The notes below the pieces were generated by a model. The model was not told the DNA's origin. It made no database searches and worked only from the letters and a program-made list of their open reading frames with translations. A stretch of 64,000 nt of DNA, from positions 1 through 64,000 of the forward strand of contig NZ_PXXU01000015.1 in NCBI RefSeq assembly GCF_003011925.2, given 5' to 3'. Of the stretch, positions 1 through 64,000 are shown piece after piece. This DNA is from Nitrosomonas supralitoralis. Lineage in GTDB: Bacteria; Pseudomonadota; Gammaproteobacteria; Burkholderiales; Nitrosomonadaceae. The first letter of the stretch is position 1; each line of letters starts with the position of its first letter. Made by a program: the position numbers and the translations under genes.

Positions 1-1753
1 TTTCAGATCATCTGGCGGCTGTGGAAATCCGGCGCAAAAAAACGTATCCTGTTTCTGGCCGATCGCAATATTCTGGTCGACCAGACCAAGAATAACGATT
101 TCAAACCGTTTGGCGCAGCCATGACCAAAATCAGCAAGCGCCAGATCGACAAAAGTTACGAGATTTACCTATCGTTGTATCAGGCCGTGACCGGCAGCGA
201 AGAAGAACAAAACATCTACAAGCAATTCTCGACGGATTTTTTTGACCTGATCGTGATTGATGAATGCCATCGCGGCAGCGCAGCGGAAGATTCCGCCTGG
301 CGCGAAATCCTGGCATATTTTTCCGCTGCCACGCACATCGGCTTAACCGCTACGCCGAAAGAAACCAGGGATGTTTCCAGCATTCATTACTTTGGTGAAC
401 CCGTTTACAGCTATACGTTAAAACAGGGCATTGAAGACGGCTTTCTGGCACCTTACAAAGTCGTGCGTATCGACATCGACAAGGATTTGCAAGGCTGGCG
501 GCCCAGCAAAGGCCAGACCGACAAGCATGGTGAGTTGATTGAAGACCGCATCTACAATCTGAACGACATGGACCGTACGCTGGTACTGGAACAGCGCACC
601 GAACTGGTGGCCCGGAAAATTACCGAATTCCTCACGGCAACAGACCCCTATGCCAAAACCATCGTGTTTTGTGACGACATCGACCACGCCGAGCGCATGC
701 GCCAGGCGTTAGTAAATCTCAATCCGGAAGAAGTGAAAAAAAACCGCAAATACGTGATGCGCATCACCGGCGATGACATCGAAGGCAAGGCTGAACTGGA
801 TAATTTTATCAATCCGGAAGAACGCTACCCGGTAATCGCCACCACATCCAAGCTGATGACAACCGGCGTCGACGCCCAAACCTGCAAATTGGTGGTGCTG
901 GATCAGCACATCAGATCAATGACCGAATTCAAACAAATTATCGGACGCGGCACCCGCATTAACGAGGAATATGGTAAGTTCTGGTTCACCATCATGGACT
1001 TCAAAAAAGCCACAGAATTATTCGCCGACAAGGATTTCGACGGCGACCCCGTGATGATCTACGAACCCAAAAGCAATGAGTGTCCCGTGCCACCCGATGA
1101 AGAGCTCGAAATTAACCTCGATGAAAACGGCACACCGCTTCCCCCCTTAGAAAAAGGGGGGGATCGAGGGGGGATTAGAACCATTCGACACCCGCCGAGT
1201 AAAATACGTCATGGGCGATGTCACCGTGCATATTATTGCCGAACGGGTGCAATACTACGGACCGGAGGGCAAGCTGATTACCGAATCCCTCAAGGACTAC
1301 ACGCGCCACACGGTACGCAAGGATTATGCCTCACTCGATGAATTTCTGCAGCGCTGGAGCCAGTCCGAACGCAAGGCCACCCTTTTGCAGGAACTGGAAC
1401 AACATGGCGTATTGCTGGTACCCCTGGCTGACGAGGTGGGCAAGGATTTTGATGCATTCGACCTGATCTGCCATGTCGCCTTTGACCAGCCACCGCTGAC
1501 CCGTCGCGAACGCGCTGAAAATGTGAAGAAACGCAACTACTTTGCCAAATACAGCGAACAAGCACGCCAGGTATTGGAAAGTTTGCTGGATAAATATGCC
1601 GATACCGGCATAGAAAACATCGAAGACATCAAAATCCTCACGCTCGACCCCTTCAAAGACATGGGCACGGCCAATGAATTGGTGTCCATCTTTGGCGGCA
1701 AGGCCGCCTACTTGGAAGCGCTGCATGAGCTGGAACAAAATCTTTACGCCTGA
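1..1753 (+). pseudogene. hsdR: Type I restriction subunit HsdR, 3' part, frame broken
   Basis: This is the ATP-dependent motor and nuclease subunit of a type I restriction enzyme; its N-terminal part lies before the window. The first frame is open from base 1 and shows SF2 helicase motifs: DECHRGS (motif II), TATPKET (III), then GRGTR (VI). It loses register inside a palindromic repeat at 1141-1176 and runs to a false stop at 1341. The true C-terminus ([17 protein letters not shown] onward) continues one frame over to 1753. Reading six instead of seven G at 1156-1162 restores one continuous frame through the repeat, so the break is a single base in a homopolymer: a real mutation, an on/off slippage switch, or an assembly error. 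hsdM follows 29 bases later. Confidence 0.85.
1141..1176 (+). repeat. G/C-tract palindromic repeat, copy 1 (in hsdR)
   Basis: C6 TTAGAAAAA G7 ATCGA G6 ATT. This is the same architecture as the other copies at the hsd locus: a C-run/G-run hairpin with an A-rich loop, then a second G-run ending in ATT. It is read in frame as PPLEKGG and carries the G7 tract responsible for the hsdR frame break. Confidence 0.8.
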
Positions 1754-1782
1754 TTGAACATGAACCCAAAACCATTTAACTG

Positions 1783-3297
1783 ATGAGCATTTCCTCCACT
1801 ATCAAATCAATCCAGGACATCATGCGCAAGGATGTGGGCGTCGACGGTGACGCCCAGCGCCTGAGCCAACTGGTATGGATGTTGTTTCTGAAAATTTTTG
1901 ACGACCGCGAAAATGAGTGGGAGCTACTGCAGGACGACTACCAGTCGCCGTTGCCGGAGAAATTCCGCTGGCGCAACTGGGCCGCCGATGCCGAAGGCAT
2001 GACCGGCGATGCGCTCAAGCAATTTCTCGATAACGATCTGTTCCCCGCTTTGCAGCAACTCGAAGCCAAAGGCGGCGATCAGCGCGCCTATGTGATCCGC
2101 TCGGTATTCGAAGACGCCTACAACTATATGAAATCCGGCCAGTTGATCCGGCAGGTAATCAACAAGATTCAGGAAGGCGTGGATTTCAACAAGGCCCAGG
2201 AACGCCACCTGTTCGGCGATATGTACGAACAACTGCTGCGCGATTTACAGGCAGCCGGAAACGCAGGCGAGTTTTACACCCCGCGTGCGGTCACCGAATT
2301 CATCGTGCGCAGGGTCAACCCGCGTCTGGGTGAGAAAATCATGGACCCGGCCTGCGGTACCGGCGGTTTTCTTTCCTGCGCCATCGAACACATGCGCAAG
2401 CAGGATGTAAAAACGGTGGAAAACGAAGCGCAACTGCAGGCCAGCATTTTCGGCATCGAAAAAAAACCGTTGCCGCATCTGCTGTGCACCACCAACATGA
2501 TCCTGCACGGCATCGAAGTGCCGAGCAATATCCGTCACGATAATTCGCTGGCGCGACCGCTCATCAGCTGGTCACCCAAAGAACGCGTCGATGTGGTCAT
2601 CACCAATCCGCCGTTTGGCGGTATGGAAGAAGACGGCATTGAAACCAATTTCCCGACGGCGTTCCGCACGCGCGAAACTGCCGATCTGTTTTTGGTGCTG
2701 ATCATGCAACTGCTCAAGCCCGGTGGCCGCGCCGCACTGGTTCTCCCCGATGGCTTCCTGTTCGGTGAAGGCATCAAAACGCGCATCAAGGAAAAACTGC
2801 TGCAGGAATGCAACCTGCACACCATCGTGCGCCTGCCCAACGGCGTATTCAGCCCGTACACCGGGATCAAGACCAATCTGCTGTTTTTCAGCAAAGGCAC
2901 ACCCACTGAGCAAATTTGGTTTTACCAACACCCGTATCCGCCCGGGGTGAAAAGCTACAACAAGACTAAGCCAATGAAGATTGAAGAATTTGATGTCGAG
3001 GCTGCATGGTGGGGCAGGGAGGAAGACGGTTTCAAACAACGCGTGGAAAATGAATACGCCTGGAGAATCGATCTGGCAGACATTCAGGCGCGCAACTACA
3101 ACCTCGACTGCAAAAACCCGCATATTGGGGAACTTGAAATTCACGACCCGGACGTGCTGCTGGCGCAATATCACGCGATGCAAAATGACATTGCTACTCT
3201 ACGCAGTCAGCTAAAAAACACACTAGGCACAGCATTAACATCTTCAATCGACCAAGGTACGGCACAAAAGTCCTCCCCGTTGAAAAAGGGGGGCTAG
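1783..3297 (+). CDS. hsdM: Type I restriction-modification methyltransferase subunit HsdM
   Basis: N6-adenine DNA methyltransferase of the type I system, working with HsdS. The 504-aa product has the N-terminal HsdM helical domain (MSISSTIKSIQDIMRKDVGV), then the SAM-binding motif DPACGTGGFL near residue 190 and the catalytic NPPF motif near 270. The length is normal for the family. The last residues (SSPLKKGG) are encoded by a palindromic repeat, so the stop codon lies inside the repeat and the natural C-terminus may have been replaced. Gene order hsdR-hsdM-DUF559-hsdS suggests one transcription unit. Confidence 0.95.
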   Translation: MSISSTIKSIQDIMRKDVGVDGDAQRLSQLVWMLFLKIFDDRENEWELLQDDYQSPLPEKFRWRNWAADAEGMTGDALKQFLDNDLFPALQQLEAKGGDQRAYVIRSVFEDAYNYMKSGQLIRQVINKIQEGVDFNKAQERHLFGDMYEQLLRDLQAAGNAGEFYTPRAVTEFIVRRVNPRLGEKIMDPACGTGGFLSCAIEHMRKQDVKTVENEAQLQASIFGIEKKPLPHLLCTTNMILHGIEVPSNIRHDNSLARPLISWSPKERVDVVITNPPFGGMEEDGIETNFPTAFRTRETADLFLVLIMQLLKPGGRAALVLPDGFLFGEGIKTRIKEKLLQECNLHTIVRLPNGVFSPYTGIKTNLLFFSKGTPTEQIWFYQHPYPPGVKSYNKTKPMKIEEFDVEAAWWGREEDGFKQRVENEYAWRIDLADIQARNYNLDCKNPHIGELEIHDPDVLLAQYHAMQNDIATLRSQLKNTLGTALTSSIDQGTAQKSSPLKKGG

Positions 3298-3306
3298 GGG
3301 GATTAT
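3273..3306 (+). repeat. G/C-tract palindromic repeat, copy 2 (left flank of DUF559 gene)
   Basis: Forward-orientation copy: CCTCCCCG TTGAAAAA G6 CTA G5 ATTATT. It encodes the HsdM C-terminus and its stop. Its second G-run sits about 9 bases before the DUF559 ATG, where it can serve as the ribosome binding site. It is inverted relative to copy 3. Confidence 0.8.
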
Positions 3307-3307
3307 T

Positions 3308-3712
3308 ATGCAACCCTACAAACCAATTCTGAAACCCTTCGCCCGCAACCTGCGCAGCAACATGACCGATGCTGAACAATTGCTCTGGTCAAAATTGCGC
3401 CGCAAGCAAATTTTAGGCGTGCAGTTTTACCGCCAGAAGCCCTTGGCCAACTACATCGTCGATTTCTATTGCGCAGCAGCCAATCTCGTCATCGAACTGG
3501 ACGGCTCGCAACATTTTGAACCGAATCACCAGGCCAGCGACGCGGAACGAGACCGGATATTGGAATCATTGGGTTTACGAGTGTTGCGCTTTGACAACCG
3601 GCAGGTTATGCAAGAACTGGATGCGGTGATGAGGGTGGTTTTTGAAGCGGTTGAGAAGGGAGTCCTTTTAATCCCCCCTAGCCCCCCTTTTTCAAAGGGG
3701 GGTGGAGTATGA
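3308..3712 (+). CDS. DUF559 family endonuclease-like protein
   Basis: A 134-aa protein of the DUF559 family (PF04480), related in fold to Vsr and other PD-(D/E)XK nucleases. Visible landmarks are the N-terminal ARNLRSNMTDAEQLLWSKLR helix, the core VDFYCAAANLVIELDGSQH with the expected acidic residues (D and E) and QH, and RVLRFDNRQV. This matches a complete domain. The last 13 residues ([13 protein letters not shown]) are encoded by a repeat copy. The ORF is bounded at both ends by inverted repeats and sits between hsdM and hsdS. It may be a nuclease that moves or maintains the repeats, or simply a passenger; its function is not established. Confidence 0.85.
   Translation: MQPYKPILKPFARNLRSNMTDAEQLLWSKLRRKQILGVQFYRQKPLANYIVDFYCAAANLVIELDGSQHFEPNHQASDAERDRILESLGLRVLRFDNRQVMQELDAVMRVVFEAVEKGVLLIPPSPPFSKGGGV
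3670..3703 (-). repeat. G/C-tract palindromic repeat, copy 3 (right flank of DUF559 gene)
   Basis: Reverse-orientation copy: AAT C6 TAG C6 TTTTTCAAA G6. It encodes the C-terminus of the DUF559 protein. Its terminal GGGGGGTGGAG supplies a ribosome binding site to the ATG at 3709. Confidence 0.8.
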
Positions 3713-3952
3713 GCGCTGAAACTCCGGGAATTGATTCTGACAAAAATCGGGACACTAAAACATCCACATCAAAAACACCCCCCGCAACACCCACAACCAC
3801 CACCCCCCCTTTGGAAAAGGGGGGTGGAGTATGAGCGCTGAAACTCCGGGAATTGATTCTGACAAAAATCGGGACACTAAAACATCCACATCAAAAACAC
3901 CCCCCGCAACACCCACAACCACCATCCCCCCCTTTGAAAAAGGGGGGCTAGG
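3709..3952 (+). repeat. 122-bp tandem direct duplication at the 5' end of hsdS
   Basis: Bases 3709-3830 and 3831-3952 are nearly identical; both start ATGAGCGCTGAAACTCCGGG. The period (122) is not a multiple of three, so the upstream copy encodes only a 41-codon ORF that ends at 3834, overlapping the downstream ATG. The downstream copy opens the full hsdS frame. Each unit ends in a palindromic-repeat hairpin (copy 4, a half repeat, at about 3810-3826). Each ATG has GGTGGAG a few bases ahead. Confidence 0.85.
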
Positions 3953-5861
3953 GGGGATTCCAAGAGAGCTAGGATGGATTCACCACCTCGACATCTGGAC
4001 CAGCGCCGAAACAGAAAAGAAATCAGGCCGTGGCCGCACTGGCAGAAATGGCGCCAGCGTATACGGCGTCCAGAAACTGCGCGAACTGATTCTGGAACTG
4101 GCGGTGCGCGGAAAATTGGTGCCACAAGATCCGAACGATGAACCAGCTGGTGAGTTAATCAAGCGGATACAGATAGAAAAAGCAAAGCTGATAGCGAAAG
4201 GCAAAATCAAGAAAGATAAACCGATACCGCCAATTTTGGATGAGGAAAAACCGTTTGAACTGCCGCAAGGGTGGGAGTGGGTGAGATTAGACGATATTGG
4301 AAGCACTTTTATAGGATTGACATATTCACCCAAAGATATTTCTGATAATGGAATTCCCGTTTTACGCTCTTCTAATATCCAAAATGGAAAAATTGATCTA
4401 TTGGATTTGATAAGGGTTAGTGGAAATATCAAAAGTAACTTATTTGTTGATGAAGGCGATCTATTAATTTGCGCTCGAAATGGTAGTAAATCATTAGTTG
4501 GCAAAACTGCGATGATCGAGAATCTAAATGAACCTATGGTTTTTGGTGCATTTATGGCGATATACAAGAGCCCACTTAATTTTTATGTTCAAGTTTTTTT
4601 GAATTCACCTATTTTTAGAAGCCTCTTAGATGGTGTTTCAACTACAACTATTAATCAAATAACACAAAATAATCTCAAAACTACACTAACTTCACTCCCA
4701 CCCCTCCCCGAACAACATCGCATCGTAACCAAAGTCGATGAACTGATGGCGCTGTGCGATCAACTGGAAACGCAGCACAGCAACGCCGCTGAAGCGCACG
4801 AAAAACTGGTAAATCATCTGCTCGGCACATTGACTCAATCGCAAAGCGCGGATGACTTCAGCGCCAATTGGCAGCGCATTGCTGCGCATTTTGATACTTT
4901 ATTCACCACCGAAGCCAGCATCGACGCACTCAAGCAAACCCTGCTACAACTCGCGGTGATGGGCAAACTCGTGCCGCAAGACCCAACCGATGAACCGGCC
5001 AATGAATTGCTCGAGCGCATCCAGGCGGAAAAAGCCAGGTTGATGGCTGAGGGGAAGATCAAGAAAGGCAAATCCCCCCTAACCCCCCTTTTACCAAGGG
5101 GGGAAACAGGTTCAGCTGCAGCAACCTCAATCAATCCCACTACAACCACTTTTTCTACTCCCCCTCTTTCTAATTCCACCCCTAACCCTAACTCCACCCC
5201 CCCCTTTGAAAAAGGGGGGCCGGGGGGGATTCAACGAGGAATTTCAGAGGAGGAAAAATCGTTTGTATTGCCGCAGGGATGGATGTGGGTGAGGCTTGAC
5301 GAGATTACATCAAAGATAACTGATGGCGATCACAAAACACCACTAAGAATTTTAGAAGGCTTCAGGCTATTTTCTGCCAAAAATGTTCGTGATGGCTATC
5401 TGGATTTCGATAATTGTGACTTCATTTCTGAACAAGATTATCTGAACTCCAGGGAACGTTGCTGCCCGGACACTGGTGACCTACTCATTGTTTCTGTTGG
5501 AGGAACTATCGGACGAACATCTCTCGTCCCTGTTGATTCAAATTTTGCGTTAGTGAGAAGTGTAGCGCTTATAAAACCATTGCTATTCAACAGTTACTAT
5601 TTAAAGCAGGCAATGGATTCAAACCTGCTTCAAGAATCAATTCACGCAAGAAAACGTGGAGGCGCGCAACCTTGTCTTTATTTATCGGAAATTGAACAAT
5701 TTGTTTTCCCACTTCCACCCCTCCCCGAGCAACACCGCATCGTCGCCAAAGTCGACGAACTCATGTCTCTCTGCGACCAACTCAAATCCACTATCACGCA
5801 AGCCAGTCAGTTACAGAAAAAACTGGCGGATGTTGTGGTTGAGCAGGCAATAGCTTTCTGA
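3831..5861 (+). CDS. hsdS: Type I restriction specificity subunit HsdS (repeat-enlarged)
   Basis: DNA-recognition subunit with two target-recognition domains. Each half begins with the conserved LAVRGKLVPQDPNDEPA or LAVMGKLVPQDPTDEPA helix and ends with LPPLPEQHRIV.KVDEL. The halves cover about residues 80-320 and 365-655 of 676. This is longer than most HsdS proteins because repeat copies add low-complexity linkers: residues 1-60 (Thr/Pro-rich, PPFEKGGLGGI) and about 415-470 (SPLTPLLPRGE to PPFEKGGPGGI). All insertions keep the frame. The start at 3831 is chosen for its GGTGGAG ribosome site and because the duplicated upstream ATG (3709) is out of frame. Confidence 0.92.
   Translation: MSAETPGIDSDKNRDTKTSTSKTPPATPTTTIPPFEKGGLGGIPRELGWIHHLDIWTSAETEKKSGRGRTGRNGASVYGVQKLRELILELAVRGKLVPQDPNDEPAGELIKRIQIEKAKLIAKGKIKKDKPIPPILDEEKPFELPQGWEWVRLDDIGSTFIGLTYSPKDISDNGIPVLRSSNIQNGKIDLLDLIRVSGNIKSNLFVDEGDLLICARNGSKSLVGKTAMIENLNEPMVFGAFMAIYKSPLNFYVQVFLNSPIFRSLLDGVSTTTINQITQNNLKTTLTSLPPLPEQHRIVTKVDELMALCDQLETQHSNAAEAHEKLVNHLLGTLTQSQSADDFSANWQRIAAHFDTLFTTEASIDALKQTLLQLAVMGKLVPQDPTDEPANELLERIQAEKARLMAEGKIKKGKSPLTPLLPRGETGSAAATSINPTTTTFSTPPLSNSTPNPNSTPPFEKGGPGGIQRGISEEEKSFVLPQGWMWVRLDEITSKITDGDHKTPLRILEGFRLFSAKNVRDGYLDFDNCDFISEQDYLNSRERCCPDTGDLLIVSVGGTIGRTSLVPVDSNFALVRSVALIKPLLFNSYYLKQAMDSNLLQESIHARKRGGAQPCLYLSEIEQFVFPLPPLPEQHRIVAKVDELMSLCDQLKSTITQASQLQKKLADVVVEQAIAF
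3924..3959 (+). repeat. G/C-tract palindromic repeat, copy 5 (hsdS N-terminus)
   Basis: Forward copy: C7 TTTGAAAAA G6 CTA G6 ATT, read in frame as PPFEKGGLGGI. It is the best-preserved copy in the window. Confidence 0.8.
5071..5105 (-). repeat. G/C-tract palindromic repeat, copy 6 (hsdS linker)
   Basis: Reverse copy: AAT C6 TAA C6 TTTTACCAA G6, read as SPLTPLLPRGE. It lies between the two recognition halves of hsdS and forms an inverted pair with copy 7, about 90 bases apart. Confidence 0.75.
5196..5231 (+). repeat. G/C-tract palindromic repeat, copy 7 (hsdS linker)
   Basis: Forward copy: C-run, TTTGAAAAA, G6 CC G7 ATT, read in frame as PPFEKGGPGGI. With copy 6 it brackets a Thr/Ser/Pro/Asn-rich stretch that the first half of hsdS does not have. 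Confidence 0.8.
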
Positions 5862-5869
5862 ACGAATGT

Positions 5870-6736
5870 ATGAATCGCACTCAGCTTGTCCTGTTCACCC
5901 TTGCCAGCGGCCGCTCGGGCACGAGTTATCTTGCCGATTTCTTCGCCAAGAACATTACGCAGTGTTACAGCACGCACGAGCCCTATTTTACGTTTGGAAA
6001 CCCCACGCTGTTTGGCAAGCCGATCGCCTGGAATACGCGGCATAACGACCGCGCCTTATTGCCGGTGCTGGAGCGCAAGTGCCGTTTTATCGTCAGCCGC
6101 AAGGAACCAGTTTATTTTGAATCCAATCATGCTTTCCTCAAGGCCTTCAATCGTCATGCCGGAGCACTGTTAAACAACCCTGGTTTTATTCATTTGGTGC
6201 GCCATCCGTTACGGGTGGCAAAAAGCGAATATGTGCGCGAGCAGATGATACGCAAGTGGCATTTTCCATTTGCCGATTACACCAGCGATACCGGCGAGCG
6301 CTATTTCCGCTGGGCATTGACCGGGCAGGAAGATGTATTCCGACACTATCCGTCATCACTCAGCCGCTTTCAGTTTTATCTGTTGCAGTGGCTGGAAATT
6401 GAGTACCGCGCGATGCAGTTAATTCACGACCATCGCTGGCAAGCACGCGTGTTTTTTATCGATGTTGGCGTGGATCTGAAACAGGAAGCGGTGCTGAAGA
6501 ACATGGTCAGATTTTTTGATTTGCCGCATCAGCCGGTCTTTAAGATGGATCTGCGCCGCAACCAAACTCCGTTTATCGACCCGACCCTCGTCACGCAACA
6601 GGATAAACAGGAATTCCAGGCGATTGCGCGCCATTTACCCGAGCGTTATAAAAAGCTGCTGCAAAATAAGCCTTATCGTGATTGCAGCTGGTTCACCGAA
6701 GTGAACCAGCTCATGATCGAAGGCAGCCGAGCATGA
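5870..6736 (+). CDS. Sulfotransferase family protein
   Basis: A 288-aa protein resembling PAPS-dependent sulfotransferases. The N-terminal phosphate-binding loop LASGRSGTSYLADFF (residues 12-26) matches the 5'-PSB motif, and HLVRHPLRVAKSEYVRE (about 103-119) matches the 3'-phosphate-binding motif with its Arg and Ser. The acceptor cannot be told; a cell-surface glycan or lipid is typical. It starts 8 bases after the hsdS stop without a strong ribosome site and is convergent with cusA, whose stop lies 21 bases beyond it. It may be a host gene marking the edge of the hsd insertion. Confidence 0.7.
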   Translation: MNRTQLVLFTLASGRSGTSYLADFFAKNITQCYSTHEPYFTFGNPTLFGKPIAWNTRHNDRALLPVLERKCRFIVSRKEPVYFESNHAFLKAFNRHAGALLNNPGFIHLVRHPLRVAKSEYVREQMIRKWHFPFADYTSDTGERYFRWALTGQEDVFRHYPSSLSRFQFYLLQWLEIEYRAMQLIHDHRWQARVFFIDVGVDLKQEAVLKNMVRFFDLPHQPVFKMDLRRNQTPFIDPTLVTQQDKQEFQAIARHLPERYKKLLQNKPYRDCSWFTEVNQLMIEGSRA

Positions 6737-6757
6737 ATGTGTTGGATATATCCGTCT

Positions 6758-9700
6758 TTATCCACGCCGCAGCGGTATCTCCTTCACTAAAGCATACACC
6801 GCCGGGAAAATGATCAATGTCAGGATCGTTGCGGAAACCATGCCGCCGACCATGGGAGCGGCGATGCGGCGCATCACTTCAGAGCCGGTGCCGGTGCTGA
6901 GCATGACCGGCAGCAAGCCGATCACGCTGCCTGCGATCGTCATCATTACCGGGCGGATGCGGTAAACGGCGCCTTGCACCACGGCGTCATACAAATCCTT
7001 AAGGGATACCTGCTCGTCCATTGCTTTGCGTTGCCGGGCGATGGTGGTGAGCGATTGATCGATGAAGGTCAGCATCACCATGCCGGATTCTGCGGCGATG
7101 CCGATCAGGCCGATGAATCCGACCACCGCGGCAATGCTCAGGTTGTAATCAAGCCAGTACATCAGCCAGATGCCGCCGACCACAGAAAACGGTATCGACA
7201 GCATGACGATCAGCGTTTCAGTCAGGCGGCCGAAATTCAAGTAAACCAGCAAGAACACCATCAGTATTGTCAGCGGAATCACCAGTTTCAATTTTTCAGT
7301 GGCACGCTGCATGTATTCAAATTGACCGCTCCAGGTTGCGTAGTATCCTGGCGGAAACTGTACCTGCTTTTGCACGGCTTGTTGCGCATCAGCGATGTAA
7401 CCGCCGATGTCGCGGTCGCGGATATCGATGAAGATGTAAGCCGACAGCAGAGCGTTTTCGGTGCGGATACTGGGCGGCCCTTGCACCAGCTTGACTTGTG
7501 CCAATTGACCCAGCGGCACCATGGTGCCGCCCATCGCGGGTACCAGCACTTGCGTGGCGATAGCCTGCGGGTCGCTGCGCAGTTCGCGCGGATAGCGGAT
7601 CGCGACATCAAAGCGCTCGCGGCCTTCCACCGTGGTGGTAATGACTTCCCCGCCCAATGCCACGGAAATGACATCAAGCAGATCCCCCACCGCCAGGCCG
7701 TAACGCGCCAATGCCAGCCGATCCGGTTCGATATCCAGGTAATAGCCGCCGGTGATGCGCTCGGCATACGCACTGGCAGTGCCGGGCACGGTTTTCACCA
7801 CGGCTTCGATTTGCCGGGCGATGGTTTCGATTTCCGTCAGATTGTTACCGAATACCTTGATGCCGACCGGCGTGCGAATGCCGGTGGCGAGCATATCGAT
7901 GCGGTTTTTGATCGGCATGGTCCAGGCATTCGCGACACCGGGAATTTGCAGTGCCTGATCGAGTTCGGCAATCAGTTGATCGATGGTCAAACCGGGACGC
8001 CATTCATGCTCCGGTTTCAGGTTGATGATGGTTTCAGTCATTTCCAGAGGTGCCGGATCGGTCGCGGTATCGGCACGTCCCGCCTTGCCGAACACCGAGG
8101 CCACTTCCGGAAAACTCATGATGATTTTGTTTTGCGTCTGCATCGTTTCCGCCGCCTTGGTCACCGAAATGCCCGGCAACGTGACGGGCATGTACAGCAA
8201 CGTGCCCTCGTTTAATGTCGGCATGAATTCGGTGCCCAGCCGCATGGCCGGATAAAGCGTCACAGCCAGCACGCCCAATGCAATCACCAGTATGGTTTTT
8301 TTCCAGTGCATCACGCCCGCGACTATCGGTTGATAGCAGCGAATCATCAGGCGGCCCAGCGGATTGTCTTGCTCGCGCGGAATGCGGCCACGGATCAGCA
8401 GCAGTATCAGCACCGGAACCAGCGTAATCGATAAAATAGCCGCACCGGCCATGGCAAAGGTTTTGGTATACGCGAGCGGCTGGAACATGCGACCTTCCTG
8501 GGCTTCCAGCGCGAACACCGGAAGAAACGATACCGTAATGATTAATAAGCTGAAAAACAATGACGGCCCGACTTCCTTACAAGCGGTGATTATCGCGTCG
8601 GTGCGCGATTCTCCCGGTTTAAGCCGCGCCAGATGCTTATGCGCATTTTCCACCATGACTATGGCAGCATCCGTCATTTCCGCAATCGCCAAGGCAATTC
8701 CGGCCAGGCTCATAATGTTGGAGTTAATGCCGAGTTGCCCCATGGCAATAAATGCGATCAACACGCCGATGGGCAGCATGATGATCGCCACCAGCGCGCT
8801 GCGCACGTGCATCAGAAATACTGCGCACACCAATGCGATGATGATGATCTGCTCGATGAATATTTCCTTCAGTGTCGCAATGGCGCGGTGGATCAGTTCC
8901 GAACGGTTGTATACCGATTTGACTGAAACATCCTGCGGCAATCCGGATTTGATCTGGTCAATTTTTGCTTCAAGATCGTGAATGACATCCAGTGCATTCT
9001 CGCCATAGCGCGCCACTGCGATGCCGGAAACTGCTTCCCCTTCGCCGTTCAGCTCCGTGATGCCGCGGCGTTCACCGGGTACCAATTCCACGCGGGCGAT
9101 ATCACGCAGCAGCACAGGCATGCCGATATGCGCCCGCACCACCAGATTCTCCAGATCGCTGATGCCACGTAGATAACCCCGACCCCGCACCATGTATTCG
9201 GTTTCCGCCAGTTCGATCACGCGCCCACCGACATCGCGATTGCTGGCGGCAATCACCTCCGTGATACGTTTCAAAGGAATGTCATAGGCTTGCAGGCGGC
9301 GCGGATCGACCGTGATCTGATAAGTTTTGACAAAACCTCCGACACTGGCAATTTCGGATATACCGTGGGTGGTGGTTAATTGATAACGCAGAAACCAGTC
9401 CTGAATGGTGCGCAATTCGTCCAGTGTACGGTTTTTGGCGGTGACAACATACTGATAAATCCAGCCGACGCCGGTTGCATCCGGGCCAAGCGCAGGTCGC
9501 ACATCCTGTGGCAACTGGTTCGCCGCAAAACTCAAATACTCCAGCACGCGCGACCGCGCCCAGTAAATATCGGTGCCATCTTCAAAAATAACATAAATGA
9601 ACGAAACCCCGAACGCCGACTGTCCGCGCACGACCTTTGCGCGCGGCACCGCCAGCATGGCGGTGGTAAGCGGATAAGTGACCTGATCCTCAACCACCTG

Positions 9701-9874
9701 TGGCGCCTGGCCGGGGTATTCGGTATAAATGATGACTTGCACATCGGACAAATCGGGAATCGCGTCGATCGGCATTTTCCATAACGCATAAATACCCCAA
9801 CCGACGATCAACCCGGTACCCAGCAATACCAGAAAAACATTGCGAATCGACCATTCAATCACGTGCTTGAGCAT
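6758..9874 (-). CDS. cusA: Cu(I)/Ag(I) efflux RND permease CusA
   Basis: Inner-membrane proton-driven pump of a heavy-metal RND tripartite system, 1038 aa, the usual length. It has twelve predicted membrane helices in the 1+5+1+5 pattern with two large periplasmic loops. The TM4 signature MTDAAIVMVENAHKHL is close to the monovalent-cation (HME4) form rather than the CzcA form, so copper or silver is the likely substrate. Methionine-rich periplasmic segments agree. It is the last gene of the cusC-cusB-cusA operon, with AGGAG before its ATG and 11 bases separating it from cusB. Confidence 0.93.
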   Translation of the reverse strand: MLKHVIEWSIRNVFLVLLGTGLIVGWGIYALWKMPIDAIPDLSDVQVIIYTEYPGQAPQVVEDQVTYPLTTAMLAVPRAKVVRGQSAFGVSFIYVIFEDGTDIYWARSRVLEYLSFAANQLPQDVRPALGPDATGVGWIYQYVVTAKNRTLDELRTIQDWFLRYQLTTTHGISEIASVGGFVKTYQITVDPRRLQAYDIPLKRITEVIAASNRDVGGRVIELAETEYMVRGRGYLRGISDLENLVVRAHIGMPVLLRDIARVELVPGERRGITELNGEGEAVSGIAVARYGENALDVIHDLEAKIDQIKSGLPQDVSVKSVYNRSELIHRAIATLKEIFIEQIIIIALVCAVFLMHVRSALVAIIMLPIGVLIAFIAMGQLGINSNIMSLAGIALAIAEMTDAAIVMVENAHKHLARLKPGESRTDAIITACKEVGPSLFFSLLIITVSFLPVFALEAQEGRMFQPLAYTKTFAMAGAAILSITLVPVLILLLIRGRIPREQDNPLGRLMIRCYQPIVAGVMHWKKTILVIALGVLAVTLYPAMRLGTEFMPTLNEGTLLYMPVTLPGISVTKAAETMQTQNKIIMSFPEVASVFGKAGRADTATDPAPLEMTETIINLKPEHEWRPGLTIDQLIAELDQALQIPGVANAWTMPIKNRIDMLATGIRTPVGIKVFGNNLTEIETIARQIEAVVKTVPGTASAYAERITGGYYLDIEPDRLALARYGLAVGDLLDVISVALGGEVITTTVEGRERFDVAIRYPRELRSDPQAIATQVLVPAMGGTMVPLGQLAQVKLVQGPPSIRTENALLSAYIFIDIRDRDIGGYIADAQQAVQKQVQFPPGYYATWSGQFEYMQRATEKLKLVIPLTILMVFLLVYLNFGRLTETLIVMLSIPFSVVGGIWLMYWLDYNLSIAAVVGFIGLIGIAAESGMVMLTFIDQSLTTIARQRKAMDEQVSLKDLYDAVVQGAVYRIRPVMMTIAGSVIGLLPVMLSTGTGSEVMRRIAAPMVGGMVSATILTLIIFPAVYALVKEIPLRRG

Positions 9875-9885
9875 GTCGATATCTC

Positions 9886-11460
9886 CTAGTGGTCGTGAAA
9901 AGTATCTGCGGGCTGAATGCGCACAATCACAAATTCGCCGGCCGATTCTTCGGCGATTTCAAAAATGACTTTTTGACCCGGCTTGAACGATTGCAATAAC
10001 GCCGGTTCCTGAACGCGAAAATCCATCACCATTGCCGGCCATTGCAGGCTTTCAATCGGGCCGTGCGCAAGCGTGACCGTCGCATGTGCGAAATCGATCG
10101 CCTCAATGCTGCCTTCACCGCGATATTGCACATGCGCTGCAGATAGTACTGCCGAACTGGATGCAATTTCCTGCTCGTCGGATACTGGATAATACGTAGT
10201 GTGGCCAAAACTGTTGAGCGCACTTTTGAAGTTGCTTTCCGCGTCGATCAGAAAATTCGCCTTGACCACCACCGCCTCGCCGACCCGAAGCCCGCCCAGT
10301 ACTTCGGCATAGCCATCGGCATGCATGCCCAGTTTTACCGTGCGTGGTTCAAAGCGGCCAGCCCCCAAATCCACCAGCACCACGCGACGGGTTCCGGTAT
10401 CCAGCACGGCAGAATCAGGTACGGTCAAGACTTTATTTTTGCTGTGAAACGATGCAAATTCTGCACGCGCATACATGGCAGGCTTCAATAAGCCATCGGG
10501 ATTGGACAGTACGATGCGCACGATGGCGGTGCGCGTCTCCGGCGTCACTACTGGATAAATAAATGCCACCTCACCGTTGAAAACTTTGTCAGGATACGCT
10601 TCCACGCGGATGCTCACCAGTTGACCGGGATGAATCATGCCCAGGTCCTGTTCGAACACATCGGCCAGCATCCAAACGCTGGACAAATCAGCGATTTGAT
10701 ACAGGGCTTCCCCCGGCATGAAACGTTGACCCTCAATGACTTTCTTTTCCAGCACCACGCCATCGGTTAGTGCACGCACTGTCAAGTACTGACGAACTTC
10801 GCCGGTTTGCTGCAAACGTCGCAATTCAATGTCGGCAACATCCCAGTTGCGCAGTTTCTGCAGTGCGCTGGCAACCAGTCGTTGCATCGCGGCGCGTACG
10901 TCCGGATCGCCATCGGCGACAGATTCCAGGCCGCGCGCGGCGATCAAATATTCCTGCTGCGCGGCAATCAGATCAGGACTGTAGACATCCATCAGCGCAT
11001 CACCTTTTTTGACCGTTTGCCCGGTAGCATTAACGTACAGCCGTTGAATCCATCCTTCAAACTTGGTCACTACGGTAAATAGCTTGCGCTCATCGGTTTG
11101 CACCGTCGCCACTGCGCGGACAGTACGAATCAGTTCACGCAATTCCGCCGTTTCGGTGCGCACACCAAGCTTTTGTACTTTTTCGGTGCTGATGGCCACA
11201 ATGGTTTGTTCCGATGGCGCTTCTTCATCTTCGTAGACTGGCAGATAATCCATCCCCATCGGATCTTTTTTGGGCACTGGAGAAGTATCTGGCAAACCCA
11301 TTGGATTACGGTAAAACAGAATCTTGCGTTCCCCGTTGGTCGTTATCGTTGCTGACGTTGCTACGGTTGTTTGTGATTGTGTATAACCCCACCAGTAACC
11401 TGCGGCCAGTACAGCTAACAGAGAAATCGCGACTAACAGCGGCTTAATCATGGATGACAT
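9886..11460 (-). CDS. cusB: Efflux periplasmic adaptor CusB fused to a CusF-like domain
   Basis: Membrane-fusion protein linking CusA to the outer-membrane channel, 524 aa. The order is: an N-terminal anchor (about 8-26), a heavy-metal-binding domain with FYRNPMGLPDTSP and KKDPMGMDYLPVY (about 50-76), barrel-sandwich/lipoyl and beta-barrel domains, and a C-terminal CusF-like domain (about 440-515). In that domain LAHGPIESLQWPAMVM shows the His, Trp, Met and Met positions that bind Cu(I)/Ag(I) in CusF. E. coli encodes CusF as a separate chaperone; here it is attached. AGGAG precedes the start. Confidence 0.92.
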   Translation of the reverse strand: MSSMIKPLLVAISLLAVLAAGYWWGYTQSQTTVATSATITTNGERKILFYRNPMGLPDTSPVPKKDPMGMDYLPVYEDEEAPSEQTIVAISTEKVQKLGVRTETAELRELIRTVRAVATVQTDERKLFTVVTKFEGWIQRLYVNATGQTVKKGDALMDVYSPDLIAAQQEYLIAARGLESVADGDPDVRAAMQRLVASALQKLRNWDVADIELRRLQQTGEVRQYLTVRALTDGVVLEKKVIEGQRFMPGEALYQIADLSSVWMLADVFEQDLGMIHPGQLVSIRVEAYPDKVFNGEVAFIYPVVTPETRTAIVRIVLSNPDGLLKPAMYARAEFASFHSKNKVLTVPDSAVLDTGTRRVVLVDLGAGRFEPRTVKLGMHADGYAEVLGGLRVGEAVVVKANFLIDAESNFKSALNSFGHTTYYPVSDEQEIASSSAVLSAAHVQYRGEGSIEAIDFAHATVTLAHGPIESLQWPAMVMDFRVQEPALLQSFKPGQKVIFEIAEESAGEFVIVRIQPADTFHDH

Positions 11461-11480
11461 GAGGAACTCCTTGATTGATA

Positions 11481-12818
11481 TCAGTGCGCATGATTTTTAC
11501 CCACCAGCCAATCAATTTCAGCCAGCGCCTTGTTGTAATTAGCCAACGCGGTAATCCGACTGGTTTCATAATCAAATACCGTCATCTGATTATCCAGCAG
11601 TGTCAGAAAATCAACCCGGCCTACCTGATACGCAGCCAAAGCGGATTCAACCGTCAGTCGGGCCTGCGGCAAAATGGTGGTTTGATACAACTTGACCGAT
11701 TTCAGGCTTTGTTCAGCCATGGCAATCTGCTGCCGCAATCTTGCTGTCAACTCGTTACTTTGAGCCTGATACAGACTGGCTGCCTGGTCACGCAGCGCTT
11801 GCGATTCCATGATGCGCGGCTCGATTTTATTGCCACGCCATACCGGCAGATTGACAGCCACCGTCATGCTGACCATATCGTCGCGTCGACTGCCATCGAG
11901 CATGCTGTCGCGCTGACCATAAGATAAACGCACATCGAGATCGGGGTAATAAGCCCGGCGCGCCAAATCAACGGATTTTTCGTTGCGCGCAATCAAACTT
12001 TGCAATGCCAATAGTTGCGGACGTTGTGCCATAGCCTCTTGTTGCAGCGCCTCCAGAATCAAGGGTGTTTCCTGAATGTGCAGCAGCGCTGGAACCAGAG
12101 TCTCAATCCTGGTGCTGCGCCCCAGTGCACGAATCAATTCCGCCTCAAATACGGGTTGCTCACGGGCCAGTCCCAGCAGCCTGTCCAGCATTCTTGAAAC
12201 TTGTGTCTGTGCCTTCAGTACATCCGCCTGACTGCCTTGTCCTACCTGATAACGCTCTTCAGCAATGCGCAAGAAATATTCCAGCGTCTGCCGGTTCTTT
12301 TCAACCAACTGAATCATCTCGCGCGCAAGGCCCAGGTCAAAATAAGCCGTCTTCAGGTCATGCACCACGCGATTAGCTGTTTCCTGATAGCCATATTCAA
12401 TAGCTTGGGCATCCTTGCTGGCAACTTCCTTGCGCAAACCACGTTTCCCCGGAAAAGGGAGGCGTTGGGACAGGCCGATCATTTTCATCGTCATATCTTC
12501 ACGGTTAAACGGTGATGACGCCAACGGCGCATTAATCACACCCGCTTCGAGCATGGGATCATCCAGCGCCCCAGCCGGCGCTATTCTTTGCTGCGCCGCT
12601 ACGCGCTCCTGATGTGCTGCCTGGATTTCCGGATTATTTTCCAGTGCTTCCCTGATCAGCCTGGGTAATGATGTAGTGTTGCCCAAATGCGGCGCGGTCG
12701 CAGATTCTTGTGCGACCGCGTGGGTAAACATGATTGATCCGATCCCGCCCTCTGCATGCACATGGGTTGTCATCGTAATCGCGGCCAGCGCAATGACAAC
12801 CATACCGACGCGATTCAT
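11481..12818 (-). CDS. cusC: Outer-membrane efflux channel (TolC/CusC type)
   Basis: A 445-aa outer-membrane efflux protein with a signal peptide (VIALAAITMTTHVHAEG) and two OEP repeats rich in long helices (GLSQRLPFPGKRGLRKEVAS; YQVGRVDFLTLLDNQMTVFDYE). It is the exit duct of the Cus pump. It lacks an obvious lipobox, unlike E. coli CusC. It is the first gene of the three-gene efflux operon, with GGAGG upstream of ATG 12818 and a 20-base gap to cusB. Confidence 0.88.
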   Translation of the reverse strand: MNRVGMVVIALAAITMTTHVHAEGGIGSIMFTHAVAQESATAPHLGNTTSLPRLIREALENNPEIQAAHQERVAAQQRIAPAGALDDPMLEAGVINAPLASSPFNREDMTMKMIGLSQRLPFPGKRGLRKEVASKDAQAIEYGYQETANRVVHDLKTAYFDLGLAREMIQLVEKNRQTLEYFLRIAEERYQVGQGSQADVLKAQTQVSRMLDRLLGLAREQPVFEAELIRALGRSTRIETLVPALLHIQETPLILEALQQEAMAQRPQLLALQSLIARNEKSVDLARRAYYPDLDVRLSYGQRDSMLDGSRRDDMVSMTVAVNLPVWRGNKIEPRIMESQALRDQAASLYQAQSNELTARLRQQIAMAEQSLKSVKLYQTTILPQARLTVESALAAYQVGRVDFLTLLDNQMTVFDYETSRITALANYNKALAEIDWLVGKNHAH

Positions 12819-13024
12819 CGCAGCCTCCGGACAAAGGTTTGTTGCTTTTGGTACGTTTTAATAATGAATAAAATGAACATTTGACCTCCTGACAGATAAT
12901 TTCGACTGCTCTATTGAAAATAAACAGACACTGCGGATAGTGAGCGACATTGCACTGTCTGCACAACACAAATTGATGCACAGATTCTTGCAAAAAACGC
13001 TCATTTGCCGGGCAACCGGCGAAG

Positions 13025-13405
13025 TTACAGGAGATCGGTTAGTGGTGGGCGTTGCGGTTGTTCCGGATCAAACGACGTGAATCCGGAATTCAAAGAAATA
13101 ACAGTAGAAGTGATTTCGATCAGCATCGGCACTGCATAATCAGACAAAATCGGCGTGCTGCTATAAGCATTACAAGAAGTATCGTCGCATGGCAGGCTGG
13201 TCAACACATGATTGATTGTGTCATCGGCCGCTTGCTTATGACAGTCTTCATGATGATGACTGTCGATGGTTATCGCTGACGCGTCAGCTTGAATGTGAAA
13301 ATTTTTCTCCTGCACACATACTGACAAAACAGCCCCTGCAGCACCTTGCAGGGGTAGCCACAGCATAAAAAAAACCAATAGCAATTTGTAATTGTATGCT
13401 TTCAT
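13025..13405 (-). CDS. Small exported His/Cys-rich protein, CzcI/DUF2946-like
   Basis: 126 aa with a signal peptide (LLLVFFMLWLPLQGAAGAVLS). The mature part has potential metal ligands: SHHHEDCHKQ (about 49-58) and PCDDTSCNAY. The LPLQ-containing signal peptide and the position upstream of a metal RND operon recall CzcI-type periplasmic accessory proteins, but the similarity is loose. A promoter-like TATAAT with TTGTCA lies just upstream. It probably binds or senses copper in the periplasm; this is inference. Confidence 0.6.
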   Translation of the reverse strand: MKAYNYKLLLVFFMLWLPLQGAAGAVLSVCVQEKNFHIQADASAITIDSHHHEDCHKQAADDTINHVLTSLPCDDTSCNAYSSTPILSDYAVPMLIEITSTVISLNSGFTSFDPEQPQRPPLTDLL

Positions 13406-13413
13406 GTTTTTTT

Positions 13414-13440
13414 ATTATAAACAGTTTCTAGATTTGACAA
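13414..13440 (-). promoter_or_regulatory. Putative sigma-70 promoter before the small His/Cys-rich gene
   Basis: On the minus strand, TTGTCA (13435-13440) and a perfect TATAAT (13414-13419) are separated by 15 bases, slightly short of the 17 optimum. It lies about 10 bases ahead of the ATG at 13405 and could also serve the cus operon downstream. Confidence 0.45.
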
Positions 13441-13470
13441 AGAAAATCTTCAAATAATTCCAGCTCCTGA

Positions 13471-15066
13471 TCAACGCAGTTGATTGGATGTCATCAATTG
13501 CTGATGCTGTTGCTCATAGTGGTCGGCCTTCAATTGATCCCCGGCAAGCCTGGCTGCCTGTGCTGCACGAAAAATGGCATTGTGGCGGTTGGGTGTGCGT
13601 TTTAATGAAGCTTCGAGTTCCTTAAGGGCTTCACTGGGCCGTTTCAGTTCAAGCAGCAATTCTCCCAGCAATTCCCTGGCGGGAATGATTGCACCTGGCG
13701 TGACATTGTCTTTTTCGGTTGAGTCTTCCAATTCAGCCGAGGTACGCATAAGATTTACAGCATTTGCTGTGTTTCCTTTTCCGTGCGCTACCCAGGCTGC
13801 AACCGCCAAACGCTGAATTTCAATTTGATCGGCGGTATAGTCTTTATTGGCAGCTCGGTCGGCATTACGCAACGTTTCCAACCGCTGCAGACTGTTTTGA
13901 GCTACAGCCATTTGTCCAGCTCTTGCCGCTCCCAGGCCACGGGCAAAGTGTGTGATGGCTTCACACCAACCGAATTGTTGCCATGGAAAATCGCCCGGAT
14001 TGACGTTAAGATCGGCAGCCTCGTGCCATTTGCCGCGTTCTATCGCATAGCGTGCTGGAATTGCTGCATATGCATAAGCGGTGGTGACATTTTCAGGCTG
14101 CACTTTTTTAATTGATTGCAGCTCCCGCAAGATTTCACTGGCTTTCTCTGTCTCTCCGGTTTGCAAGTAAGCGTAAATCGCATAATCCATATAGTGCAAT
14201 TGCTGATCCCAGGTTTCGGTTAGGGCATTTTCCCGTGCATGCACCTTTACCGCATCATAAGCGGCCAAATTGGATTGTATCGCGTCCTGCCAGTGTCCTA
14301 ATCTAATGAAGATGTGTGATGGCATGTGCAACGCATGCGGCACTACCGGTGCAATGCGTGTATATGCGCGCGCTGCTTTCAATCCAAGCTCGGCCAGTTC
14401 AGGATAATCGCTACTGTGGATGATGTAATGCGTCACACCGGGATGATCCGGTTCATGTTCCAAAACTTTTTGTAGCAAACCCATTGCTTTTTTCTGGTTG
14501 GAAAAAGTCTTGTCACTTGGAGAAGCCGTAGAAATCAACGCCAGTGCATAAAACACGGCAGCTTCGCGATCATCAGGATATTGCATCATGATCCGCTCCA
14601 TCGCACTCTGGTATGCCAGCTTTCTCGCACTGTAATCCGCTTTTTCATTGAATTGATACAAGAATCCAACGGCTTCAAGATAGGCTTTTTCTCTTTCCGT
14701 TTTGATCACTCGCTTGCTGACTTGTTGTAACGCCTCGCGTCCTTTCTGCAATTCCAATGCATTCGGGGGTGTCGCCCATAATTGGTGATAAAGGCTCATC
14801 GCGATACCCCAGTTACCCATGACGCAATTTGGGTCGATTACAGTCACTTGACGAAATGTCTTTTCCGCCTCCTCATACCAGAACGAATGCAGCATCGCCA
14901 CTGCCTGATTAAATTGCGCCTGCGCCATCGGTGCGCAGGAAACCAGGAAGTTTACCTCACCCAATTTCTCCTGGTCGAAAGCGCCCGTATGATGATTCCC
15001 ATCCGCTTGTAACGAACCAGCAAGCAAAATGCCCAGGATGGTAATCGTGGCTATGTATGTTTTCAT
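13471..15066 (-). CDS. Secreted tetratricopeptide-repeat protein
   Basis: 531 aa with a signal peptide (ATITILGILLAGSLQADGNHH) followed by TPR-like helix pairs through most of its length (for example SFWYEEAEKTFRQVTVIDPN near 65 and LKRPSEALKELEASLKRTPN near 490). It is a conserved type of periplasmic TPR protein without an assigned reaction. A GAGGTG site precedes ATG 15066. It lies between the copper efflux genes and cueR on the same strand, so a part in copper handling is possible but unproven. Confidence 0.75.
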   Translation of the reverse strand: MKTYIATITILGILLAGSLQADGNHHTGAFDQEKLGEVNFLVSCAPMAQAQFNQAVAMLHSFWYEEAEKTFRQVTVIDPNCVMGNWGIAMSLYHQLWATPPNALELQKGREALQQVSKRVIKTEREKAYLEAVGFLYQFNEKADYSARKLAYQSAMERIMMQYPDDREAAVFYALALISTASPSDKTFSNQKKAMGLLQKVLEHEPDHPGVTHYIIHSSDYPELAELGLKAARAYTRIAPVVPHALHMPSHIFIRLGHWQDAIQSNLAAYDAVKVHARENALTETWDQQLHYMDYAIYAYLQTGETEKASEILRELQSIKKVQPENVTTAYAYAAIPARYAIERGKWHEAADLNVNPGDFPWQQFGWCEAITHFARGLGAARAGQMAVAQNSLQRLETLRNADRAANKDYTADQIEIQRLAVAAWVAHGKGNTANAVNLMRTSAELEDSTEKDNVTPGAIIPARELLGELLLELKRPSEALKELEASLKRTPNRHNAIFRAAQAARLAGDQLKADHYEQQHQQLMTSNQLR

Positions 15067-15112
15067 GTAACACCTCAGTTTTTTGTGATAGCTCTATGAG
15101 CTTAAATCAATG

Positions 15113-15577
15113 TTATTTCGTCAATGGACGGTTTGAGCGAGCACGCGAGCGACTTGCATCATGTGATTCGATAAATTCTTTAGCGCCATCCTCCCCAGCT
15201 AAAGTATCCAGAATCGGACAATCCTGACGCTCATCACCATGACACTGTACAATCAATTGGGATAAGGCTTGAGCAATCAGTTCCAACTCGGATATACGCG
15301 CTTTCAATTCGTTTAAATGCTCGATTGCCAGTTGTTTCACTTCGCGCGCGGGCCGTTGCCGATCCTGCCATAATGAGAGCAGCTTTTTAATCTGCGCCGT
15401 GTTAAACCCGGCCGCACGAGCCTGGCGAATGAAACGCAATGTGTGTATATCGCGTTCAAGAAAATGGCGGTAACCTGAATAAGCGCGTGCCGCCTTCGGA
15501 ATAAGACCCATTGCCTCGTAATGACGAATCATTTTTGCAGAAACACCGGAAGCTTGCGCTGCCTGTCCAATATTCAT
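15113..15577 (-). CDS. cueR: Cu(I)-responsive MerR-family regulator CueR
   Basis: 154 aa with a MerR winged-helix (MNIGQAAQASGVSAKMIRHYEAMGLI), a dimerisation helix (about 75-110) and the metal loop C112-HGDERQD-C120. The two cysteines sit at the same numbers and C-X7-C spacing as in E. coli CueR, which gives specificity for monovalent copper, silver or gold. It is longer than E. coli CueR by a basic tail (SRSRARSNRP). It is the second gene after the DUF4396 gene (9-base gap, GAGGTG ribosome site) and is likely autoregulated from the promoter at 16098-16128. Confidence 0.9.
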   Translation of the reverse strand: MNIGQAAQASGVSAKMIRHYEAMGLIPKAARAYSGYRHFLERDIHTLRFIRQARAAGFNTAQIKKLLSLWQDRQRPAREVKQLAIEHLNELKARISELELIAQALSQLIVQCHGDERQDCPILDTLAGEDGAKEFIESHDASRSRARSNRPLTK

Positions 15578-15586
15578 TTCAACACC

Positions 15587-16063
15587 TCAATGATGCACGT
15601 GGGCTAATGCATGACCGCGACCTCGCGCAATAAGCCAGCGGTTAACTGGAAAAGTAGCAATGCCTGCAATAATCAATGCAGTTGCAAGACTGCCCCAAAA
15701 CAACAACGAATCGATTGCTGCCTTCATCGCTCCCGGAATTATCAACATCACCATATTATCAACGATTTCCTTGATGGTAAGCGAAGCTGTATCGGCTGCG
15801 ATAGCGATGCGCATAGCTGTTTTATAATTGTACCCCGCACGCAGAATAGGCAGCATGATCAGTAAATAACCGGACATGAATGCGAGCGCAATCGCAAGCG
15901 TAATAGTAGCCGCATTGCTCCATCCCAGCGCTGTTCCAATCACCATTCCGGCAATTTCACCGATCGCGCAACCCGATAAGCAATGCACAGTGGCCATCAA
16001 TGCAACACTGTTCAACGATTGTTCTTTAACTGGATCATGATTGTGATGCAAGTAATCTTTCAT
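15587..16063 (-). CDS. DUF4396 membrane protein, copper-regulated
   Basis: A DUF4396-family integral membrane protein of 158 aa from the start MKDYLHHNHDP at 16063. This start is chosen because ACAGGAG lies just upstream and the further in-frame ATG (16186) would include the promoter region. It has a His-rich N-terminus (HHNHD), four hydrophobic segments, the motif TVHCLSGCAIGEIAGM with two cysteines, and a His-containing tail (HALAHVHH). The function is unknown. Co-transcription with cueR behind a CueR-like promoter points to copper transport or trafficking. Confidence 0.8.
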   Translation of the reverse strand: MKDYLHHNHDPVKEQSLNSVALMATVHCLSGCAIGEIAGMVIGTALGWSNAATITLAIALAFMSGYLLIMLPILRAGYNYKTAMRIAIAADTASLTIKEIVDNMVMLIIPGAMKAAIDSLLFWGSLATALIIAGIATFPVNRWLIARGRGHALAHVHH

Positions 16064-16097
16064 GTTCAACTCCTGTAAATTTGTATAAGGAGTATTC

Positions 16098-16128
16098 ATG
16101 CTGAACCTTCCCATCGTTGGAAAGTCAA
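16098..16128 (-). promoter_or_regulatory. CueR-type promoter/operator
   Basis: On the minus strand, TTGACT (-35, 16123-16128) is followed by a 19-base spacer containing the dyad CTTTCC-N7-GGAAGG and a weak -10 CAGCAT. A stretched spacer with a CCTTCC/GGAAGG dyad is the hallmark of MerR/CueR-activated promoters. It lies 35 bases ahead of the DUF4396 start. Confidence 0.65.
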
Positions 16129-16283
16129 GTGCCAATTTTAGTATATTGCAATAATCCGACCGAATATTTTGTTTTGTTCCTGGCACTGCTAGTTATAAGC
16201 TGTAAATCAGAAAGTTTATTGTGGCGCATTCTGGTTAGAATTAATTGCTTGTTGTAACTGGAGAATAATTTCATTACAATGCG

Positions 16284-16298
16284 TGCAACATTGTTGCA
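16284..16298. promoter_or_regulatory. Palindrome TGCAAC-N3-GTTGCA, putative Zur box (regulator gene)
   Basis: A perfect 6-3-6 inverted repeat, TGCAACATTGTTGCA, just ahead of the likely start of the Fur-family gene. The same arms and spacing recur at 17160-17174 before the TonB receptor, which suggests one regulator binds both. Confidence 0.6.
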
Positions 16299-16309
16299 TT
16301 TACATCAGT

Positions 16310-16732
16310 ATGTTTAATAAATTTTGCATTGCCGCTGAAGACATGATCCGACACCTCGGTGGCCGAGCGACAGCGGGTAGAATTGGAATATTGGCCACTC
16401 TGATGGCTGAGCAGCAAGCCGTAACTCATCGTGAAATCGAACAGCGCCTGCCACAATCATTGCAATTGGATCGGGTGACTCTATATCGCACGCTGGAGTG
16501 GCTTGTCGCAAAAAGCCTGATTCACAAGATAACCAGCGACGACCGGGTGTGGCGTTATCATGCCAACCTCGAGCCGCATTTACATCAACATGCACATTTT
16601 AAATGTACGGGCTGCGCACAAGTGATTTGTCTGGATAATTTATCTATTGAACGAAACTGGTCATTACCGGCTGGCTATCGCTTCCAGGAAATTGAATTGA
16701 CGGTCAAAGGCCTTTGCGCCAATTGCTGTTAG
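16310..16732 (+). CDS. zur: Fur-family metalloregulator, Zur-like
   Basis: Fur-superfamily repressor. It has a winged helix (ATAGRIGILATLMAEQQAVTHREIEQRLPQ), DRVTLYRTLEWL recognition region, the metal hinge HLHQHAHFKCTGC and a second CANCC pair that would form the structural Cys4 zinc site. The start is uncertain: a GTG at 16283, ATG 16310 (MFNKF) or ATG 16343 (MIRHL). I prefer 16310 because the palindrome at 16284-16298 would otherwise be coding. Its neighbours, a DUF2946 protein and a ZnuD-like receptor, support zinc rather than iron. Confidence 0.85.
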   Translation: MFNKFCIAAEDMIRHLGGRATAGRIGILATLMAEQQAVTHREIEQRLPQSLQLDRVTLYRTLEWLVAKSLIHKITSDDRVWRYHANLEPHLHQHAHFKCTGCAQVICLDNLSIERNWSLPAGYRFQEIELTVKGLCANCC

Positions 16733-16734
16733 CG

Positions 16735-17058
16735 ATGATACGTAAAAGCTTATTTCTGATTCTTGCACTTGCAATATTGTCTGTACCGGTGTTTTTGATG
16801 GCACATGCGTTCACACACTACACGCAAACCGATGGGCTCGAAGTCAGCATAAGTGAAAATGACACGGGTATCGATCTTGATGAGATCTGTCTGGATTGTC
16901 TCGCACTTACCGCACTTAATCTCCTTCTGATTGCTATAGGATTGTTCCTGCGCATTTCAGTTGTTCGTCACCGATTGCCATTATCGGCGATGAGATGGCA
17001 TTCTGACAGCAAAACAGCCTGCTATTTTTCACGCGCACCGCCTCTCCGGTTTTTCTGA
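16735..17058 (+). CDS. DUF2946-type small membrane protein
   Basis: 107 aa from ATG 16735; a TTG at 16714 overlapping the regulator is the alternative. It has an N-terminal hydrophobic signal or anchor (IRKSLFLILALAILSVPVFLMAHAFTHY), then DEICLDCLALTALNLLLIAIGLFL with a CxxC pair and a second membrane segment. The C-terminal CYFSRAPPLRFF matches the RAPP ending I associate with DUF2946. It starts 2 bases after the regulator stop, so it is co-transcribed. It is probably a metal-responsive accessory protein of the zinc cluster; the function is unknown. Confidence 0.65.
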   Translation: MIRKSLFLILALAILSVPVFLMAHAFTHYTQTDGLEVSISENDTGIDLDEICLDCLALTALNLLLIAIGLFLRISVVRHRLPLSAMRWHSDSKTACYFSRAPPLRFF

Positions 17059-17159
17059 TTTTTAAATTAGCTAGCTAGCCCTATCCTGACCCAACCGTCA
17101 AGTTGTCTATTGACTGTCTTGGTACGGGCTAATTACTTGTGATTGATCAGCATCATTGT

Positions 17160-17174
17160 TGCAACTTAGTTGCA
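17160..17174. promoter_or_regulatory. Palindrome TGCAAC-N3-GTTGCA, putative Zur box (receptor gene)
   Basis: A perfect 6-3-6 inverted repeat, TGCAACTTAGTTGCA, 33 bases upstream of the TonB receptor ATG. It shares both arms with the site at 16284-16298; only the three central bases differ. Confidence 0.65.
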
Positions 17175-17206
17175 TGACATGCACCCTATTTAATTAGGAA
17201 GACTGT

Positions 17207-19273
17207 ATGGATAACTCTAATCACAAAAAATTAAATCATGGAAAATGGCTTTGCAAACCAATGCTATTTAAACCAGCAGTCATCCTATTGATTGCATTCT
17301 CGCTGGAGATACCGAAGCTTTGCGCACAAAGTGCTCAAAAGAATATCGAATTGCCCGGCGTCATGATAACTGCACCGACTACAAGTTCGGCTGAATCAAC
17401 CGGGTTTAAGGCTGATGTGATTATTCAAAGTGAGCGCTTGCGTCAGAAACGTGAAACCAATCTTGGGGATACGCTTTCACACGAACTTGGGGTTACTTCG
17501 AGCAGTTTTGGTCCGGGTGCTGGCCGTCCCATCATTCGCGGTCAAGATGGCGAGCGTGTTCGTGTAATTGAGAATAGCATGGGCACGGGAGATATTTCTG
17601 TCATCAGCCCGGATCATGCTGTAGCAACAGAAACTTTAAATGCCACACGTATTGAAATACTGCGGGGACCCTCGACATTGCTCTATGGCAGTGGTGTATC
17701 AGGAGGTGTTGTCAATGTGCTTAATGATCGCATTCCTGATCGTTTGTTTAAAACACCGCAAGCCAACTTTGAAGGGCGATTCAACTCCGCCCTGGAAGAA
17801 CGCAATGGGGTACTTACAGCGTCCGGCAGCAAAGGCCAGGTTTCATGGAATATTGAAGGCATGAAACGAAAAACCAATGATATTCATATACCAGGCCGGG
17901 CTAATCCGAACGATCCAGAAAGCGAAATCGGGTTTGTCAGAAACAGTGCGATCGATTCCAGCAACTTGTCGGCAGGCAGCTCTTATATTGGCGAACGAGG
18001 GTTTGTTGGTATGTCTGTTTCAAGGCTGGAAAATTTCTACGGCATCCCCGGACCCGAAGGCGCAAAAATTGATATGGGCCAAACGCGCTACGGTTTGGCT
18101 GGAGATCTGGATAACCCGCTCAACGGCTTTCAGCAACTGAGAATGCGTTTTAACTATAATGATTATCAGCACAAAGAGCTCGAACAGAGCGGTGCAGTGG
18201 GCAGTCGTTTTACAAATAATGAACTGGAAGGTCGTGTCGAATTGACGCATGCGCCTGTTGCGCAATGGCATGGCATTATGGGTGTGCAACTACAACACCG
18301 CAACTTCACTGCAAAAGGTGAAGAGGCCTTTGTGCCAACTAGCCTATCACAGTCTGCCGGTTTTTTCGTGGTTGAAAAACATAACTGGCAGCAATGGCAA
18401 TTTGAAATCGGCGGACGGTTTGAGCATTCGATACATAATCCACGTACAGAAATGCTGCAGTCACGTAACTTTAATTTGTACAGCGTATCCGGAGGCGGTG
18501 CCTGGAAATTTGTCGACGGCTATCAGCTAGACCTGACAGCCACACGTGGACAACGTGCACCTAATACCGTGGCACTCTATGCTGATGGCATTCATGTCGC
18601 TACCAATACATTCGAGCAGGGTAACTCAACCTTAAGCAAAGAAACGTCCAATAACTTCGATCTGTCTTTACAAAAAACCACAGGAAGGATTACTGGAAGG
18701 GTTAATTTATTTTATAACCATATCAATGATTATATTTTCCAGCAAAGCCGTGACAGTAATAACGATGGAGTTGCTGATCGAATCAATGACGATGGCATAC
18801 TGGAAATCAACGGTCCATTTTTAGTGCAGGATTTTTCTCAAACCCGGGCAAGATTCTATGGCCTGGAAGCTGAAGCCAGCATTGTGCTGCTGCCGGATAC
18901 CATGAATTTGCGACTATTTACCGATACCGTTTATGGCAAGCTAAAAGACAATGGCAACATTCCGCGCATCACGCCTCAACGATTCGGTTTTGATCTGAAC
19001 TTTAGCCAGCATAAGTGGCAGGCCAATTTCAATCTGACCCGCGTCGTCCAGCAGGACCGAGTCGCCGTGCTGGAAACTGAAACGCCTGGCTACACGCTAA
19101 TGAATGCCGAAATCAGCCACCACATGAAATTGACTCAATCCGTCAATTACATGCTGTTTCTGCAAGGCAGAAATCTGCTGGATAGCGATATCCGCATACA
19201 TACCTCCTTCCTGAAAGATACAGCTCCCATGGCGGGAAGAGCTATTGTTGCAGGTATACGAGGCGTTTTCTAA
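17207..19273 (+). CDS. znuD: TonB-dependent receptor, ZnuD-like zinc importer
   Basis: Outer-membrane receptor of 688 aa. It has a signal peptide (VILLIAFSLEIPKLCAQS), a plug domain with RPIIRGQDGERVRVIEN and SPDHAVATETLNATRIEILRGPSTLLYGSGVSGGVVNV, then a beta-barrel ending in Phe (AGIRGVF). The plug wording SPDHAV is typical of ZnuD-like zinc receptors. The His-rich extracellular loop found in several ZnuD proteins is not evident. AGGAAG precedes ATG 17207. The palindrome upstream and the Zur-like neighbour suggest derepression under zinc limitation. Confidence 0.85.
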   Translation: MDNSNHKKLNHGKWLCKPMLFKPAVILLIAFSLEIPKLCAQSAQKNIELPGVMITAPTTSSAESTGFKADVIIQSERLRQKRETNLGDTLSHELGVTSSSFGPGAGRPIIRGQDGERVRVIENSMGTGDISVISPDHAVATETLNATRIEILRGPSTLLYGSGVSGGVVNVLNDRIPDRLFKTPQANFEGRFNSALEERNGVLTASGSKGQVSWNIEGMKRKTNDIHIPGRANPNDPESEIGFVRNSAIDSSNLSAGSSYIGERGFVGMSVSRLENFYGIPGPEGAKIDMGQTRYGLAGDLDNPLNGFQQLRMRFNYNDYQHKELEQSGAVGSRFTNNELEGRVELTHAPVAQWHGIMGVQLQHRNFTAKGEEAFVPTSLSQSAGFFVVEKHNWQQWQFEIGGRFEHSIHNPRTEMLQSRNFNLYSVSGGGAWKFVDGYQLDLTATRGQRAPNTVALYADGIHVATNTFEQGNSTLSKETSNNFDLSLQKTTGRITGRVNLFYNHINDYIFQQSRDSNNDGVADRINDDGILEINGPFLVQDFSQTRARFYGLEAEASIVLLPDTMNLRLFTDTVYGKLKDNGNIPRITPQRFGFDLNFSQHKWQANFNLTRVVQQDRVAVLETETPGYTLMNAEISHHMKLTQSVNYMLFLQGRNLLDSDIRIHTSFLKDTAPMAGRAIVAGIRGVF

Positions 19274-19457
19274 CAGTTTTATTGGTTAACGCGATAATGC
19301 ACAAATTGATATTTAGAAAAGGAGGGCAGGGGATTCTTTCCAGAAATATTTAGTGCAGGCAGGCTGTGCAGCTGATTTAGGAGAAACTGCTTACAAGCCA
19401 CATCTGTCGGAGTTACAGGAACAGCAAAACTGGATAAGTGGAGATTAATAACGAGCA

Positions 19458-19490
19458 ATCGGATGATTGTCAGAATCACAATCATCCGAT
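19458..19490. terminator. Bidirectional hairpin between znuD-like gene and P460-family gene
   Basis: The arms ATCGGATGATTGT and ACAATCATCCGAT give a 13-bp perfect stem with a 7-base loop between two convergent genes. There is no long T-run, so termination is inferred from stem strength and position. Confidence 0.55.
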
Positions 19491-19507
19491 CAATGGGTTA
19501 AAACTGA

Positions 19508-20029
19508 TTATTTCTTCACGAAGTCCACCAGTTTCTGATAAGTAAACAGAAAATCCTGGGATTGAAGAGGGTTGTGGCATTGGGCACAGGTCAGGTCGTT
19601 GCTTTTCGCGCTGCCATCGGGGTTATAAAGTGCAAATCCCCAATTGCCGGAACGATTTTCTTTGGGGAAAGCCGCATCCCAGTCGTCTTTGTTTTCCATT
19701 ACACCAATCGCAGCCAGTGAGTCAATTTCGAAGATACCGTCGCTACCAGGAATTGGCTTGCCTGCCGCATCTGTTTTTGGTTTATATATTTCCATTATCA
19801 CGACAGCGCCCGATCCGCCTGGTTTCCCCTGTTTATAGTTGGAAATTGCTGTTTCGTTGGCATATAGCTTGGCCACTTGCGTCTGATTCGCGCGGTTTAT
19901 CGTGGCGTATTGGGTGAATGCTTTCGCATAGTCTTCAGGAAATTTAACGTGTTCAGGATCTCCACCCGCATGAACAAGCAGCGGGGTAATAGCCAAAATT
20001 GCAGCAATTGCTTTGAATGTATTTTTCAT
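19508..20029 (-). CDS. Cytochrome P460 family c-type haem protein
   Basis: A 173-aa periplasmic protein: signal peptide (AAILAITPLLVHAGG), a beta-rich P460/cytochrome c'-beta domain, and a C-terminal haem motif C148-AQ-C151-H152. In Nitrosomonas, P460 oxidises hydroxylamine using a Lys cross-linked to the haem within a VKEL-like strand. By eye that strand here is AVVIMEIY, with Met79 at the Lys position. The protein may therefore be a cytochrome c'-beta-like NO-binding form rather than a true P460; the alignment is from memory. GGAGAA-type ribosome site, single-gene unit. Confidence 0.8.
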   Translation of the reverse strand: MKNTFKAIAAILAITPLLVHAGGDPEHVKFPEDYAKAFTQYATINRANQTQVAKLYANETAISNYKQGKPGGSGAVVIMEIYKPKTDAAGKPIPGSDGIFEIDSLAAIGVMENKDDWDAAFPKENRSGNWGFALYNPDGSAKSNDLTCAQCHNPLQSQDFLFTYQKLVDFVKK

Positions 20030-20127
20030 GTTTCTTCTCCTTGGTAGATGTTGCGGGACAAAACAGATTTGAGTTTGTTATGATACCGCATTCAGCGCTG
20101 AATATAGATAACTTGGTAAATGTTCTG

Positions 20128-20493
20128 TTAGGGTGCCAGGTCGAGAACCAGTCTAGCCGATAAATAAATGACCAATAGCGCCAGTGCAAGGTGGATCGCA
20201 AAACTGACTGGTTTTTGTTTAATTGCATCAAAAAAGGTTAGATTCTTTCCTTCTCGTTTCAGCCGGGCGTATTCTGCTCGCATTCTGCTGGTACGCTCTT
20301 TCTGATACGCATCCAGTAGTGCACGCGCTTGTTCGAACTGACTGTCATCATTGAGCCAGATCGCAGGCATCGATACACCCCAGTTTCCCGGCGTTGTTTC
20401 GTAGAAATCAATTGCATTGCTGGCAAGCAATTCCCGTACTTCATAAGCCTCATCGTCGGGGACGCCATTAAGCCTGAATAAAATTTTTGCCAT
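20128..20493 (-). CDS. DUF6164 family small membrane protein
   Basis: 121 aa. The N-terminal soluble part (MAKILFRLNGVPDDEAYEVRELLASNAIDFYETTPGNWGVSMPAIW) resembles the DUF6164 family and looks like a signal-transducing-type alpha/beta domain. It is followed by a basic helix and one C-terminal membrane segment (FAIHLALALLVIYLSARLVL). No function is assigned to the family. It stands alone between the P460-family gene and the divergent SDR gene. Confidence 0.7.
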   Translation of the reverse strand: MAKILFRLNGVPDDEAYEVRELLASNAIDFYETTPGNWGVSMPAIWLNDDSQFEQARALLDAYQKERTSRMRAEYARLKREGKNLTFFDAIKQKPVSFAIHLALALLVIYLSARLVLDLAP

Positions 20494-20634
20494 GCTAGTT
20501 ATGTGGTTATGTTATCTTTTTGTCTGAATAAAGCTTTGCGCCGGAGATTGATGCTATCTTTGCTGCGAATTCATTGTCAAGTTATGAATAATCATCATTA
20601 TAAAAATTACAATTCTACAGGTTAATTTGCATCA

Positions 20635-21471
20635 ATGAAAAAAACCATATTAATTACAGGCTGTTCCAGCGGAATTGGCTACTGTGTTGCAAAGGCATTG
20701 CAGCAACGAGGTTATCGAGTGTTTGCAACGGCTTGCCGACGAGACAGCGTTACGGCGCTGCTCGAGCAAGGTCTGGAGAGCTTTCGTCTGGATTTAAACG
20801 ATTCAAACTCGATTCATTTTGCCTTTGAGGAGGTTTTGCGCCGCACTGATGGCGAGCTCTATGCACTATTCAACAATGGCGCTTACGGATTACCCGGTGC
20901 GGTGGAAGATCTGAATCGTGATGCTTTACGCGCGCAATTTGAAACCAATGTGTTTGGCTGGCAGGAATTGACCAATCTGACGATACCGGTTATGCGTCGA
21001 CAGGGTTATGGACGGATTATCCAGAATAGTTCAGTGCTGGGCTTTGTTGCACTACCTTTTCGCGGAGCTTACAACGCTTCCAAATACGCCATCGAAGGAC
21101 TCAGTGATACCTTGCGACTGGAATTGAAAGGCAGCAATATATATGTGAGCCTGATCGAACCTGGGCCGATCGCCAGCAAGTTTCGGATAAATGCTGCCAA
21201 AGCTCTGGAAAAGTATATCGACATCGAGAGCAGCTTCCATCGGGAAAAATATCAGGGTGTATTGGGACGCCTGAATAAACCGGGACCTGCGGTTCCTTTT
21301 ACGCTGCCACCTGAAGCCGTGCTGAAACGTGTAATCCATGCTCTTGAAGCTACCAAGCCGCAGCCACGCTATTATGTTACTTTCCCAACTTATCTGTTTG
21401 GCTTTCTCAAACGTGTGCTAAGCACACGCGCACTCGATATGTTGCTGGCCAAATCAGGAAACAATAACTGA
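20635..21471 (+). CDS. SDR family oxidoreductase
   Basis: A 278-aa short-chain dehydrogenase/reductase. It shows the cofactor glycine motif TGCSSGIG (residues 8-15), an NNGAYG variant of the NNAG motif, the catalytic Ser in QNSSVLGF and YNASK at the active site. The overall form resembles the E. coli YbbO group, and an Arg after the first strand (ACRRDS) suggests NADP(H). The C-terminal segment (RYYVTFPTYLFGFLKRVL) may associate with the membrane. The substrate is unknown. It is monocistronic. Confidence 0.85.
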   Translation: MKKTILITGCSSGIGYCVAKALQQRGYRVFATACRRDSVTALLEQGLESFRLDLNDSNSIHFAFEEVLRRTDGELYALFNNGAYGLPGAVEDLNRDALRAQFETNVFGWQELTNLTIPVMRRQGYGRIIQNSSVLGFVALPFRGAYNASKYAIEGLSDTLRLELKGSNIYVSLIEPGPIASKFRINAAKALEKYIDIESSFHREKYQGVLGRLNKPGPAVPFTLPPEAVLKRVIHALEATKPQPRYYVTFPTYLFGFLKRVLSTRALDMLLAKSGNNN

Positions 21472-21490
21472 TCAATTCGAAGAACCGGAA

Positions 21491-21982
21491 TTAAGGTTCG
21501 TAACCTGTCGCCAGGCATGACTGTAGGGTTTCCCAGGCAATATTACCAATAAAGGAATCCCCTCTTAAAGAAGCTTGCACAGAGTGACTATCGATTTTTT
21601 GCAACAGCAGGGCAAAGGAATAAACTGCTTTGTCATTATTACTGCGTTGTTCTGATGATTGAATTTCAGGATCGATATGGCCATAGATGAGAATGGCATC
21701 AGGATTCGAAGGCGCGTAAGTCGCAGTGGCGTTATGCCGGTATCGGGTATCGTACGCATGAATTTCCGATGCCTCGATATCCGAATATCGCCGGTTTCTG
21801 AATTGTAGTGGGCGCAATAATGTCCTGCCGTCGGATTGCAGTTTGTTTGTGACACAACTTGCAAGCGCTGCATGCTCACCGAACAATTGTTCTTCAAACA
21901 GCAGAGACTTGGTATTTGAATCGATTAAATTGGCACAAGCAGAAATAAAGAATATGACTAAGCCAGCAATCAATATCTTCAT
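21491..21982 (-). CDS. Putative lipoprotein, hypothetical
   Basis: 163 aa with a lipoprotein signal peptide (MKILIAGLVIFFISAC, lipobox ISAC, Cys16). The mature domain is not recognised; it has a few Cys (ALASCVTN, LQSCLATG) that could pair and a Tyr-rich centre. It is convergent with the SDR gene (20-base gap) and upstream of nothing obvious on its own strand. Confidence 0.55.
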   Translation of the reverse strand: MKILIAGLVIFFISACANLIDSNTKSLLFEEQLFGEHAALASCVTNKLQSDGRTLLRPLQFRNRRYSDIEASEIHAYDTRYRHNATATYAPSNPDAILIYGHIDPEIQSSEQRSNNDKAVYSFALLLQKIDSHSVQASLRGDSFIGNIAWETLQSCLATGYEP

Positions 21983-22046
21983 CTTAAATGCATCTGCACA
22001 AACCCGGGCTATTCATTGATGCGAATAATTGTTCGTTAACAAAACG

Positions 22047-22235
22047 CTACTCGTTAAAATAAACATAGCCCTTCATCGGAACCTCAGATTCTTTGAAGCG
22101 CTTGCGTTCCGGTAGATTTTGCTTTTTGTCCCACCACATATTACGCGCTTCCACACGCTTTTCTTTGACCTCTGGATTCTTTTCCAGATATTCACGCATG
22201 AATTTGGTGTGATCAGATTCGTAGTTATAATCCAT
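22047..22235 (-). CDS. DUF3460 family small protein
   Basis: 62 aa from MDYNYESDHTKFMREYLE; ATG 22235 is preferred over 22271 because AAGAGG lies 6 bases upstream. It is acidic/basic mixed with a conserved WWDKK segment and a C-terminal VPMKGYVYF, the pattern I associate with DUF3460 of betaproteobacteria. Its function is unknown. Confidence 0.75.
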   Translation of the reverse strand: MDYNYESDHTKFMREYLEKNPEVKEKRVEARNMWWDKKQNLPERKRFKESEVPMKGYVYFNE

Positions 22236-22282
22236 GATTAACCTCTTACTTTGTTGTTGTAATAGTGGCACTTTAGCATAGC

Positions 22283-23269
22283 TCAGGTTTTCGTTACAGC
22301 CCTCTGACGCTCACATGCATCCGCTGCAACGACCAACTTCCTGTAACGAGCCGCCCATTCGAGTGGAATTGATGCGGATTGTTCATTTTGCTGCGCAGTG
22401 TATGCCGCCATGATGGCACCAAGCATAATGGCGCGACCACAACTATCACCACCAATACGAATATTTTCTTCAATTGCGGTGCGGTAATCAGGCGCGTATC
22501 GGATGATATGTGCAATCACGGGTATGCCCTCCAGAACGTGACAGGCTGTACCAAATCGTTTGGCGATCGCGGCGCTATCCAGTGTCTTCGTTTGAAGTGC
22601 CTCTTTTACTAACGAAGCCATTTCCTCATCTGCATTCGGCAATGCGTCGACAAGCGCTTGAGCAATCGACTTTCCATGCAATACGTTCAGCAGAACACAA
22701 CCTGCATACTGCGCCGCCGTAACCGCCGTGTCATTATCATTGGTCAAGCGCACCACATGATCGATTTGGGTCATCAGCGCTGCCTGCGATCCGACATGGG
22801 TAGCTACTACAACCGGTATCGTTGCCAATGCAACAAACTGATCGTCATCGGCGCCGGAGTGTTCAGGGAATTCTTCCGGTTTGAGCACTAACAGCGTCTG
22901 CAGTGTTTGGCGTGTAGGGGAATCAACATAACCGACATAAGCACCACCGGGTCCTAGATAACTCCGATATTCGGTCTGATATGCCACCCGATCAAATTGG
23001 CCATGCTGCGCTAAATGCTGCAGCATCAGAAGGCACAACTCACCGTATGCGGATGAATCTCCCGCCACTTTGTTTCCATGCGCAAAGTAACCACTTACAC
23101 CCGCATAATCACTGGCATCAGGTTGCACGAAAACCAATCCTTTGGTTTTCTCGATCTGGGCAATGCGTTCCGAATCGTATATCCAATGCAAACCCAACGC
23201 AGCGGAATCAGCAATCAATGCGCCCAGAATGGCCGCCGCACGAGGCTCAAACTTAATATTCAAATTCAT
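22283..23269 (-). CDS. ADP-ribosylglycohydrolase family protein
   Basis: A 328-aa DraG/ARH-fold protein that would remove ADP-ribose from a target by a two-metal mechanism. Visible metal-site elements are the N-terminal GALIADSAALGLHWIYD, ADDDQFVAL, the central TNDNDTAV and the C-terminal IGGDSCGRAIMLGAIMAA. The first and last Asp clusters resemble the family's Mg-binding DD/GDxD motifs, somewhat altered. Target unknown; no draT partner is visible. It lies 14 bases downstream of the Trm112 gene's frame on the same strand. Confidence 0.8.
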   Translation of the reverse strand: MNLNIKFEPRAAAILGALIADSAALGLHWIYDSERIAQIEKTKGLVFVQPDASDYAGVSGYFAHGNKVAGDSSAYGELCLLMLQHLAQHGQFDRVAYQTEYRSYLGPGGAYVGYVDSPTRQTLQTLLVLKPEEFPEHSGADDDQFVALATIPVVVATHVGSQAALMTQIDHVVRLTNDNDTAVTAAQYAGCVLLNVLHGKSIAQALVDALPNADEEMASLVKEALQTKTLDSAAIAKRFGTACHVLEGIPVIAHIIRYAPDYRTAIEENIRIGGDSCGRAIMLGAIMAAYTAQQNEQSASIPLEWAARYRKLVVAADACERQRAVTKT

Positions 23270-23283
23270 AGCACTATCTCATG

Positions 23284-23466
23284 TTATTTGATTTCAACTT
23301 CATCGGATATTCTACGCGCCTCGTCCGCCAACATAACCGGAATACCGTCTTTAATCGCAAACGCAAGTCGATCAGGCTTACAAATTAATTCCTTTTCATC
23401 CTTTTTATAAATAAGCGGCCCCTTGCAGAGTGGACATACCAGAATATCGAGCAATCTTGCATCCAT
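23284..23466 (-). CDS. Trm112 family protein (YcaR-like)
   Basis: 60 aa, a complete Trm112/YcaR protein: [16 protein letters not shown] at the N-terminus carries one CxxC pair, and [25 protein letters not shown] is the conserved second half. In other organisms Trm112 activates methyltransferases; the bacterial role is less clear. It follows parB by 22 bases on the same strand. Confidence 0.9.
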
Positions 23467-23488
23467 AAATTTTCCTTAGTTTATTTTT

Positions 23489-24328
23489 CTAGAATTTACT
23501 GAGAATATCATCCAATTGATCCAGGCTGGTATAGTGGATTACAATATTTCCCTGTCCATTTTTCTTAGGATTAATTGCCACTTGCGTGCCAAGACGTTCG
23601 GATACATCTTCTTGCAACCGCAAAAGGTCCCGGTCGGGCTTTTTATTCTTTTTGGGCGCCGGGTGTTCGATTTGGTTCACAAGCCTTTCTGTTTCGCGCA
23701 CCGATAGCTGTTTATGTGCGATGATATTGGCAAGTTTAATTTGCTCCGCCGGCACCAGTGGCAACAACGCACGCCCATGGCCCATATCGATTTTTCCTTG
23801 CATCATTAATTCCTGTACTGGCGCTGACAGATTGAGCAGACGCAGCAAATTGGAAATGGCGCTGCGCGAATTGCCTAGGGCTTCTCCAGCCGTTTGGTGT
23901 GTCATGCCAAATTCATTGATCAGGCGTTGAATTCCCATCGCTTCTTCGAGCGGATTCAAGTTTTCACGCTGTATGTTTTCAATCAACGACATTGCCAGCG
24001 CGGATTCATCGGCAACTTTGCGAATCAATGCAGGCACTTCCTTGAGCCCTGCCAACTGCGCTGCGCGCCAGCGGCGCTCACCGGCGATTATTTCAAAACG
24101 ACCCGCCTCAATTGGACGCACCAGAATCGGTTGCATGATGCCTTGCACCTTGATGGATTCGGCCAGTTCCATCAACGCCACCTGATCCATATTGGTTCTG
24201 GGCTGATATTTACCAGGCTGCAATCTGGATGTTTCAATGCTTTGCAATGACTCTTCAGCAAGAGCGTCGTCTGCACTGCCTGATAATAAAGCATCCAGCC
24301 CGCGTCCCAATCCTTTCTGTTTTATCAT
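23489..24328 (-). CDS. parB: Chromosome-partitioning protein ParB
   Basis: 279-aa CTP-dependent DNA clamp that loads at parS. The start at ATG 24328 (MIKQKGLGRGLDALLSG) is chosen because this is the conserved ParB N-terminus and AAAGGAA lies upstream; the frame stays open to 24604. Domains are the N-terminal CTPase/ParB domain with the GERRWRAAQ box (about residue 95), a central helix-turn-helix (MTHQTAGEALGNSRSAISNLLRLL) and a C-terminal dimerisation domain. It pairs with parA upstream and the parS palindrome at 27993-28018. Confidence 0.95.
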   Translation of the reverse strand: MIKQKGLGRGLDALLSGSADDALAEESLQSIETSRLQPGKYQPRTNMDQVALMELAESIKVQGIMQPILVRPIEAGRFEIIAGERRWRAAQLAGLKEVPALIRKVADESALAMSLIENIQRENLNPLEEAMGIQRLINEFGMTHQTAGEALGNSRSAISNLLRLLNLSAPVQELMMQGKIDMGHGRALLPLVPAEQIKLANIIAHKQLSVRETERLVNQIEHPAPKKNKKPDRDLLRLQEDVSERLGTQVAINPKKNGQGNIVIHYTSLDQLDDILSKF

Positions 24329-24485
24329 TTCATGGATTCCTTTATTTTTTATTAGCATGGCGTCTCTAAATAATTCCACATGCTGATCAAGGTGATGCGA
24401 GAGCAGAAAATGGTGGCATAACGTATGATCAGTCCGTGAGAATAAATTCTGCGAATAGCGAAGCATTGTAACGATATTTGGATTG

Positions 24486-25250
24486 TTAGAGATGCCCGGC
24501 AAGTATTTCCTGGGCAAGTTCGAGATAAGCCTGCGCCCCTTTGGATTGCCCATCGTGATACAAAACCGGCAAGCCAAAGCCGGGCGCCTCAGCCAGGCGT
24601 ACATTGCGCGGAATTACGGTGCGATATACTTTGTCACCAAAGTGTTTTTGCAATTGATCAGAAACCTGCTGCGCCAGAATATTGCGCGGATCAAACATAG
24701 TCCGCAGCAAGCCTTCAATGCGCAAACCCGAGTTAAAACTGTTGCGTACGCGCTTGATCGTATTAACCAGATCGCTTAAGCCCTCCAGCGCGTAATATTC
24801 GCATTGCATAGGGATCATTACTGCGTGCGCGGCGCATAAGCCGTTTAAGGTAAGCAGGTTCAACGCTGGTGGGCAATCAATTAAAATATAAGTATAGTCA
24901 CTTGCAATGTTTTCCAGAGCAATTTTCAATCGCGCCTCACGATGGGAAAATTCAACCATTTCCACTTCCGCTCCAGCCAGATCGCGGTTGGCGGGAATCA
25001 AATCATATTTCCCCTGCGGACTGTTCACCCGTACATGTTGGATTTCCGCATTACCCATCAGTACATGATAAATCGTGGTTTTTACCGTTTGTTTATTGAT
25101 ACCGCTGCCCATTGTCGCGTTGGCTTGCGGGTCGAGATCAACCAATAAAACACGTTTCCCAGAAACTGCCAGACTTGCTGCCAGGTTCACGCTAGTGGTA
25201 GTTTTCCCGACACCGCCTTTTTGATTGGTAATAGCGAGTATTTTAGTCAC
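24486..25250 (-). CDS. parA: Chromosome-partitioning ATPase ParA
   Basis: 254-aa deviant Walker-A ATPase (Soj) that forms a nucleoid-bound gradient and moves ParB-parS. It has NQKGGVGKTTTSVNLA with the signature Lys at residues 9-24, LLVDLDPQANAT (Walker A') and ILIDCPPALNLL (Walker B). The length is normal for chromosomal ParA without an N-terminal HTH. Order mnmG-rsmG-parA-parB is the classical arrangement near the replication origin. Confidence 0.95.
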   Translation of the reverse strand: MTKILAITNQKGGVGKTTTSVNLAASLAVSGKRVLLVDLDPQANATMGSGINKQTVKTTIYHVLMGNAEIQHVRVNSPQGKYDLIPANRDLAGAEVEMVEFSHREARLKIALENIASDYTYILIDCPPALNLLTLNGLCAAHAVMIPMQCEYYALEGLSDLVNTIKRVRNSFNSGLRIEGLLRTMFDPRNILAQQVSDQLQKHFGDKVYRTVIPRNVRLAEAPGFGLPVLYHDGQSKGAQAYLELAQEILAGHL

Positions 25251-25403
25251 GGTATTTACTCCTTAGCAAGCCGTTAAAATTCTATTACACTGATGCAATC
25301 CCGCTGTTATAAATTGGCTCACCATACTCATCTGCAAATTGCACCGCTCCTGCGCCAATTATTGCTTTGAATTTGCCGTGCTCATGACGATTTCAACGAT
25401 CTT

Positions 25404-26066
25404 CTAATCGCTTGAGACTGAATTAAAATCATGTTTAATAATAATCAACTGTCGAGTTGCTTTCAGTTCAGGCACGTTCAAAGTCACAATGTTTTCAATT
25501 AAAAAAGGCACTCGGATTTGTTTGCGTTCTTGCTCTGAACAAAGCCCTTTCATCGCGACCCATCGGCAATCGGTATTCGGTGTATTTGCCCACTGCCGGG
25601 TTAACGCAATAAATTCACTCAATTCAGAGAAGGCACGCGAGATAATGGTATTCACGCACCTACTTACAGGGACACTTTCAATCCGTTGCGCCACGATTTC
25701 AACGTTCTGCAATCCCAGCTCTATTTTTACCTGTTGTAAAAAAGCGATTTTCTTTTGATTGCTTTCAACCAGAGTCACGTGCCAGTCCGGTTTTGCCAGC
25801 GCGATCGGTATGCCCGGCAGTCCTGCCCCTGTGCCAACATCAATGATATTCGGACCGTGTATATGCGGCAGCACCACCAAGCTATCCATTACATGTTGGA
25901 TCAACATGTCTTGTGGTTTGCGGATCGCAGTCAAGTTATGAACTTTGTTCCATTTTTCGATCAGCAATAAATAACGCTCAATGCTTCTGACAAGCAACTC
26001 ACCCGGTGCGATTACCGTCGTATTCAGTGCGTGCAAACTTTGAGTAATCTGCGGCAACAGGCTCAT
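25404..26066 (-). CDS. rsmG: 16S rRNA (guanine-N7) methyltransferase RsmG
   Basis: 220 aa, the SAM-dependent enzyme that makes m7G527 of 16S rRNA. It has the SAM-binding [20 protein letters not shown] (about 75-94), the next strand [17 protein letters not shown], and RAFSEL. Its ATG overlaps the mnmG stop by 4 bases (ATGA), so the two are translationally coupled. Confidence 0.95.
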
Positions 26067-27946
26067 TCATTGACCGCAAATCCGCGCTTCAAATGTACCA
26101 GGAGCAACGAGATTGCAGCCGGTGTCACTCCGGATATCCGCGACGCTTGACCCATGGTCTCCGGTTTGTGTTGATTCAGTTTTTGCTGCACTTCGTTTGA
26201 TAATCCTTTCACAGTGCAATAATCAATACTCTTCGGCAGCAAAGTATTTTCATATTGCGCCTGACGAGAGATTTCTTCCTGTTGACGCTGGATATAACCT
26301 TGGTACTTGGCTTGAATCTCGACTTGCTCAGCCACTTGCGCTTTTACCACTGGTTCACCCGCACCAGGCAAGGTCATCAATGAGGTATAGGTAACATCCG
26401 GGCGTTTGAGTAATTCAGTGAAGGTATATTCGCGCTCGATGCTTTTGCCAAGCACACGAATGGCATCTTGCTCCGGCAATGTACCCGGCAACACACGAAT
26501 CGAATTGAGTCGTTGTTGTTCTTTTTCAATCGCTTCCTTTTTCGCGCTAAATGCCTTCCAGCGTTGATCGTCGATCAAGCCAAGCTTTCTGCCGGTTTCA
26601 GTCAGACGCAGGTCGGCATTGTCTTCGCGTAATTGCAGACGATATTCGGCACGACTGGTAAACATCCGATATGGCTCGGTCACGCCGGAAGTCACCAGAT
26701 CGTCGACCAGCACACCTAGATACGCATCATTACGCTGCGGTAGCCAGGCATCACGCTCCTGAATTTTCAGCGCAGCATTAACCCCGGCCAGTAACCCTTG
26801 CGCTGCCGCTTCCTCATATCCCGTCGTGCCGTTGATCTGCCCGGCAAAAAACAGATTCTCGATCGTTTTGGTTTCGAGCGAACGCTTCAAATTACGTGGA
26901 TCGAAATAATCGTATTCAATCGCATACCCCGGTCGTGTGATATGTGCATTTTCTAAACCAGCAATCGAATGAATCAATTTAACTTGCACATCAAACGACA
27001 AGCTGGTTGAAATTCCGTTAGGGTAGACTTCATGCGTACCCAGACCTTCCGGCTCAAGGAAAATCTGATGTGATTCGCGCGCGGAAAAACGCACGACTTT
27101 ATCCTCGATCGACGGACAGTAACGCGGCCCGACACCCTCAATTTTCCCGGAAAACAGTGGCGAATCGACCAGACCACCGCGGATAATATCGTGCGTCACT
27201 TCATTGGTATGAGTGATCCAACAGGAAATCTGTCGCGGATGCTGAATGTCGGTGTCAATCAACGAGAACGAAGGTGTCGGCTGATCGCCCGGCTGCTCCA
27301 GCAGCTTGACATAATCCATTGTGCGACCGTCGATGCGCGGTGGAGTTCCGGTCTTTAGCCGTCCTGCCGGAAACTCCATTTCGCGCAATCGCTGTGCCAA
27401 TGTGATCGACGGTGGATCGCCTGCGCGGCCTGCCTTGAAATGAGTTTTGCCGATATGCGCCAGCCCGGCGAGGAATGTACCCACCGTCAGGATCACCGCA
27501 CGCGCATGGATTTTAATCTGAAGCTGCGTAACCACGCCGATCACACGATCCTGTTCGAGGATCAAATCATCCACCGCCTGTTGCATCACCCGTAAATTCG
27601 GTTGATTCTCAACCCGACTGCGGATCGCCTGACGATATAGCACTCGATCCGCTTGCGCGCGCGTTGCCCTGACCGCAGGGCCTTTACTCGAATTGAGTAT
27701 ACGAAACTGAATTCCCGCTTCGTCCGCCGCCACGCCCATCACACCACCCAAGGCATCAATTTCCTTGACCAAATGACTTTTACCGATGCCCCCAATCGAA
27801 GGATTGCACGACATCTGACCGATCGTCTCAATATTATGCGTCAGCAACAACGTTTGGCAGCCCATCCGCGCCGCTGCCAATGCAGCTTCCGTTCCGGCAT
27901 GCCCGCCACCCACAACGATAATGTCAAATTCCGCGTGATTGTTCAT
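26063..27946 (-). CDS. mnmG: tRNA uridine-34 modification enzyme MnmG (GidA)
   Basis: 627 aa. With MnmE it installs carboxymethylaminomethyl on the wobble uridine of certain tRNAs using FAD. It shows the N-terminal dinucleotide fold [18 protein letters not shown] (residues 12-29), the family motif [24 protein letters not shown] and [14 protein letters not shown]. The length is normal. It is the first gene of the mnmG-rsmG(-parA-parB) group, with parS 47 bases upstream of its ATG. Confidence 0.97.
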
Positions 27947-27992
27947 GATGTTAAGCTATCGATAGTCCTGATGAAACAAGAAGGTTTTTAAT

Positions 27993-28018
27993 AGAAAGGT
28001 TTCACGTGAAACCTTTCT
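27993..28018. promoter_or_regulatory. parS: parS centromere site
   Basis: A 26-bp perfect palindrome whose central 16 bases, GGTTTCACGTGAAACC, match the bacterial parS consensus (TGTTTCACGTGAAACA) at all but the outermost base of each half. It lies between mnmG and the decayed genes, close to parA and parB. Confidence 0.9.
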
Positions 28019-28101
28019 TGCATTGTAAGCTAAAAGACGTGATTATAGGTAGAGTGGAATTATCAAAGCAAGCTAATATTTAAGATAAAAAATAAGCTCT
28101 C

Positions 28102-28471
28102 TTAATTTAGACTCAACCCAAGAATTTTATGTGTCAAACGTTGTAGCCTGCTTGGGCGGAATATATGTGCTATTTGTATAGTCGCATTTGCAAATTTTTC
28201 AAAACCGGCGTCCCTTATTGCGCGCTCCCTGAAGCAATTTAGCCTTCACTTTGAGTTTATCATTAAGTCTTTGTAATTATGCATCTTTATCCAGCATAAT
28301 TTGCTGAATTTCTGCTACTTCAATTTTTGCATCAGCAAGAGCTGATATAAGTTCAGCCAATTTAAGCTTTGACTCAGCTTTTTAAGGTAACATCACTTTC
28401 TCTGTGAGCTTTGAAATTTCAGTAGCTGTTTTCACGCTACTCAATACGGTGGAGATGGCTGTCAGGTTTAT
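28102..28471 (-). pseudogene. Decayed coding remnants upstream of parS
   Basis: Minus-strand translation from 28471 to 28199 gives LTAISTVLSSVKTATEI, then KLKLAELISALADAKIEVAE and later QRLNDKLKVKAKLL, interrupted by at least two in-frame stops. The expected start ATG now reads ATA. This resembles a widespread coiled-coil hypothetical protein (LSAIS..LSSIKTA...LKLAELISALADAKIEIAE) often found in mobile or phage-associated settings. A second fragment (28102 to about 28210) reads FEKFANATIQIAHIFRPSRL in another frame and is unrecognised. No intact gene lies between mnmG and 28633. Confidence 0.5.
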
Positions 28472-28632
28472 ACAACCACCATATGAAAAACATCTAAAAT
28501 AATAACATGTTAGCATTGCTTATATAAATTAATTCTTAAATTCTTAATCCGTGAGTTTGACATCAACACAAAATCCATGTGATTCTGATCATTATTATAT
28601 ATACTATAAAAGTTTCTGTCTTCAATGTGGAA

Positions 28633-30060
28633 ATGAAACACTGGATTTGCAAATTATCAATCCTACCCATCCTATTTCTCACCGCTTGCGCGATGGGGCC
28701 AGACTTTATTCGCCCACAAGTGGATACCGCCGAGAAGTTTCGGTTGTCAGAGATGGAGGCCGAATCGATCGCCAATTTACAATGGTGGGAATTGCTGCAG
28801 GATGAAACGCTGCAGCAATTGATTCGGCAAGCTTTGCAGGAGAACAAGGATCTCAAGCGTGCCATTGCTAGTGTCGAAGAGTTTGAAGCGCGCTCACGTA
28901 TTGCGTTTATGGATTTTGTGCCTAATATGGATATCACTGGTAATGCGCCAGCGTTTGGCACACTCGGTGGGTTCCTGCGTCCAGGTTTTGCGACTCCATT
29001 CAATTATTTCGGACAGACCACTTTAAACTGGGAATTGGATATCTGGGGCAGGATTCGCCGTTCCAATGAGGCTGCCCGCGCTGAATTGATGGCGCGTGAG
29101 GAAAATCGCCGTGCAATTATTCTAACGCTCATCAGTGCAGTGGCACAATCCTATTTCGATCTGTTGCAATTTGACATCCAGATGGAGATTGCGCATCGTG
29201 CCTTGTCTTCATGGGAAGAGTCGGTCGCTATTTCCCGCGCGCAGCTGCAAGGTGGCATTATTTCACGTCTGGATCTGGATCAGTTCGAGGCGGAACGTGC
29301 AAATGCAGCCTCAAGGGTAGCTGAACTTGAGCGAAGAATGGTTCAAAAAGAAAATGAGCTCAGCGTTCTGCTGGGAAAAAACCCTATATCGATAGCGCGA
29401 GGCCGACTTCTGACAGAGCAGGTGATTCCGCCTGAGGTACCCGCGGGATTACCTTCCGAATTATTGCAACGGCGCCCGGATATTCTTCAAGCCGAGCAAT
29501 CTTTGGCAGCAGCCACTGCCAGAATCGGCGTGGCTAAAGCAGCGCGTTTTCCCAAACTTTCCATTACAGGTTTTCTTGGCGTAGCCAGTCCGGCTTTGTC
29601 CAACCTGCTGCTTTCCGGTAGCGAGTTTGGCGTGGGTGGACTTGGCTTAGCAGGTCCATTGCTCAATGCGCAAAGCTTGGGTTTTGAGCAGCGCGCCGCC
29701 GAAGCGCAGGCAAAGCAAGCGTTAGCGCAATACGAGCAAACGATCCTGATTGCGTTCAAAGAAGTTGAAGATGCACTGGTGGCCATTCGCACCGTCAACG
29801 AGCAAATCAAAGCACAGCAACAGCAAGTCGAAGCATTGCACTCTGCTTTGCATGTGGCAGACCTGCGCTATCAGGGCGGCATTACAAGTTACGTCGATGT
29901 GTTGCTCGCCAAACGCACGCTGTTCGATGCCGAGTTTTCCCTGAGTGCGACGCAACGCCTTCATCTGGTATCCATTATTCAGCTATATAATGCATTGGGT
30001 GGCGGATGGTCACCGGAAAGCGATAGCGATCATGATATAAATAAAGTAAAGCTACACTGA
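28633..30060 (+). CDS. Outer-membrane efflux lipoprotein (OprM/NodT family)
   Basis: 475 aa from MKHWICKLSILPILFLTACAMGP; this start gives a proper lipoprotein signal with lipobox LTAC, unlike the longer ORF from 28579. Two OEP domains contain DGG-like repeats (ALQENKDLKRAIASVEEFEARSRIAF; LRYQGGITSYVDVLLAKRTLFDAEF) typical of TolC-like channels. It is the first gene of a tripartite RND pump; the adaptor starts 29 bases downstream. Confidence 0.9.
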   Translation: MKHWICKLSILPILFLTACAMGPDFIRPQVDTAEKFRLSEMEAESIANLQWWELLQDETLQQLIRQALQENKDLKRAIASVEEFEARSRIAFMDFVPNMDITGNAPAFGTLGGFLRPGFATPFNYFGQTTLNWELDIWGRIRRSNEAARAELMAREENRRAIILTLISAVAQSYFDLLQFDIQMEIAHRALSSWEESVAISRAQLQGGIISRLDLDQFEAERANAASRVAELERRMVQKENELSVLLGKNPISIARGRLLTEQVIPPEVPAGLPSELLQRRPDILQAEQSLAAATARIGVAKAARFPKLSITGFLGVASPALSNLLLSGSEFGVGGLGLAGPLLNAQSLGFEQRAAEAQAKQALAQYEQTILIAFKEVEDALVAIRTVNEQIKAQQQQVEALHSALHVADLRYQGGITSYVDVLLAKRTLFDAEFSLSATQRLHLVSIIQLYNALGGGWSPESDSDHDINKVKLH

Positions 30061-30089
30061 GTTCGCTTGCATCAGCACAGAGGAAAAAC

Positions 30090-31283
30090 ATGAATAAAAT
30101 TTTTTTGAGCATCGGCTTGTGCGTGATTTTTCTGACCGGCTGCGCTGAAAACCTGCCTGAGGATTCTTCCGCACCGGCTCCGCAAGTTGAAATAATCACC
30201 GTAACAACGAAAACGATTCAGGATGAACCTGAGTTCATCGGACAAACAGAAGCTTTTCGTCCTGTCGAGATTCGTTCGCAAGTCAGCGGAATTATCAAAA
30301 AGGTCTTTTTTACCGAAGGTCGCAATATCAAAAAAGGGGACCAGCTATACCTCATTGATCCAGTGCCATTTAGAGCCATTTATCTCAGCAGCAAAGCCAA
30401 GGTGGCTCAGGCTCAAGCCCGGCTCGATCTGGCTAAGCAGGATTTGGCGCGCGTGCTTCCGTTGCTTGAGCAACAAGCGGTCAGTAAAAAAAATGTAGAT
30501 GATGCGCAAGTAGAAGTACGGGCAGCTAAAGCGGCATTGGAATCGGCACAAAGTGATCTGATCAAGGCCAAATTTGATCTGGATAATACACTCATTACAG
30601 CGCCGGTAAACGGTCGCATTGGTCGCAGCCATTTTTATGAAGGAAGATTGATTTCCGCTCAGGAAGCGCTGCTTGCGACAATCGATCAACTTGATCCGAT
30701 GTATGTCAATGTTAGTGTTCCTGAAAGTTATCTTCTGCGCCGCCGCCGTGAACTCGCTGAGCATAAGGTGGAGCGACCGGATATTTTTCAGTTACGCGGC
30801 GTGATGACTTTTATGGATGGCAGCGTGTATCCGCAGGAGGGCGTGCTTGATTTTGCAGATGTTGCTTTGCGGCCTGAAACGGGCACGTTGCAAGGACGAT
30901 TTGTATTCCCAAATCCCGAAGGCGCGTTTGCCCCGGGGCAATCCTATTTTTATCCCGGCCAGTTCGTCAAAGTTCGCATTAAAGGCTATATCCGCACCGA
31001 TGCCATCCTGATCCCGCAACGCGCTGTTCAGCAGGGACCCAGCGGTTCGTTTGTCTATGTCGTTGACATTGAAGATAAAGCGGAGCTTAGAGCGATTAAA
31101 GCCAGCATGTGGCGCGGAAAAGAATGGCTGATCGAGGAGGGTTTACGTCCAGGAGAGCGGGTGGTGGTGGAAGGTTTTTTTCGGATTCTCCCAGGCGCGA
31201 AAGTCGATCCTGTGCCTCATAAAAAAGAAACTACTACCTCAAAACACAGCTCCGAGAAACTCAATCTACTGAGTACGCCATGA
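30090..31283 (+). CDS. RND efflux periplasmic adaptor (MexE/AcrA type)
   Basis: A 397-aa membrane-fusion lipoprotein: signal with lipobox LTGC (Cys19), lipoyl halves (VEIRSQVSGIIKKVFFTEGRNIKKGDQLYLID; NTLITAPVNGRIGRSHFYEGRLI), an alpha-hairpin (about 95-150) and a beta-barrel with FAPGQSYFYPGQFVKVRI. GAGG precedes ATG 30090. The last bases overlap the pump gene by 4 (ATGA). It couples the inner pump to the outer channel; drug or organic-compound export is likely. Confidence 0.92.
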   Translation: MNKIFLSIGLCVIFLTGCAENLPEDSSAPAPQVEIITVTTKTIQDEPEFIGQTEAFRPVEIRSQVSGIIKKVFFTEGRNIKKGDQLYLIDPVPFRAIYLSSKAKVAQAQARLDLAKQDLARVLPLLEQQAVSKKNVDDAQVEVRAAKAALESAQSDLIKAKFDLDNTLITAPVNGRIGRSHFYEGRLISAQEALLATIDQLDPMYVNVSVPESYLLRRRRELAEHKVERPDIFQLRGVMTFMDGSVYPQEGVLDFADVALRPETGTLQGRFVFPNPEGAFAPGQSYFYPGQFVKVRIKGYIRTDAILIPQRAVQQGPSGSFVYVVDIEDKAELRAIKASMWRGKEWLIEEGLRPGERVVVEGFFRILPGAKVDPVPHKKETTTSKHSSEKLNLLSTP

Positions 31284-34200
31284 ACTCTCATTTCTTCATT
31301 GACCGACCTATTTTTGCATCGGTTTTGTCCATTATCATTGTTGTCATCGGCCTAGTTGCCCTGCAGAAATTGCCTATTGCGCAGTTTCCACAGATCACTC
31401 CACCTATGGTGCAGATCGATGCGGATTATCCGGGCGCCAGCGCGGAAGTCGTGGCGGAAGCGGTGGCGCGCCCGATTGAAGTGCAGCTTCCTGGGATTGA
31501 TAATCTTTTATATTATGAATCAACCAGTACGAACGACGGGCATATGACTATGAAGCTCACGTTCGAGATCGGAACCGACATCGACATTGCACAGGTACAG
31601 ACGCAGAATCGACAGCGTCTGGCCGAACCGCAACTGCCCGATGAGGTTGTTCGACAAGGTATCACCGTCAAAAAAACATCACCTGATTTATTGGCAGTGA
31701 TTGCTTTGAGTTCAACGGATCCCAAGCATGACACCGTTTTTCTATCGAACTATGCGTTGCTACGTATTCTGGATAGCGTCAAACGGCTCCCGGGTGTCGG
31801 CGATGCAATTATTTTTGGCGGACAGAATTATTCCATGCGGCTAATTCTCGACCCCGTCCGTATGGCGCAACTTAATATTACACCAACCGAAATTGCGGCG
31901 GTTGTGCGGGAGCAGAATCGCGATTTTCCGGCCGGCAGGATAGGGCGCGAGCCAACGCCCAAAGGTACGGAATTAACTATTCCGGTTATTACCCGTGGCC
32001 GCATGAGTGAAGTCAGCGAATTTGAAGACATGATTATTCGCGCCTACCCGGACGGCGCAATGGTGCGGATGCGCGATGTTGCGCGCGTAGAGCTGGGCGC
32101 ACAATCCTATGATCTGCAAGGGCGATGGAATGGAAAACCCAACACCTTTTTACTGACCTTTCTGGCACCCGGTGCAAATGCGCTCGACACCGTTCGGCGG
32201 GTTCGTGAAGAAATGGACAAACTCGCCGACGGCTTCCCAGCCGGGGTGTCTTATGATATCCCTTACGACACGACGAGATTCATAGAGGTTTCTATCAGAG
32301 AAGTGGTCAAGACGCTTGCCGAAGCCATGATATTAGTGATTCTGGTTGTTTTTTTCTTTTTGCAGAGTTGGCGTGCAACGTTGATTCCAGCGATCGCAGT
32401 TCCAATTTCGCTGATCGGAACGCTTGCCGGCATGGATGCCTTGGGATTCTCGATCAATACGCTGACGCTTTTCGGTATGGTTCTGACCATTGGTATCGTT
32501 GTCGACGATGCCATTGTGGTGGTGGAGAATGTTGAACGACATATGGCGCAAGGTGGTCTCTCACCTCGTGACGCAGCAAAAAAAGCCATGAGCGAGGTAA
32601 CAGGGCCGGTAATCGCAATTGTGCTGGTGCTGGCTGCCGTGTTTGTACCCGTGGCGTTCCTGGGTGGAATTACTGGCGAATTGTATAAGCAGTTTGCCAT
32701 CACCATTGCGCTCTCTGTGGCTATATCCGGGTTTGTGGCGCTGACTCTCAGTCCTGCGTTATGCGCCTTAGTGCTCAAGCCAAGTCATGGCACCCCCGGA
32801 CGATTCTGGCAAACATTCAACCGCTTTTTCGATTGGGCACAGACAGGTTACGTCGGGACAGTCAACGTGGTGATTAAACGATCGGTGATTGCGCTTGCCA
32901 TTTTTGCGATACTAATAGTAACTATTGTGGGCTTGTTCAAAACGATCCCCGGGAGTTTTCTGCCGGAAGAAGATCAGGGATATTTTATTACGGTGGTGCA
33001 ATTGCCGGAAGGCGCCTCGATGACACGCACCATTGAGGTGTTAGAGAAAATCGAAGGCTATTTTCAAGAGATTCCTGCCGTTCATTCAACCGACACTTTG
33101 GCTGGTCAGAATTTTGTTTTCGGTACTCGCGGAACGAACCAGGCGACGATGTTTATTCCGTTACATCACTGGGACGAGCGCAAGCGTGCCGACCAACAGG
33201 TACCCGGCCTGATTGCCGCAGCTTATCAGGAATTTGCCAAAATTCCGGAAGCTTTGGTGCTGGCTTTTAATGCCCCTTCGATTAGCGGATTGGGTTCCAC
33301 CGGCGGTTTTTCAGCGCAACTCCAAGATCCTGCTGGAGGCGATTTCGCTGAATTTGCCGCAGTGGCGCAGGAATTTACCGCCAAGGCCACCGAACACCCG
33401 GCTATTGCGGTGGCCAGCACCAATTTTCGCATCAGTGCGCCACGACTGTTTGCCACGGTAGACCGGGAACGTGCTAAAGCATTGGGCGTTCCGATTTCGG
33501 AAGTATTCGATACCATGCAGGCTTATTTTGGTAATTTGTATGTCAATGATTTTGTAAAATTTGGCCGCATCTACCGGGTACAAACTGAAGCATTGCCCGA
33601 ATATCGCTCGAACCCGGATGATATCAGCAAGATTTATGTACGCGCCCGGACGGGAGATACACATACGATGATTCCGTTGGATTCGGTGGTAACCACTGAA
33701 TTTAATAGTGGCCCAGATCCCGTGACGCATTTCAATGGATTCAATTCTGCGCTCATACTGGGCGGTGCGGCACCCGGTTATAGCTCGGGGGAAGCGCTTG
33801 AAGCATTGCAACAAGTTGCCGATGAAATTTTGACTCCCAAAGGCTATTCGATTGATTGGAGTGGAATATCGTTACAAGAACGTAAGGCGAGCGGACAATC
33901 GACTTACGTGTTCGCTTTTGCCTTGCTGATGGTATTTCTGGTGCTTGCCGCATTGTACGAAAGCTGGTCTATTCCGTTTGCTGTTATTTTAGCCATCCCT
34001 TTTGGAATCCTGGGTGCGCTTCTGGCAATCTGGACACGGGATCTGACCAATGACATTTATTTCCAGATCGGATTAGTTACATTGATCGGATTAGCTGCCA
34101 AAAATGCCATTTTAATTGTTGAATTCGCTAACCAACGCCATGCAGGCGGGATGTCATTGACCGAAGCAGCACTTGAAGCGGCACGGCTTCGCTTTCGCCC

Positions 34201-34480
34201 TATCATCATGACGTCGATGGCATTCATTCTAGGTGTGCTGCCACTGGTTATCGCATCCGGCGCAGGTGCAGCCAGCCGTCATTCAATTGGCACCGGCGTA
34301 TTCGGTGGTATGCTGGCAGCCACGTTCCTGGCGATCTTTTTCGTGCCGCTGTTTTTTGTCATGATCGGCAAGTTTACGCATCGTGGCCAACCGCCAATGA
34401 ATGCAATCGAGCCGCAAGAAGCAATTGCTATAGCGCCACCGCAAGATGATCAAGCTGGAATCGATGAAGGTAAACAGTGA
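31280..34480 (+). CDS. Hydrophobic/amphiphilic RND efflux permease (HAE1, AcrB/MexF type)
   Basis: 1066 aa, the usual HAE1 length. It begins NSHFFIDRPIFASVLSIIIVVIGLVAL, a standard AcrB-like start, and contains the TM4 motif GIVVDDAIVVVENVERHM with the paired Asp proton-relay residues. Twelve membrane helices surround two periplasmic porter and funnel domains. It is the drug-export counterpart of the metal pump at 6758-9874. No linked TetR, MarR or LysR regulator is visible, so control is unknown. Confidence 0.95.
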   Translation: MNSHFFIDRPIFASVLSIIIVVIGLVALQKLPIAQFPQITPPMVQIDADYPGASAEVVAEAVARPIEVQLPGIDNLLYYESTSTNDGHMTMKLTFEIGTDIDIAQVQTQNRQRLAEPQLPDEVVRQGITVKKTSPDLLAVIALSSTDPKHDTVFLSNYALLRILDSVKRLPGVGDAIIFGGQNYSMRLILDPVRMAQLNITPTEIAAVVREQNRDFPAGRIGREPTPKGTELTIPVITRGRMSEVSEFEDMIIRAYPDGAMVRMRDVARVELGAQSYDLQGRWNGKPNTFLLTFLAPGANALDTVRRVREEMDKLADGFPAGVSYDIPYDTTRFIEVSIREVVKTLAEAMILVILVVFFFLQSWRATLIPAIAVPISLIGTLAGMDALGFSINTLTLFGMVLTIGIVVDDAIVVVENVERHMAQGGLSPRDAAKKAMSEVTGPVIAIVLVLAAVFVPVAFLGGITGELYKQFAITIALSVAISGFVALTLSPALCALVLKPSHGTPGRFWQTFNRFFDWAQTGYVGTVNVVIKRSVIALAIFAILIVTIVGLFKTIPGSFLPEEDQGYFITVVQLPEGASMTRTIEVLEKIEGYFQEIPAVHSTDTLAGQNFVFGTRGTNQATMFIPLHHWDERKRADQQVPGLIAAAYQEFAKIPEALVLAFNAPSISGLGSTGGFSAQLQDPAGGDFAEFAAVAQEFTAKATEHPAIAVASTNFRISAPRLFATVDRERAKALGVPISEVFDTMQAYFGNLYVNDFVKFGRIYRVQTEALPEYRSNPDDISKIYVRARTGDTHTMIPLDSVVTTEFNSGPDPVTHFNGFNSALILGGAAPGYSSGEALEALQQVADEILTPKGYSIDWSGISLQERKASGQSTYVFAFALLMVFLVLAALYESWSIPFAVILAIPFGILGALLAIWTRDLTNDIYFQIGLVTLIGLAAKNAILIVEFANQRHAGGMSLTEAALEAARLRFRPIIMTSMAFILGVLPLVIASGAGAASRHSIGTGVFGGMLAATFLAIFFVPLFFVMIGKFTHRGQPPMNAIEPQEAIAIAPPQDDQAGIDEGKQ

Positions 34481-34947
34481 TTAGAAATTTAGCGCGGCAT
34501 GGTTTCGCGCTTGTCTGCGGATTATTATTCGCCAGCCATGCGATTGCACAAGACAGCGCACAGCCACGCTTGCCGACAGTCGAATTGACAGCCGGCATGC
34601 ATGTAATTCAAGCTGAAGTTGCGCACACGCACGACCAGCAGAGCATTGGCTTAATGCACCGTCAGAAGATGGGGAGTAACGAAGGAATGCTATTCGTTTA
34701 CGAAGCACCACAAATACGCTGCTATTGGATGCGTAATACGCTAATACCACTCACCATTGCGTTTATCGGCGATGATGGCACCATCATCAATCTGCGCGAC
34801 ATGCAACCGCGCAGCGAACGCACGCACTGTTCGAGTAAGCCGGTACGTTATGCGCTGGAAATGAACCAAAGCTGGTTCAAAGCGCGTGGACTGAAACCTG
34901 GCTTCAAGTTGCGCGGAATTCCACTCCCTCCGGCAACTGTACCGTAA
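34477..34947 (+). CDS. DUF192 family exported protein
   Basis: 156 aa from a GTG at 34477 that overlaps the pump stop by 4 bases. It has a signal peptide (GFALVCGLLFASHAIAQD) and a complete DUF192 domain (VIQAEVAHTHDQQSIGLMHRQKMGSNEGMLFVYE and CYWMRNTLIPLTIAFIGDDGTI). Its function is unknown; position makes it the last gene of the efflux operon. Confidence 0.88.
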   Translation: MIRNLARHGFALVCGLLFASHAIAQDSAQPRLPTVELTAGMHVIQAEVAHTHDQQSIGLMHRQKMGSNEGMLFVYEAPQIRCYWMRNTLIPLTIAFIGDDGTIINLRDMQPRSERTHCSSKPVRYALEMNQSWFKARGLKPGFKLRGIPLPPATVP

Positions 34948-34992
34948 GTGTATCTGCAACTCCTTGATTACTGTCCTACCGAATAGAGCGTG

Positions 34993-36330
34993 CTAACGTC
35001 CTCGCCCTCCAGCTGCACGGCGAGGTTCATCGAAACGATGCCGGGTTGATGGTGCAAAACCAGCGCTCACAGGTTTTTTAGTCGCAGGTTTCCTGCTTGC
35101 GGAATTTTTTTGCGGATTGCGTGCAGGCTTTGCACCACGTGGCTCTCCGCCACGGCCATTTTTAATTGGCTCAGCCTTAATACTAGGATCCGGCTCAAAT
35201 CCGGTAATCATCTGGCTGCGCAATTCGTTCTTGATTAATTTTTCGATTGCCGTGAGCAGCTTTGTTTCATCAACACACACCAGCGATACGGCATCCCCTT
35301 CTGCACCAGCGCGCCCTGTCCGGCCAATGCGGTGAACATAGTCTTCAGGAACCTGAGGCAATTCAAAGTTTACGACGTGAGGCAATTCACTGATATCAAT
35401 GCCGCGTGCCGCTATATCGGTTGCAACCAAGACTTGCAGGTTACCCGACTTAAATTTGGCCAAAGCCTGCGTGCGCGCCGTCTGGCTTTTGTTGCCATGG
35501 ATTGCCAGTGATGGAATACCGCTCGCGGTCAGAAATTCTGCCAGTTTATTGGCTCCGTGTTTGGTACGGGTAAATACCAGCACCTGCGACCAGCGATGTT
35601 GCTTGATCAGGTGTGCCAAGAGATCTCGTTTGCGTTCACGATCTACCGGATGCACCACATGCGTAACCTTATCCGCAATCGCATTACGGCGCGCTGCTTC
35701 GATCAATGCTGGCTGATTGAGCAAGTTATCTGCCAGCGCGCGGATTTCATCGGAAAAAGTCGCCGAGAATAATAAATTCTGTCGCTGCTTGGGCAACAAT
35801 GCGAGTATTTTTTTGATATCCCGGATAAAGCCCATATCGAGCATGCGATCAGCTTCATCCAGCACAAGAATCTCAATCTGAGACAGGCTCAATGTATTTT
35901 GCTGCACATGATCCAGCAAGCGTCCCGGTGTAGCAACCAGAATGTCCACGCGGCTTTTCAAGCGGGTAATTTGCGGATTAATATTCACACCGCCAATCAT
36001 CATCATTGAACTTAACTTTAAATATTTACCATAATCACGCACACTTTCTTCCACCTGCGCCGCAAGTTCTCGCGTCGGCACCAAAATAAGTGCACGTATC
36101 GGTGGGCGTCCGCTGGACGGCCCTTTGACGCTTTTGTCAGAAAGACGATGCAGAATCGGCAAAGTAAAACCGGCCGTTTTGCCAGTGCCGGTTTGCGCTC
36201 CAGCCAGCAAATCGCCGCCCGTCAGGACAGCTGGTATTGCTTGTGCTTGAATGGGTGTAGGTGCGGTATATCCGCGTTCAGTAACAGCACGAATAATTTC
36301 ATCGGACAAGCCGAAAGTAGCGAAAGACAT
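34993..36330 (-). CDS. rhlE: DEAD-box RNA helicase RhlE-like
   Basis: 445-aa ATP-dependent RNA helicase. Motifs in order are the Q motif region ([14 protein letters not shown]), [13 protein letters not shown] (I), PTRELA (Ia), [17 protein letters not shown] (II), SATFSDE (III), [11 protein letters not shown] and [14 protein letters not shown] (VI). The C-terminal tail (about 370-445) is basic and Gly/Arg/Lys/Pro-rich, ending GGRGR, for RNA contact. It probably acts in rRNA maturation or RNA turnover, often in the cold. It is convergent with the DUF192 gene. Confidence 0.93.
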
Positions 36331-36541
36331 AAAACTCCAAGGAGGGTTAACGGTTTGTCATCCCGGATTGGGTATGACTATCAAGGTAAAGGGATGAAGG
36401 ATACTGCCATAAATCCAAATCTTGTAGCGAGTATAATATGAATTGGTCACAGAATCTCAACAATCATCAACTAAATTCTAATTTTTCCATGGTTTTATAT
36501 TGTTATTTTACTACTTGGCTTATCTTGCCATCGCTATCGCC

Positions 36542-37687
36542 ATGAGCGATGATTCCGCCATTCATTGGCAAGAAACGGGTGAAGAAAAAACCGCTCGATG
36601 GCATTCAGAGAAAGGATTGCCAGCGCCCAAACGAGTACAGGTCATCGATGATCGCATGCCAGCCGATACCGCTTACCGGCTGGCATGCGAAGGCATTGCG
36701 TTGCTCTGGCGCGGCGATTTCCAGAATGCGCGCCAACTGCTGCAAGCAATGGCACGCCGAACGGATAAAATAAAACCGAAGAAACCAAAACAGCCGGACT
36801 TATCATCTGCCGAAGCATTCCACCAACATCGTCTGACGCAATCTCAACGCGCCCGTACTCTGGAAAAACTATTGCTTCCTTTTAACGCCGACCACAGCAT
36901 TCCGTTGCGCCGCGCACCCGACACGCGAGCGGCTTGTTTGGAAGCATATGGGCCGTGCACTGAGCCCTACATCGCCTCTCTGCGTGGACTGCAAGGATTA
37001 ATCGGGGCACACGAATGGCGCAAAAAAGGAATTGAGATTCCGGTATTGGATCTCGTGATTCATCCACATTACGGAGTTTTTGCACCGATCCGCAACGAGT
37101 ATGTACAATTGATTGTACAAGCGCCGCTTCCCAAACTACTAGCAACAGAATCAACTGCATTCGACATTGGTACCGGAACGGGTGTATTGGCCGCAACTCT
37201 GGCGTTACGTGGTGTTCGGCATATCATCGCGACTGATCAGGATCCACGCGCAATGAACTGTGCACGTGACAATTTGAAACGCCTGAATTTGCTAAACCAG
37301 GTTGAATTAGTGCAAACAGATCTTTTTCCGCAAGGCGGCGCGGCACTGATCGTATGCAATCCACCGTGGATTCCAGCACGCCCCAGCTCACCACTGGAGC
37401 ATGCAATCTTCGACCCGGGAAGCCGCATGCTTCATGGCTTTCTACATGGACTCAGCGCGCATTTGCTACCCGGCGGCGAGGGCTGGCTGATCCTTTCTGA
37501 CTTTGCCGAACATTTGGGATTGCGCACGCGCGACGAATTACTCGCTGCCATTGATGCGGCAGATTTGAAAGTATTGGATCGAACGGATATCAAACCGCAC
37601 CATCCTCGTGTTTCGGATACTAGCGACCCACTGCACAAAGCTCGTGCCGCGGAGCTTACTTCACTGTGGCGCTTGGCAGTCCAGTAA
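36542..37687 (+). CDS. Class I SAM-dependent methyltransferase (HemK/RsmC-like)
   Basis: 381 aa from ATG 36542 (MSDDSAIHWQETGEEKTARWH); ATG 36500 gives a hydrophobic extension I think is not natural. It has an N-terminal family-specific region, then a Rossmann methyltransferase domain with FDIGTGTGVLAATLAL (about 215-230), ATDQDPRAMNCARDN and the substrate-amine motif NPPWIPARP near 280. The NPPW motif suggests N-methylation of a protein glutamine or nucleic-acid base. The substrate is unknown. Confidence 0.82.
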   Translation: MSDDSAIHWQETGEEKTARWHSEKGLPAPKRVQVIDDRMPADTAYRLACEGIALLWRGDFQNARQLLQAMARRTDKIKPKKPKQPDLSSAEAFHQHRLTQSQRARTLEKLLLPFNADHSIPLRRAPDTRAACLEAYGPCTEPYIASLRGLQGLIGAHEWRKKGIEIPVLDLVIHPHYGVFAPIRNEYVQLIVQAPLPKLLATESTAFDIGTGTGVLAATLALRGVRHIIATDQDPRAMNCARDNLKRLNLLNQVELVQTDLFPQGGAALIVCNPPWIPARPSSPLEHAIFDPGSRMLHGFLHGLSAHLLPGGEGWLILSDFAEHLGLRTRDELLAAIDAADLKVLDRTDIKPHHPRVSDTSDPLHKARAAELTSLWRLAVQ

Positions 37688-37711
37688 TCGGAATAGTGCT
37701 TCAACCTATCC

Positions 37712-38041
37712 TTACAACTCCGTATATTTCTTGGCGCTGCCTCTGGATTTATCTGCCGGATATTTCTGTGCGTTTTGCTTGATTTTTTCCAATACGATTT
37801 GTTTCACATCCAGATCGTATTTTTCAGCCAGCAGCAAAGCAAACGCGATAACGTCGGCAAGCTCTTCCTTCACCTTATTGATATCCGCTTGTTCAGAGGA
37901 TTTCCATAGAAAGGCTTCGAGCAGCTCTCCGGCTTCGATATTTAATGCCAGCGCAAGATCTTTGGCAGTATGAAATTGCGCCCAATCCCGTTCATCACGG
38001 AATTTAATGAGCGCCTGGATAATTTCTTTAATATCGTTCAC
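37712..38041 (-). CDS. MazG-like nucleotide pyrophosphohydrolase
   Basis: 109-aa all-helical protein of the MazG/RS21-C6 superfamily, which hydrolyses (d)NTPs to monophosphates. It shows the Mg-binding motif EAGELLEAFLWK (ExxE) followed by VKEELADVIAFALLLAEKYD (ExxD). The length fits a stand-alone house-cleaning enzyme such as a dCTP pyrophosphatase. It is convergent with the methyltransferase gene. Confidence 0.88.
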   Translation of the reverse strand: MNDIKEIIQALIKFRDERDWAQFHTAKDLALALNIEAGELLEAFLWKSSEQADINKVKEELADVIAFALLLAEKYDLDVKQIVLEKIKQNAQKYPADKSRGSAKKYTEL

Positions 38042-38097
38042 ATGAAAAGAATTCTATTTGAAATAACAAATCGCCGTGTGACAAGTCAATCGACAGC

Positions 38098-39699
38098 TCA
38101 ACCGATTTGGATAAATCTGGCTGTGGAAGGAACGCCCGATGCATTCCAGACAAATAGTAAATAATGCCCCGGAGGCGCTAAATTGGGTGATGCCGGTGAC
38201 TGCACTGTTACTATATTACCCTCCGCCAAAAACGGCAAATCAAAGAAACGTGTTTCTTGGTTAAATGCATGCGTAGCAGCACCAACGCGCACCAATGTAA
38301 CTCTTGCAATACTTTCGCTTGCTTCGATTGAAAATTGCTGATCCCAGCTTATCGGTGTCGCGGGTGCATCATTAATATCCGGGCGAGGAGCAAGCTCACC
38401 ACTTCCATCCGTCTTGAATAAGTATGGTGGGTAATAAATTTCGCCGTTGAGTTGTGTTAGAGGACCTGCCGCACCGCCACCACCTGTAATTACTGTTCCA
38501 TCTGGAAGCAGAAGAGAAGCTGAGTGATACAAACGCGCCGTGGCTGCGCTTGCTGTCGCTTTCCATGTGTTTGTAACAGGATTCCATAATTCCGTATCCA
38601 GCGCTGCGCCCGCCAAATCGTTACCTGTCGATGAACCGCCATTGACCCAAACGTGACCATTCGCCAGCACGGTTGCTGTGCCATACAAGCGGTCTTTTGC
38701 TAAGAAACCAGCGCCAGAAACAATAGGTTTTACAGGATTATTGAGATCAACAACAATAGCTTTACGATCCTTACGGATTGTAAGGATCTTTCCAGGTGCA
38801 AACATTACACTTGACAGGCTTGCTTTACTTGCTTGAATCTTATTAGTGTATTTCGAAAGCACGCCATCGCCTGATGTGTTCAAGTTATACATGTTTCCAT
38901 TATGCGCAAGAATAAACAAATCCCCCTGAGGATTTACCCAGGCCCTCGGATAGAACCAAGAGGAAGCGCCCAGCGCTCCATAAGCATAATCGCTGGTTGC
39001 TGAGGTGAGTGTACGCCAGTTACCATCAGTTGCCCGTACTTCCGGTGTAGATGAATAAGTGGCTTCCGTCGCAGGAGCCGTTTTTGATCCTTTAAAGAGC
39101 CTGTCGTTGCGTCCACCCAGCACAATGTGCTCTCCATTAGGAAGTGTTACTGCAGTTGCATACCACCGCTTAAATGCCATACTCTGGGTTTGACGCACTA
39201 GCGTGTCAGTGCTTGGATCAAAAATATTGACGTCATTAACCGCATAGTTTCGGATATTATTAACCCGCCCATCACCTCCGATAATTAACGCTTCGCCTGT
39301 TCCAGGTATATGTGCCTGACCTGCACAAAAAATATCAGTCTCGGTAGTATTGGGTAACACATCAAATGCATCAATCCCTGTCCCCATTGACGGATCCCAA
39401 ATCGCAAAATACATCTTGGCACCCTGTACGCCACTGGGATTCGTACCGTAAGCAAATACCCTTCCATCCGGCATAAGCATCATGGCTATAGGAATAATCG
39501 GCCAGTTATGTAAGGGGCCGAATTCGCCCTTTATATGCGCTTCAGGTCCGGCCGCCATAGCAATGGATGCGCCTCTGAAGCTCAACGCCAGCAAAACCAC
39601 GCTGAAAAGACAAAAAAATATAAAGTACCGACCTCGCTGGGCAACCGACAAACCCCTAACTGTCATCATCATGTCCCTTTTCACTCTTGAATTCATCAT
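38098..39699 (-). CDS. Secreted galactose oxidase-like copper radical oxidase (DUF1929)
   Basis: 533 aa with an N-terminal signal or anchor (YFIFFCLFSVVLLALSFRGASIAMAAG), a kelch-type beta-propeller and a C-terminal DUF1929 immunoglobulin-like domain. All four copper ligands and the cofactor of galactose/glyoxal oxidases can be placed: Cys125 (DIFCAGQAH) and Tyr180 (KRWYATAV) for the thioether-linked radical pair, Tyr391-His392 (ARLYHSASLLLPDG) and His477 (ATHAFNQ). It probably oxidises an alcohol or aldehyde to produce H2O2 outside the cytoplasm. The substrate is unknown. Confidence 0.85.
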   Translation of the reverse strand: MMNSRVKRDMMMTVRGLSVAQRGRYFIFFCLFSVVLLALSFRGASIAMAAGPEAHIKGEFGPLHNWPIIPIAMMLMPDGRVFAYGTNPSGVQGAKMYFAIWDPSMGTGIDAFDVLPNTTETDIFCAGQAHIPGTGEALIIGGDGRVNNIRNYAVNDVNIFDPSTDTLVRQTQSMAFKRWYATAVTLPNGEHIVLGGRNDRLFKGSKTAPATEATYSSTPEVRATDGNWRTLTSATSDYAYGALGASSWFYPRAWVNPQGDLFILAHNGNMYNLNTSGDGVLSKYTNKIQASKASLSSVMFAPGKILTIRKDRKAIVVDLNNPVKPIVSGAGFLAKDRLYGTATVLANGHVWVNGGSSTGNDLAGAALDTELWNPVTNTWKATASAATARLYHSASLLLPDGTVITGGGGAAGPLTQLNGEIYYPPYLFKTDGSGELAPRPDINDAPATPISWDQQFSIEASESIARVTLVRVGAATHAFNQETRFFDLPFLAEGNIVTVQSPASPNLAPPGHYLLFVWNASGVPSTARFIQIG

Positions 39700-40029
39700 T
39701 ATCCATCCAGCACAAGCAAATAAACGATCAGAGTATGCTTATCTTGTTAATTCGATCAGCGCAATCTAAAAATCGTGAATTGCAGTACATAGTGCATAAA
39801 ATTTTTTGGATATGATAGAGAAAGTTGTCACCGATTAGGTAGGAGAATTGTCCTGTTTTGCGTCAATACAGGGTCGTAGAAGTCGATTGAGCGGTATTTA
39901 TAAGTACAGCATTCAAAAAACTAAATATTCACAATTCGTAGAACAGCTTATTCGAGACAATCGATACAAAGCAAAAATATAAAACCCTGTAAAATAATAG
40001 AACAAATACCATTCAACGAGAGGCCACCT
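39700..40029. other. Intergenic region, no gene seen
   Basis: AT-rich spacer between the divergent oxidase gene and the small exported protein. It probably holds both promoters; I could not assign boxes with confidence. Confidence 0.5.
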
Positions 40030-40422
40030 ATGCAAAAACAAATCGCAGCTTTCATTATTTTTATGCTGGCATCTCTGCCAGGATATGCCCAACAACCGAA
40101 TTTCACTCCGGAGCAAATGCAGCAATTAATGCAACAGGCACAACAAATGGAGGAATGTATGTCTGGGATCGATGAAAAAGCCATGGAAGCATTAGGAAAA
40201 AAATCGCAAGCCATGGAAGCAGAAATAAAATCCCTGTGCCAAGCAAATAAACGCAGCCAGGCACAAAGCACCGCCATCCAATTCGGGCTTTCCATGTCTC
40301 AGGATGAAAATATCAGAATAGCCAAAGAATGCGGCGAGATGGCAATGGGTATGCTGCCGAAAATGGATTATCCAACCAGCGAAAAGGATCTTAAAGGGCG
40401 CCATATTTGTGACTCTTATTGA
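40030..40422 (+). CDS. Small exported hypothetical protein, Gln/Met-rich
   Basis: 130 aa with a signal peptide (AAFIIFMLASLPGYAQQ), then FTPEQMQQLMQQAQQMEECM and a helical region. There are four cysteines after the signal (ECM, LCQ, ECG, ICDSY) that could form two disulfides. It resembles a group of uncharacterised periplasmic helical proteins and has many Met residues, perhaps relevant to copper. A GAGAGG ribosome site is present, and a hairpin terminator follows at 40431-40452. The function is unknown. Confidence 0.65.
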   Translation: MQKQIAAFIIFMLASLPGYAQQPNFTPEQMQQLMQQAQQMEECMSGIDEKAMEALGKKSQAMEAEIKSLCQANKRSQAQSTAIQFGLSMSQDENIRIAKECGEMAMGMLPKMDYPTSEKDLKGRHICDSY

Positions 40423-40430
40423 TTACGGAC

Positions 40431-40457
40431 GGGGCAAGATAAAAACTGCCCCTTCTT
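40431..40457 (+). terminator. Rho-independent-type terminator after the small exported protein
   Basis: GGGGCA (40431-40436) pairs with TGCCCC (40447-40452) around a 10-base A-rich loop, followed by TTCTT. It lies 9 bases after the stop codon. Confidence 0.55.
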
Positions 40458-40497
40458 ACACGCTCTTTCTCCGCGCAATACAAGCCGAAAATCATAA

Positions 40498-40746
40498 TCA
40501 GTGATTTCGAGGCTGGGCAATGAACAAATCATTGTTGATCACTTTATAGACGATTCAATGTTCATCATTAATACGTCTTGACCAATAACCCGATAAACTG
40601 TGCTTCAGTGGCCCTGGTTTGCCAATCCCCTCGAAAGGGCTTTTTGAATAGCCTTTATCAGACTATTAATTCTTTTTACCAAAGGCTTCTCAGTTTTTTG
40701 CCAATAAAGATATCCTCTCAAGCATGGAGAGAAAAAACAGATTCAT
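40498..40746 (-). pseudogene. yoeB: Decayed YoeB-type toxin gene
   Basis: Minus-strand reading gives [23 protein letters not shown], then in a shifted frame [25 protein letters not shown], a stop where YoeB has Arg, and IVYKVINNDLFIAQPRNH. The order matches YoeB mRNA-interferase from end to end with at least two frame changes and one nonsense codon, so it is dead. Confidence 0.75.
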
Positions 40747-40750
40747 TCGG

Positions 40751-40862
40751 TCAATTGCCGCGTACAACACCTTTTCCAGATTCTAATTCGGCGATAGATT
40801 CCAATACCCAACGTGCATTTGCAGGTAAGCGAAGCAAATATGTAATTAATTGGATCCATAGA
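40751..40862 (-). pseudogene. yefM: Truncated YefM/Phd-type antitoxin remnant
   Basis: The C-terminal part reads TYLLRLPANARWVLESIAELESGKGVVRGN then stops at 40751, matching the YefM ending (YLLRSPANA...LE.GKG). The N-terminal DNA-binding half is missing, cut off where the DUF4276 gene ends (40865). The remnant sits just before the yoeB remnant, as in an intact yefM-yoeB pair. Confidence 0.7.
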
Positions 40863-40864
40863 GG

Positions 40865-41557
40865 CTATGCTGACCGGCGTTCTAATCGTTCTAACCACTT
40901 ACGAAAAAGTGGGCATTCTTGACGGACTGCATCAAGTCCAATTTCAAGGATAGCTAAGGTTCCCATTAGCGGTTTCTCATAGTTTGGAACCAAACTTATA
41001 ATTCGTTTAGACGGCGCTGTTTGCGGAGAATCATTGATTTCTTCTGGGGTTGTAAACTGGTCACGGATAGCCTGAAATTTTGATGACAACTCTGGCTTAC
41101 CAATACCTGATCCAAGTTTATCGGTATCACTGAATAATAGTCCCTCAAATTCATACATCATAACGTAAGGTAAAAAACGATTTCTCTCGAATCCATTACC
41201 CATCTCGTTGCAAATATCTGCTAACAATGCGCGCTCGACTGAAATTGCCTTTTCAGGAAAAGCCAGCTGAGCCGCCTCAGCCCGTCTCGGCCAAGCCTTT
41301 TCGCCAGTTTGAGGAAGTGCATAAAAATCCATCATCGTCGAAGAAAGACATTCTGTATCCTCTTTCAAATGTCTTAGAATATCCTTACGTACCGAGCTCC
41401 ATGCTCGAACACCGCCTCGGCGATCACGCTGGCGTGCATTGCCAACCAGCCGTGCACTCACTTTCGTATACCCATATTTATAAAGGTGTGGTGCCAATAT
41501 CTCATTCACAAAGGTCTCCTCTGTTTCACCCTCAACATGAATCAGCAATCTAGACAT
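40865..41557 (-). CDS. DUF4276 family (Toprim-like) protein
   Basis: 230 aa from ATG 41557 (MSRLLIHVEGETEETFVNEIL). This start is chosen because it lies 4 bases after the ATPase stop and begins at the family's first strand; the frame extends to 41680. The N-terminal motif VEGETEETFV with paired Glu is the Toprim-like metal site, and the C-terminal part (FLPYVMMYEFEGLLFSD) is the typical DUF4276 signature. Toprim proteins paired with a RecF/OLD-type ATPase form several anti-phage systems, such as OLD and PARIS. The effector role here is inferred. Confidence 0.8.
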   Translation of the reverse strand: MSRLLIHVEGETEETFVNEILAPHLYKYGYTKVSARLVGNARQRDRRGGVRAWSSVRKDILRHLKEDTECLSSTMMDFYALPQTGEKAWPRRAEAAQLAFPEKAISVERALLADICNEMGNGFERNRFLPYVMMYEFEGLLFSDTDKLGSGIGKPELSSKFQAIRDQFTTPEEINDSPQTAPSKRIISLVPNYEKPLMGTLAILEIGLDAVRQECPLFRKWLERLERRSA

Positions 41558-41561
41558 GGAT

Positions 41562-42665
41562 TCACTCAGCTCCAGGGCGACCACCCAGTTCATTTTTTTC
41601 CCAGAGCTGACCCAGACTGTAATCTTGCAACCACCCGTCCAGTTTAACTGGATCAAGTCGAGTGAACTGAGTTCCCCCATCCACCCGATCTGCCACTAAT
41701 ACATCTTCTGGTTGAAAGTGATCCAACAAGATCGAAGATTGTGTGGATATAATCACTTGTATATTAACTGAAGCCTGCCTAATGAGTGATGTCAGCAAAG
41801 TAATGGCATAAGGATGCAGTCCGAGTTCAGGTTCATCAACCAAAATCACCGATGGTTGATAATGTATAGGTTGAAGAAATAAAGTAGCCAAAGCAATAAA
41901 GCGCAACGTTCCATCAGAAAGTGCAGATGCATCAAAATAAGCCTCTGAGCCTTTGTGTTTCCACTCCAATCTAATTTTTTCCGAATTCAATTGTTGCGGC
42001 TCCAATTGAAAATCATCGAAGAATGGTGCTACTCGCTGTACGGTACGACGAATAAGACTATAAGAAGTGTTGTGCTTTTCGCGCAAAAAGTAGAGAAATG
42101 CAGCCAAGTTTGAACCATCCGGACGTAGATAGCGATTGTCATTGATATCCATCGTCTTCTTCATCGGTGAGCTAGAACTTGTGTCGTGAAAATGGTAAAG
42201 CCGCCATCGATCAAGATGCTCGCGCACATAGTTAGCGACTTTTTTAGAGCTTGGCGCGCTGATACTGGCCTCTTTGCCAATACGCGCAATACCTTCTTTG
42301 TATGGTTCCGAATAATTTCTCTTGTCCCAAAAATAAACCCACTCGGATTCTGGAACTAGCTCGTCAGCATCGGTAGGCTGAAGATTAATTCTGTACTGGT
42401 TCCTCTCATCCTCAAACTTAATATGTATTTGCAAATTATTGGTTATCTTGGTACCAAAATGCAATACCTTGTCGGCCCCGCCAGCCTTGATCACATAATC
42501 TTGCAAATGCCCTTCTCTGATAGAATGTAAAAAAGAAAATACACCAATGAAATTGGATTTCCCTGAGCCATTCGGACCAATAACCACGTTGATAGCTCCC
42601 AGTTTTACCTCAATGGAAGAAATACTCTTGAAACCTTTTATGCTAATGGTGTTAAGTTCTGGCAT
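41562..42665 (-). CDS. AAA ATPase, RecF/SMC-like, of a two-gene defence-type module
   Basis: 367-aa ABC-class ATPase: ISIKGFKSISSIEVKLGAIN, Walker A GPNGSGKSNFIG (about 31-42), a signature-like ALSDGTLRFIALATLF, Walker B VILVDEPELGLHP and a switch His region ISTQSSILLDHF. It has the size and motifs of stand-alone ATPases that partner with Toprim or HNH effectors. It overlaps no other gene; the DUF4276 gene follows after 4 bases, so the pair is an operon. A housekeeping role such as repair cannot be excluded. Confidence 0.85.
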   Translation of the reverse strand: MPELNTISIKGFKSISSIEVKLGAINVVIGPNGSGKSNFIGVFSFLHSIREGHLQDYVIKAGGADKVLHFGTKITNNLQIHIKFEDERNQYRINLQPTDADELVPESEWVYFWDKRNYSEPYKEGIARIGKEASISAPSSKKVANYVREHLDRWRLYHFHDTSSSSPMKKTMDINDNRYLRPDGSNLAAFLYFLREKHNTSYSLIRRTVQRVAPFFDDFQLEPQQLNSEKIRLEWKHKGSEAYFDASALSDGTLRFIALATLFLQPIHYQPSVILVDEPELGLHPYAITLLTSLIRQASVNIQVIISTQSSILLDHFQPEDVLVADRVDGGTQFTRLDPVKLDGWLQDYSLGQLWEKNELGGRPGAE

Positions 42666-42701
42666 GAGTTTCTTTTTTACTTCAATTAAAAATTTGACCC
42701 A

Positions 42702-44366
42702 TTACCGACTAATCGGCTTATACCGTATCCGCTTTGGTTTCGCGCCTTCTTCGCCCAAACGGCTTCTCTTATCGGCTTCATATTCCTGATAGTTGCCGTT
42801 GAAGAAGGTCCACTGCGATTCACCTTCGGCGGCGAGGATATGCGTGGCTATGCGATCGAGGAACCAGCGGTCATGCGAGATGACCAGTACGCAACCGGCG
42901 AATTCCAATAACGCATCTTCCAGTGCGCGCAGCGTTTCCACATCGAGATCATTGGAAGGCTCGTCCAGCAGCAGCACGTTGCCACCTGAAATCAATGTTT
43001 GAGCCAGATGAAGGCGGCCACGTTCGCCGCCGGAGAGTTGACCGATCATTTTCTGCTGATCACCACCCTTAAAGTTAAAACGTCCCAGGTAGGCCCGCGC
43101 CGGCGTCGTGTATTTGCCCACCACCAGCAAATCGTTGCCGCCGGAAATGGCGTCGAATACGGTTTTGTCGTTTTCCAATGAATCGCGGGCTTGATCGACA
43201 TGCGCAATTTGGACCGTGTGGCCGATTTTCACTGCGCCGGAATCCGGTTGTTCCTTGCCGGTAATCAACTTGAACAAAGTAGATTTACCCGCGCCGTTCG
43301 GCCCGATAATGCCGACAATCGCGCCTGGCGGTACTATGAAACTCAGATTGTCGATCAGTAAGCGGTCACCATAGGATTTCGATACGCCGTCAAACTCAAT
43401 GACTTCATTACCCAGACGCTCGCCCACGGGAATGAAAATCTCCTGGGTTTCATTGCGCTTCTGGTATTCCTGCGAATTGAGTTCTTCAAAACGGGCGATA
43501 CGCGCCTTGGATTTCGCCTGCCGTCCTTTCGGGTTTTGGCGCACCCATTCCAGCTCTTTCTTCATCGATTTCATGTGCGCATCGACCTGCTTCTGCTCTT
43601 GCTCGAGACGCGCCTCTTTCTGCTCCAGCCAATTGGAATAATTACCTTTCCACGGAATGCCGTGACCACGGTCGAGCTCAAGAATCCACTCAGCAGCGTT
43701 ATCGAGGAAGTAACGATCGTGTGTCACCGCTACGACCGTGCCGGGAAAACGCACCAGAAACTGCTCCAGCCATTCGACCGATTCCGCATCCAAATGGTTG
43801 GTCGGTTCGTCCAATAACAGCATATCCGGCTTTTCCAACAACAGCTTGCATAACGCCACGCGACGCTTTTCTCCACCGGACAAATTTTTAACCACCGCAT
43901 CCCATGGCGGCAAGCGCAACGCATCGGCGGCAATCTCCATCTGGTGCTCGGTATCGCTGCCAGCCATAGCAATAATCGCTTCCAGACGAGCTTGCTCAGT
44001 GGCCAGTGCATCAAAATCGGCGCCTTCCTCGGCGTAAGCTGCGTACACTTCGTCCAGTTTCTTCTGCGCCTGCATCACTTCGCCCATTGCTTCTTCAACT
44101 TCTTGACGTACGGTATATTCAGGATTCAGTTGAGGTTCTTGCGGCAGATATCCTATGCGGATATCCGGCAGACGCTGTACCTCACCTTCAAATTCCTTAT
44201 CTACATCGGCCATGATACGCAGCACAGTTGACTTTCCAGAGCCGTTCAATCCGAGCAAACCGATTTTTGCACCAGGGAAGAAGCTGAGTGAAATATCTTT
44301 GATAATCTGACGCTTGGGTGGAACCATTTTGCTCACACGGAGCATAGACATTACATATTGGGCCAT
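42702..44366 (-). CDS. ettA: Energy-dependent translational throttle protein EttA (ABC-F)
   Basis: 554-aa ABC-F ATPase that binds the ribosomal E site and gates elongation according to ADP/ATP ratio. Two ABC cassettes: GLNGSGKST with LSGGEKRRVALCKLL and LLLDEPTNHLDAESVEWLE; GPNGAGKST with LSGGERGRLHLAQTL and LLLDEPSNDLDVETL. An arm insert and the basic linker (KARLEQEQKQVDAHMKSMKKELEWVRQNPKGRQ) are typical. It has no membrane segments, and the length matches E. coli EttA. Confidence 0.95.
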   Translation of the reverse strand: MAQYVMSMLRVSKMVPPKRQIIKDISLSFFPGAKIGLLGLNGSGKSTVLRIMADVDKEFEGEVQRLPDIRIGYLPQEPQLNPEYTVRQEVEEAMGEVMQAQKKLDEVYAAYAEEGADFDALATEQARLEAIIAMAGSDTEHQMEIAADALRLPPWDAVVKNLSGGEKRRVALCKLLLEKPDMLLLDEPTNHLDAESVEWLEQFLVRFPGTVVAVTHDRYFLDNAAEWILELDRGHGIPWKGNYSNWLEQKEARLEQEQKQVDAHMKSMKKELEWVRQNPKGRQAKSKARIARFEELNSQEYQKRNETQEIFIPVGERLGNEVIEFDGVSKSYGDRLLIDNLSFIVPPGAIVGIIGPNGAGKSTLFKLITGKEQPDSGAVKIGHTVQIAHVDQARDSLENDKTVFDAISGGNDLLVVGKYTTPARAYLGRFNFKGGDQQKMIGQLSGGERGRLHLAQTLISGGNVLLLDEPSNDLDVETLRALEDALLEFAGCVLVISHDRWFLDRIATHILAAEGESQWTFFNGNYQEYEADKRSRLGEEGAKPKRIRYKPISR

Positions 44367-44494
44367 AGGTTAAATAATCTTATTTGAATGGAAGAAAAAG
44401 TATGAATACTTAAAACGATAATGAAAGAGTGTAACGCACGTGCTTAAGCATTGAAAGCAGAGGCGCAGGATCATCGTTAATCTCCAAAAAATCA

Positions 44495-45229
44495 TCACCA
44501 AAACTTCTCGCCATCCTCCAGATAGCGCCATTGCCCTTCCGGCAAATTGCTTAGTTGGACTTTGCCGATACGCACACGCTTTAAGCCGGTGACTTTTAAA
44601 TTCACCAACTCGCACATACGGCGGATCTGACGCTTTTTTCCTTCGTGCAAGATAAATCGCAATTGATCCCGATTTTGCCAGCTCACTTGCGCCGGTTTTA
44701 GTGCTTGGCCGTCAAGATTCAAGCCGTGATTAAGCAACGCCAGCTTGGCCGGAGGCAAAGCACCTTCAACCCGCACCAGATATTCTTTATCAATGCGAGA
44801 ATTCTCGCCAATCAATTGTTTCGCAATACGGCCATCCTGCGTCAGCACCAGCAAGCCCTGCGAATCGATATCAAGCCGGCCTGCCGGTGCCAGATTTCTC
44901 AAGTGCGCTGGCTGAAAACGTTTAGCTGACTGATGGGAAATAAATTGTTTTTCTGGTTTGATCAGAACAACAGCAGGCTGATAGCCCGGTTCAGGCTGTC
45001 CAGATACATAACCGATAGGTTTATTAAGCAAGATGGTTACCAAATTGCTTTGCTGCGATTGAGCCGCCTTGTTCAATTTGATTTTTTGCGTGGGATAAAT
45101 TTTGGTGCCCAACTCGGAAATCTGTTCCCCATCAACAAACACCCAACCCAGATCAATATAGCGATCCGCTTCACGGCGCGAGCATAAGCCTTGTTCTGAC
45201 ATCAGTTTGGATAAGCGGATTTTTTCCAT
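44495..45229 (-). CDS. rluF: Pseudouridine synthase RluF-like
   Basis: 244 aa. An N-terminal S4 RNA-binding domain ([31 protein letters not shown]) is followed by an RsuA/RluF catalytic domain with the active-site Asp in [17 protein letters not shown] (about 117-133) and the conserved [12 protein letters not shown]. The closest description is RluF, which modifies U2604 of 23S rRNA, but RluB/RluE-like specificity cannot be excluded. It is separated from ettA by about 130 bases and lies on the same strand. Confidence 0.85.
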
Positions 45230-45337
45230 AAAGAGGTTATAATGTTGGTAGTAAAAAAAATGAATGGAAGGTTAGCGTTGTCCTTATTATAAAGGCAATC
45301 AAGCAATCATTTTTAATCACATTATCAGGAGCGTTTT

Positions 45338-45790
45338 ATGGAAACTACCGCAGCTATACTGGAAAAAGCGCATCAACGCGCCGAGGACATGGAGCTTCCC
45401 TACAAAGGTGCATTACTCCCGATGGAAGCTTATCGAATTTTACAAGAATCTGCTCAAGCACAATTAGTAGATGTGCGCTCTCGCGCTGAACTCGACTTGG
45501 TAGGACGCATTCCCGGTGCGGCAGAAATTGAATTGCGTGCTTATCCAAGTATGCAGCCCAATATGGATTTTCTCGATCGACTCGCGAGCCAAATCAATAA
45601 AACGGCACCGGTGTTCTTCATCTGCCGCAGCGGTTCACGCTCGAATCAGGCCGCCATAATGGCCAGCCAGACTGGTTTTACTGATTGTTATAATGTCCTC
45701 GAAGGTTTTGAGGGCGACCGAGACGAAAACGGTCAGCGAGGCAAGCTGTCCGGCTGGAAAGTAGCTGGATTGCCGTGGGTGCAGAGTTAA
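45338..45790 (+). CDS. Rhodanese-like domain protein
   Basis: A 150-aa single-domain rhodanese: EAYRILQESAQAQLVDVRSRAELDLVGRIPGA at the N-terminal half and the active-site loop VFFICRSGSRSNQAA with the catalytic Cys. The closing segment GDRDENGQRGKLSGWKVAGLPWVQS is typical of small thiosulfate sulfurtransferase-like proteins. It carries sulfane sulfur in an undetermined pathway. CAGGAG lies ahead of ATG 45338. Confidence 0.9.
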   Translation: METTAAILEKAHQRAEDMELPYKGALLPMEAYRILQESAQAQLVDVRSRAELDLVGRIPGAAEIELRAYPSMQPNMDFLDRLASQINKTAPVFFICRSGSRSNQAAIMASQTGFTDCYNVLEGFEGDRDENGQRGKLSGWKVAGLPWVQS

Positions 45791-45809
45791 TTCGATTATT
45801 GCAGGACCG

Positions 45810-45835
45810 ATGCTTCAATAGGGAAGCATTTCATT
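45810..45835 (+). terminator. Hairpin terminator after the rhodanese gene
   Basis: ATGCTTC (45810-45816) pairs with GAAGCAT (45823-45829), 6-base loop, followed by TTCATTTTA. It lies 20 bases after the stop codon. Confidence 0.5.
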
Positions 45836-46202
45836 TTATGGAAAATGACAAACTGACGTGGGCTTGGAAATTTATTCAATTCTTTCGTCTTTCTTGCTCA
45901 AAAATATTTATTCCAGATCGAGCAACTTTCAGTTTTTCTTGAATGTCCATACTATCTATGTTTTTTGTTCTCAACAATGCAAAATTAGTGTTTTTTTTCA
46001 GCGCAATTGCATTGCTACTGCCGATACTTTTACTATGAATATTGGAAGGAAAGCGTTTTCAAGGAAAAGTACAGATTGTGGTACAGCCACAAAAGCATAT
46101 TACTTTGAATCAATTGGCTGAGACTTGCTTGAAGTAGCCGGAAGGAAGTAGTTCAACTCTCCGCCTCTTGAACAAGGCTGTTTAAAAAGCAGATAAATCT
46201 AG
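45836..46202. other. Intergenic region, no gene supported
   Basis: An 87-codon plus-strand frame (45858-46121) has no ribosome site, no recognisable motif and skewed Phe/Ser content, so I do not call it. The stretch near 46121-46180 resembles 47045-47110 (ACTTGCTTGAAGTA versus ACTTACTTGGAGTA, then GAAGGA), part of the local duplication described for the PEP-CTERM gene. Confidence 0.45.
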
Positions 46203-46754
46203 TTAAGGGATGTGTTTCCTGCGGCGTGCTGTGAAACTAAGCAATCCCAATCCAATAAGTAGTATGGCGTGAATTTCTGGCTTTGGCACTACCTTCACTT
46301 CGACTTTCACTGCGAAGTTATTATCGGCATGATGGAAAATATCGAACCTCCCCGTAGTATCATCCAGCAACTTGAAACTTTCGCCACCCAAATATATTAC
46401 CTCATTGTGCTGTAGGTTTAAACGGTCAAAAACCGTGGTCATTAATGCATCGAAAGTGAAATCCACAGGAAGCAACATACCATCAATCGCGACATCCTTT
46501 TTGAAAACGAAAGTGATGTTATGATCTGATATAGATGAGAAAGTCGCATTAAAAATGTCAGCCTGCAAATTGTTGATGCTGGATGTATTAGTAATAGTTG
46601 GACTTAGATTCAGGTTAAGAAGGTTTAACAAATTATTGGATGGAAATATTGCATACAAGTGAGAGCCTGTTGTTGAGAATGTTTCAGCCACGACGGCATG
46701 AGTACTGGTTAATACAGCAAACAAAGTACATGCAATTAAAATTTTCTTATGCAC
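46203..46754 (-). CDS. PEP-CTERM sorted surface protein
   Basis: 183 aa from a GTG at 46754 (VHKKILIACTLFAVLTSTHAVVAE, a good signal peptide with GAGAAAA upstream); ATG 46805 is the alternative. The C-terminus has the sorting signal: PKPEIHAILLIGLGLLSFTARRRK, a PEP-like motif (here KPEI), a membrane helix and an Arg-rich end, recognised by an exosortase/archaeosortase system elsewhere. The body is beta-rich and Asn/Asp-rich with no known domain; a surface or exopolysaccharide role is likely. Confidence 0.75.
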   Translation of the reverse strand: MHKKILIACTLFAVLTSTHAVVAETFSTTGSHLYAIFPSNNLLNLLNLNLSPTITNTSSINNLQADIFNATFSSISDHNITFVFKKDVAIDGMLLPVDFTFDALMTTVFDRLNLQHNEVIYLGGESFKLLDDTTGRFDIFHHADNNFAVKVEVKVVPKPEIHAILLIGLGLLSFTARRRKHIP

Positions 46755-47039
46755 AACATTTTCTCTGTGATTTTTTATGAAATAGTTCAAAAAACATGCA
46801 TTCACTTGGGTATGCCTGTTTATAAATCTTCCTGATAATCAAACAGATATTTTTTATACAGTAACAAACATACGCGCCTGTTAAGATTAACATTTCAATA
46901 TTGCTTTATTCTGTGATAAAAATCACACGCACAAGTTATTAAATGTTACTTTCTGAAAGCACAAATGTTTTTACGCTATGGTGTTTAGATGAATGCAAAT
47001 TAAAAAAACACTTGAGTAATTTAATCCTGAAGCGATTTA

Positions 47040-47400
47040 ACTTTTGCTGAAACTTACTTGGAGTACCAGAAGGATTCTAGTGAATCCCCCTGATACTTTT
47101 TGATAAAGGTGATGTTGTGCACGCTCTCACAAAGCGCAATTGTATTATCGGCATGTTCAGTAATAACTTTAAAAACACTTAGGAATCTTAGCTTTTAGCT
47201 ACCTAACGTACTTGTGGCAAGGTGGAGTAAAAGCTAATACCAAAAATAATTCGTACTTTACAGCCGATCGTATTTGCAATACGACATCATTTACACAAAC
47301 TTTAGTAATTTTTTGCGGATTAGTTAACGTTGGACGTTATTGACCTGAATAATACGCTGAATAATTTATAAAAATGCAAGTAATACAAACATAAAGCACT
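47040..47400 (-). pseudogene. Decayed duplicate of the PEP-CTERM gene
   Basis: Several blocks match the intact gene at 46203-46754 in the same order: TTATCGGCATG (47149 region versus 46321 region), TTAGTTAACGTTGGAC (47320s) versus TTAGTAATAGTTGGAC (46580s), and the 3' flank near 47045-47110 versus 46121-46180. No frame is open. The rest of 46806-47564 holds no gene. Confidence 0.45.
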
Positions 47401-47416
47401 AGCGCCCATGAAACAA

Positions 47417-47446
47417 AACGGGAGCTTGAGCTCCCGTTCTGGATTA
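47417..47446 (-). terminator. Hairpin terminator (minus strand)
   Basis: AACGGGAGCT and AGCTCCCGTT form a perfect 10-bp inverted repeat. On the minus strand it is followed by TTGTTTC, a T-rich tail. It probably ends the transcript of the secreted protein encoded at 47565-48077; the distance of about 127 bases is long. Confidence 0.5.
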
Positions 47447-47564
47447 AATAAGACCTGAATCTACAACACTTTATTTTTTGCGAAGGCTATAAGTTCGATA
47501 ATGCCCAAACCAGTTAGTAATTTGGTATTGGCTTGAAACTATTAAACAGATTTAGTTAGCAATA

Positions 47565-48077
47565 TTAATCATCATTGCCATGATCATGTCTTTTGCCAGG
47601 TTTGTAGGACTCAAATTCAAAATTCATGGAATTGCCACGTTGTCCAAGTATGACTGAAATTATATCATTCTTATGTTTGAGACAAGGTATGGTTAATTGT
47701 CCATCTTGAAAAGAAGCATAACACTCACTGAGATCAACGATATCAGTGAGTGGACAACTTGAAACATCCACTAACTTAACATCAGTCATCAAGCTGACAT
47801 TATTATAAGTTGTAATAACAGCAGTGCTATTCTTGACTATGATGTCAGTTGCAATTGTGTCTGTACTTAACCCAAGAAGATTAGATTCTGCATCAATAAG
47901 ACATGAATTCGCAGCACCATCGGGAAGATTTTTTACAACTATCTGAGAACCGGCTACACTGTTATCAAGGACGAAAATAGTATTGCTCTGCACAGCTACA
48001 CTTTCAGCCAGTGCCGAATGCACTCCTGCCATAAACAGAAATGCTGCACATATTTTCCATGCTATATTTTTTTTCAT
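47565..48077 (-). CDS. Secreted hypothetical protein
   Basis: 170 aa from ATG 48077 (MKKNIAWKICAAFLFMAGVHSALAES, a clear signal peptide) with GGGAG upstream; an in-frame ATG at 48104 is less likely. The mature part is beta-strand-like (SNTIFVLDNSVAGSQIVVKNL) with five cysteines and an acidic/His tail (GKRHDHGNDD). I do not recognise a family. About 15 codons past the stop, a different frame reads KLLTGLGIIELIAFAKNK, which looks like a PEP-CTERM tail, so the protein may have lost its sorting signal by frameshift. Confidence 0.55.
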   Translation of the reverse strand: MKKNIAWKICAAFLFMAGVHSALAESVAVQSNTIFVLDNSVAGSQIVVKNLPDGAANSCLIDAESNLLGLSTDTIATDIIVKNSTAVITTYNNVSLMTDVKLVDVSSCPLTDIVDLSECYASFQDGQLTIPCLKHKNDIISVILGQRGNSMNFEFESYKPGKRHDHGNDD

Positions 48078-48435
48078 AAGTTCTCCCAAATAAAGATTAA
48101 ACAACTATTAAAGAACAAATTCAGCCCCCATCCGAATAACGTAAATATATCTGGAAACTTTAAGATTATTGTAAAGCAGTCCACATCTGCTGCATATGGA
48201 CAAAGCGAATGTGGAGCCATTTTATATAGCTTTGAGAAGCTTTTATCGTCAACTCAGATTATCAGAGATAAGCAAGATACTTCCATAGATGTACCGCTTG
48301 CGGGTGTTTCAAAATTCAAAAAGATATTAACTATCTATTCTTAGTAGCAACTTCATTTTTTCTCTTTATGATGGGTAAGCCTATGCTATCTGCATAACGT
48401 TAAACAAATTGAGGCAGAATTATTCCAAATGCTTT
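48078..48435. other. Intergenic region between divergent secreted-protein and nuclease genes
   Basis: No gene is supported. A plus-strand frame ending at 48344 (SECGAILYSFEKLLSSTQ) has no start context or recognisable motif; it may be a gene fragment. Confidence 0.4.
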
Positions 48436-49059
48436 ATGAAACAAACCAATAAAAAAACCATTTCAATTATTTTCCTTATTGCAGCACTGATAACATTATC
48501 AAGTTGCGCCTTAGAAAAACGTGATTTTCCAGTCACACGCCAACCAGTCACCAGTTATCCTGATCATGCTGCGCCTTCCACTCCATACAACAGAAAAGAC
48601 TGGCCGCACTGGATAGATGCTGATGGTGACTGCCAAAATACGCGGCAAGAATTACTGATAGCGACCAGCAAGAAACCGGTACAATTTAAAGATTCGAAAG
48701 AGTGCACTGTTATCTATGGTGAATGGTATGGAGCATATACCGGGAAAACGTATACTAAGGCTACAGATGTAGATATTGATCATATTGTTCCATTAGCTCA
48801 TGCGCATAAAAATGGTGCGGAAAATTGGACCAAAGCACAGCGCAGAACTTTTGCAAACGATTTTGAAAATCTGCTTACTGTATCCAATTCAGCTAATCGA
48901 TCGAAGTCAGATAAAGCCCCGCATGAATGGTTGCCGCCGTTAAAATCTTTTTGGTGTGAATATGGAAAGCGCTGGAAGCATATCAAAGATAAGTACAGAT
49001 TACGTTATACTAGAGATGAATCAGTAACACTGAGTGCATTGGCTAATACCTGTAGCTGA
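48436..49059 (+). CDS. Lipoprotein HNH endonuclease (DUF1524/GmrSD-C-like)
   Basis: 207 aa from ATG 48436 (MKQTNKKTISIIFLIAALITLSSCALEK; lipobox LSSC). The mature domain has YNRKDWPHWIDADGDCQNTRQELL and the catalytic DVDIDHIVPLAHAHKNGAENW with FANDFENLLTVSNSANRSKSDKAPHEW, the H-N-H core of DUF1524-type nucleases. It is anchored in the cell envelope, so it may degrade extracellular DNA for nutrients or defence. Confidence 0.82.
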   Translation: MKQTNKKTISIIFLIAALITLSSCALEKRDFPVTRQPVTSYPDHAAPSTPYNRKDWPHWIDADGDCQNTRQELLIATSKKPVQFKDSKECTVIYGEWYGAYTGKTYTKATDVDIDHIVPLAHAHKNGAENWTKAQRRTFANDFENLLTVSNSANRSKSDKAPHEWLPPLKSFWCEYGKRWKHIKDKYRLRYTRDESVTLSALANTCS

Positions 49060-49120
49060 GAACTTCTGAGTCGCGCCAAAAAAGTGTGCCTGATATTTTT
49101 ATTTACTCGAGGAGGATTAA

Positions 49121-49432
49121 ATGCTCGTAACTTTTTCAACCGATGCTCATGCTGACATAACAATGTTCAGCGACGTTGCACTTACCATGATTGAAATGAT
49201 GGGGCACAGCAAGACAGTGCCCGGTGCTATTCTGGCAACTGATGTACCTGCGGCGCTTGACCGATTAGAATCAGCCATAAATGCGGAAAAGGCATCAACA
49301 CCCGTTGAGGAAGAAAATGAGGACGAGGAAAACAAGGACGAGCCTAAGGTGAGTATTGCTAATAGAGCTCTACCTTTAATCGAATTGCTTAGTGCAGCAG
49401 CAGATGCAGAATGCAATGTGATGTGGAAATAA
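49121..49432 (+). CDS. DUF1840 family protein
   Basis: 103 aa. MLVTFSTDAHADITMFSDVALTMIEMMGHSKTVPGAILATDVPAAL matches the DUF1840 N-terminal core, followed by an acidic linker (EEENEDEENKDE) and a helical C-terminus. GAGGAGG lies ahead of ATG 49121. The family has no known function and is common in betaproteobacteria. Confidence 0.88.
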   Translation: MLVTFSTDAHADITMFSDVALTMIEMMGHSKTVPGAILATDVPAALDRLESAINAEKASTPVEEENEDEENKDEPKVSIANRALPLIELLSAAADAECNVMWK

Positions 49433-49686
49433 AATTACTTTTTTAAACAATCATTTTAGGGAAAGTTTTAGATACATCGACTGCATCAATCCAGGCACTA
49501 TGCGTCTGCTGAATACTCTCCCCAAATTGAACTGATATTTCACCCCTGCGGTATAAACCCCCGAAGAAAGATAAATTACCTGGTGAATTCAAGGGGCGGC
49601 TAAATAGCTACACGCATTTTTTCACCCGCTTCTCTTTTTTGTGTTTTTTGTTGTCAACTTCCTTAAAACCATTTCTCAACGGCTTA

Positions 49687-50862
49687 TTAAATTAACTGTT
49701 TTAGTGATAACTCCAGCCCTTTATTATAATGGTTCATGGCTAATTCATGTTTACCCAGTTTCTCGTTTAATTGTGCTAATGCAAAATGTGCTTTATATCC
49801 TGGCTCAACCGATAAGCTAGCTTCTAAATAATTTTGCGCTTTACCCCAAAGTTCACAATGTGTGCAGAGTTTACCAAGCGTCAGCAACAATTGCGCGTTG
49901 TTGGGCTGTGATTTCAACCAAACTTCAGCGCATTCAATCTGTCTATTGACATGATGGCCCAAGCATTCCGCATAAAGTTCAATTAAATTGTTATCCCATG
50001 TAATCGGAATATTTTGTTCAATAATCCGATTTGCTGTTTCGCAGTTTCCAAGAGAGATGTAGGCACGCACTGCAGCTGCGCAAAGTTTACTATCCATCTT
50101 TTCAATTGGTGGTATGCGCAACCAATACTGATTTAAAGACTGCAAATCGATTGCTTTGCTTCTAATATTCTCTATTTGCGCATCGTGCTTTAATTTTTTT
50201 ATATGTGCTTTATTAGTTGATTGGCGTTTTGCCAGCATTTCAGTCAGCTCAATCACCGCATCCCAATTGCCACTCTGCTGCTGAGCCTCCAGCTCCAGCT
50301 GCAGAATCGCGGTTGATTGTAATCCCCCATCTGAGTACAATGACTGTAAGGTTTTAAGCGCCTCTTGATATTGTCCGTCATCTAACTGGAACTCAGTTCT
50401 AGCGGAAAGATATAAGGATTTTTCATTCGGCGCTTGATTAAGAGCGCTATTTAGGTACTGATCTCGCGCAGCAAATTGATCGAGTTTGTGTGCTGAGCGA
50501 GCCGCGATAACAGCACTAATTGATTTGACAGTAGTTGAATCTGTTAACTTAAATGCAATGGCGGCATTTTTTTGAGCTGTAGTAAAATCCCCTTCGAAAT
50601 AGGCTCTTAACCCGGACAGCAGCATCTCGTCTGTTTTCCTGTGACGATGCCTTTTGCTGAATCCAAATATCCCCAGCATAAGCCGAACCAGGAAATAAAA
50701 AACTACAAAAGCTACAATCACTCCAATAATAAACTGGTCGAGCGGCAACTCTAATTGATAGGGCGGCATTACTAATGAGGCATGCCCGGTGATATGTTTT
50801 GCAGCAAGTGTAACAGCTACAGCAGCAGTGAATAGTGCTATTAGCCAGAGTATCAGTTTCAT
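49687..50862 (-). CDS. hemY: HemY-type inner-membrane TPR protein
   Basis: 391 aa: two N-terminal membrane helices (LILWLIALFTAAVAVTLAA; QFIIGVIVAFVVFYFLVRLML) and a HemY_N domain (residues 20-130), then TPR repeats (GDFTTAQKNAAIAFKL; LWGKAQNYLEASLSVEPGYKAHFALAQLNEKLGKHELAMNHYNKGL). It is the conserved third gene of the hemC-hemD-hemY cluster. Its exact role in haem synthesis is unsettled. Confidence 0.9.
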   Translation of the reverse strand: MKLILWLIALFTAAVAVTLAAKHITGHASLVMPPYQLELPLDQFIIGVIVAFVVFYFLVRLMLGIFGFSKRHRHRKTDEMLLSGLRAYFEGDFTTAQKNAAIAFKLTDSTTVKSISAVIAARSAHKLDQFAARDQYLNSALNQAPNEKSLYLSARTEFQLDDGQYQEALKTLQSLYSDGGLQSTAILQLELEAQQQSGNWDAVIELTEMLAKRQSTNKAHIKKLKHDAQIENIRSKAIDLQSLNQYWLRIPPIEKMDSKLCAAAVRAYISLGNCETANRIIEQNIPITWDNNLIELYAECLGHHVNRQIECAEVWLKSQPNNAQLLLTLGKLCTHCELWGKAQNYLEASLSVEPGYKAHFALAQLNEKLGKHELAMNHYNKGLELSLKQLI

Positions 50863-51009
50863 ATATTCCCCTCATTGCAGTAGAGTCGATCATTATTAAT
50901 TTAAATCAAGAACGTATATACAAACTCACCACTTGCGGCGAGCAAAATTAATGTGCAAGATTTATAGCTTTTTTTGAACTCCTTTTCTTATATCTCATTC
51001 AAAACGACA

Positions 51010-51807
51010 CTAACTTTCTATTGCCTGAAAGTATGTTTGCAAACTTTTCAATAAACCTTCATCGCCAGCGTATGGTACTTTTACGATTTTTTCCAACCCT
51101 AATTCCTTAGCTACTTGCACAATGCGCTCATGAGCTGTAAAAACTGGGGTTGTTTTCAGTAATTGTTGGCCAAGCTTGCCTATTATGTCAAATAAATTAT
51201 GCAATCCCTCACTGCTTGTAATGATTACAGCATGTATTTTCCCTTGAGACCATGCGGCAAGCAAGGGTGCGGTATCAATATCTGGTTTTCTGCGTAGATA
51301 ACATTCGATATATTCGACAAGTGCACCGCGCTGCACGAGTGTTTCACCCAATAATGCCCGCCCACCATTGCCACGAAAAATTACTACACGCTTGCCGGCC
51401 ATTTCTCGCAACTCTTCCAGCTTAAGTAGCGCTTCACTATCAAAATACTCAGTTGGAATAAGAACTTCGTTGACTCCATAGCGCCCTAATGTATCTGCAG
51501 TGCCTTTTCCTACAGCGGCTATTTTTAAGTGGGAAGGTAGTTCGCGTTGTTTAATTATTAAATCCATGCTTTTGGTGACAGCATTAGGGCTGACAAATAT
51601 TGCCCAGTCGAATTCATCCAAGTGATTGATCAAATTTACTAATGGAGCAATATCCGGAGTATCAGAAATCTCCAATACAGGAAGTAAAATCGGATTCCCA
51701 CCGATGGCATGAATTCCTTCTGCAAGAAAAGTAGATTGATGTATGGGACGAGTAACCAGTATATTTATCCCGGTTAACTGTTTACTGGCTGGCAATACTA
51801 TTTCCAA
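51010..51807 (-). CDS. hemD: Uroporphyrinogen-III synthase HemD
   Basis: 265 aa that closes hydroxymethylbilane into uroporphyrinogen III with inversion of ring D. Features: [20 protein letters not shown] at the start, [19 protein letters not shown], and [13 protein letters not shown] in the second alpha/beta domain. The sequence is poorly conserved in general but context is decisive: it overlaps hemC by 10 bases. Confidence 0.92.
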
Positions 51808-52754
51808 CCTTCTGCTGGTACCAAAGCAGCCAGAATCTCATCTGCGCCTTGCTTAATTAACGTTTGTGCCAATTGCTGTCCCATTGCAATACCTGTTTCA
51901 GGCTCACCATCTAATGTTCCGCTAACGATCCGTTTACCATCAGGTTGAGCAACGAATCCACGAAGCTGTAGTCTATTGTTGTTAATTTCAGCAAAAGCTC
52001 CAAGTGGCACCTGACAACTGCCGCCTAATACACGACTCATTGAACGTTCAGCTTCAACGCAATAAGCAGTTTCCTGATGGTGCAGTGGTTGCAAAAGTTT
52101 TATCAGATCCATACGATCAGATCTACATTCGATTCCCAGAGCGCCTTGCCCAACTGCGGGCAAGCTTTGTTCAGGATGCAGCAATGCTGCAATGCGACTG
52201 GAAAGTTCAAGTCGTTTTAAACCGGCAGCAGCCAGAATGATCGCTGCATACTGCTCTTCATCAAGCTTGCGCAAGCGGGTCTGAACATTGCCGCGTAATG
52301 GTTGCACTTGAAGATGCGGAAAACGTGCACGCAATTGGCTTTCGCGTCGTAAGCTCGATGTGCCGACGACACTGCCAGCAGGTAATGCGCTCAAACTGTC
52401 GTAGTGATTAGATACAAAAGCATCGCGTGGATCTTCTCGCTCAGTTATGACAGCGAGTTGGAACCCTTCTGGAACGTTCATAGGCATGTCTTTCATAGAA
52501 TGCACTGCAATATCAGCACGACCCTCTTCCAGAGCCTGTTCAAGTTCTTTAATGAATAAGCCTTTTCCGCCAATCTTAGATAATGATTGATCCAGTATTT
52601 GATCACCGCGTGTTGTCATGCCAAGTATGCTGATTTCAGTTTGCGGGTATAATTCACTTAAACATTTTTGAATGAATTTGGCTTGCCACATGGCAAGTAA
52701 GCTTTCTCGTGAAGCAATGACGATTTTCTTGGGAAATAAAAGTGAATTGGGCAT
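51798..52754 (-). CDS. hemC: Porphobilinogen deaminase HemC
   Basis: 318-aa enzyme polymerising four porphobilinogens into hydroxymethylbilane. It shows [46 protein letters not shown] with its substrate-binding residues, and the dipyrromethane-attachment Cys in [15 protein letters not shown] (about residue 243). Length is normal. It is divergent from ppc with a 124-base shared spacer. Confidence 0.97.
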
Positions 52755-52878
52755 TAATAATATAAAATGAAAAAATTACAAAAAATTCTTACTGGTGATT
52801 ATTTTAGCATGGCCAGCTCTGACTTGGCGTGTTGCGAGTGAGCGCTGGTTTCATTTTTTATAGTGGATGTGAAACGTA

Positions 52879-55677
52879 ATGAACGATGTTGATTCAGAGA
52901 ATTATGATGTTAGTACTAAGTTAGTAAATGATAAAGATTTGCCATTGCGCGAAGACATTCGTTTTCTTGGACGTATGCTGGGCGACACGGTACGTGAGCA
53001 AGAAGGAGATAACGCCTATGAGTTGGTGGAAAATATACGCCAAATAGCGATTCGTTTTCGTCGAGAACAAGATCTCACTGCAAGGCCTGAATTAGAAGCG
53101 ATACTCAAGCAATTGAGCGATAAAGATTCATTGTCAGTAGTTCGGGCCTTTAGTTATTTCTCATTGCTTTCCAATATTGCAGAGGACGTGCATCATAACC
53201 GACGACGGCGGGCCCATCTACGTGCCGGATCAGCGCCACAGGCAGGTAGTGTGACATTAGCGCTTGACCGTGTACTGGAAAGCTGTAGCGATGCACGCAC
53301 AGTTCTTACTGATTTTTTCAAGAAAGCGATTATTTCTCCGGTTCTGACCGCACATCCAACCGAGGTGCAGCGTAGAAGCATATTGGATTGTCAATTAGCC
53401 ATCGAGCGTTTGCTAAAAGAACGAGCATGGACTGAGTTGACTCCGAATGAGTTACGACATAATGAGGAAAATCAGCGCGCTACAATTCAAATTTTGTGGC
53501 AAACGCGCATGTTACGCCCGACTCGCTTGTCCGTTTATGATGAGATTGAAAATGGTTTGGCTTATTACAGTTATACGTTTTTAAGTGAAATCCCTTACAT
53601 TTACGCAAAAATAGAAGATCTGCTTGAGCGTCGGTTGGCTAGCGATATTCCATTGGTGACCTCATTCCTGCGGATTGGAAGCTGGATTGGCGGAGATCGC
53701 GATGGCAACCCTTTTGTCACACATGAAGTCATGTTGCGGGCTGTTGAACGTCAATCAGCGGTGGCACTGGATTACTATATCGATGTCGTGCAAAAAATAG
53801 GTCGTTCTATGAGCCTGACCGAACGCTTGGTGGAAGTCAGTGATGAAGTCAGAGAATTGCTTGCAACTGCACCAGATATTCCCAATCGATCTGATGAGCC
53901 TTATCGGCGGATTTTTCTGAGTATAGGGGCTCGATTGGTTGCCACTGCAAAAAAATTTGGACACCAAGTTTTGCAACTTAGCACGGAGGAAGCCAAAGAA
54001 CCTTACGCTGATAGTACTGAATTTATACACGATCTTGATGCAATCATTCAATCCCTAAAACAGCATAAATCTTCTTGGATAGCGCGCGGCGCATTACGCA
54101 ATTTGAGGCGAGCTGCAGATGTGTTTGGTTTTCATCTTGCTCCCCTGGATATGCGTCAACACAGCAAAATACATGAACAAGTCGTAGTAGAGTTATTTGA
54201 ATATTACACCGGTCGTAATGATTACTTGCAATTGAGTGAGGCAGAACGCATTGATTGGCTGTTGTTAGAAATTAATCGATTACATCCATTATTAACTATC
54301 CCTTCGGAATTTTCTGAAACGGCGCAATCTGAATTGCACATTTTGCAGTGTGCGGCTGAAATTCATCGGCGTTTCGGACGTGCAACAATGCCGAATTATA
54401 TTATTTCCATGACGACGGGTGTAATCAATATACTGGAAGTTGCATACTTATTACGTCAAGTGGATTTGCTCCAAATTGGAGACCCCCCCCAATTGCAGCT
54501 TAATATCATCCCATTGTTTGAAACAATCTCAGATTTGCAAAGTTGCGGTGAGATTATGGATCAATTATTTTCAATACCATACTACCGCAAACTTTTGAGC
54601 TCAGTAGGCAGTGTGCAAGAAGTCATGCTGGGATATTCCGATAGTAATAAAGATGGCGGGTTTATCGCTTCGAATTGGGAGATTTATAAGGCAGAAATTA
54701 CACTGACTAAGGTTTTTGCTAAACATCAGATTGGACTGCGTCTATTCCATGGGCGTGGTGGCACTGTTGGACGTGGCGGTGGGCCAAGTTATCAGAGTAT
54801 CTTGGCACAACCTCCCGGCAGTGTAAATGGTCAGATACGAGTGACCGAACAAGGTGAAGTCATCAGTAGTAAATACGCTGAACCAGAGATTGGGCGTCGC
54901 AATCTTGAAACTTTAGTGGCTGCGACGATTGAAGCAACTTTGCTAGGCCATGATTCAATCGGCACAAATTCGGATCGATATTATCCAGCGATGAATAAAC
55001 TTGCTGCGGTTTCATTTGCAGCTTATCGAAATTTAGTGTTCGAGACGCCTGGATTTAAACAATTTTTCCTGGAATCCACACCAATTCGCGAAATGGCAGG
55101 ATTACACATAGGCAGTCGACCACCCGCACGCAGAAATTCCGATGCTATAGAAGATTTACGTGCGATTCCATGGGTATTCAGCTGGAGTCAGAGTCGCATG
55201 ATGTTGCCTGGTTGGTATGGCTTCGGCCATGCGGTGGAAGCCTTTGTGAATCAGGATAATCAAAATGAGCAGGGATTGGCACTACTGCAGGAAATGTATC
55301 AGAAATGGCCCTTTATGCAAACGCTGTTGTCCAATATGGATATGGTGCTAGCTAAGACAGACATGGGCATTGCCTCACGCTATGCTGGATTGGTCGATGA
55401 TGTTGCACTGCGTGAGCAAATTTTTGGACGTATCCAGGAAGAACGGGTGAGAAGCGAAAAATGGCTATTTGCGATTACTGGTCATGTCGAGTTACTACAA
55501 GATAACCCAACATTATCACGTAGTATTCGCAATAGAACCCCCTATATCGACCCACTCAATCATTTGCAAGTGGAGTTGCTTCGCCGCTACCGATCCGGCG
55601 AAGATAGTGAAGAAGTTAAACGTTCTATCCATCTCACCATCAATGGTGTCACAGCAGGATTACGCAATAGTGGCTAA
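52879..55677 (+). CDS. ppc: Phosphoenolpyruvate carboxylase
   Basis: 932-aa enzyme fixing bicarbonate onto phosphoenolpyruvate to form oxaloacetate, replenishing the TCA cycle. Landmarks: VLTAHPTEVQRRSI with the catalytic His (about 155), IGGDRDGNPFVT, LFHGRGGTVGRGGGPSYQ, and GSRPPARRNSDAIEDLRAIPWVFSWSQSR. The C-terminus ends LTINGVTAGLRNSG, the usual NTG being NSG. It contains a C8 tract (54483-54490) but stays in frame. Anaplerotic CO2 fixation fits an autotrophic nitrifier. Confidence 0.97.
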   Translation: MNDVDSENYDVSTKLVNDKDLPLREDIRFLGRMLGDTVREQEGDNAYELVENIRQIAIRFRREQDLTARPELEAILKQLSDKDSLSVVRAFSYFSLLSNIAEDVHHNRRRRAHLRAGSAPQAGSVTLALDRVLESCSDARTVLTDFFKKAIISPVLTAHPTEVQRRSILDCQLAIERLLKERAWTELTPNELRHNEENQRATIQILWQTRMLRPTRLSVYDEIENGLAYYSYTFLSEIPYIYAKIEDLLERRLASDIPLVTSFLRIGSWIGGDRDGNPFVTHEVMLRAVERQSAVALDYYIDVVQKIGRSMSLTERLVEVSDEVRELLATAPDIPNRSDEPYRRIFLSIGARLVATAKKFGHQVLQLSTEEAKEPYADSTEFIHDLDAIIQSLKQHKSSWIARGALRNLRRAADVFGFHLAPLDMRQHSKIHEQVVVELFEYYTGRNDYLQLSEAERIDWLLLEINRLHPLLTIPSEFSETAQSELHILQCAAEIHRRFGRATMPNYIISMTTGVINILEVAYLLRQVDLLQIGDPPQLQLNIIPLFETISDLQSCGEIMDQLFSIPYYRKLLSSVGSVQEVMLGYSDSNKDGGFIASNWEIYKAEITLTKVFAKHQIGLRLFHGRGGTVGRGGGPSYQSILAQPPGSVNGQIRVTEQGEVISSKYAEPEIGRRNLETLVAATIEATLLGHDSIGTNSDRYYPAMNKLAAVSFAAYRNLVFETPGFKQFFLESTPIREMAGLHIGSRPPARRNSDAIEDLRAIPWVFSWSQSRMMLPGWYGFGHAVEAFVNQDNQNEQGLALLQEMYQKWPFMQTLLSNMDMVLAKTDMGIASRYAGLVDDVALREQIFGRIQEERVRSEKWLFAITGHVELLQDNPTLSRSIRNRTPYIDPLNHLQVELLRRYRSGEDSEEVKRSIHLTINGVTAGLRNSG

Positions 55678-55739
55678 TTGCAATAATTTTTTATAACATG
55701 GTTGCTCTTAATGAGCGCGCTGTAGGAGGCTTGGTACTC

Positions 55740-57038
55740 ATGAAGCAATTGTTTTTTTTCATGCTGTTTGGATTTTTCTCGCAATGGGCATTGGCCTCGT
55801 TACCAATTCAGTACTGGCAGACTTCTTCTGGAGCACGAGTATATTTCGTGGAAAATCATGATCTCCCAATACTGGATGTTAGTATCGAATTTGCAGCTGG
55901 CAGTAGCATGGATATTCCCAGTCAATCAGGTTGTGCAAATCTGGTGCAACATATGCTCGGCCTGGGTGCAGGTGGCTTATCTGAGGATCAAGTCGCCACT
56001 GCATTAGCCGATGTAGGGGCGCAAACTAGAAGTCATTTTGATCGAGATCGCGCCGGCATTGCATTACGTACCCTGAGTAGTGACCGGGAACGCAAGCAGG
56101 CACTGGATATATTTGCGCGGATTATTCAATCTCCAGAATTCCCACAAGCCATTTTGTTGAGGGAAAAGGCAAGAATTATTTCAAGTATAAAAGAATCAAG
56201 CACTAAACCGGATTATATTGCCGAGCATGAATTGATGAAAATGCTATATGGCAATCACCCTTATGGATTCAATGAACTGGGTGAAATTGATACACTCAAT
56301 AAATTACAACGAGAGGATTTGCTTACCTTTTACCGCTCTCATTATGTAGCGGAAGGTGCTGTGATAGCGATCATTGGCGATGTAACTCGACTTGAAGCAG
56401 CAACAATAGCAGAAAAATTAACTGAAAACTTACCCTTGACTGGAAAAACAAAGGATGTTCCGCCAGTTGCCATTCCCTCAGCAGAAATAAAAAGATTGCC
56501 CCATCCCGCCGCACAAAGTCACATTCAACTGGCTTATCCGGGATTGCGCCGAAGTGATCCTGACTATTTTCCCTTGTTGGTTGGAAATCATATCCTAGGA
56601 GGTGGAGGGTTTGTTTCACGCCTGATGGAAGAAGTGCGCCAACACCGTGGCTTGGCTTATAGTGTTTATAGTTTCTTTTCACCATATAAAGAACAAGGGC
56701 CCTTCCAAATTGGCTTGCAGACCAAAAAAGAGCAATCAGAAGAAGCATTCTCATTAACCCAACAAGTACTTCGAGACTTTGTTTTGAACGGCCCAACGGA
56801 GAAGGAACTGGTCGCATCTAAACAAAATATTATTGGCAGTTTTCCGCTGCGCATCGACAGTAATAGCAAAATATTAAGCTTTCTATCCGTAATCGGTTTT
56901 TATCAACTACCACTTACTTATTTGACGGATTATCTGGAAGCCGTTGAAGCAGTAACTACTGAGCAAATTCGACAAGCATTCCAACGACGAATCCAACCCG
57001 ATGGTATGGTAGCCGTAATTGTCGGATCGGTTGAGTGA
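55740..57038 (+). CDS. M16 (pitrilysin) family protein, non-catalytic type
   Basis: 432 aa from ATG 55740 (MKQLFFFMLFGFFSQWALASLPIQYW), chosen for AGGAGG upstream and the signal peptide it creates. It has the two-lobed M16 fold: an N-terminal half (VSIEFAAGSSMDIP...) and a C-terminal half with HIQLAYPGLRRSDPDYFPLLVGNHILGGGGFVSRL and RGLAYSVYSFFS. The zinc motif HxxEH is replaced by N67-LVQ70-H71, so it cannot bind the catalytic metal normally. It resembles the inactive partner of heterodimeric M16 proteases, but no active partner lies beside it. Confidence 0.87.
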   Translation: MKQLFFFMLFGFFSQWALASLPIQYWQTSSGARVYFVENHDLPILDVSIEFAAGSSMDIPSQSGCANLVQHMLGLGAGGLSEDQVATALADVGAQTRSHFDRDRAGIALRTLSSDRERKQALDIFARIIQSPEFPQAILLREKARIISSIKESSTKPDYIAEHELMKMLYGNHPYGFNELGEIDTLNKLQREDLLTFYRSHYVAEGAVIAIIGDVTRLEAATIAEKLTENLPLTGKTKDVPPVAIPSAEIKRLPHPAAQSHIQLAYPGLRRSDPDYFPLLVGNHILGGGGFVSRLMEEVRQHRGLAYSVYSFFSPYKEQGPFQIGLQTKKEQSEEAFSLTQQVLRDFVLNGPTEKELVASKQNIIGSFPLRIDSNSKILSFLSVIGFYQLPLTYLTDYLEAVEAVTTEQIRQAFQRRIQPDGMVAVIVGSVE

Positions 57039-57051
57039 AAGAATTTGCCTT

Positions 57052-58078
<1,027 letters not shown>

Positions 58079-58092
58079 TTTTGAGAGTATAA

Positions 58093-58353
<261 letters not shown>

Positions 58354-58587
58354 AATAATTTTTCCAGACTGAATTTCGCTTTCTTGAGAAATCAGATAAT
58401 TTTCTCCGCTTAATCCAGAGAACAATTCGGATGATCTTCGTTTAATCTTAGTGTTACGTACCTGGATCTCATTTTGATGATTCCAGTTGCAACGATAACG
58501 GTTGCTCCAGCATAAGTCAGAAGTAGTCGCCGTAATATTCGTAACAAAGTTAAGATGGACATTAGCTTCAATTTCTCCGAGACTTAA

Positions 58588-59430
58588 ATGGATCCATGCA
58601 CAATAGTTACTAACGTTCGCTCTATTTTTTCCTTACCTGACGTTGTACTTCGCATCAATGATTTAATTGACTCTGGGGAAGCAACGAATACAGAATTAGA
58701 ACGTATCATATTAAGTGATCCTGCATTAACAGCTAAATTGTTGAAGTTCGCAAACAGCGCATATTTTGGTTTCTCTGGAAAAATTGAAACCATTATGAAA
58801 GCTATCTCCATCATCGGACATAAAGAATTACGTAATCTGGTGATTGCATCATCAGTAACCACAACTTTCAAAGGAATTCCTCCCGATCTGGTAGACATGG
58901 ATACATTCTGGAACCACAGCGTTACGAGTGGTGTGACTGCGCGCTTATTAGCGTCAAGTGTTGATAGTCGAGAGCGCTTTTTTATTGCTGGATTGTTGCA
59001 TGATGTTGGGAGGCTAATCCTTTTTAGTCAATTTCCGAAAGAATCTGCAAAAGTGTTAAATTGCATGAATCTAGGTGAAGACGCCGCAATCCAGGAAGAA
59101 CGAAAGATTTTTGGTTTTACGCATGCGCAATTGGGTGCCGAGCTTCTAAAGCAATGGAAGCTACCGTCCAATATATGGAAGATGGTCGAATATCAGTTTG
59201 ACCCCATGAAAAGTGAAGAATATCAACTTGATACCAGCACACTTTGTGCAGCAATAAGCATCGCCAATTATATCCAACCTTGTACCAACCAACCGCCAAA
59301 CCTCGAAACAACCTTATCTGATCGCACACTTAAAACATGGAGTTACCTTGGGTTATCAGCAGAAATTGTAGAATCAGTAATTACCGTTGCTAAATTGCAA
59401 GTCATTGAAGTATTTAATGCTATCCATTAA
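58588..59430 (+). CDS. HDOD domain signalling protein
   Basis: 280 aa, essentially one HDOD domain: LPDVVLRINDLIDSGEATNTELERIILSDPALTAKLLKFANSAYFG, ISIIGHKELRNLVIA, and LLHDVGRLILFSQF with an HD pair. It resembles HDOD proteins used in signalling and cell-cycle control, which usually lack clear enzymatic activity. It is adjacent to an EAL-HDOD protein, which suggests a linked c-di-GMP-related role. Confidence 0.88.
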   Translation: MDPCTIVTNVRSIFSLPDVVLRINDLIDSGEATNTELERIILSDPALTAKLLKFANSAYFGFSGKIETIMKAISIIGHKELRNLVIASSVTTTFKGIPPDLVDMDTFWNHSVTSGVTARLLASSVDSRERFFIAGLLHDVGRLILFSQFPKESAKVLNCMNLGEDAAIQEERKIFGFTHAQLGAELLKQWKLPSNIWKMVEYQFDPMKSEEYQLDTSTLCAAISIANYIQPCTNQPPNLETTLSDRTLKTWSYLGLSAEIVESVITVAKLQVIEVFNAIH

Positions 59431-59599
59431 CTGATAATTGCAAGATTATGTTCTTCAAACAACTTAGATTTTCTTGCCCTACGTCATATATTTCTTTTAT
59501 TACATAAGGTTTTAATGCTGCACAAAAATTCAAGTCGTTTCAATTTCGGACGATAAACAGGTGCATGCAGGATAGCGTGAAGATAGAGAGGAAAATAGG

Positions 59600-60841
59600 A
59601 TGGAAGTTTATCTTGGCAGATTACCGATTCTGGACTGCAAGCAAAATTTAGTGGCGTTTGAGCTTTTATTTCGCTCCAATCAAAATAACATCGTTGAGGT
59701 AGCCGATAATTCCGCTGCTTCAGCCAATGTCATCATTGATACCTATGGGCAATTAGGTATAGAGAATGTAATAGGTAAACGGCGCGGCTTTATTAAAGTT
59801 GATGCTAAGTTATTGATGAATGATGCAATCTGCATGCTTCCCAAGAAACATGTAGTCCTTGAAATTTTGAGAAGCGTAGAGATCAATGATGAAATCATAC
59901 AACGGTGCTTATTCTTAAAACAAAAAGGCTATCAATTGGCACTTTCTAATATCGTTCAGCTGGATCATCGGTTTGAACGCATAATGCCACTTATTAATAT
60001 AGTTAAAATTAATATTACTGCATTAAATCAAAATAACTTACTTAATCTTATAAAAAAGCTAAAATGCTGGCCGGTGTTATTGCTGGCTGAGAAAGTTGAA
60101 AACAAGGAAATGGCGAGAAACTGTATCGCGATGAATTTCCAAATGCTTCAAGGCTTTTATTTTGCAAAACCGGAAATTATTTCTGGAAAGCGCATTGACC
60201 CCTCGAAGCTGTCTTTATTGAAATTATTATTGTTGGTTGTTAAGGACGGCGAAGTAACTGAGATTGAAAATGAACTCAAGTATCAACCCGGTTTAAGCTA
60301 TAACTTGTTACGCATGGTAAATTCTGCCGCAAGCGGTTTGCCCAGCACGATTAACTCAATCAAACGAGCCATTATGATTATTGGCCGAAAGCAACTTCAG
60401 CGTTGGATACAAATCTTGCTCTATGCTGCCAAACAGAGGGACGGTGGTGCGTCAGATGCATTAATGCAAACAGCCACAGTGCGTGGCAGATTGTTAGAGG
60501 CTATAGCCATCGCGGATCGTCCCCATGATAAGAATCATCAGGATCGCGCCTTCATGGTAGGAGTCCTATCATTGTTAGATACTTTGCTGGGGATAGAAAT
60601 GTCAGAGCTTGTTAGCACGTTAAGTATTCAGAAAGATATGGGCGAAGCGCTGTTAACACGACGGGGTTATCTGGGTCATCAGTTGGAATTGATTGAAGCC
60701 CATGAAAAAGGTGACTATGAAACAGTTACATGGATATTATCAGAGATGGGATTTATCAACATGGATGAATTCCTTAAGATGGAACTGGAAGCTACAGCAT
60801 GGGCTAATCGAATCAATGATGTGGTTAATCAATCCGCATAG
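59600..60841 (+). CDS. EAL and HDOD domain protein (CdgJ/YuxH-like)
   Basis: 413 aa. The N-terminal EAL-like domain starts YLGRLPILDCKQNLVAFELLFRSN; the EAL motif reads FEL and later catalytic residues are poorly conserved, so phosphodiesterase activity is doubtful. The C-terminal half is an HDOD domain (LSYNLLRMVNSAASGLPSTINSIKRAIMIIGRKQLQRWI). Such proteins modulate motility and pili elsewhere. It precedes pilT/pilU, separated only by an IS element, which is suggestive. Confidence 0.88.
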   Translation: MEVYLGRLPILDCKQNLVAFELLFRSNQNNIVEVADNSAASANVIIDTYGQLGIENVIGKRRGFIKVDAKLLMNDAICMLPKKHVVLEILRSVEINDEIIQRCLFLKQKGYQLALSNIVQLDHRFERIMPLINIVKINITALNQNNLLNLIKKLKCWPVLLLAEKVENKEMARNCIAMNFQMLQGFYFAKPEIISGKRIDPSKLSLLKLLLLVVKDGEVTEIENELKYQPGLSYNLLRMVNSAASGLPSTINSIKRAIMIIGRKQLQRWIQILLYAAKQRDGGASDALMQTATVRGRLLEAIAIADRPHDKNHQDRAFMVGVLSLLDTLLGIEMSELVSTLSIQKDMGEALLTRRGYLGHQLELIEAHEKGDYETVTWILSEMGFINMDEFLKMELEATAWANRINDVVNQSA

Positions 60842-60859
60842 AAAGCGAGGATGTCCTAG

Positions 60860-62161
60860 ATTTTGTGTAAATGGTGGTTAATATTGCTTGGGCATTCTCT
60901 CGTTAAACTGGATAGTAAACCTGTTTAGTGCAGGTTTCCAAACTCTTATTGGCATAGACCATCTTTAGGCTATATTGTTGAGCGCCAAATAGAACAATTT
61001 GATCACGGCGTCATCGTTAGGAAACGATCCCCGGCTTTTGCTGACTTTGCGTAGACTCATATTGACTGATTCAATTGCATTGGTTGTATAAATAATGCAC
61101 CGTATCTCAGGCGGGTAGTCAAAGAACGGAATGACGCGCTGCCAGTTATTGCGCCAGGACAGGGAAACTGGTGGATAAGCCTTGTTCCATTTATCTTCAA
61201 AGTCTGCTAGCGCTTGCTCAGCCTCATCAATCGTGGCGGCGCTGTAGATCAAGCGTAAATCAGCAGTTACTTCCTTGCGTTTATTCCATCCGACGTAGTT
61301 GAGGCTGTTACGCACCATGTGCACGATACAGAGTTGTACAATGGCCATATGGATAGACTGTTTCAATCGCTTCAGGGAAGCCCTTTACACCATCAACGCA
61401 GGCGATAAAGATTCCTGCCCGTCACGGTTCTTGAGCTCAGTGACAACGCTGAGTAAGAATTTGGCACCCTCGGTCTGAGCAATCCATAAGCCCAGGATTT
61501 CTTTATGCCTTTCCATATTAATGCCGATCGCCAGGTAAATTGCTTTGGCACGAACGCTACCAGCGTCACGAACTTTGGCATGGATGCAATCGAGATAGAT
61601 TACAGGATACACCGCATCGAGAGGCCGAGATTGCCATTGCTTTACTTCATCCATCATGCCACCAGTGACCGTAGAAATAAGCGTAGGCGACACTTCCGCG
61701 CCATACATTTCGGTGAGGTGCTGCTGGATATCACGCACCGTCATGCCACGGCATACAGCGAGAGGATCTTGTCATCAAACCCCACCCAGCGGGTTTGATG
61801 CTTAGAAATCATTCGCGGCTCGAAACTGCCTTCGCGGTCACGGGGGATCTCGATGGACAATTCATCGAATTCACCTTTCAGAGTCTTATGACTTTTATCA
61901 TTTCTGGCATTGCCAGTGGGATTGGTTACAGTTTCGTGCTTATCGTGACCAGGATGCTCGGTTATCTCTGCTTGCAGGGCACGTTCAAACAGCGCTTTGG
62001 TGAGTTGCTTGAGAAGGCCATTCTCACCGATTAAATCTTCTGGCTTTTTGTAATCGGCCAACAGACTATCAATTAAGTCGGTCGGTAGGGATTTGCGTGT
62101 AGTCATCTTTACTCCAAAAGTATATAAGCAGTTTCCTGCTAAATGAACATTTACACAAAAT
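60860..62161 (-). mobile_element. IS256-family insertion sequence, inactivated
   Basis: About 1.30 kb, bounded by 14-bp perfect inverted repeats ATTTTGTGTAAATG (60860-60873) and its complement (62148-62161). It encloses one broken IS256-type transposase on the minus strand. No convincing 8-9 bp target duplication flanks it, which suggests an old insertion or a rearrangement. Confidence 0.85.
60878..62106 (-). pseudogene. IS256-family transposase, multiply frameshifted
   Basis: The Mutator-type transposase reads from MTTRKSLPTDLIDSLLADYK to ERMPKQY in three or more frames. Breaks: KILSLYA is followed by a shift (about 61744), another lies near 61390-61400, a third near 61345, and a TAA interrupts NNIA at 60965 where Lys would be expected. 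DDE landmarks survive: the Asp in VIYLDCIHAK and the Glu in TTNAIESVNMSLRK. It cannot make a transposase as it stands. Confidence 0.9.
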
Positions 62162-62541
62162 TATTTACAACCTCTAGAAAGCACATATCAATCTTACAAT
62201 CGCCTCTCGATCCCTTTGAGGAGCGCCTGCGCAAATTCAAATAGATTTATTGGGCGGGGTTCAAGAAGCCTTACCTGAAAACAGTTTCTAATCAACTTCT
62301 CTCAATTTTTGATTTGTTTTGTCCGTTAACAAAGAAACTGACTAATGCAGTGATTGCGTTAGCAGACAGTGGGAAAACGTTTTCAAGGAAAATGCGGGCA
62401 GAAATATGCTTATTATAAGCTCTTAAGTCCGCTCTTAAAGCCGAACAGCAACGCAGACAGTTATTCTACGGCCTGTTTAGGTAAATCAGTTTTATCAGCA
62501 ACATTCCCATTACATTTCGCATTGTCACAAGAGGACACTTA
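62162..62541. other. Region between IS element and pilT
   Basis: No intact gene. A plus-strand stretch (about 62338-62480) reads LTNAVIALADSGKTFSRKMRAE and, after a stop, ALKSALKAEQQRRQLFYGLF. It looks like a coding remnant that I do not recognise. The pilT promoter presumably lies here. Confidence 0.4.
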
Positions 62542-63585
62542 ATGAATATAGTCGAATTACTTGCTTTTGTGGTCAAAAACAGCGCTTCCGATTTGCACTT
62601 ATCGGCAGGCATGTCACCGATGATTCGGGTGCATGGCGAAATCCGTCGCATCAATTTACCAGAAATGAGTCATAAGGATGTACATGCGATGATATATGAC
62701 ATCATGAATGATGGTCAGCGCAAATTTTACGAAGAGCATTTGGAATGTGATTTTTCTTTTGCGATACCAAATCTTGCCCGATTCCGCGTGAATGCATTTA
62801 ATACGCAACGCGGTGCGGCGGCAGTCATGCGTACGATTCCATCTAAGGTGCTTAGTTTGGAAGACTTGCGTGCACCCAAAATTTTTGCTGAAATTGCCAA
62901 GCAACCGCGGGGGGTTGTATTAGTAACCGGCCCTACCGGTTCGGGAAAATCGACTACCTTGGCTGCAATGATCAATGACATCAATGAGAATGAGTATGGC
63001 CATATCCTGACGCTTGAGGATCCGATTGAATTCGTTCATGAGAGCAAAAAATGTCTCATAAATCAGAGAGAAATCGGCCGAGACACCTTAAGCTTCTCAA
63101 ATGCACTGCGTTCCGCACTGCGTGAAGACCCCGACATTATTCTGGTGGGTGAATTGCGCGACCTTGAAACCATACGTTTGGCGATGACCGCAGCTGAAAC
63201 CGGTCACTTGGTATTTGGAACTTTGCATACCAGTTCGGCTGCCAAAACTATTGACCGTGTAATCGACGTGTTTCCGGCGGAAGAAAAAGAAATGATTCGT
63301 GCAATGCTATCGGAATCATTACGCGCAGTGATTTCTCAAGCACTGCTAAAAACCAAGGATGGCAAGGGTCGCATAGCTGCGCATGAAATTATGATTGGCA
63401 CTCCAGCGATTCGTAATTTAATCCGTGAAGCCAAAGTTGCGCAGATGTATTCAGCGATACAAACGGGGCAGAATGCAGGCATGCAAACGCTGGATCAAAA
63501 CTTGACCGATCTGGTAAAACGCAATGCTATTTCAGTTGCTGAAGCCAGGACTCAAGCGATGAATAAGGACAATTTCAGAGTTTAA
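62542..63585 (+). CDS. pilT: Type IV pilus retraction ATPase PilT
   Basis: 347-aa hexameric motor that depolymerises type IV pili for twitching and DNA uptake. It has an N-terminal PAS-like domain (SDLHLSAGMSPMIRVHGEIRRIN), Walker A GPTGSGKSTTLAAM (about 130-143), the Asp box LTLEDPIEFVH, Walker B RSALREDPDIILVGELRD, the His box ETGHLVFGTLHTSSA and the retraction motif AIRNLIRE. Length and motifs are complete. pilU follows 35 bases downstream. Confidence 0.96.
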   Translation: MNIVELLAFVVKNSASDLHLSAGMSPMIRVHGEIRRINLPEMSHKDVHAMIYDIMNDGQRKFYEEHLECDFSFAIPNLARFRVNAFNTQRGAAAVMRTIPSKVLSLEDLRAPKIFAEIAKQPRGVVLVTGPTGSGKSTTLAAMINDINENEYGHILTLEDPIEFVHESKKCLINQREIGRDTLSFSNALRSALREDPDIILVGELRDLETIRLAMTAAETGHLVFGTLHTSSAAKTIDRVIDVFPAEEKEMIRAMLSESLRAVISQALLKTKDGKGRIAAHEIMIGTPAIRNLIREAKVAQMYSAIQTGQNAGMQTLDQNLTDLVKRNAISVAEARTQAMNKDNFRV

Positions 63586-63620
63586 TCAATCCGGTGTGTT
63601 GGAAATTTCAGGAGCAACAA

Positions 63621-64000
63621 ATGGATAAAGAACAAGCTACAAAATTTATGTCGGATTTACTGCGATTGATGCTGAGCAAGAAAGCCTCAGATCTGTTCAT
63701 TACAACCGGGTTTCCACCTGCATTCAAAATTGATGGAAAAATGACTCCAGTTTCTCAACAGCCCCTAACCGCACAACATACCGAGATGTTCGCTAAGTCG
63801 ATTATGAATGACAAGCAAGTCTCAGAATTTGAAGCATCACAAGAATGCAACTTTGCGATCAGCCCAGCCGGAATCGGTCGATTTCGTGTCAACGCGTTTG
63901 TACAACAACAACGCGTCGGAATGGTATTACGTACTATCACCACGAAAATACCTGAATTTGATGATTTGGCACTTCCGCAAGTGCTCAAGGAAGTTGTAAT
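63621..64000 (+). CDS. pilU: PilT-dependent ATPase PilU, 5' part
   Basis: Begins MDKEQATKFMSDLLRLMLSKKASDLFITTGFPPAFKIDG with GGAGCAAC before the ATG and runs off the window end. The N-terminal LMLSKKASDLFIT is typical of PilU, the accessory retraction ATPase that needs PilT. Only about 126 codons are visible, before the Walker A motif. Confidence 0.92.
   Translation, partial: MDKEQATKFMSDLLRLMLSKKASDLFITTGFPPAFKIDGKMTPVSQQPLTAQHTEMFAKSIMNDKQVSEFEASQECNFAISPAGIGRFRVNAFVQQQRVGMVLRTITTKIPEFDDLALPQVLKEVV

What the first reader, a model, noticed from the sequence alone, without database searches (positions are those of the whole stretch)
3273..3703. DUF559 gene framed by inverted copies of a palindromic repeat: a candidate compact mobile unit
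Seen: the DUF559 ORF begins 2 bases after a forward repeat (copy 2) and its last codons lie in a reverse repeat (copy 3), so the gene is precisely bounded by inverted repeats. Five more copies lie only in the neighbouring hsd genes. The repeats also provide ribosome sites (GGGGG, GGTGGAG) and read through in frame. Known: REP palindromes are mobilised by dedicated RAYT transposases, sometimes in inverted flanking pairs; DUF559 is related to PD-(D/E)XK/Vsr nucleases. Inference: DUF559 may nick or process this repeat, forming a nuclease-plus-repeat element analogous to a REP/RAYT unit but with an unrelated enzyme.
Basis: partly seen in the sequence, partly recalled or inferred. Interest (0 to 1): 0.78.

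Follow-up and report, generated by a model that had tools for sequence, protein, structure and literature searches.

The report
Nuclease gene paired with triplex repeats
A small bacterial nuclease gene of unknown purpose sits, here and in many other bacteria, between mirror-image copies of a repeat that may fold into three-stranded DNA; the repeat has long been an orphan in E. coli, so the pair looks like a tiny mobile unit that can now be tested in a laboratory strain.

Summary
In detail: the DUF559 gene (3308-3712) lies between inverted copies of a hairpin-plus-G-tail repeat; seven copies occur in the window, all in this hsd region. It generalises. Inverted flanks score high in 49 of 66 DUF559 loci of the same order, against 0 of 29 Vsr, 0 of 21 IS200-type and 1 of 254 shifted controls, and in 42 of 72 loci from many phyla. 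Genomes with DUF559 carry the repeat stem far more often (65/85 vs 35/215), also where no Y1 transposase was found. Repeat type follows the protein more than the host. Units are present or absent at a conserved junction; one genome holds three closely similar copies. The tail mirrors the stem's purine arm, which fits the published intrastrand-triplex motif (boxC/PIT/TM; PMC4666352), whose authors found no mobility gene near its E. coli copies. E. coli ycjD (DUF559) lies beside one of those 23 copies. Besides a related protein, the model best matches a homing endonuclease domain. Shown: association and movement of the unit. Inferred: that the nuclease acts on the repeat. No paper I found links the two.

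The parts
3275..3304 (+). copy 2, forward repeat (stem CCCCGTTGAAAAAGGGGGG, tail CTAGGGGGATT), left border of the unit; supplies the hsdM stop codon and the G-rich site before the DUF559 ATG
3308..3712 (+). DUF559 (Vsr-like PD-(D/E)XK) gene; E23, D52, D65, H69, D78 invariant in the 18 aligned sequences
3670..3702 (-). copy 3, reverse repeat, perfect consensus, right border; the last DUF559 codons read through it
3703..3946 (+). 122-bp tandem duplication (3703-3824 and 3825-3946, 4 mismatches); each half ends in a repeat stem
3804..3824 (+). copy 4, stem without tail
3927..3959 (+). copy 5, perfect consensus, inside the hsdS reading frame near its start
5071..5103 (-). copy 6, in hsdS, in the stretch before the second Methylase_S match
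5199..5231 (+). copy 7, in hsdS; copies 6 and 7 have their tails outward
1141..1176 (+). copy 1 in hsdR; G7 run; the hsdR reading frame changes about here
1783..3297 (+). hsdM, whose last codons and stop are repeat-derived; in 12 of the 13 relatives printed hsdM is followed at once, or after 12 bases, by the next gene
3831..5861 (+). hsdS (Methylase_S, two matched stretches)

Best explanation
The unit is a REPtron-like mobile repeat-plus-nuclease element. A DUF559/YcjD-type Vsr-like nuclease is the dedicated partner of the intrastrand-triplex repeat (stem + short loop + mirror third strand; boxC/PIT/TM in E. coli). SHOWN: (1) DUF559 genes are flanked by inverted copies, mostly tails towards the gene, far above controls; (2) the repeat and DUF559 occur together across genomes; (3) repeat type follows protein type across phyla; (4) the tail keeps mirror symmetry with the stem while sequences differ; (5) whole units are present or absent at a conserved junction, and in one genome a unit is present three times; (6) in one genome gene-less doublets with the same layout are dispersed. 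INFERRED: single-stranded copies fold as hairpin or triplex, for example on the lagging strand; DUF559 recognises that fold rather than one fixed sequence and nicks or cleaves at or near it; break repair then copies a doublet, or the unit that carries the gene, to another site. The enzyme would thus spread both its own gene and gene-less doublets, as RAYTs are thought to do for REPs, but with homing-type nuclease chemistry. In the window the unit entered the hsdM/hsdS junction, and further copies lie in the hsd genes.
For: Inverted-flank score >=16: 42 of 72 DUF559 loci from many phyla (80 fetched, 8 dropped for short flanks) vs 3 of 598 shifted controls; 49 of 66 in the order (70 held, 4 dropped) vs Vsr 0/29, IS200-type 0/21, shifted 1/254. 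Sequence-blind hairpin scan, both flanks: 37/66 and 40/72 vs Vsr 0/29, RAYT-type 0/20, IS200-type 0/22, shifted 1/253 and 0/613; tail inward on the left 66 vs 14 outward (15 unclear), on the right 73 vs 14 (17 unclear); ORF reaches the right repeat or its tail in 84 of 104. Co-occurrence 65/85 vs 35/215, OR 16.7, p 8e-23; genomes without any Y1_Tnp match 12/16 vs 8/103; within-family permutation 65 observed vs 52.2 expected, 0 of 5000; Vsr p 0.55; overlapping class-wide set 38/44 vs 38/159. Repeat vs protein similarity between different phyla rho 0.40, 0 of 1000 permutations; host effect given protein 0.05. Mirror score 6.43 vs 3.43 permuted. Presence/absence: of 10 congeners matched, 5 have the unit at one junction, all five with DUF559, the other five empty. 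Three similar units in G217. Doublets in G318. RAYT flanks carry other repeats. E. coli ycjD lies 168 bp from TM_ECO no. 9. Fold.
Against: No biochemistry: binding or cutting of the repeat is not shown here or in any paper I found. 17 of 66 and 30 of 72 DUF559 loci lack a clear inverted pair. The direct orientation also scores >=16 in 30 of 72 loci, as expected of near-palindromes and clustered copies, but it weakens the word 'inverted'. Strictly inward tails on both sides are seen in 26 of 37 and 16 of 40 pairs. In ten stretches from seven other genomes, neighbours closer than 200 bases were same-direction 5, inward 3, outward 2, unclear 2, so the inward doublet is not general. 35 of 215 genomes have the stem without a strong DUF559, 18 of them with 5 or more copies. 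Y1_Tnp keeps an association of its own in DUF559-less genomes (27/112 vs 8/103, p 0.0014) and a weak one within families (p 0.042). In E. coli the 36-base motif is in 4559 of 5426 genomes although only 3334 hold most of the ycjD locus. The repeat-protein correlation could arise if gene and flanks merely travel together. No target-site duplication was seen. The one DUF559 protein with genetic data that I found, Caulobacter VsrA, is proposed to be a mismatch-repair nuclease (PMC12907096, passages read).
Confidence: 0.58

Rival explanations
1. Passenger: the repeats spread by replication slippage and recombination (triplex DNA may be unstable), or by an unknown host factor. A useful or neutral DUF559 gene travels between them because flanking inverted repeats help any segment to recombine.
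For: TM repeats are linked to instability in E. coli (PMC4666352, abstract and discussion part 1). Solo stems and doublets occur without the gene. Tandem duplication with repeat stems at its joints in the window. Repeats persist in E. coli genomes without ycjD.
Against: Of the families tested, DUF559 alone shows this repeat in the flanks: Vsr 0/29, IS200-type 0/22, RAYT-type 0/20 with hairpins on both sides. Tail orientation and the protein-repeat correlation across phyla. Co-occurrence with DUF559 but not with Vsr.
Confidence: 0.21
2. Host repair enzyme: DUF559 is a Vsr-like mismatch or structure-repair nuclease that protects or processes triplex-forming repeats, so repeat-rich genomes keep it; its position between repeats is secondary.
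For: Caulobacter vsrA is a DUF559 gene; loss of the cytosine methyltransferase ScmA triggers an SOS response that depends on it (PMC12907096, passages). Co-occurrence with repeat number.
Against: Does not explain why the gene so often lies between two copies, why units come and go or are multiplied, or why repeat type follows protein type.
Confidence: 0.13
3. A RAYT or other Y1 transposase moves these repeats, and DUF559 is cargo.
For: Y1_Tnp presence also correlates with the stem (80/181 vs 20/119), including in DUF559-less genomes (27/112 vs 8/103, p 0.0014).
Against: The DUF559 association holds in genomes with no Y1_Tnp match (12/16 vs 8/103), and Y1_Tnp adds nothing within DUF559 genomes (53/69 vs 12/16). 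Where RAYT-type genes had clear inverted flanks, these were a different repeat family, and 0 of 20 have hairpins of this kind on both sides.
Confidence: 0.08

Closest known systems
REPtrons: REP/RAYT units, and the related TIRYT elements (PMC3733652; abstract, sections 6 and 16 read)
   Same: Small gene between inverted repeats; cognate repeats dispersed as singles and opposed doublets; repeats also without the gene; repeats inside coding genes
   Different: Enzyme is a PD-(D/E)XK (Vsr-like) nuclease, not an HUH/Y1 transposase; repeats lack the GTAG tag and carry a mirror third strand; RAYT-type genes of the same order have other repeats where flanks were clear
boxC / PIT / TM intrastrand-triplex repeats (PMC4666352)
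   Same: Y-rich arm, R-rich arm, 3-base second loop (TTA or CCG in E. coli), mirror G-rich third strand; opposed pairs; dispersed copies
   Different: No gene partner or mobility function was known; the authors state they never found one around TM_ECO. The window type is CCCCCCTTT/AAAGGGGGG/GGGGGGATT instead of CCCTCxCCC
Vsr-like homing endonuclease I-Bth0305I (Vsr kinship recalled)
   Same: Second-best PDB entry for the predicted fold (3r3p, E 6.6e-4); selfish-nuclease logic
   Different: As recalled, it is intron-borne and aimed at an intronless allele; DUF559 here is flanked by its own repeats
Vsr / VsrA mismatch nucleases
   Same: Same superfamily; VsrA of Caulobacter has a DUF559 domain (PMC12907096, passages)
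   Different: Vsr (PF03852) genes show no flanking repeats (0/29) and no co-occurrence with the stem; Vsr structures match the model only weakly (1cw0 E 0.26)

Membership tests
DUF559 (PF04480) family | profile match over the cut-off | tested here: met
   E 1.8e-36, 124.8 bits vs 20.6
DUF559 (PF04480) family | Vsr-like active-site residues and fold | tested here: met
   E23, D52, D65, H69, D78 invariant in 18 aligned sequences; AlphaFold pLDDT 84.7; best PDB entries 3hrl (NGO0050), 3r3p, then the 5hmC enzyme AbaSI. Three of four spacings equal those given for VsrA; D78 as the last residue is my reading
DUF559 (PF04480) family | nuclease activity | not testable with these tools
   no biochemistry
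Intrastrand-triplex repeats (TM/boxC/PIT) | Y arm, R arm and mirror third strand | tested here: met
   window consensus copy mirror score 9 of 9; 119 of 159 informative DUF559-flanking copies score >=7
Intrastrand-triplex repeats (TM/boxC/PIT) | triplex forms in vitro | not testable with these tools
   published for TM_ECO (PMC4666352 abstract and discussion, which finds no stable triplex in vivo)
REPtron (RAYT + GTAG REP) | HUH/Y1 transposase gene between the repeats | tested here: not met
   the gene is DUF559; no Y1_Tnp match
REPtron (RAYT + GTAG REP) | GTAG-tagged palindrome | tested here: not met
   no GTAG head on the window copies as read
REPtron (RAYT + GTAG REP) | gene flanked by inverted copies of a dispersed repeat | tested here: met
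   in the window's own genome the repeat is confined to two hsd regions
Homing endonuclease | cleaves an allele lacking the element and is copied in by repair | not tested
   presence/absence sites exist, no cleavage data

The most novel reading that the evidence does not exclude
A separate class of minimal mobile DNA: a Vsr-like nuclease that recognises a three-stranded DNA fold, not a fixed sequence, and spreads its own gene and gene-less triplex-motif doublets through bacterial genomes. The boxC/PIT/TM repeats of E. coli and hundreds of other genomes would be its remains, and YcjD its E. coli enzyme.
Probability: 0.4. Interest if true: 0.95.

Novelty: categorically new. Interest (0 to 1): 0.86.

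Why it matters
Two orphans would explain each other. Intrastrand-triplex repeats (boxC, PIT, TM) are reported from more than 260 bacterial genomes without a known means of spread; PMC4666352 states that no mobility gene was ever found near TM_ECO. DUF559 is a widespread nuclease-like family whose role is unsettled. If DUF559 is the partner, there is a second route, unrelated to RAYTs, by which short palindromes spread, and a possible enzyme that reads DNA triplexes; it might also account for repeat-derived peptides in annotated proteins. The test is open in E. coli K-12, which holds ycjD and 23 copies.

Tried and rejected
Rfam: no match in 900-5900. DUF559 relatives of the window protein are rare on plasmids, 42 of 72,556 records, and in phages, 10 of 50,697, so known phages and plasmids are not the main picture. 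Of the 25 plasmid rows listed (42 records) I opened six: the hairpin scan finds such hairpins within about 600 bases in five, on both sides only in L359 and on one side in the others; L358 shows them by eye only, and for L361 I saw none upstream. E. coli ycjD as a clean empty site: rejected, because the two ycjD-less strains that I opened have an efflux operon beside sapF instead. GTAG and CGTC REP families: rejected, no such tags. A RAYT origin was tested and is disfavoured, not excluded.

Literature: DUF559 occurs in 14 papers of the held library; I opened passages in two of them and saw only listings of the rest; none of what I saw concerns repeats. PF04480 gave one paper. Searches combining REP, RAYT, Vsr, palindromic, endonuclease and related words (only the first rows seen where many matched) showed nothing that links them. 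ycjD, boxC, PIT elements, intrastrand triplex, DUF559, any two: one paper, the triplex paper, with no ycjD or DUF559 in it. Papers outside the open-access library were not searched.

Limits of the sets: the 80 loci are the best 80 of 568 and so lean to relatives of the window protein; the 70 order loci are the best-scoring places outside the own genome. Vsr: 30 loci, one dropped (contig start). IS200-type and RAYT-type are my reading of E-value and frame length: 30 loci, 21 or 22 with enough flank, and 20 places chosen by me, 19 or 20 scored. The class-wide set overlaps the order set: G440 and G049 show the same coordinates. The pattern covers one stem variant, so the window genome counts there as DUF559 without stem. 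In the window-type search the stem was found in 10 of 13 genomes with window-type repeats at DUF559 and in 2 of 12 others, all picked by me from the loci; some hits are the flanking copies themselves, and the reversed control hit once.
Full report
1. The observation. The DUF559 ORF is at 3308-3712 and matches PF04480 with E 1.8e-36. Seven copies of CCCCCCTTTGAAAAAGGGGGGCTAGGGGGGATT, some worn and one without tail, lie between 1141 and 5231 and nowhere else in the window. Copy 2 (3275-3304, forward) ends three bases before the ATG; copy 3 (3670-3702, reverse) holds codons near the end. Own-genome search: nine stems with at most two mismatches, seven here and two on contig C172, in an ORF that I read as hsdS-like; the reversed pattern gave none. 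The genome has one DUF559 match. A 122-bp tandem duplication (3703-3946, four mismatches) has repeat stems at its joints.

2. The window's own empty site. hsdM relatives (24 of 300 order genomes at E <= 1e-100, the own one included) were read at the 3' end in 13 of the 23 other genomes. In 12 of 13 hsdM runs at once, or after 12 bases, into the next gene; by my reading that gene is hsdS-like in ten and another gene in two. In the nearest (87% identity) the genes overlap. The thirteenth, in the same genus, is a broken hsdM followed by a different stretch. The window's extra stretch from about 3270 to 3960 is therefore most simply an insertion. One of the 13 loci (L301) has a window-type stem in its downstream gene; the other 12 show none of the three stem patterns tried.

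3. Does it generalise? (a) 80 DUF559 loci from genome contigs of many phyla, the best 80 of 568: 72 with enough flank. The best local alignment of the upstream 220 bases with the reverse complement of the downstream 220 bases scores >=16 in 42 of 72, against 3 of 598 windows shifted within the same loci; >=20 in 32 of 72 against 0 of 598. The direct orientation scores >=16 in 30 of 72, as near-palindromes and clustered copies would. Swapped pairs of different loci score >=16 in 43 of 426, because the repeats resemble each other across genomes. (b) 70 best-scoring loci from the order: 49 of 66 scored against 0 of 29 Vsr, 0 of 21 IS200-type Y1 and 1 of 254 shifted; RAYT-type Y1 genes, the positive control, 10 of 19. 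(c) A scan for any pyrimidine-arm hairpin, blind to flank similarity, finds both flanks occupied in 37 of 66 and 40 of 72, and in 0 of 29 Vsr, 0 of 20 RAYT-type and 0 of 22 IS200-type loci; shifted 1 of 253 and 0 of 613. Tails point to the gene on the left in 66 (14 away, 15 unclear) and on the right in 73 (14 away, 17 unclear); strictly inward on both sides in 26 of 37 and 16 of 40 pairs. The ORF reaches the right repeat or its tail in 84 of 104. (d) Of six plasmid-collection loci opened (of 25 rows listed), five have such hairpins near the gene by the scan, one (L358) by eye; both sides by the scan only in L359.

4. Repeats follow DUF559 across genomes. In 300 order genomes the stem CCCTCTCCC(N1-8)GGGAGAGGG occurs in 65 of 85 with a strong DUF559 (E <= 1e-20) and in 35 of 215 without (OR 16.7, p 8e-23); mean copies 22.4 vs 1.6. 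The same test with Vsr gives 23/62 vs 77/238, p 0.55. Y1_Tnp gives 80/181 vs 20/119. Within genomes lacking any Y1_Tnp match DUF559 still gives 12/16 vs 8/103, and within DUF559 genomes Y1_Tnp adds nothing (53/69 vs 12/16); but among DUF559-less genomes Y1_Tnp does correlate (27/112 vs 8/103, p 0.0014). Shuffling within taxonomic families: DUF559 52.2 expected, 65 observed, 0 of 5000 shuffles; Y1_Tnp 75.5 expected, 80 observed, p 0.042; Vsr p 0.35. In a class-wide set of 203 genomes, which overlaps the first, 38/44 vs 38/159.

5. Repeat type follows protein type. Among 42 loci with a clear pair, repeat similarity correlates with protein identity: rho 0.45 for all pairs, 0.40 for pairs from different phyla (0 of 1000 permutations reach either); after protein identity, sharing a phylum adds 0.05. 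Phyla were assigned by me from record titles. Relatives of the window protein in Gallionella, Rhodocyclaceae, Chlorobaculum, Omnitrophota, Nitrospirota and Dehalococcoidales carry the window's type; many others carry CCCTCTCCC or CCTTCCCC types. This could be co-evolution, or joint travel of gene and flanks.

6. Movement of the unit. At one operon junction (by sequence trpG-trpD; names mine), 10 of 12 congeneric genomes matched: five have 15 bases between the aligned gene ends and no DUF559 motif; five have 494-846 bases with DUF559 and hairpin repeats. At a second junction 6 of 8 genomes matched; of the five loci checked, two carry DUF559 and three do not. In genome G217 three units, proteins 98% identical, lie at 1.27, 1.53 and 2.85 Mb. 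Two are almost identical over 592 bases (alignment score 586); the third aligns over 587-608 bases with more differences. The shared blocks end about 40-47 bases outside the left stem and 28-41 outside the right; beyond, the flanks are unrelated, and I saw no target duplication. Otherwise same-genome copies are mostly distant: the nearest relative in the set is a same-genome copy in 6 of 23 loci. In G318 (the Nitrospirota genome of L065), seven of ten stretches opened are gene-less doublets [stem-tail] spacer [tail-stem] by my reading; a small element there occurs with the doublet or with a single stem at the same place. This layout is not general: in ten stretches from seven other genomes, neighbours closer than 200 bases were same-direction 5, inward 3, outward 2, unclear 2.

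7. What the repeat is. The tail is the mirror of the 3' arm: mean mirror score 6.43 (maximum 9) for 159 informative copies, against 3.43 with arms permuted (largest of 500 permutations 4.09) and 2.80 for a direct repeat; the window consensus copy scores 9. Copies whose arm was all G, or held C or T, were left out and not counted. This fits the purine-motif intrastrand triplex described as boxC, PIT or TM (PMC4666352; I read the abstract, sections 15 and 18, the first part of the discussion, and passages including Table 1). The authors report 23 TM_ECO in MG1655, five opposed pairs, instability, no stable triplex in vivo, and no mobility genes near them. ycjD (b1289, DUF559) is at 1351407-1351760 and TM_ECO no. 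9 at 1351204-1351239, 168 bases away; by eye the 3' end of ycjD runs into a worn copy. For 18 TM loci and one gene the chance is about 0.003.

8. What the enzyme is. The alignment of 18 sequences keeps E23, D52, D65, H69, D78. The model (pLDDT 84.7) matches best NGO0050 (3hrl, E 2e-7, 39% identity; I take it for a DUF559 protein), then the homing endonuclease I-Bth0305I (3r3p, 6.6e-4) and the 5hmC enzyme AbaSI (4par, 1e-3); Vsr weakly (1cw0, 0.26). A DUF559 protein of Caulobacter, VsrA, is needed for an SOS response when a cytosine methyltransferase is lost and is proposed as a mismatch nuclease (PMC12907096, passages).

9. Not RAYT, on present evidence. RAYT-type genes of the same order that have clear inverted flanks carry other repeats, such as GGGGACAGACCAC, GGGGTCAGAGTCA and GGGGACGCTACCC, which resemble the GGGGWSAS motif reported for TIRYTs (PMC3733652, section 16).

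10. Reading. I take the unit as a REPtron analogue built from a Vsr-like nuclease and a triplex-forming repeat. Association, co-occurrence, layout, mirror symmetry and gain or loss of the unit are shown; recognition and cutting by the enzyme are inferred. Results against: loci without clear repeats, genomes with repeats but no strong DUF559 (18 with five or more copies), the residual Y1_Tnp correlation, mixed doublet orientation, persistence of TM in E. coli without ycjD, and no target-site signature.

Noticed in passing
window 1141-1176: Copy 1 lies where the hsdR reading frame changes (ORF 121-1341 in one frame, its C-terminal continuation 1211-1753 in another); a run of seven G sits there. 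It could be a true frame break, a switchable G tract or an assembly error.
   Followed up: no
window 3703-3946: 122-bp tandem duplication around the start of the hsdS reading frame, with repeat stems at its joints.
   Followed up: partly
L007 713-1264 (own contig C172): A second hsdS-like ORF carries an opposed repeat pair with tails outward, read through in frame.
   Followed up: partly
L301, about 249 bases after the hsdM stop: A genome with 33 stems of the CCCTCTCCC type has a window-type stem in the gene after hsdM, as if hsd loci carry these repeats between species.
   Followed up: no
L278-L287 (genome G318): A small element with ends like TGCCTCTGAATGATTTTCAG occurs with either a repeat doublet or a single stem inside it.
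   Followed up: partly
L118 and L097: A Xanthomonas and a Lysobacter genome carry DUF559 units beside similar neighbouring gene ends, a possible hot spot or old insertion (flanks printed).
   Followed up: no
L362, L363 (E. coli AVS0155, A37): Where ycjD is missing, an efflux operon stands beside sapF.
   Followed up: partly
hits H14, H22-H24: Records of 2 to 5 Mb are filed as plasmids in the collection (E. coli, Neisseria gonorrhoeae); they look like chromosomes.
   Followed up: no
L288, L290 (genome G158): Two contigs end at or within about 60 bases of a repeat copy; this genome has 497 stems, so assemblies may break there.
   Followed up: no
weak matches in frames of about 1500 aa or more: DUF559-like C-terminal matches occur inside very long reading frames, a separate subfamily that I did not examine for repeats.
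   Followed up: no
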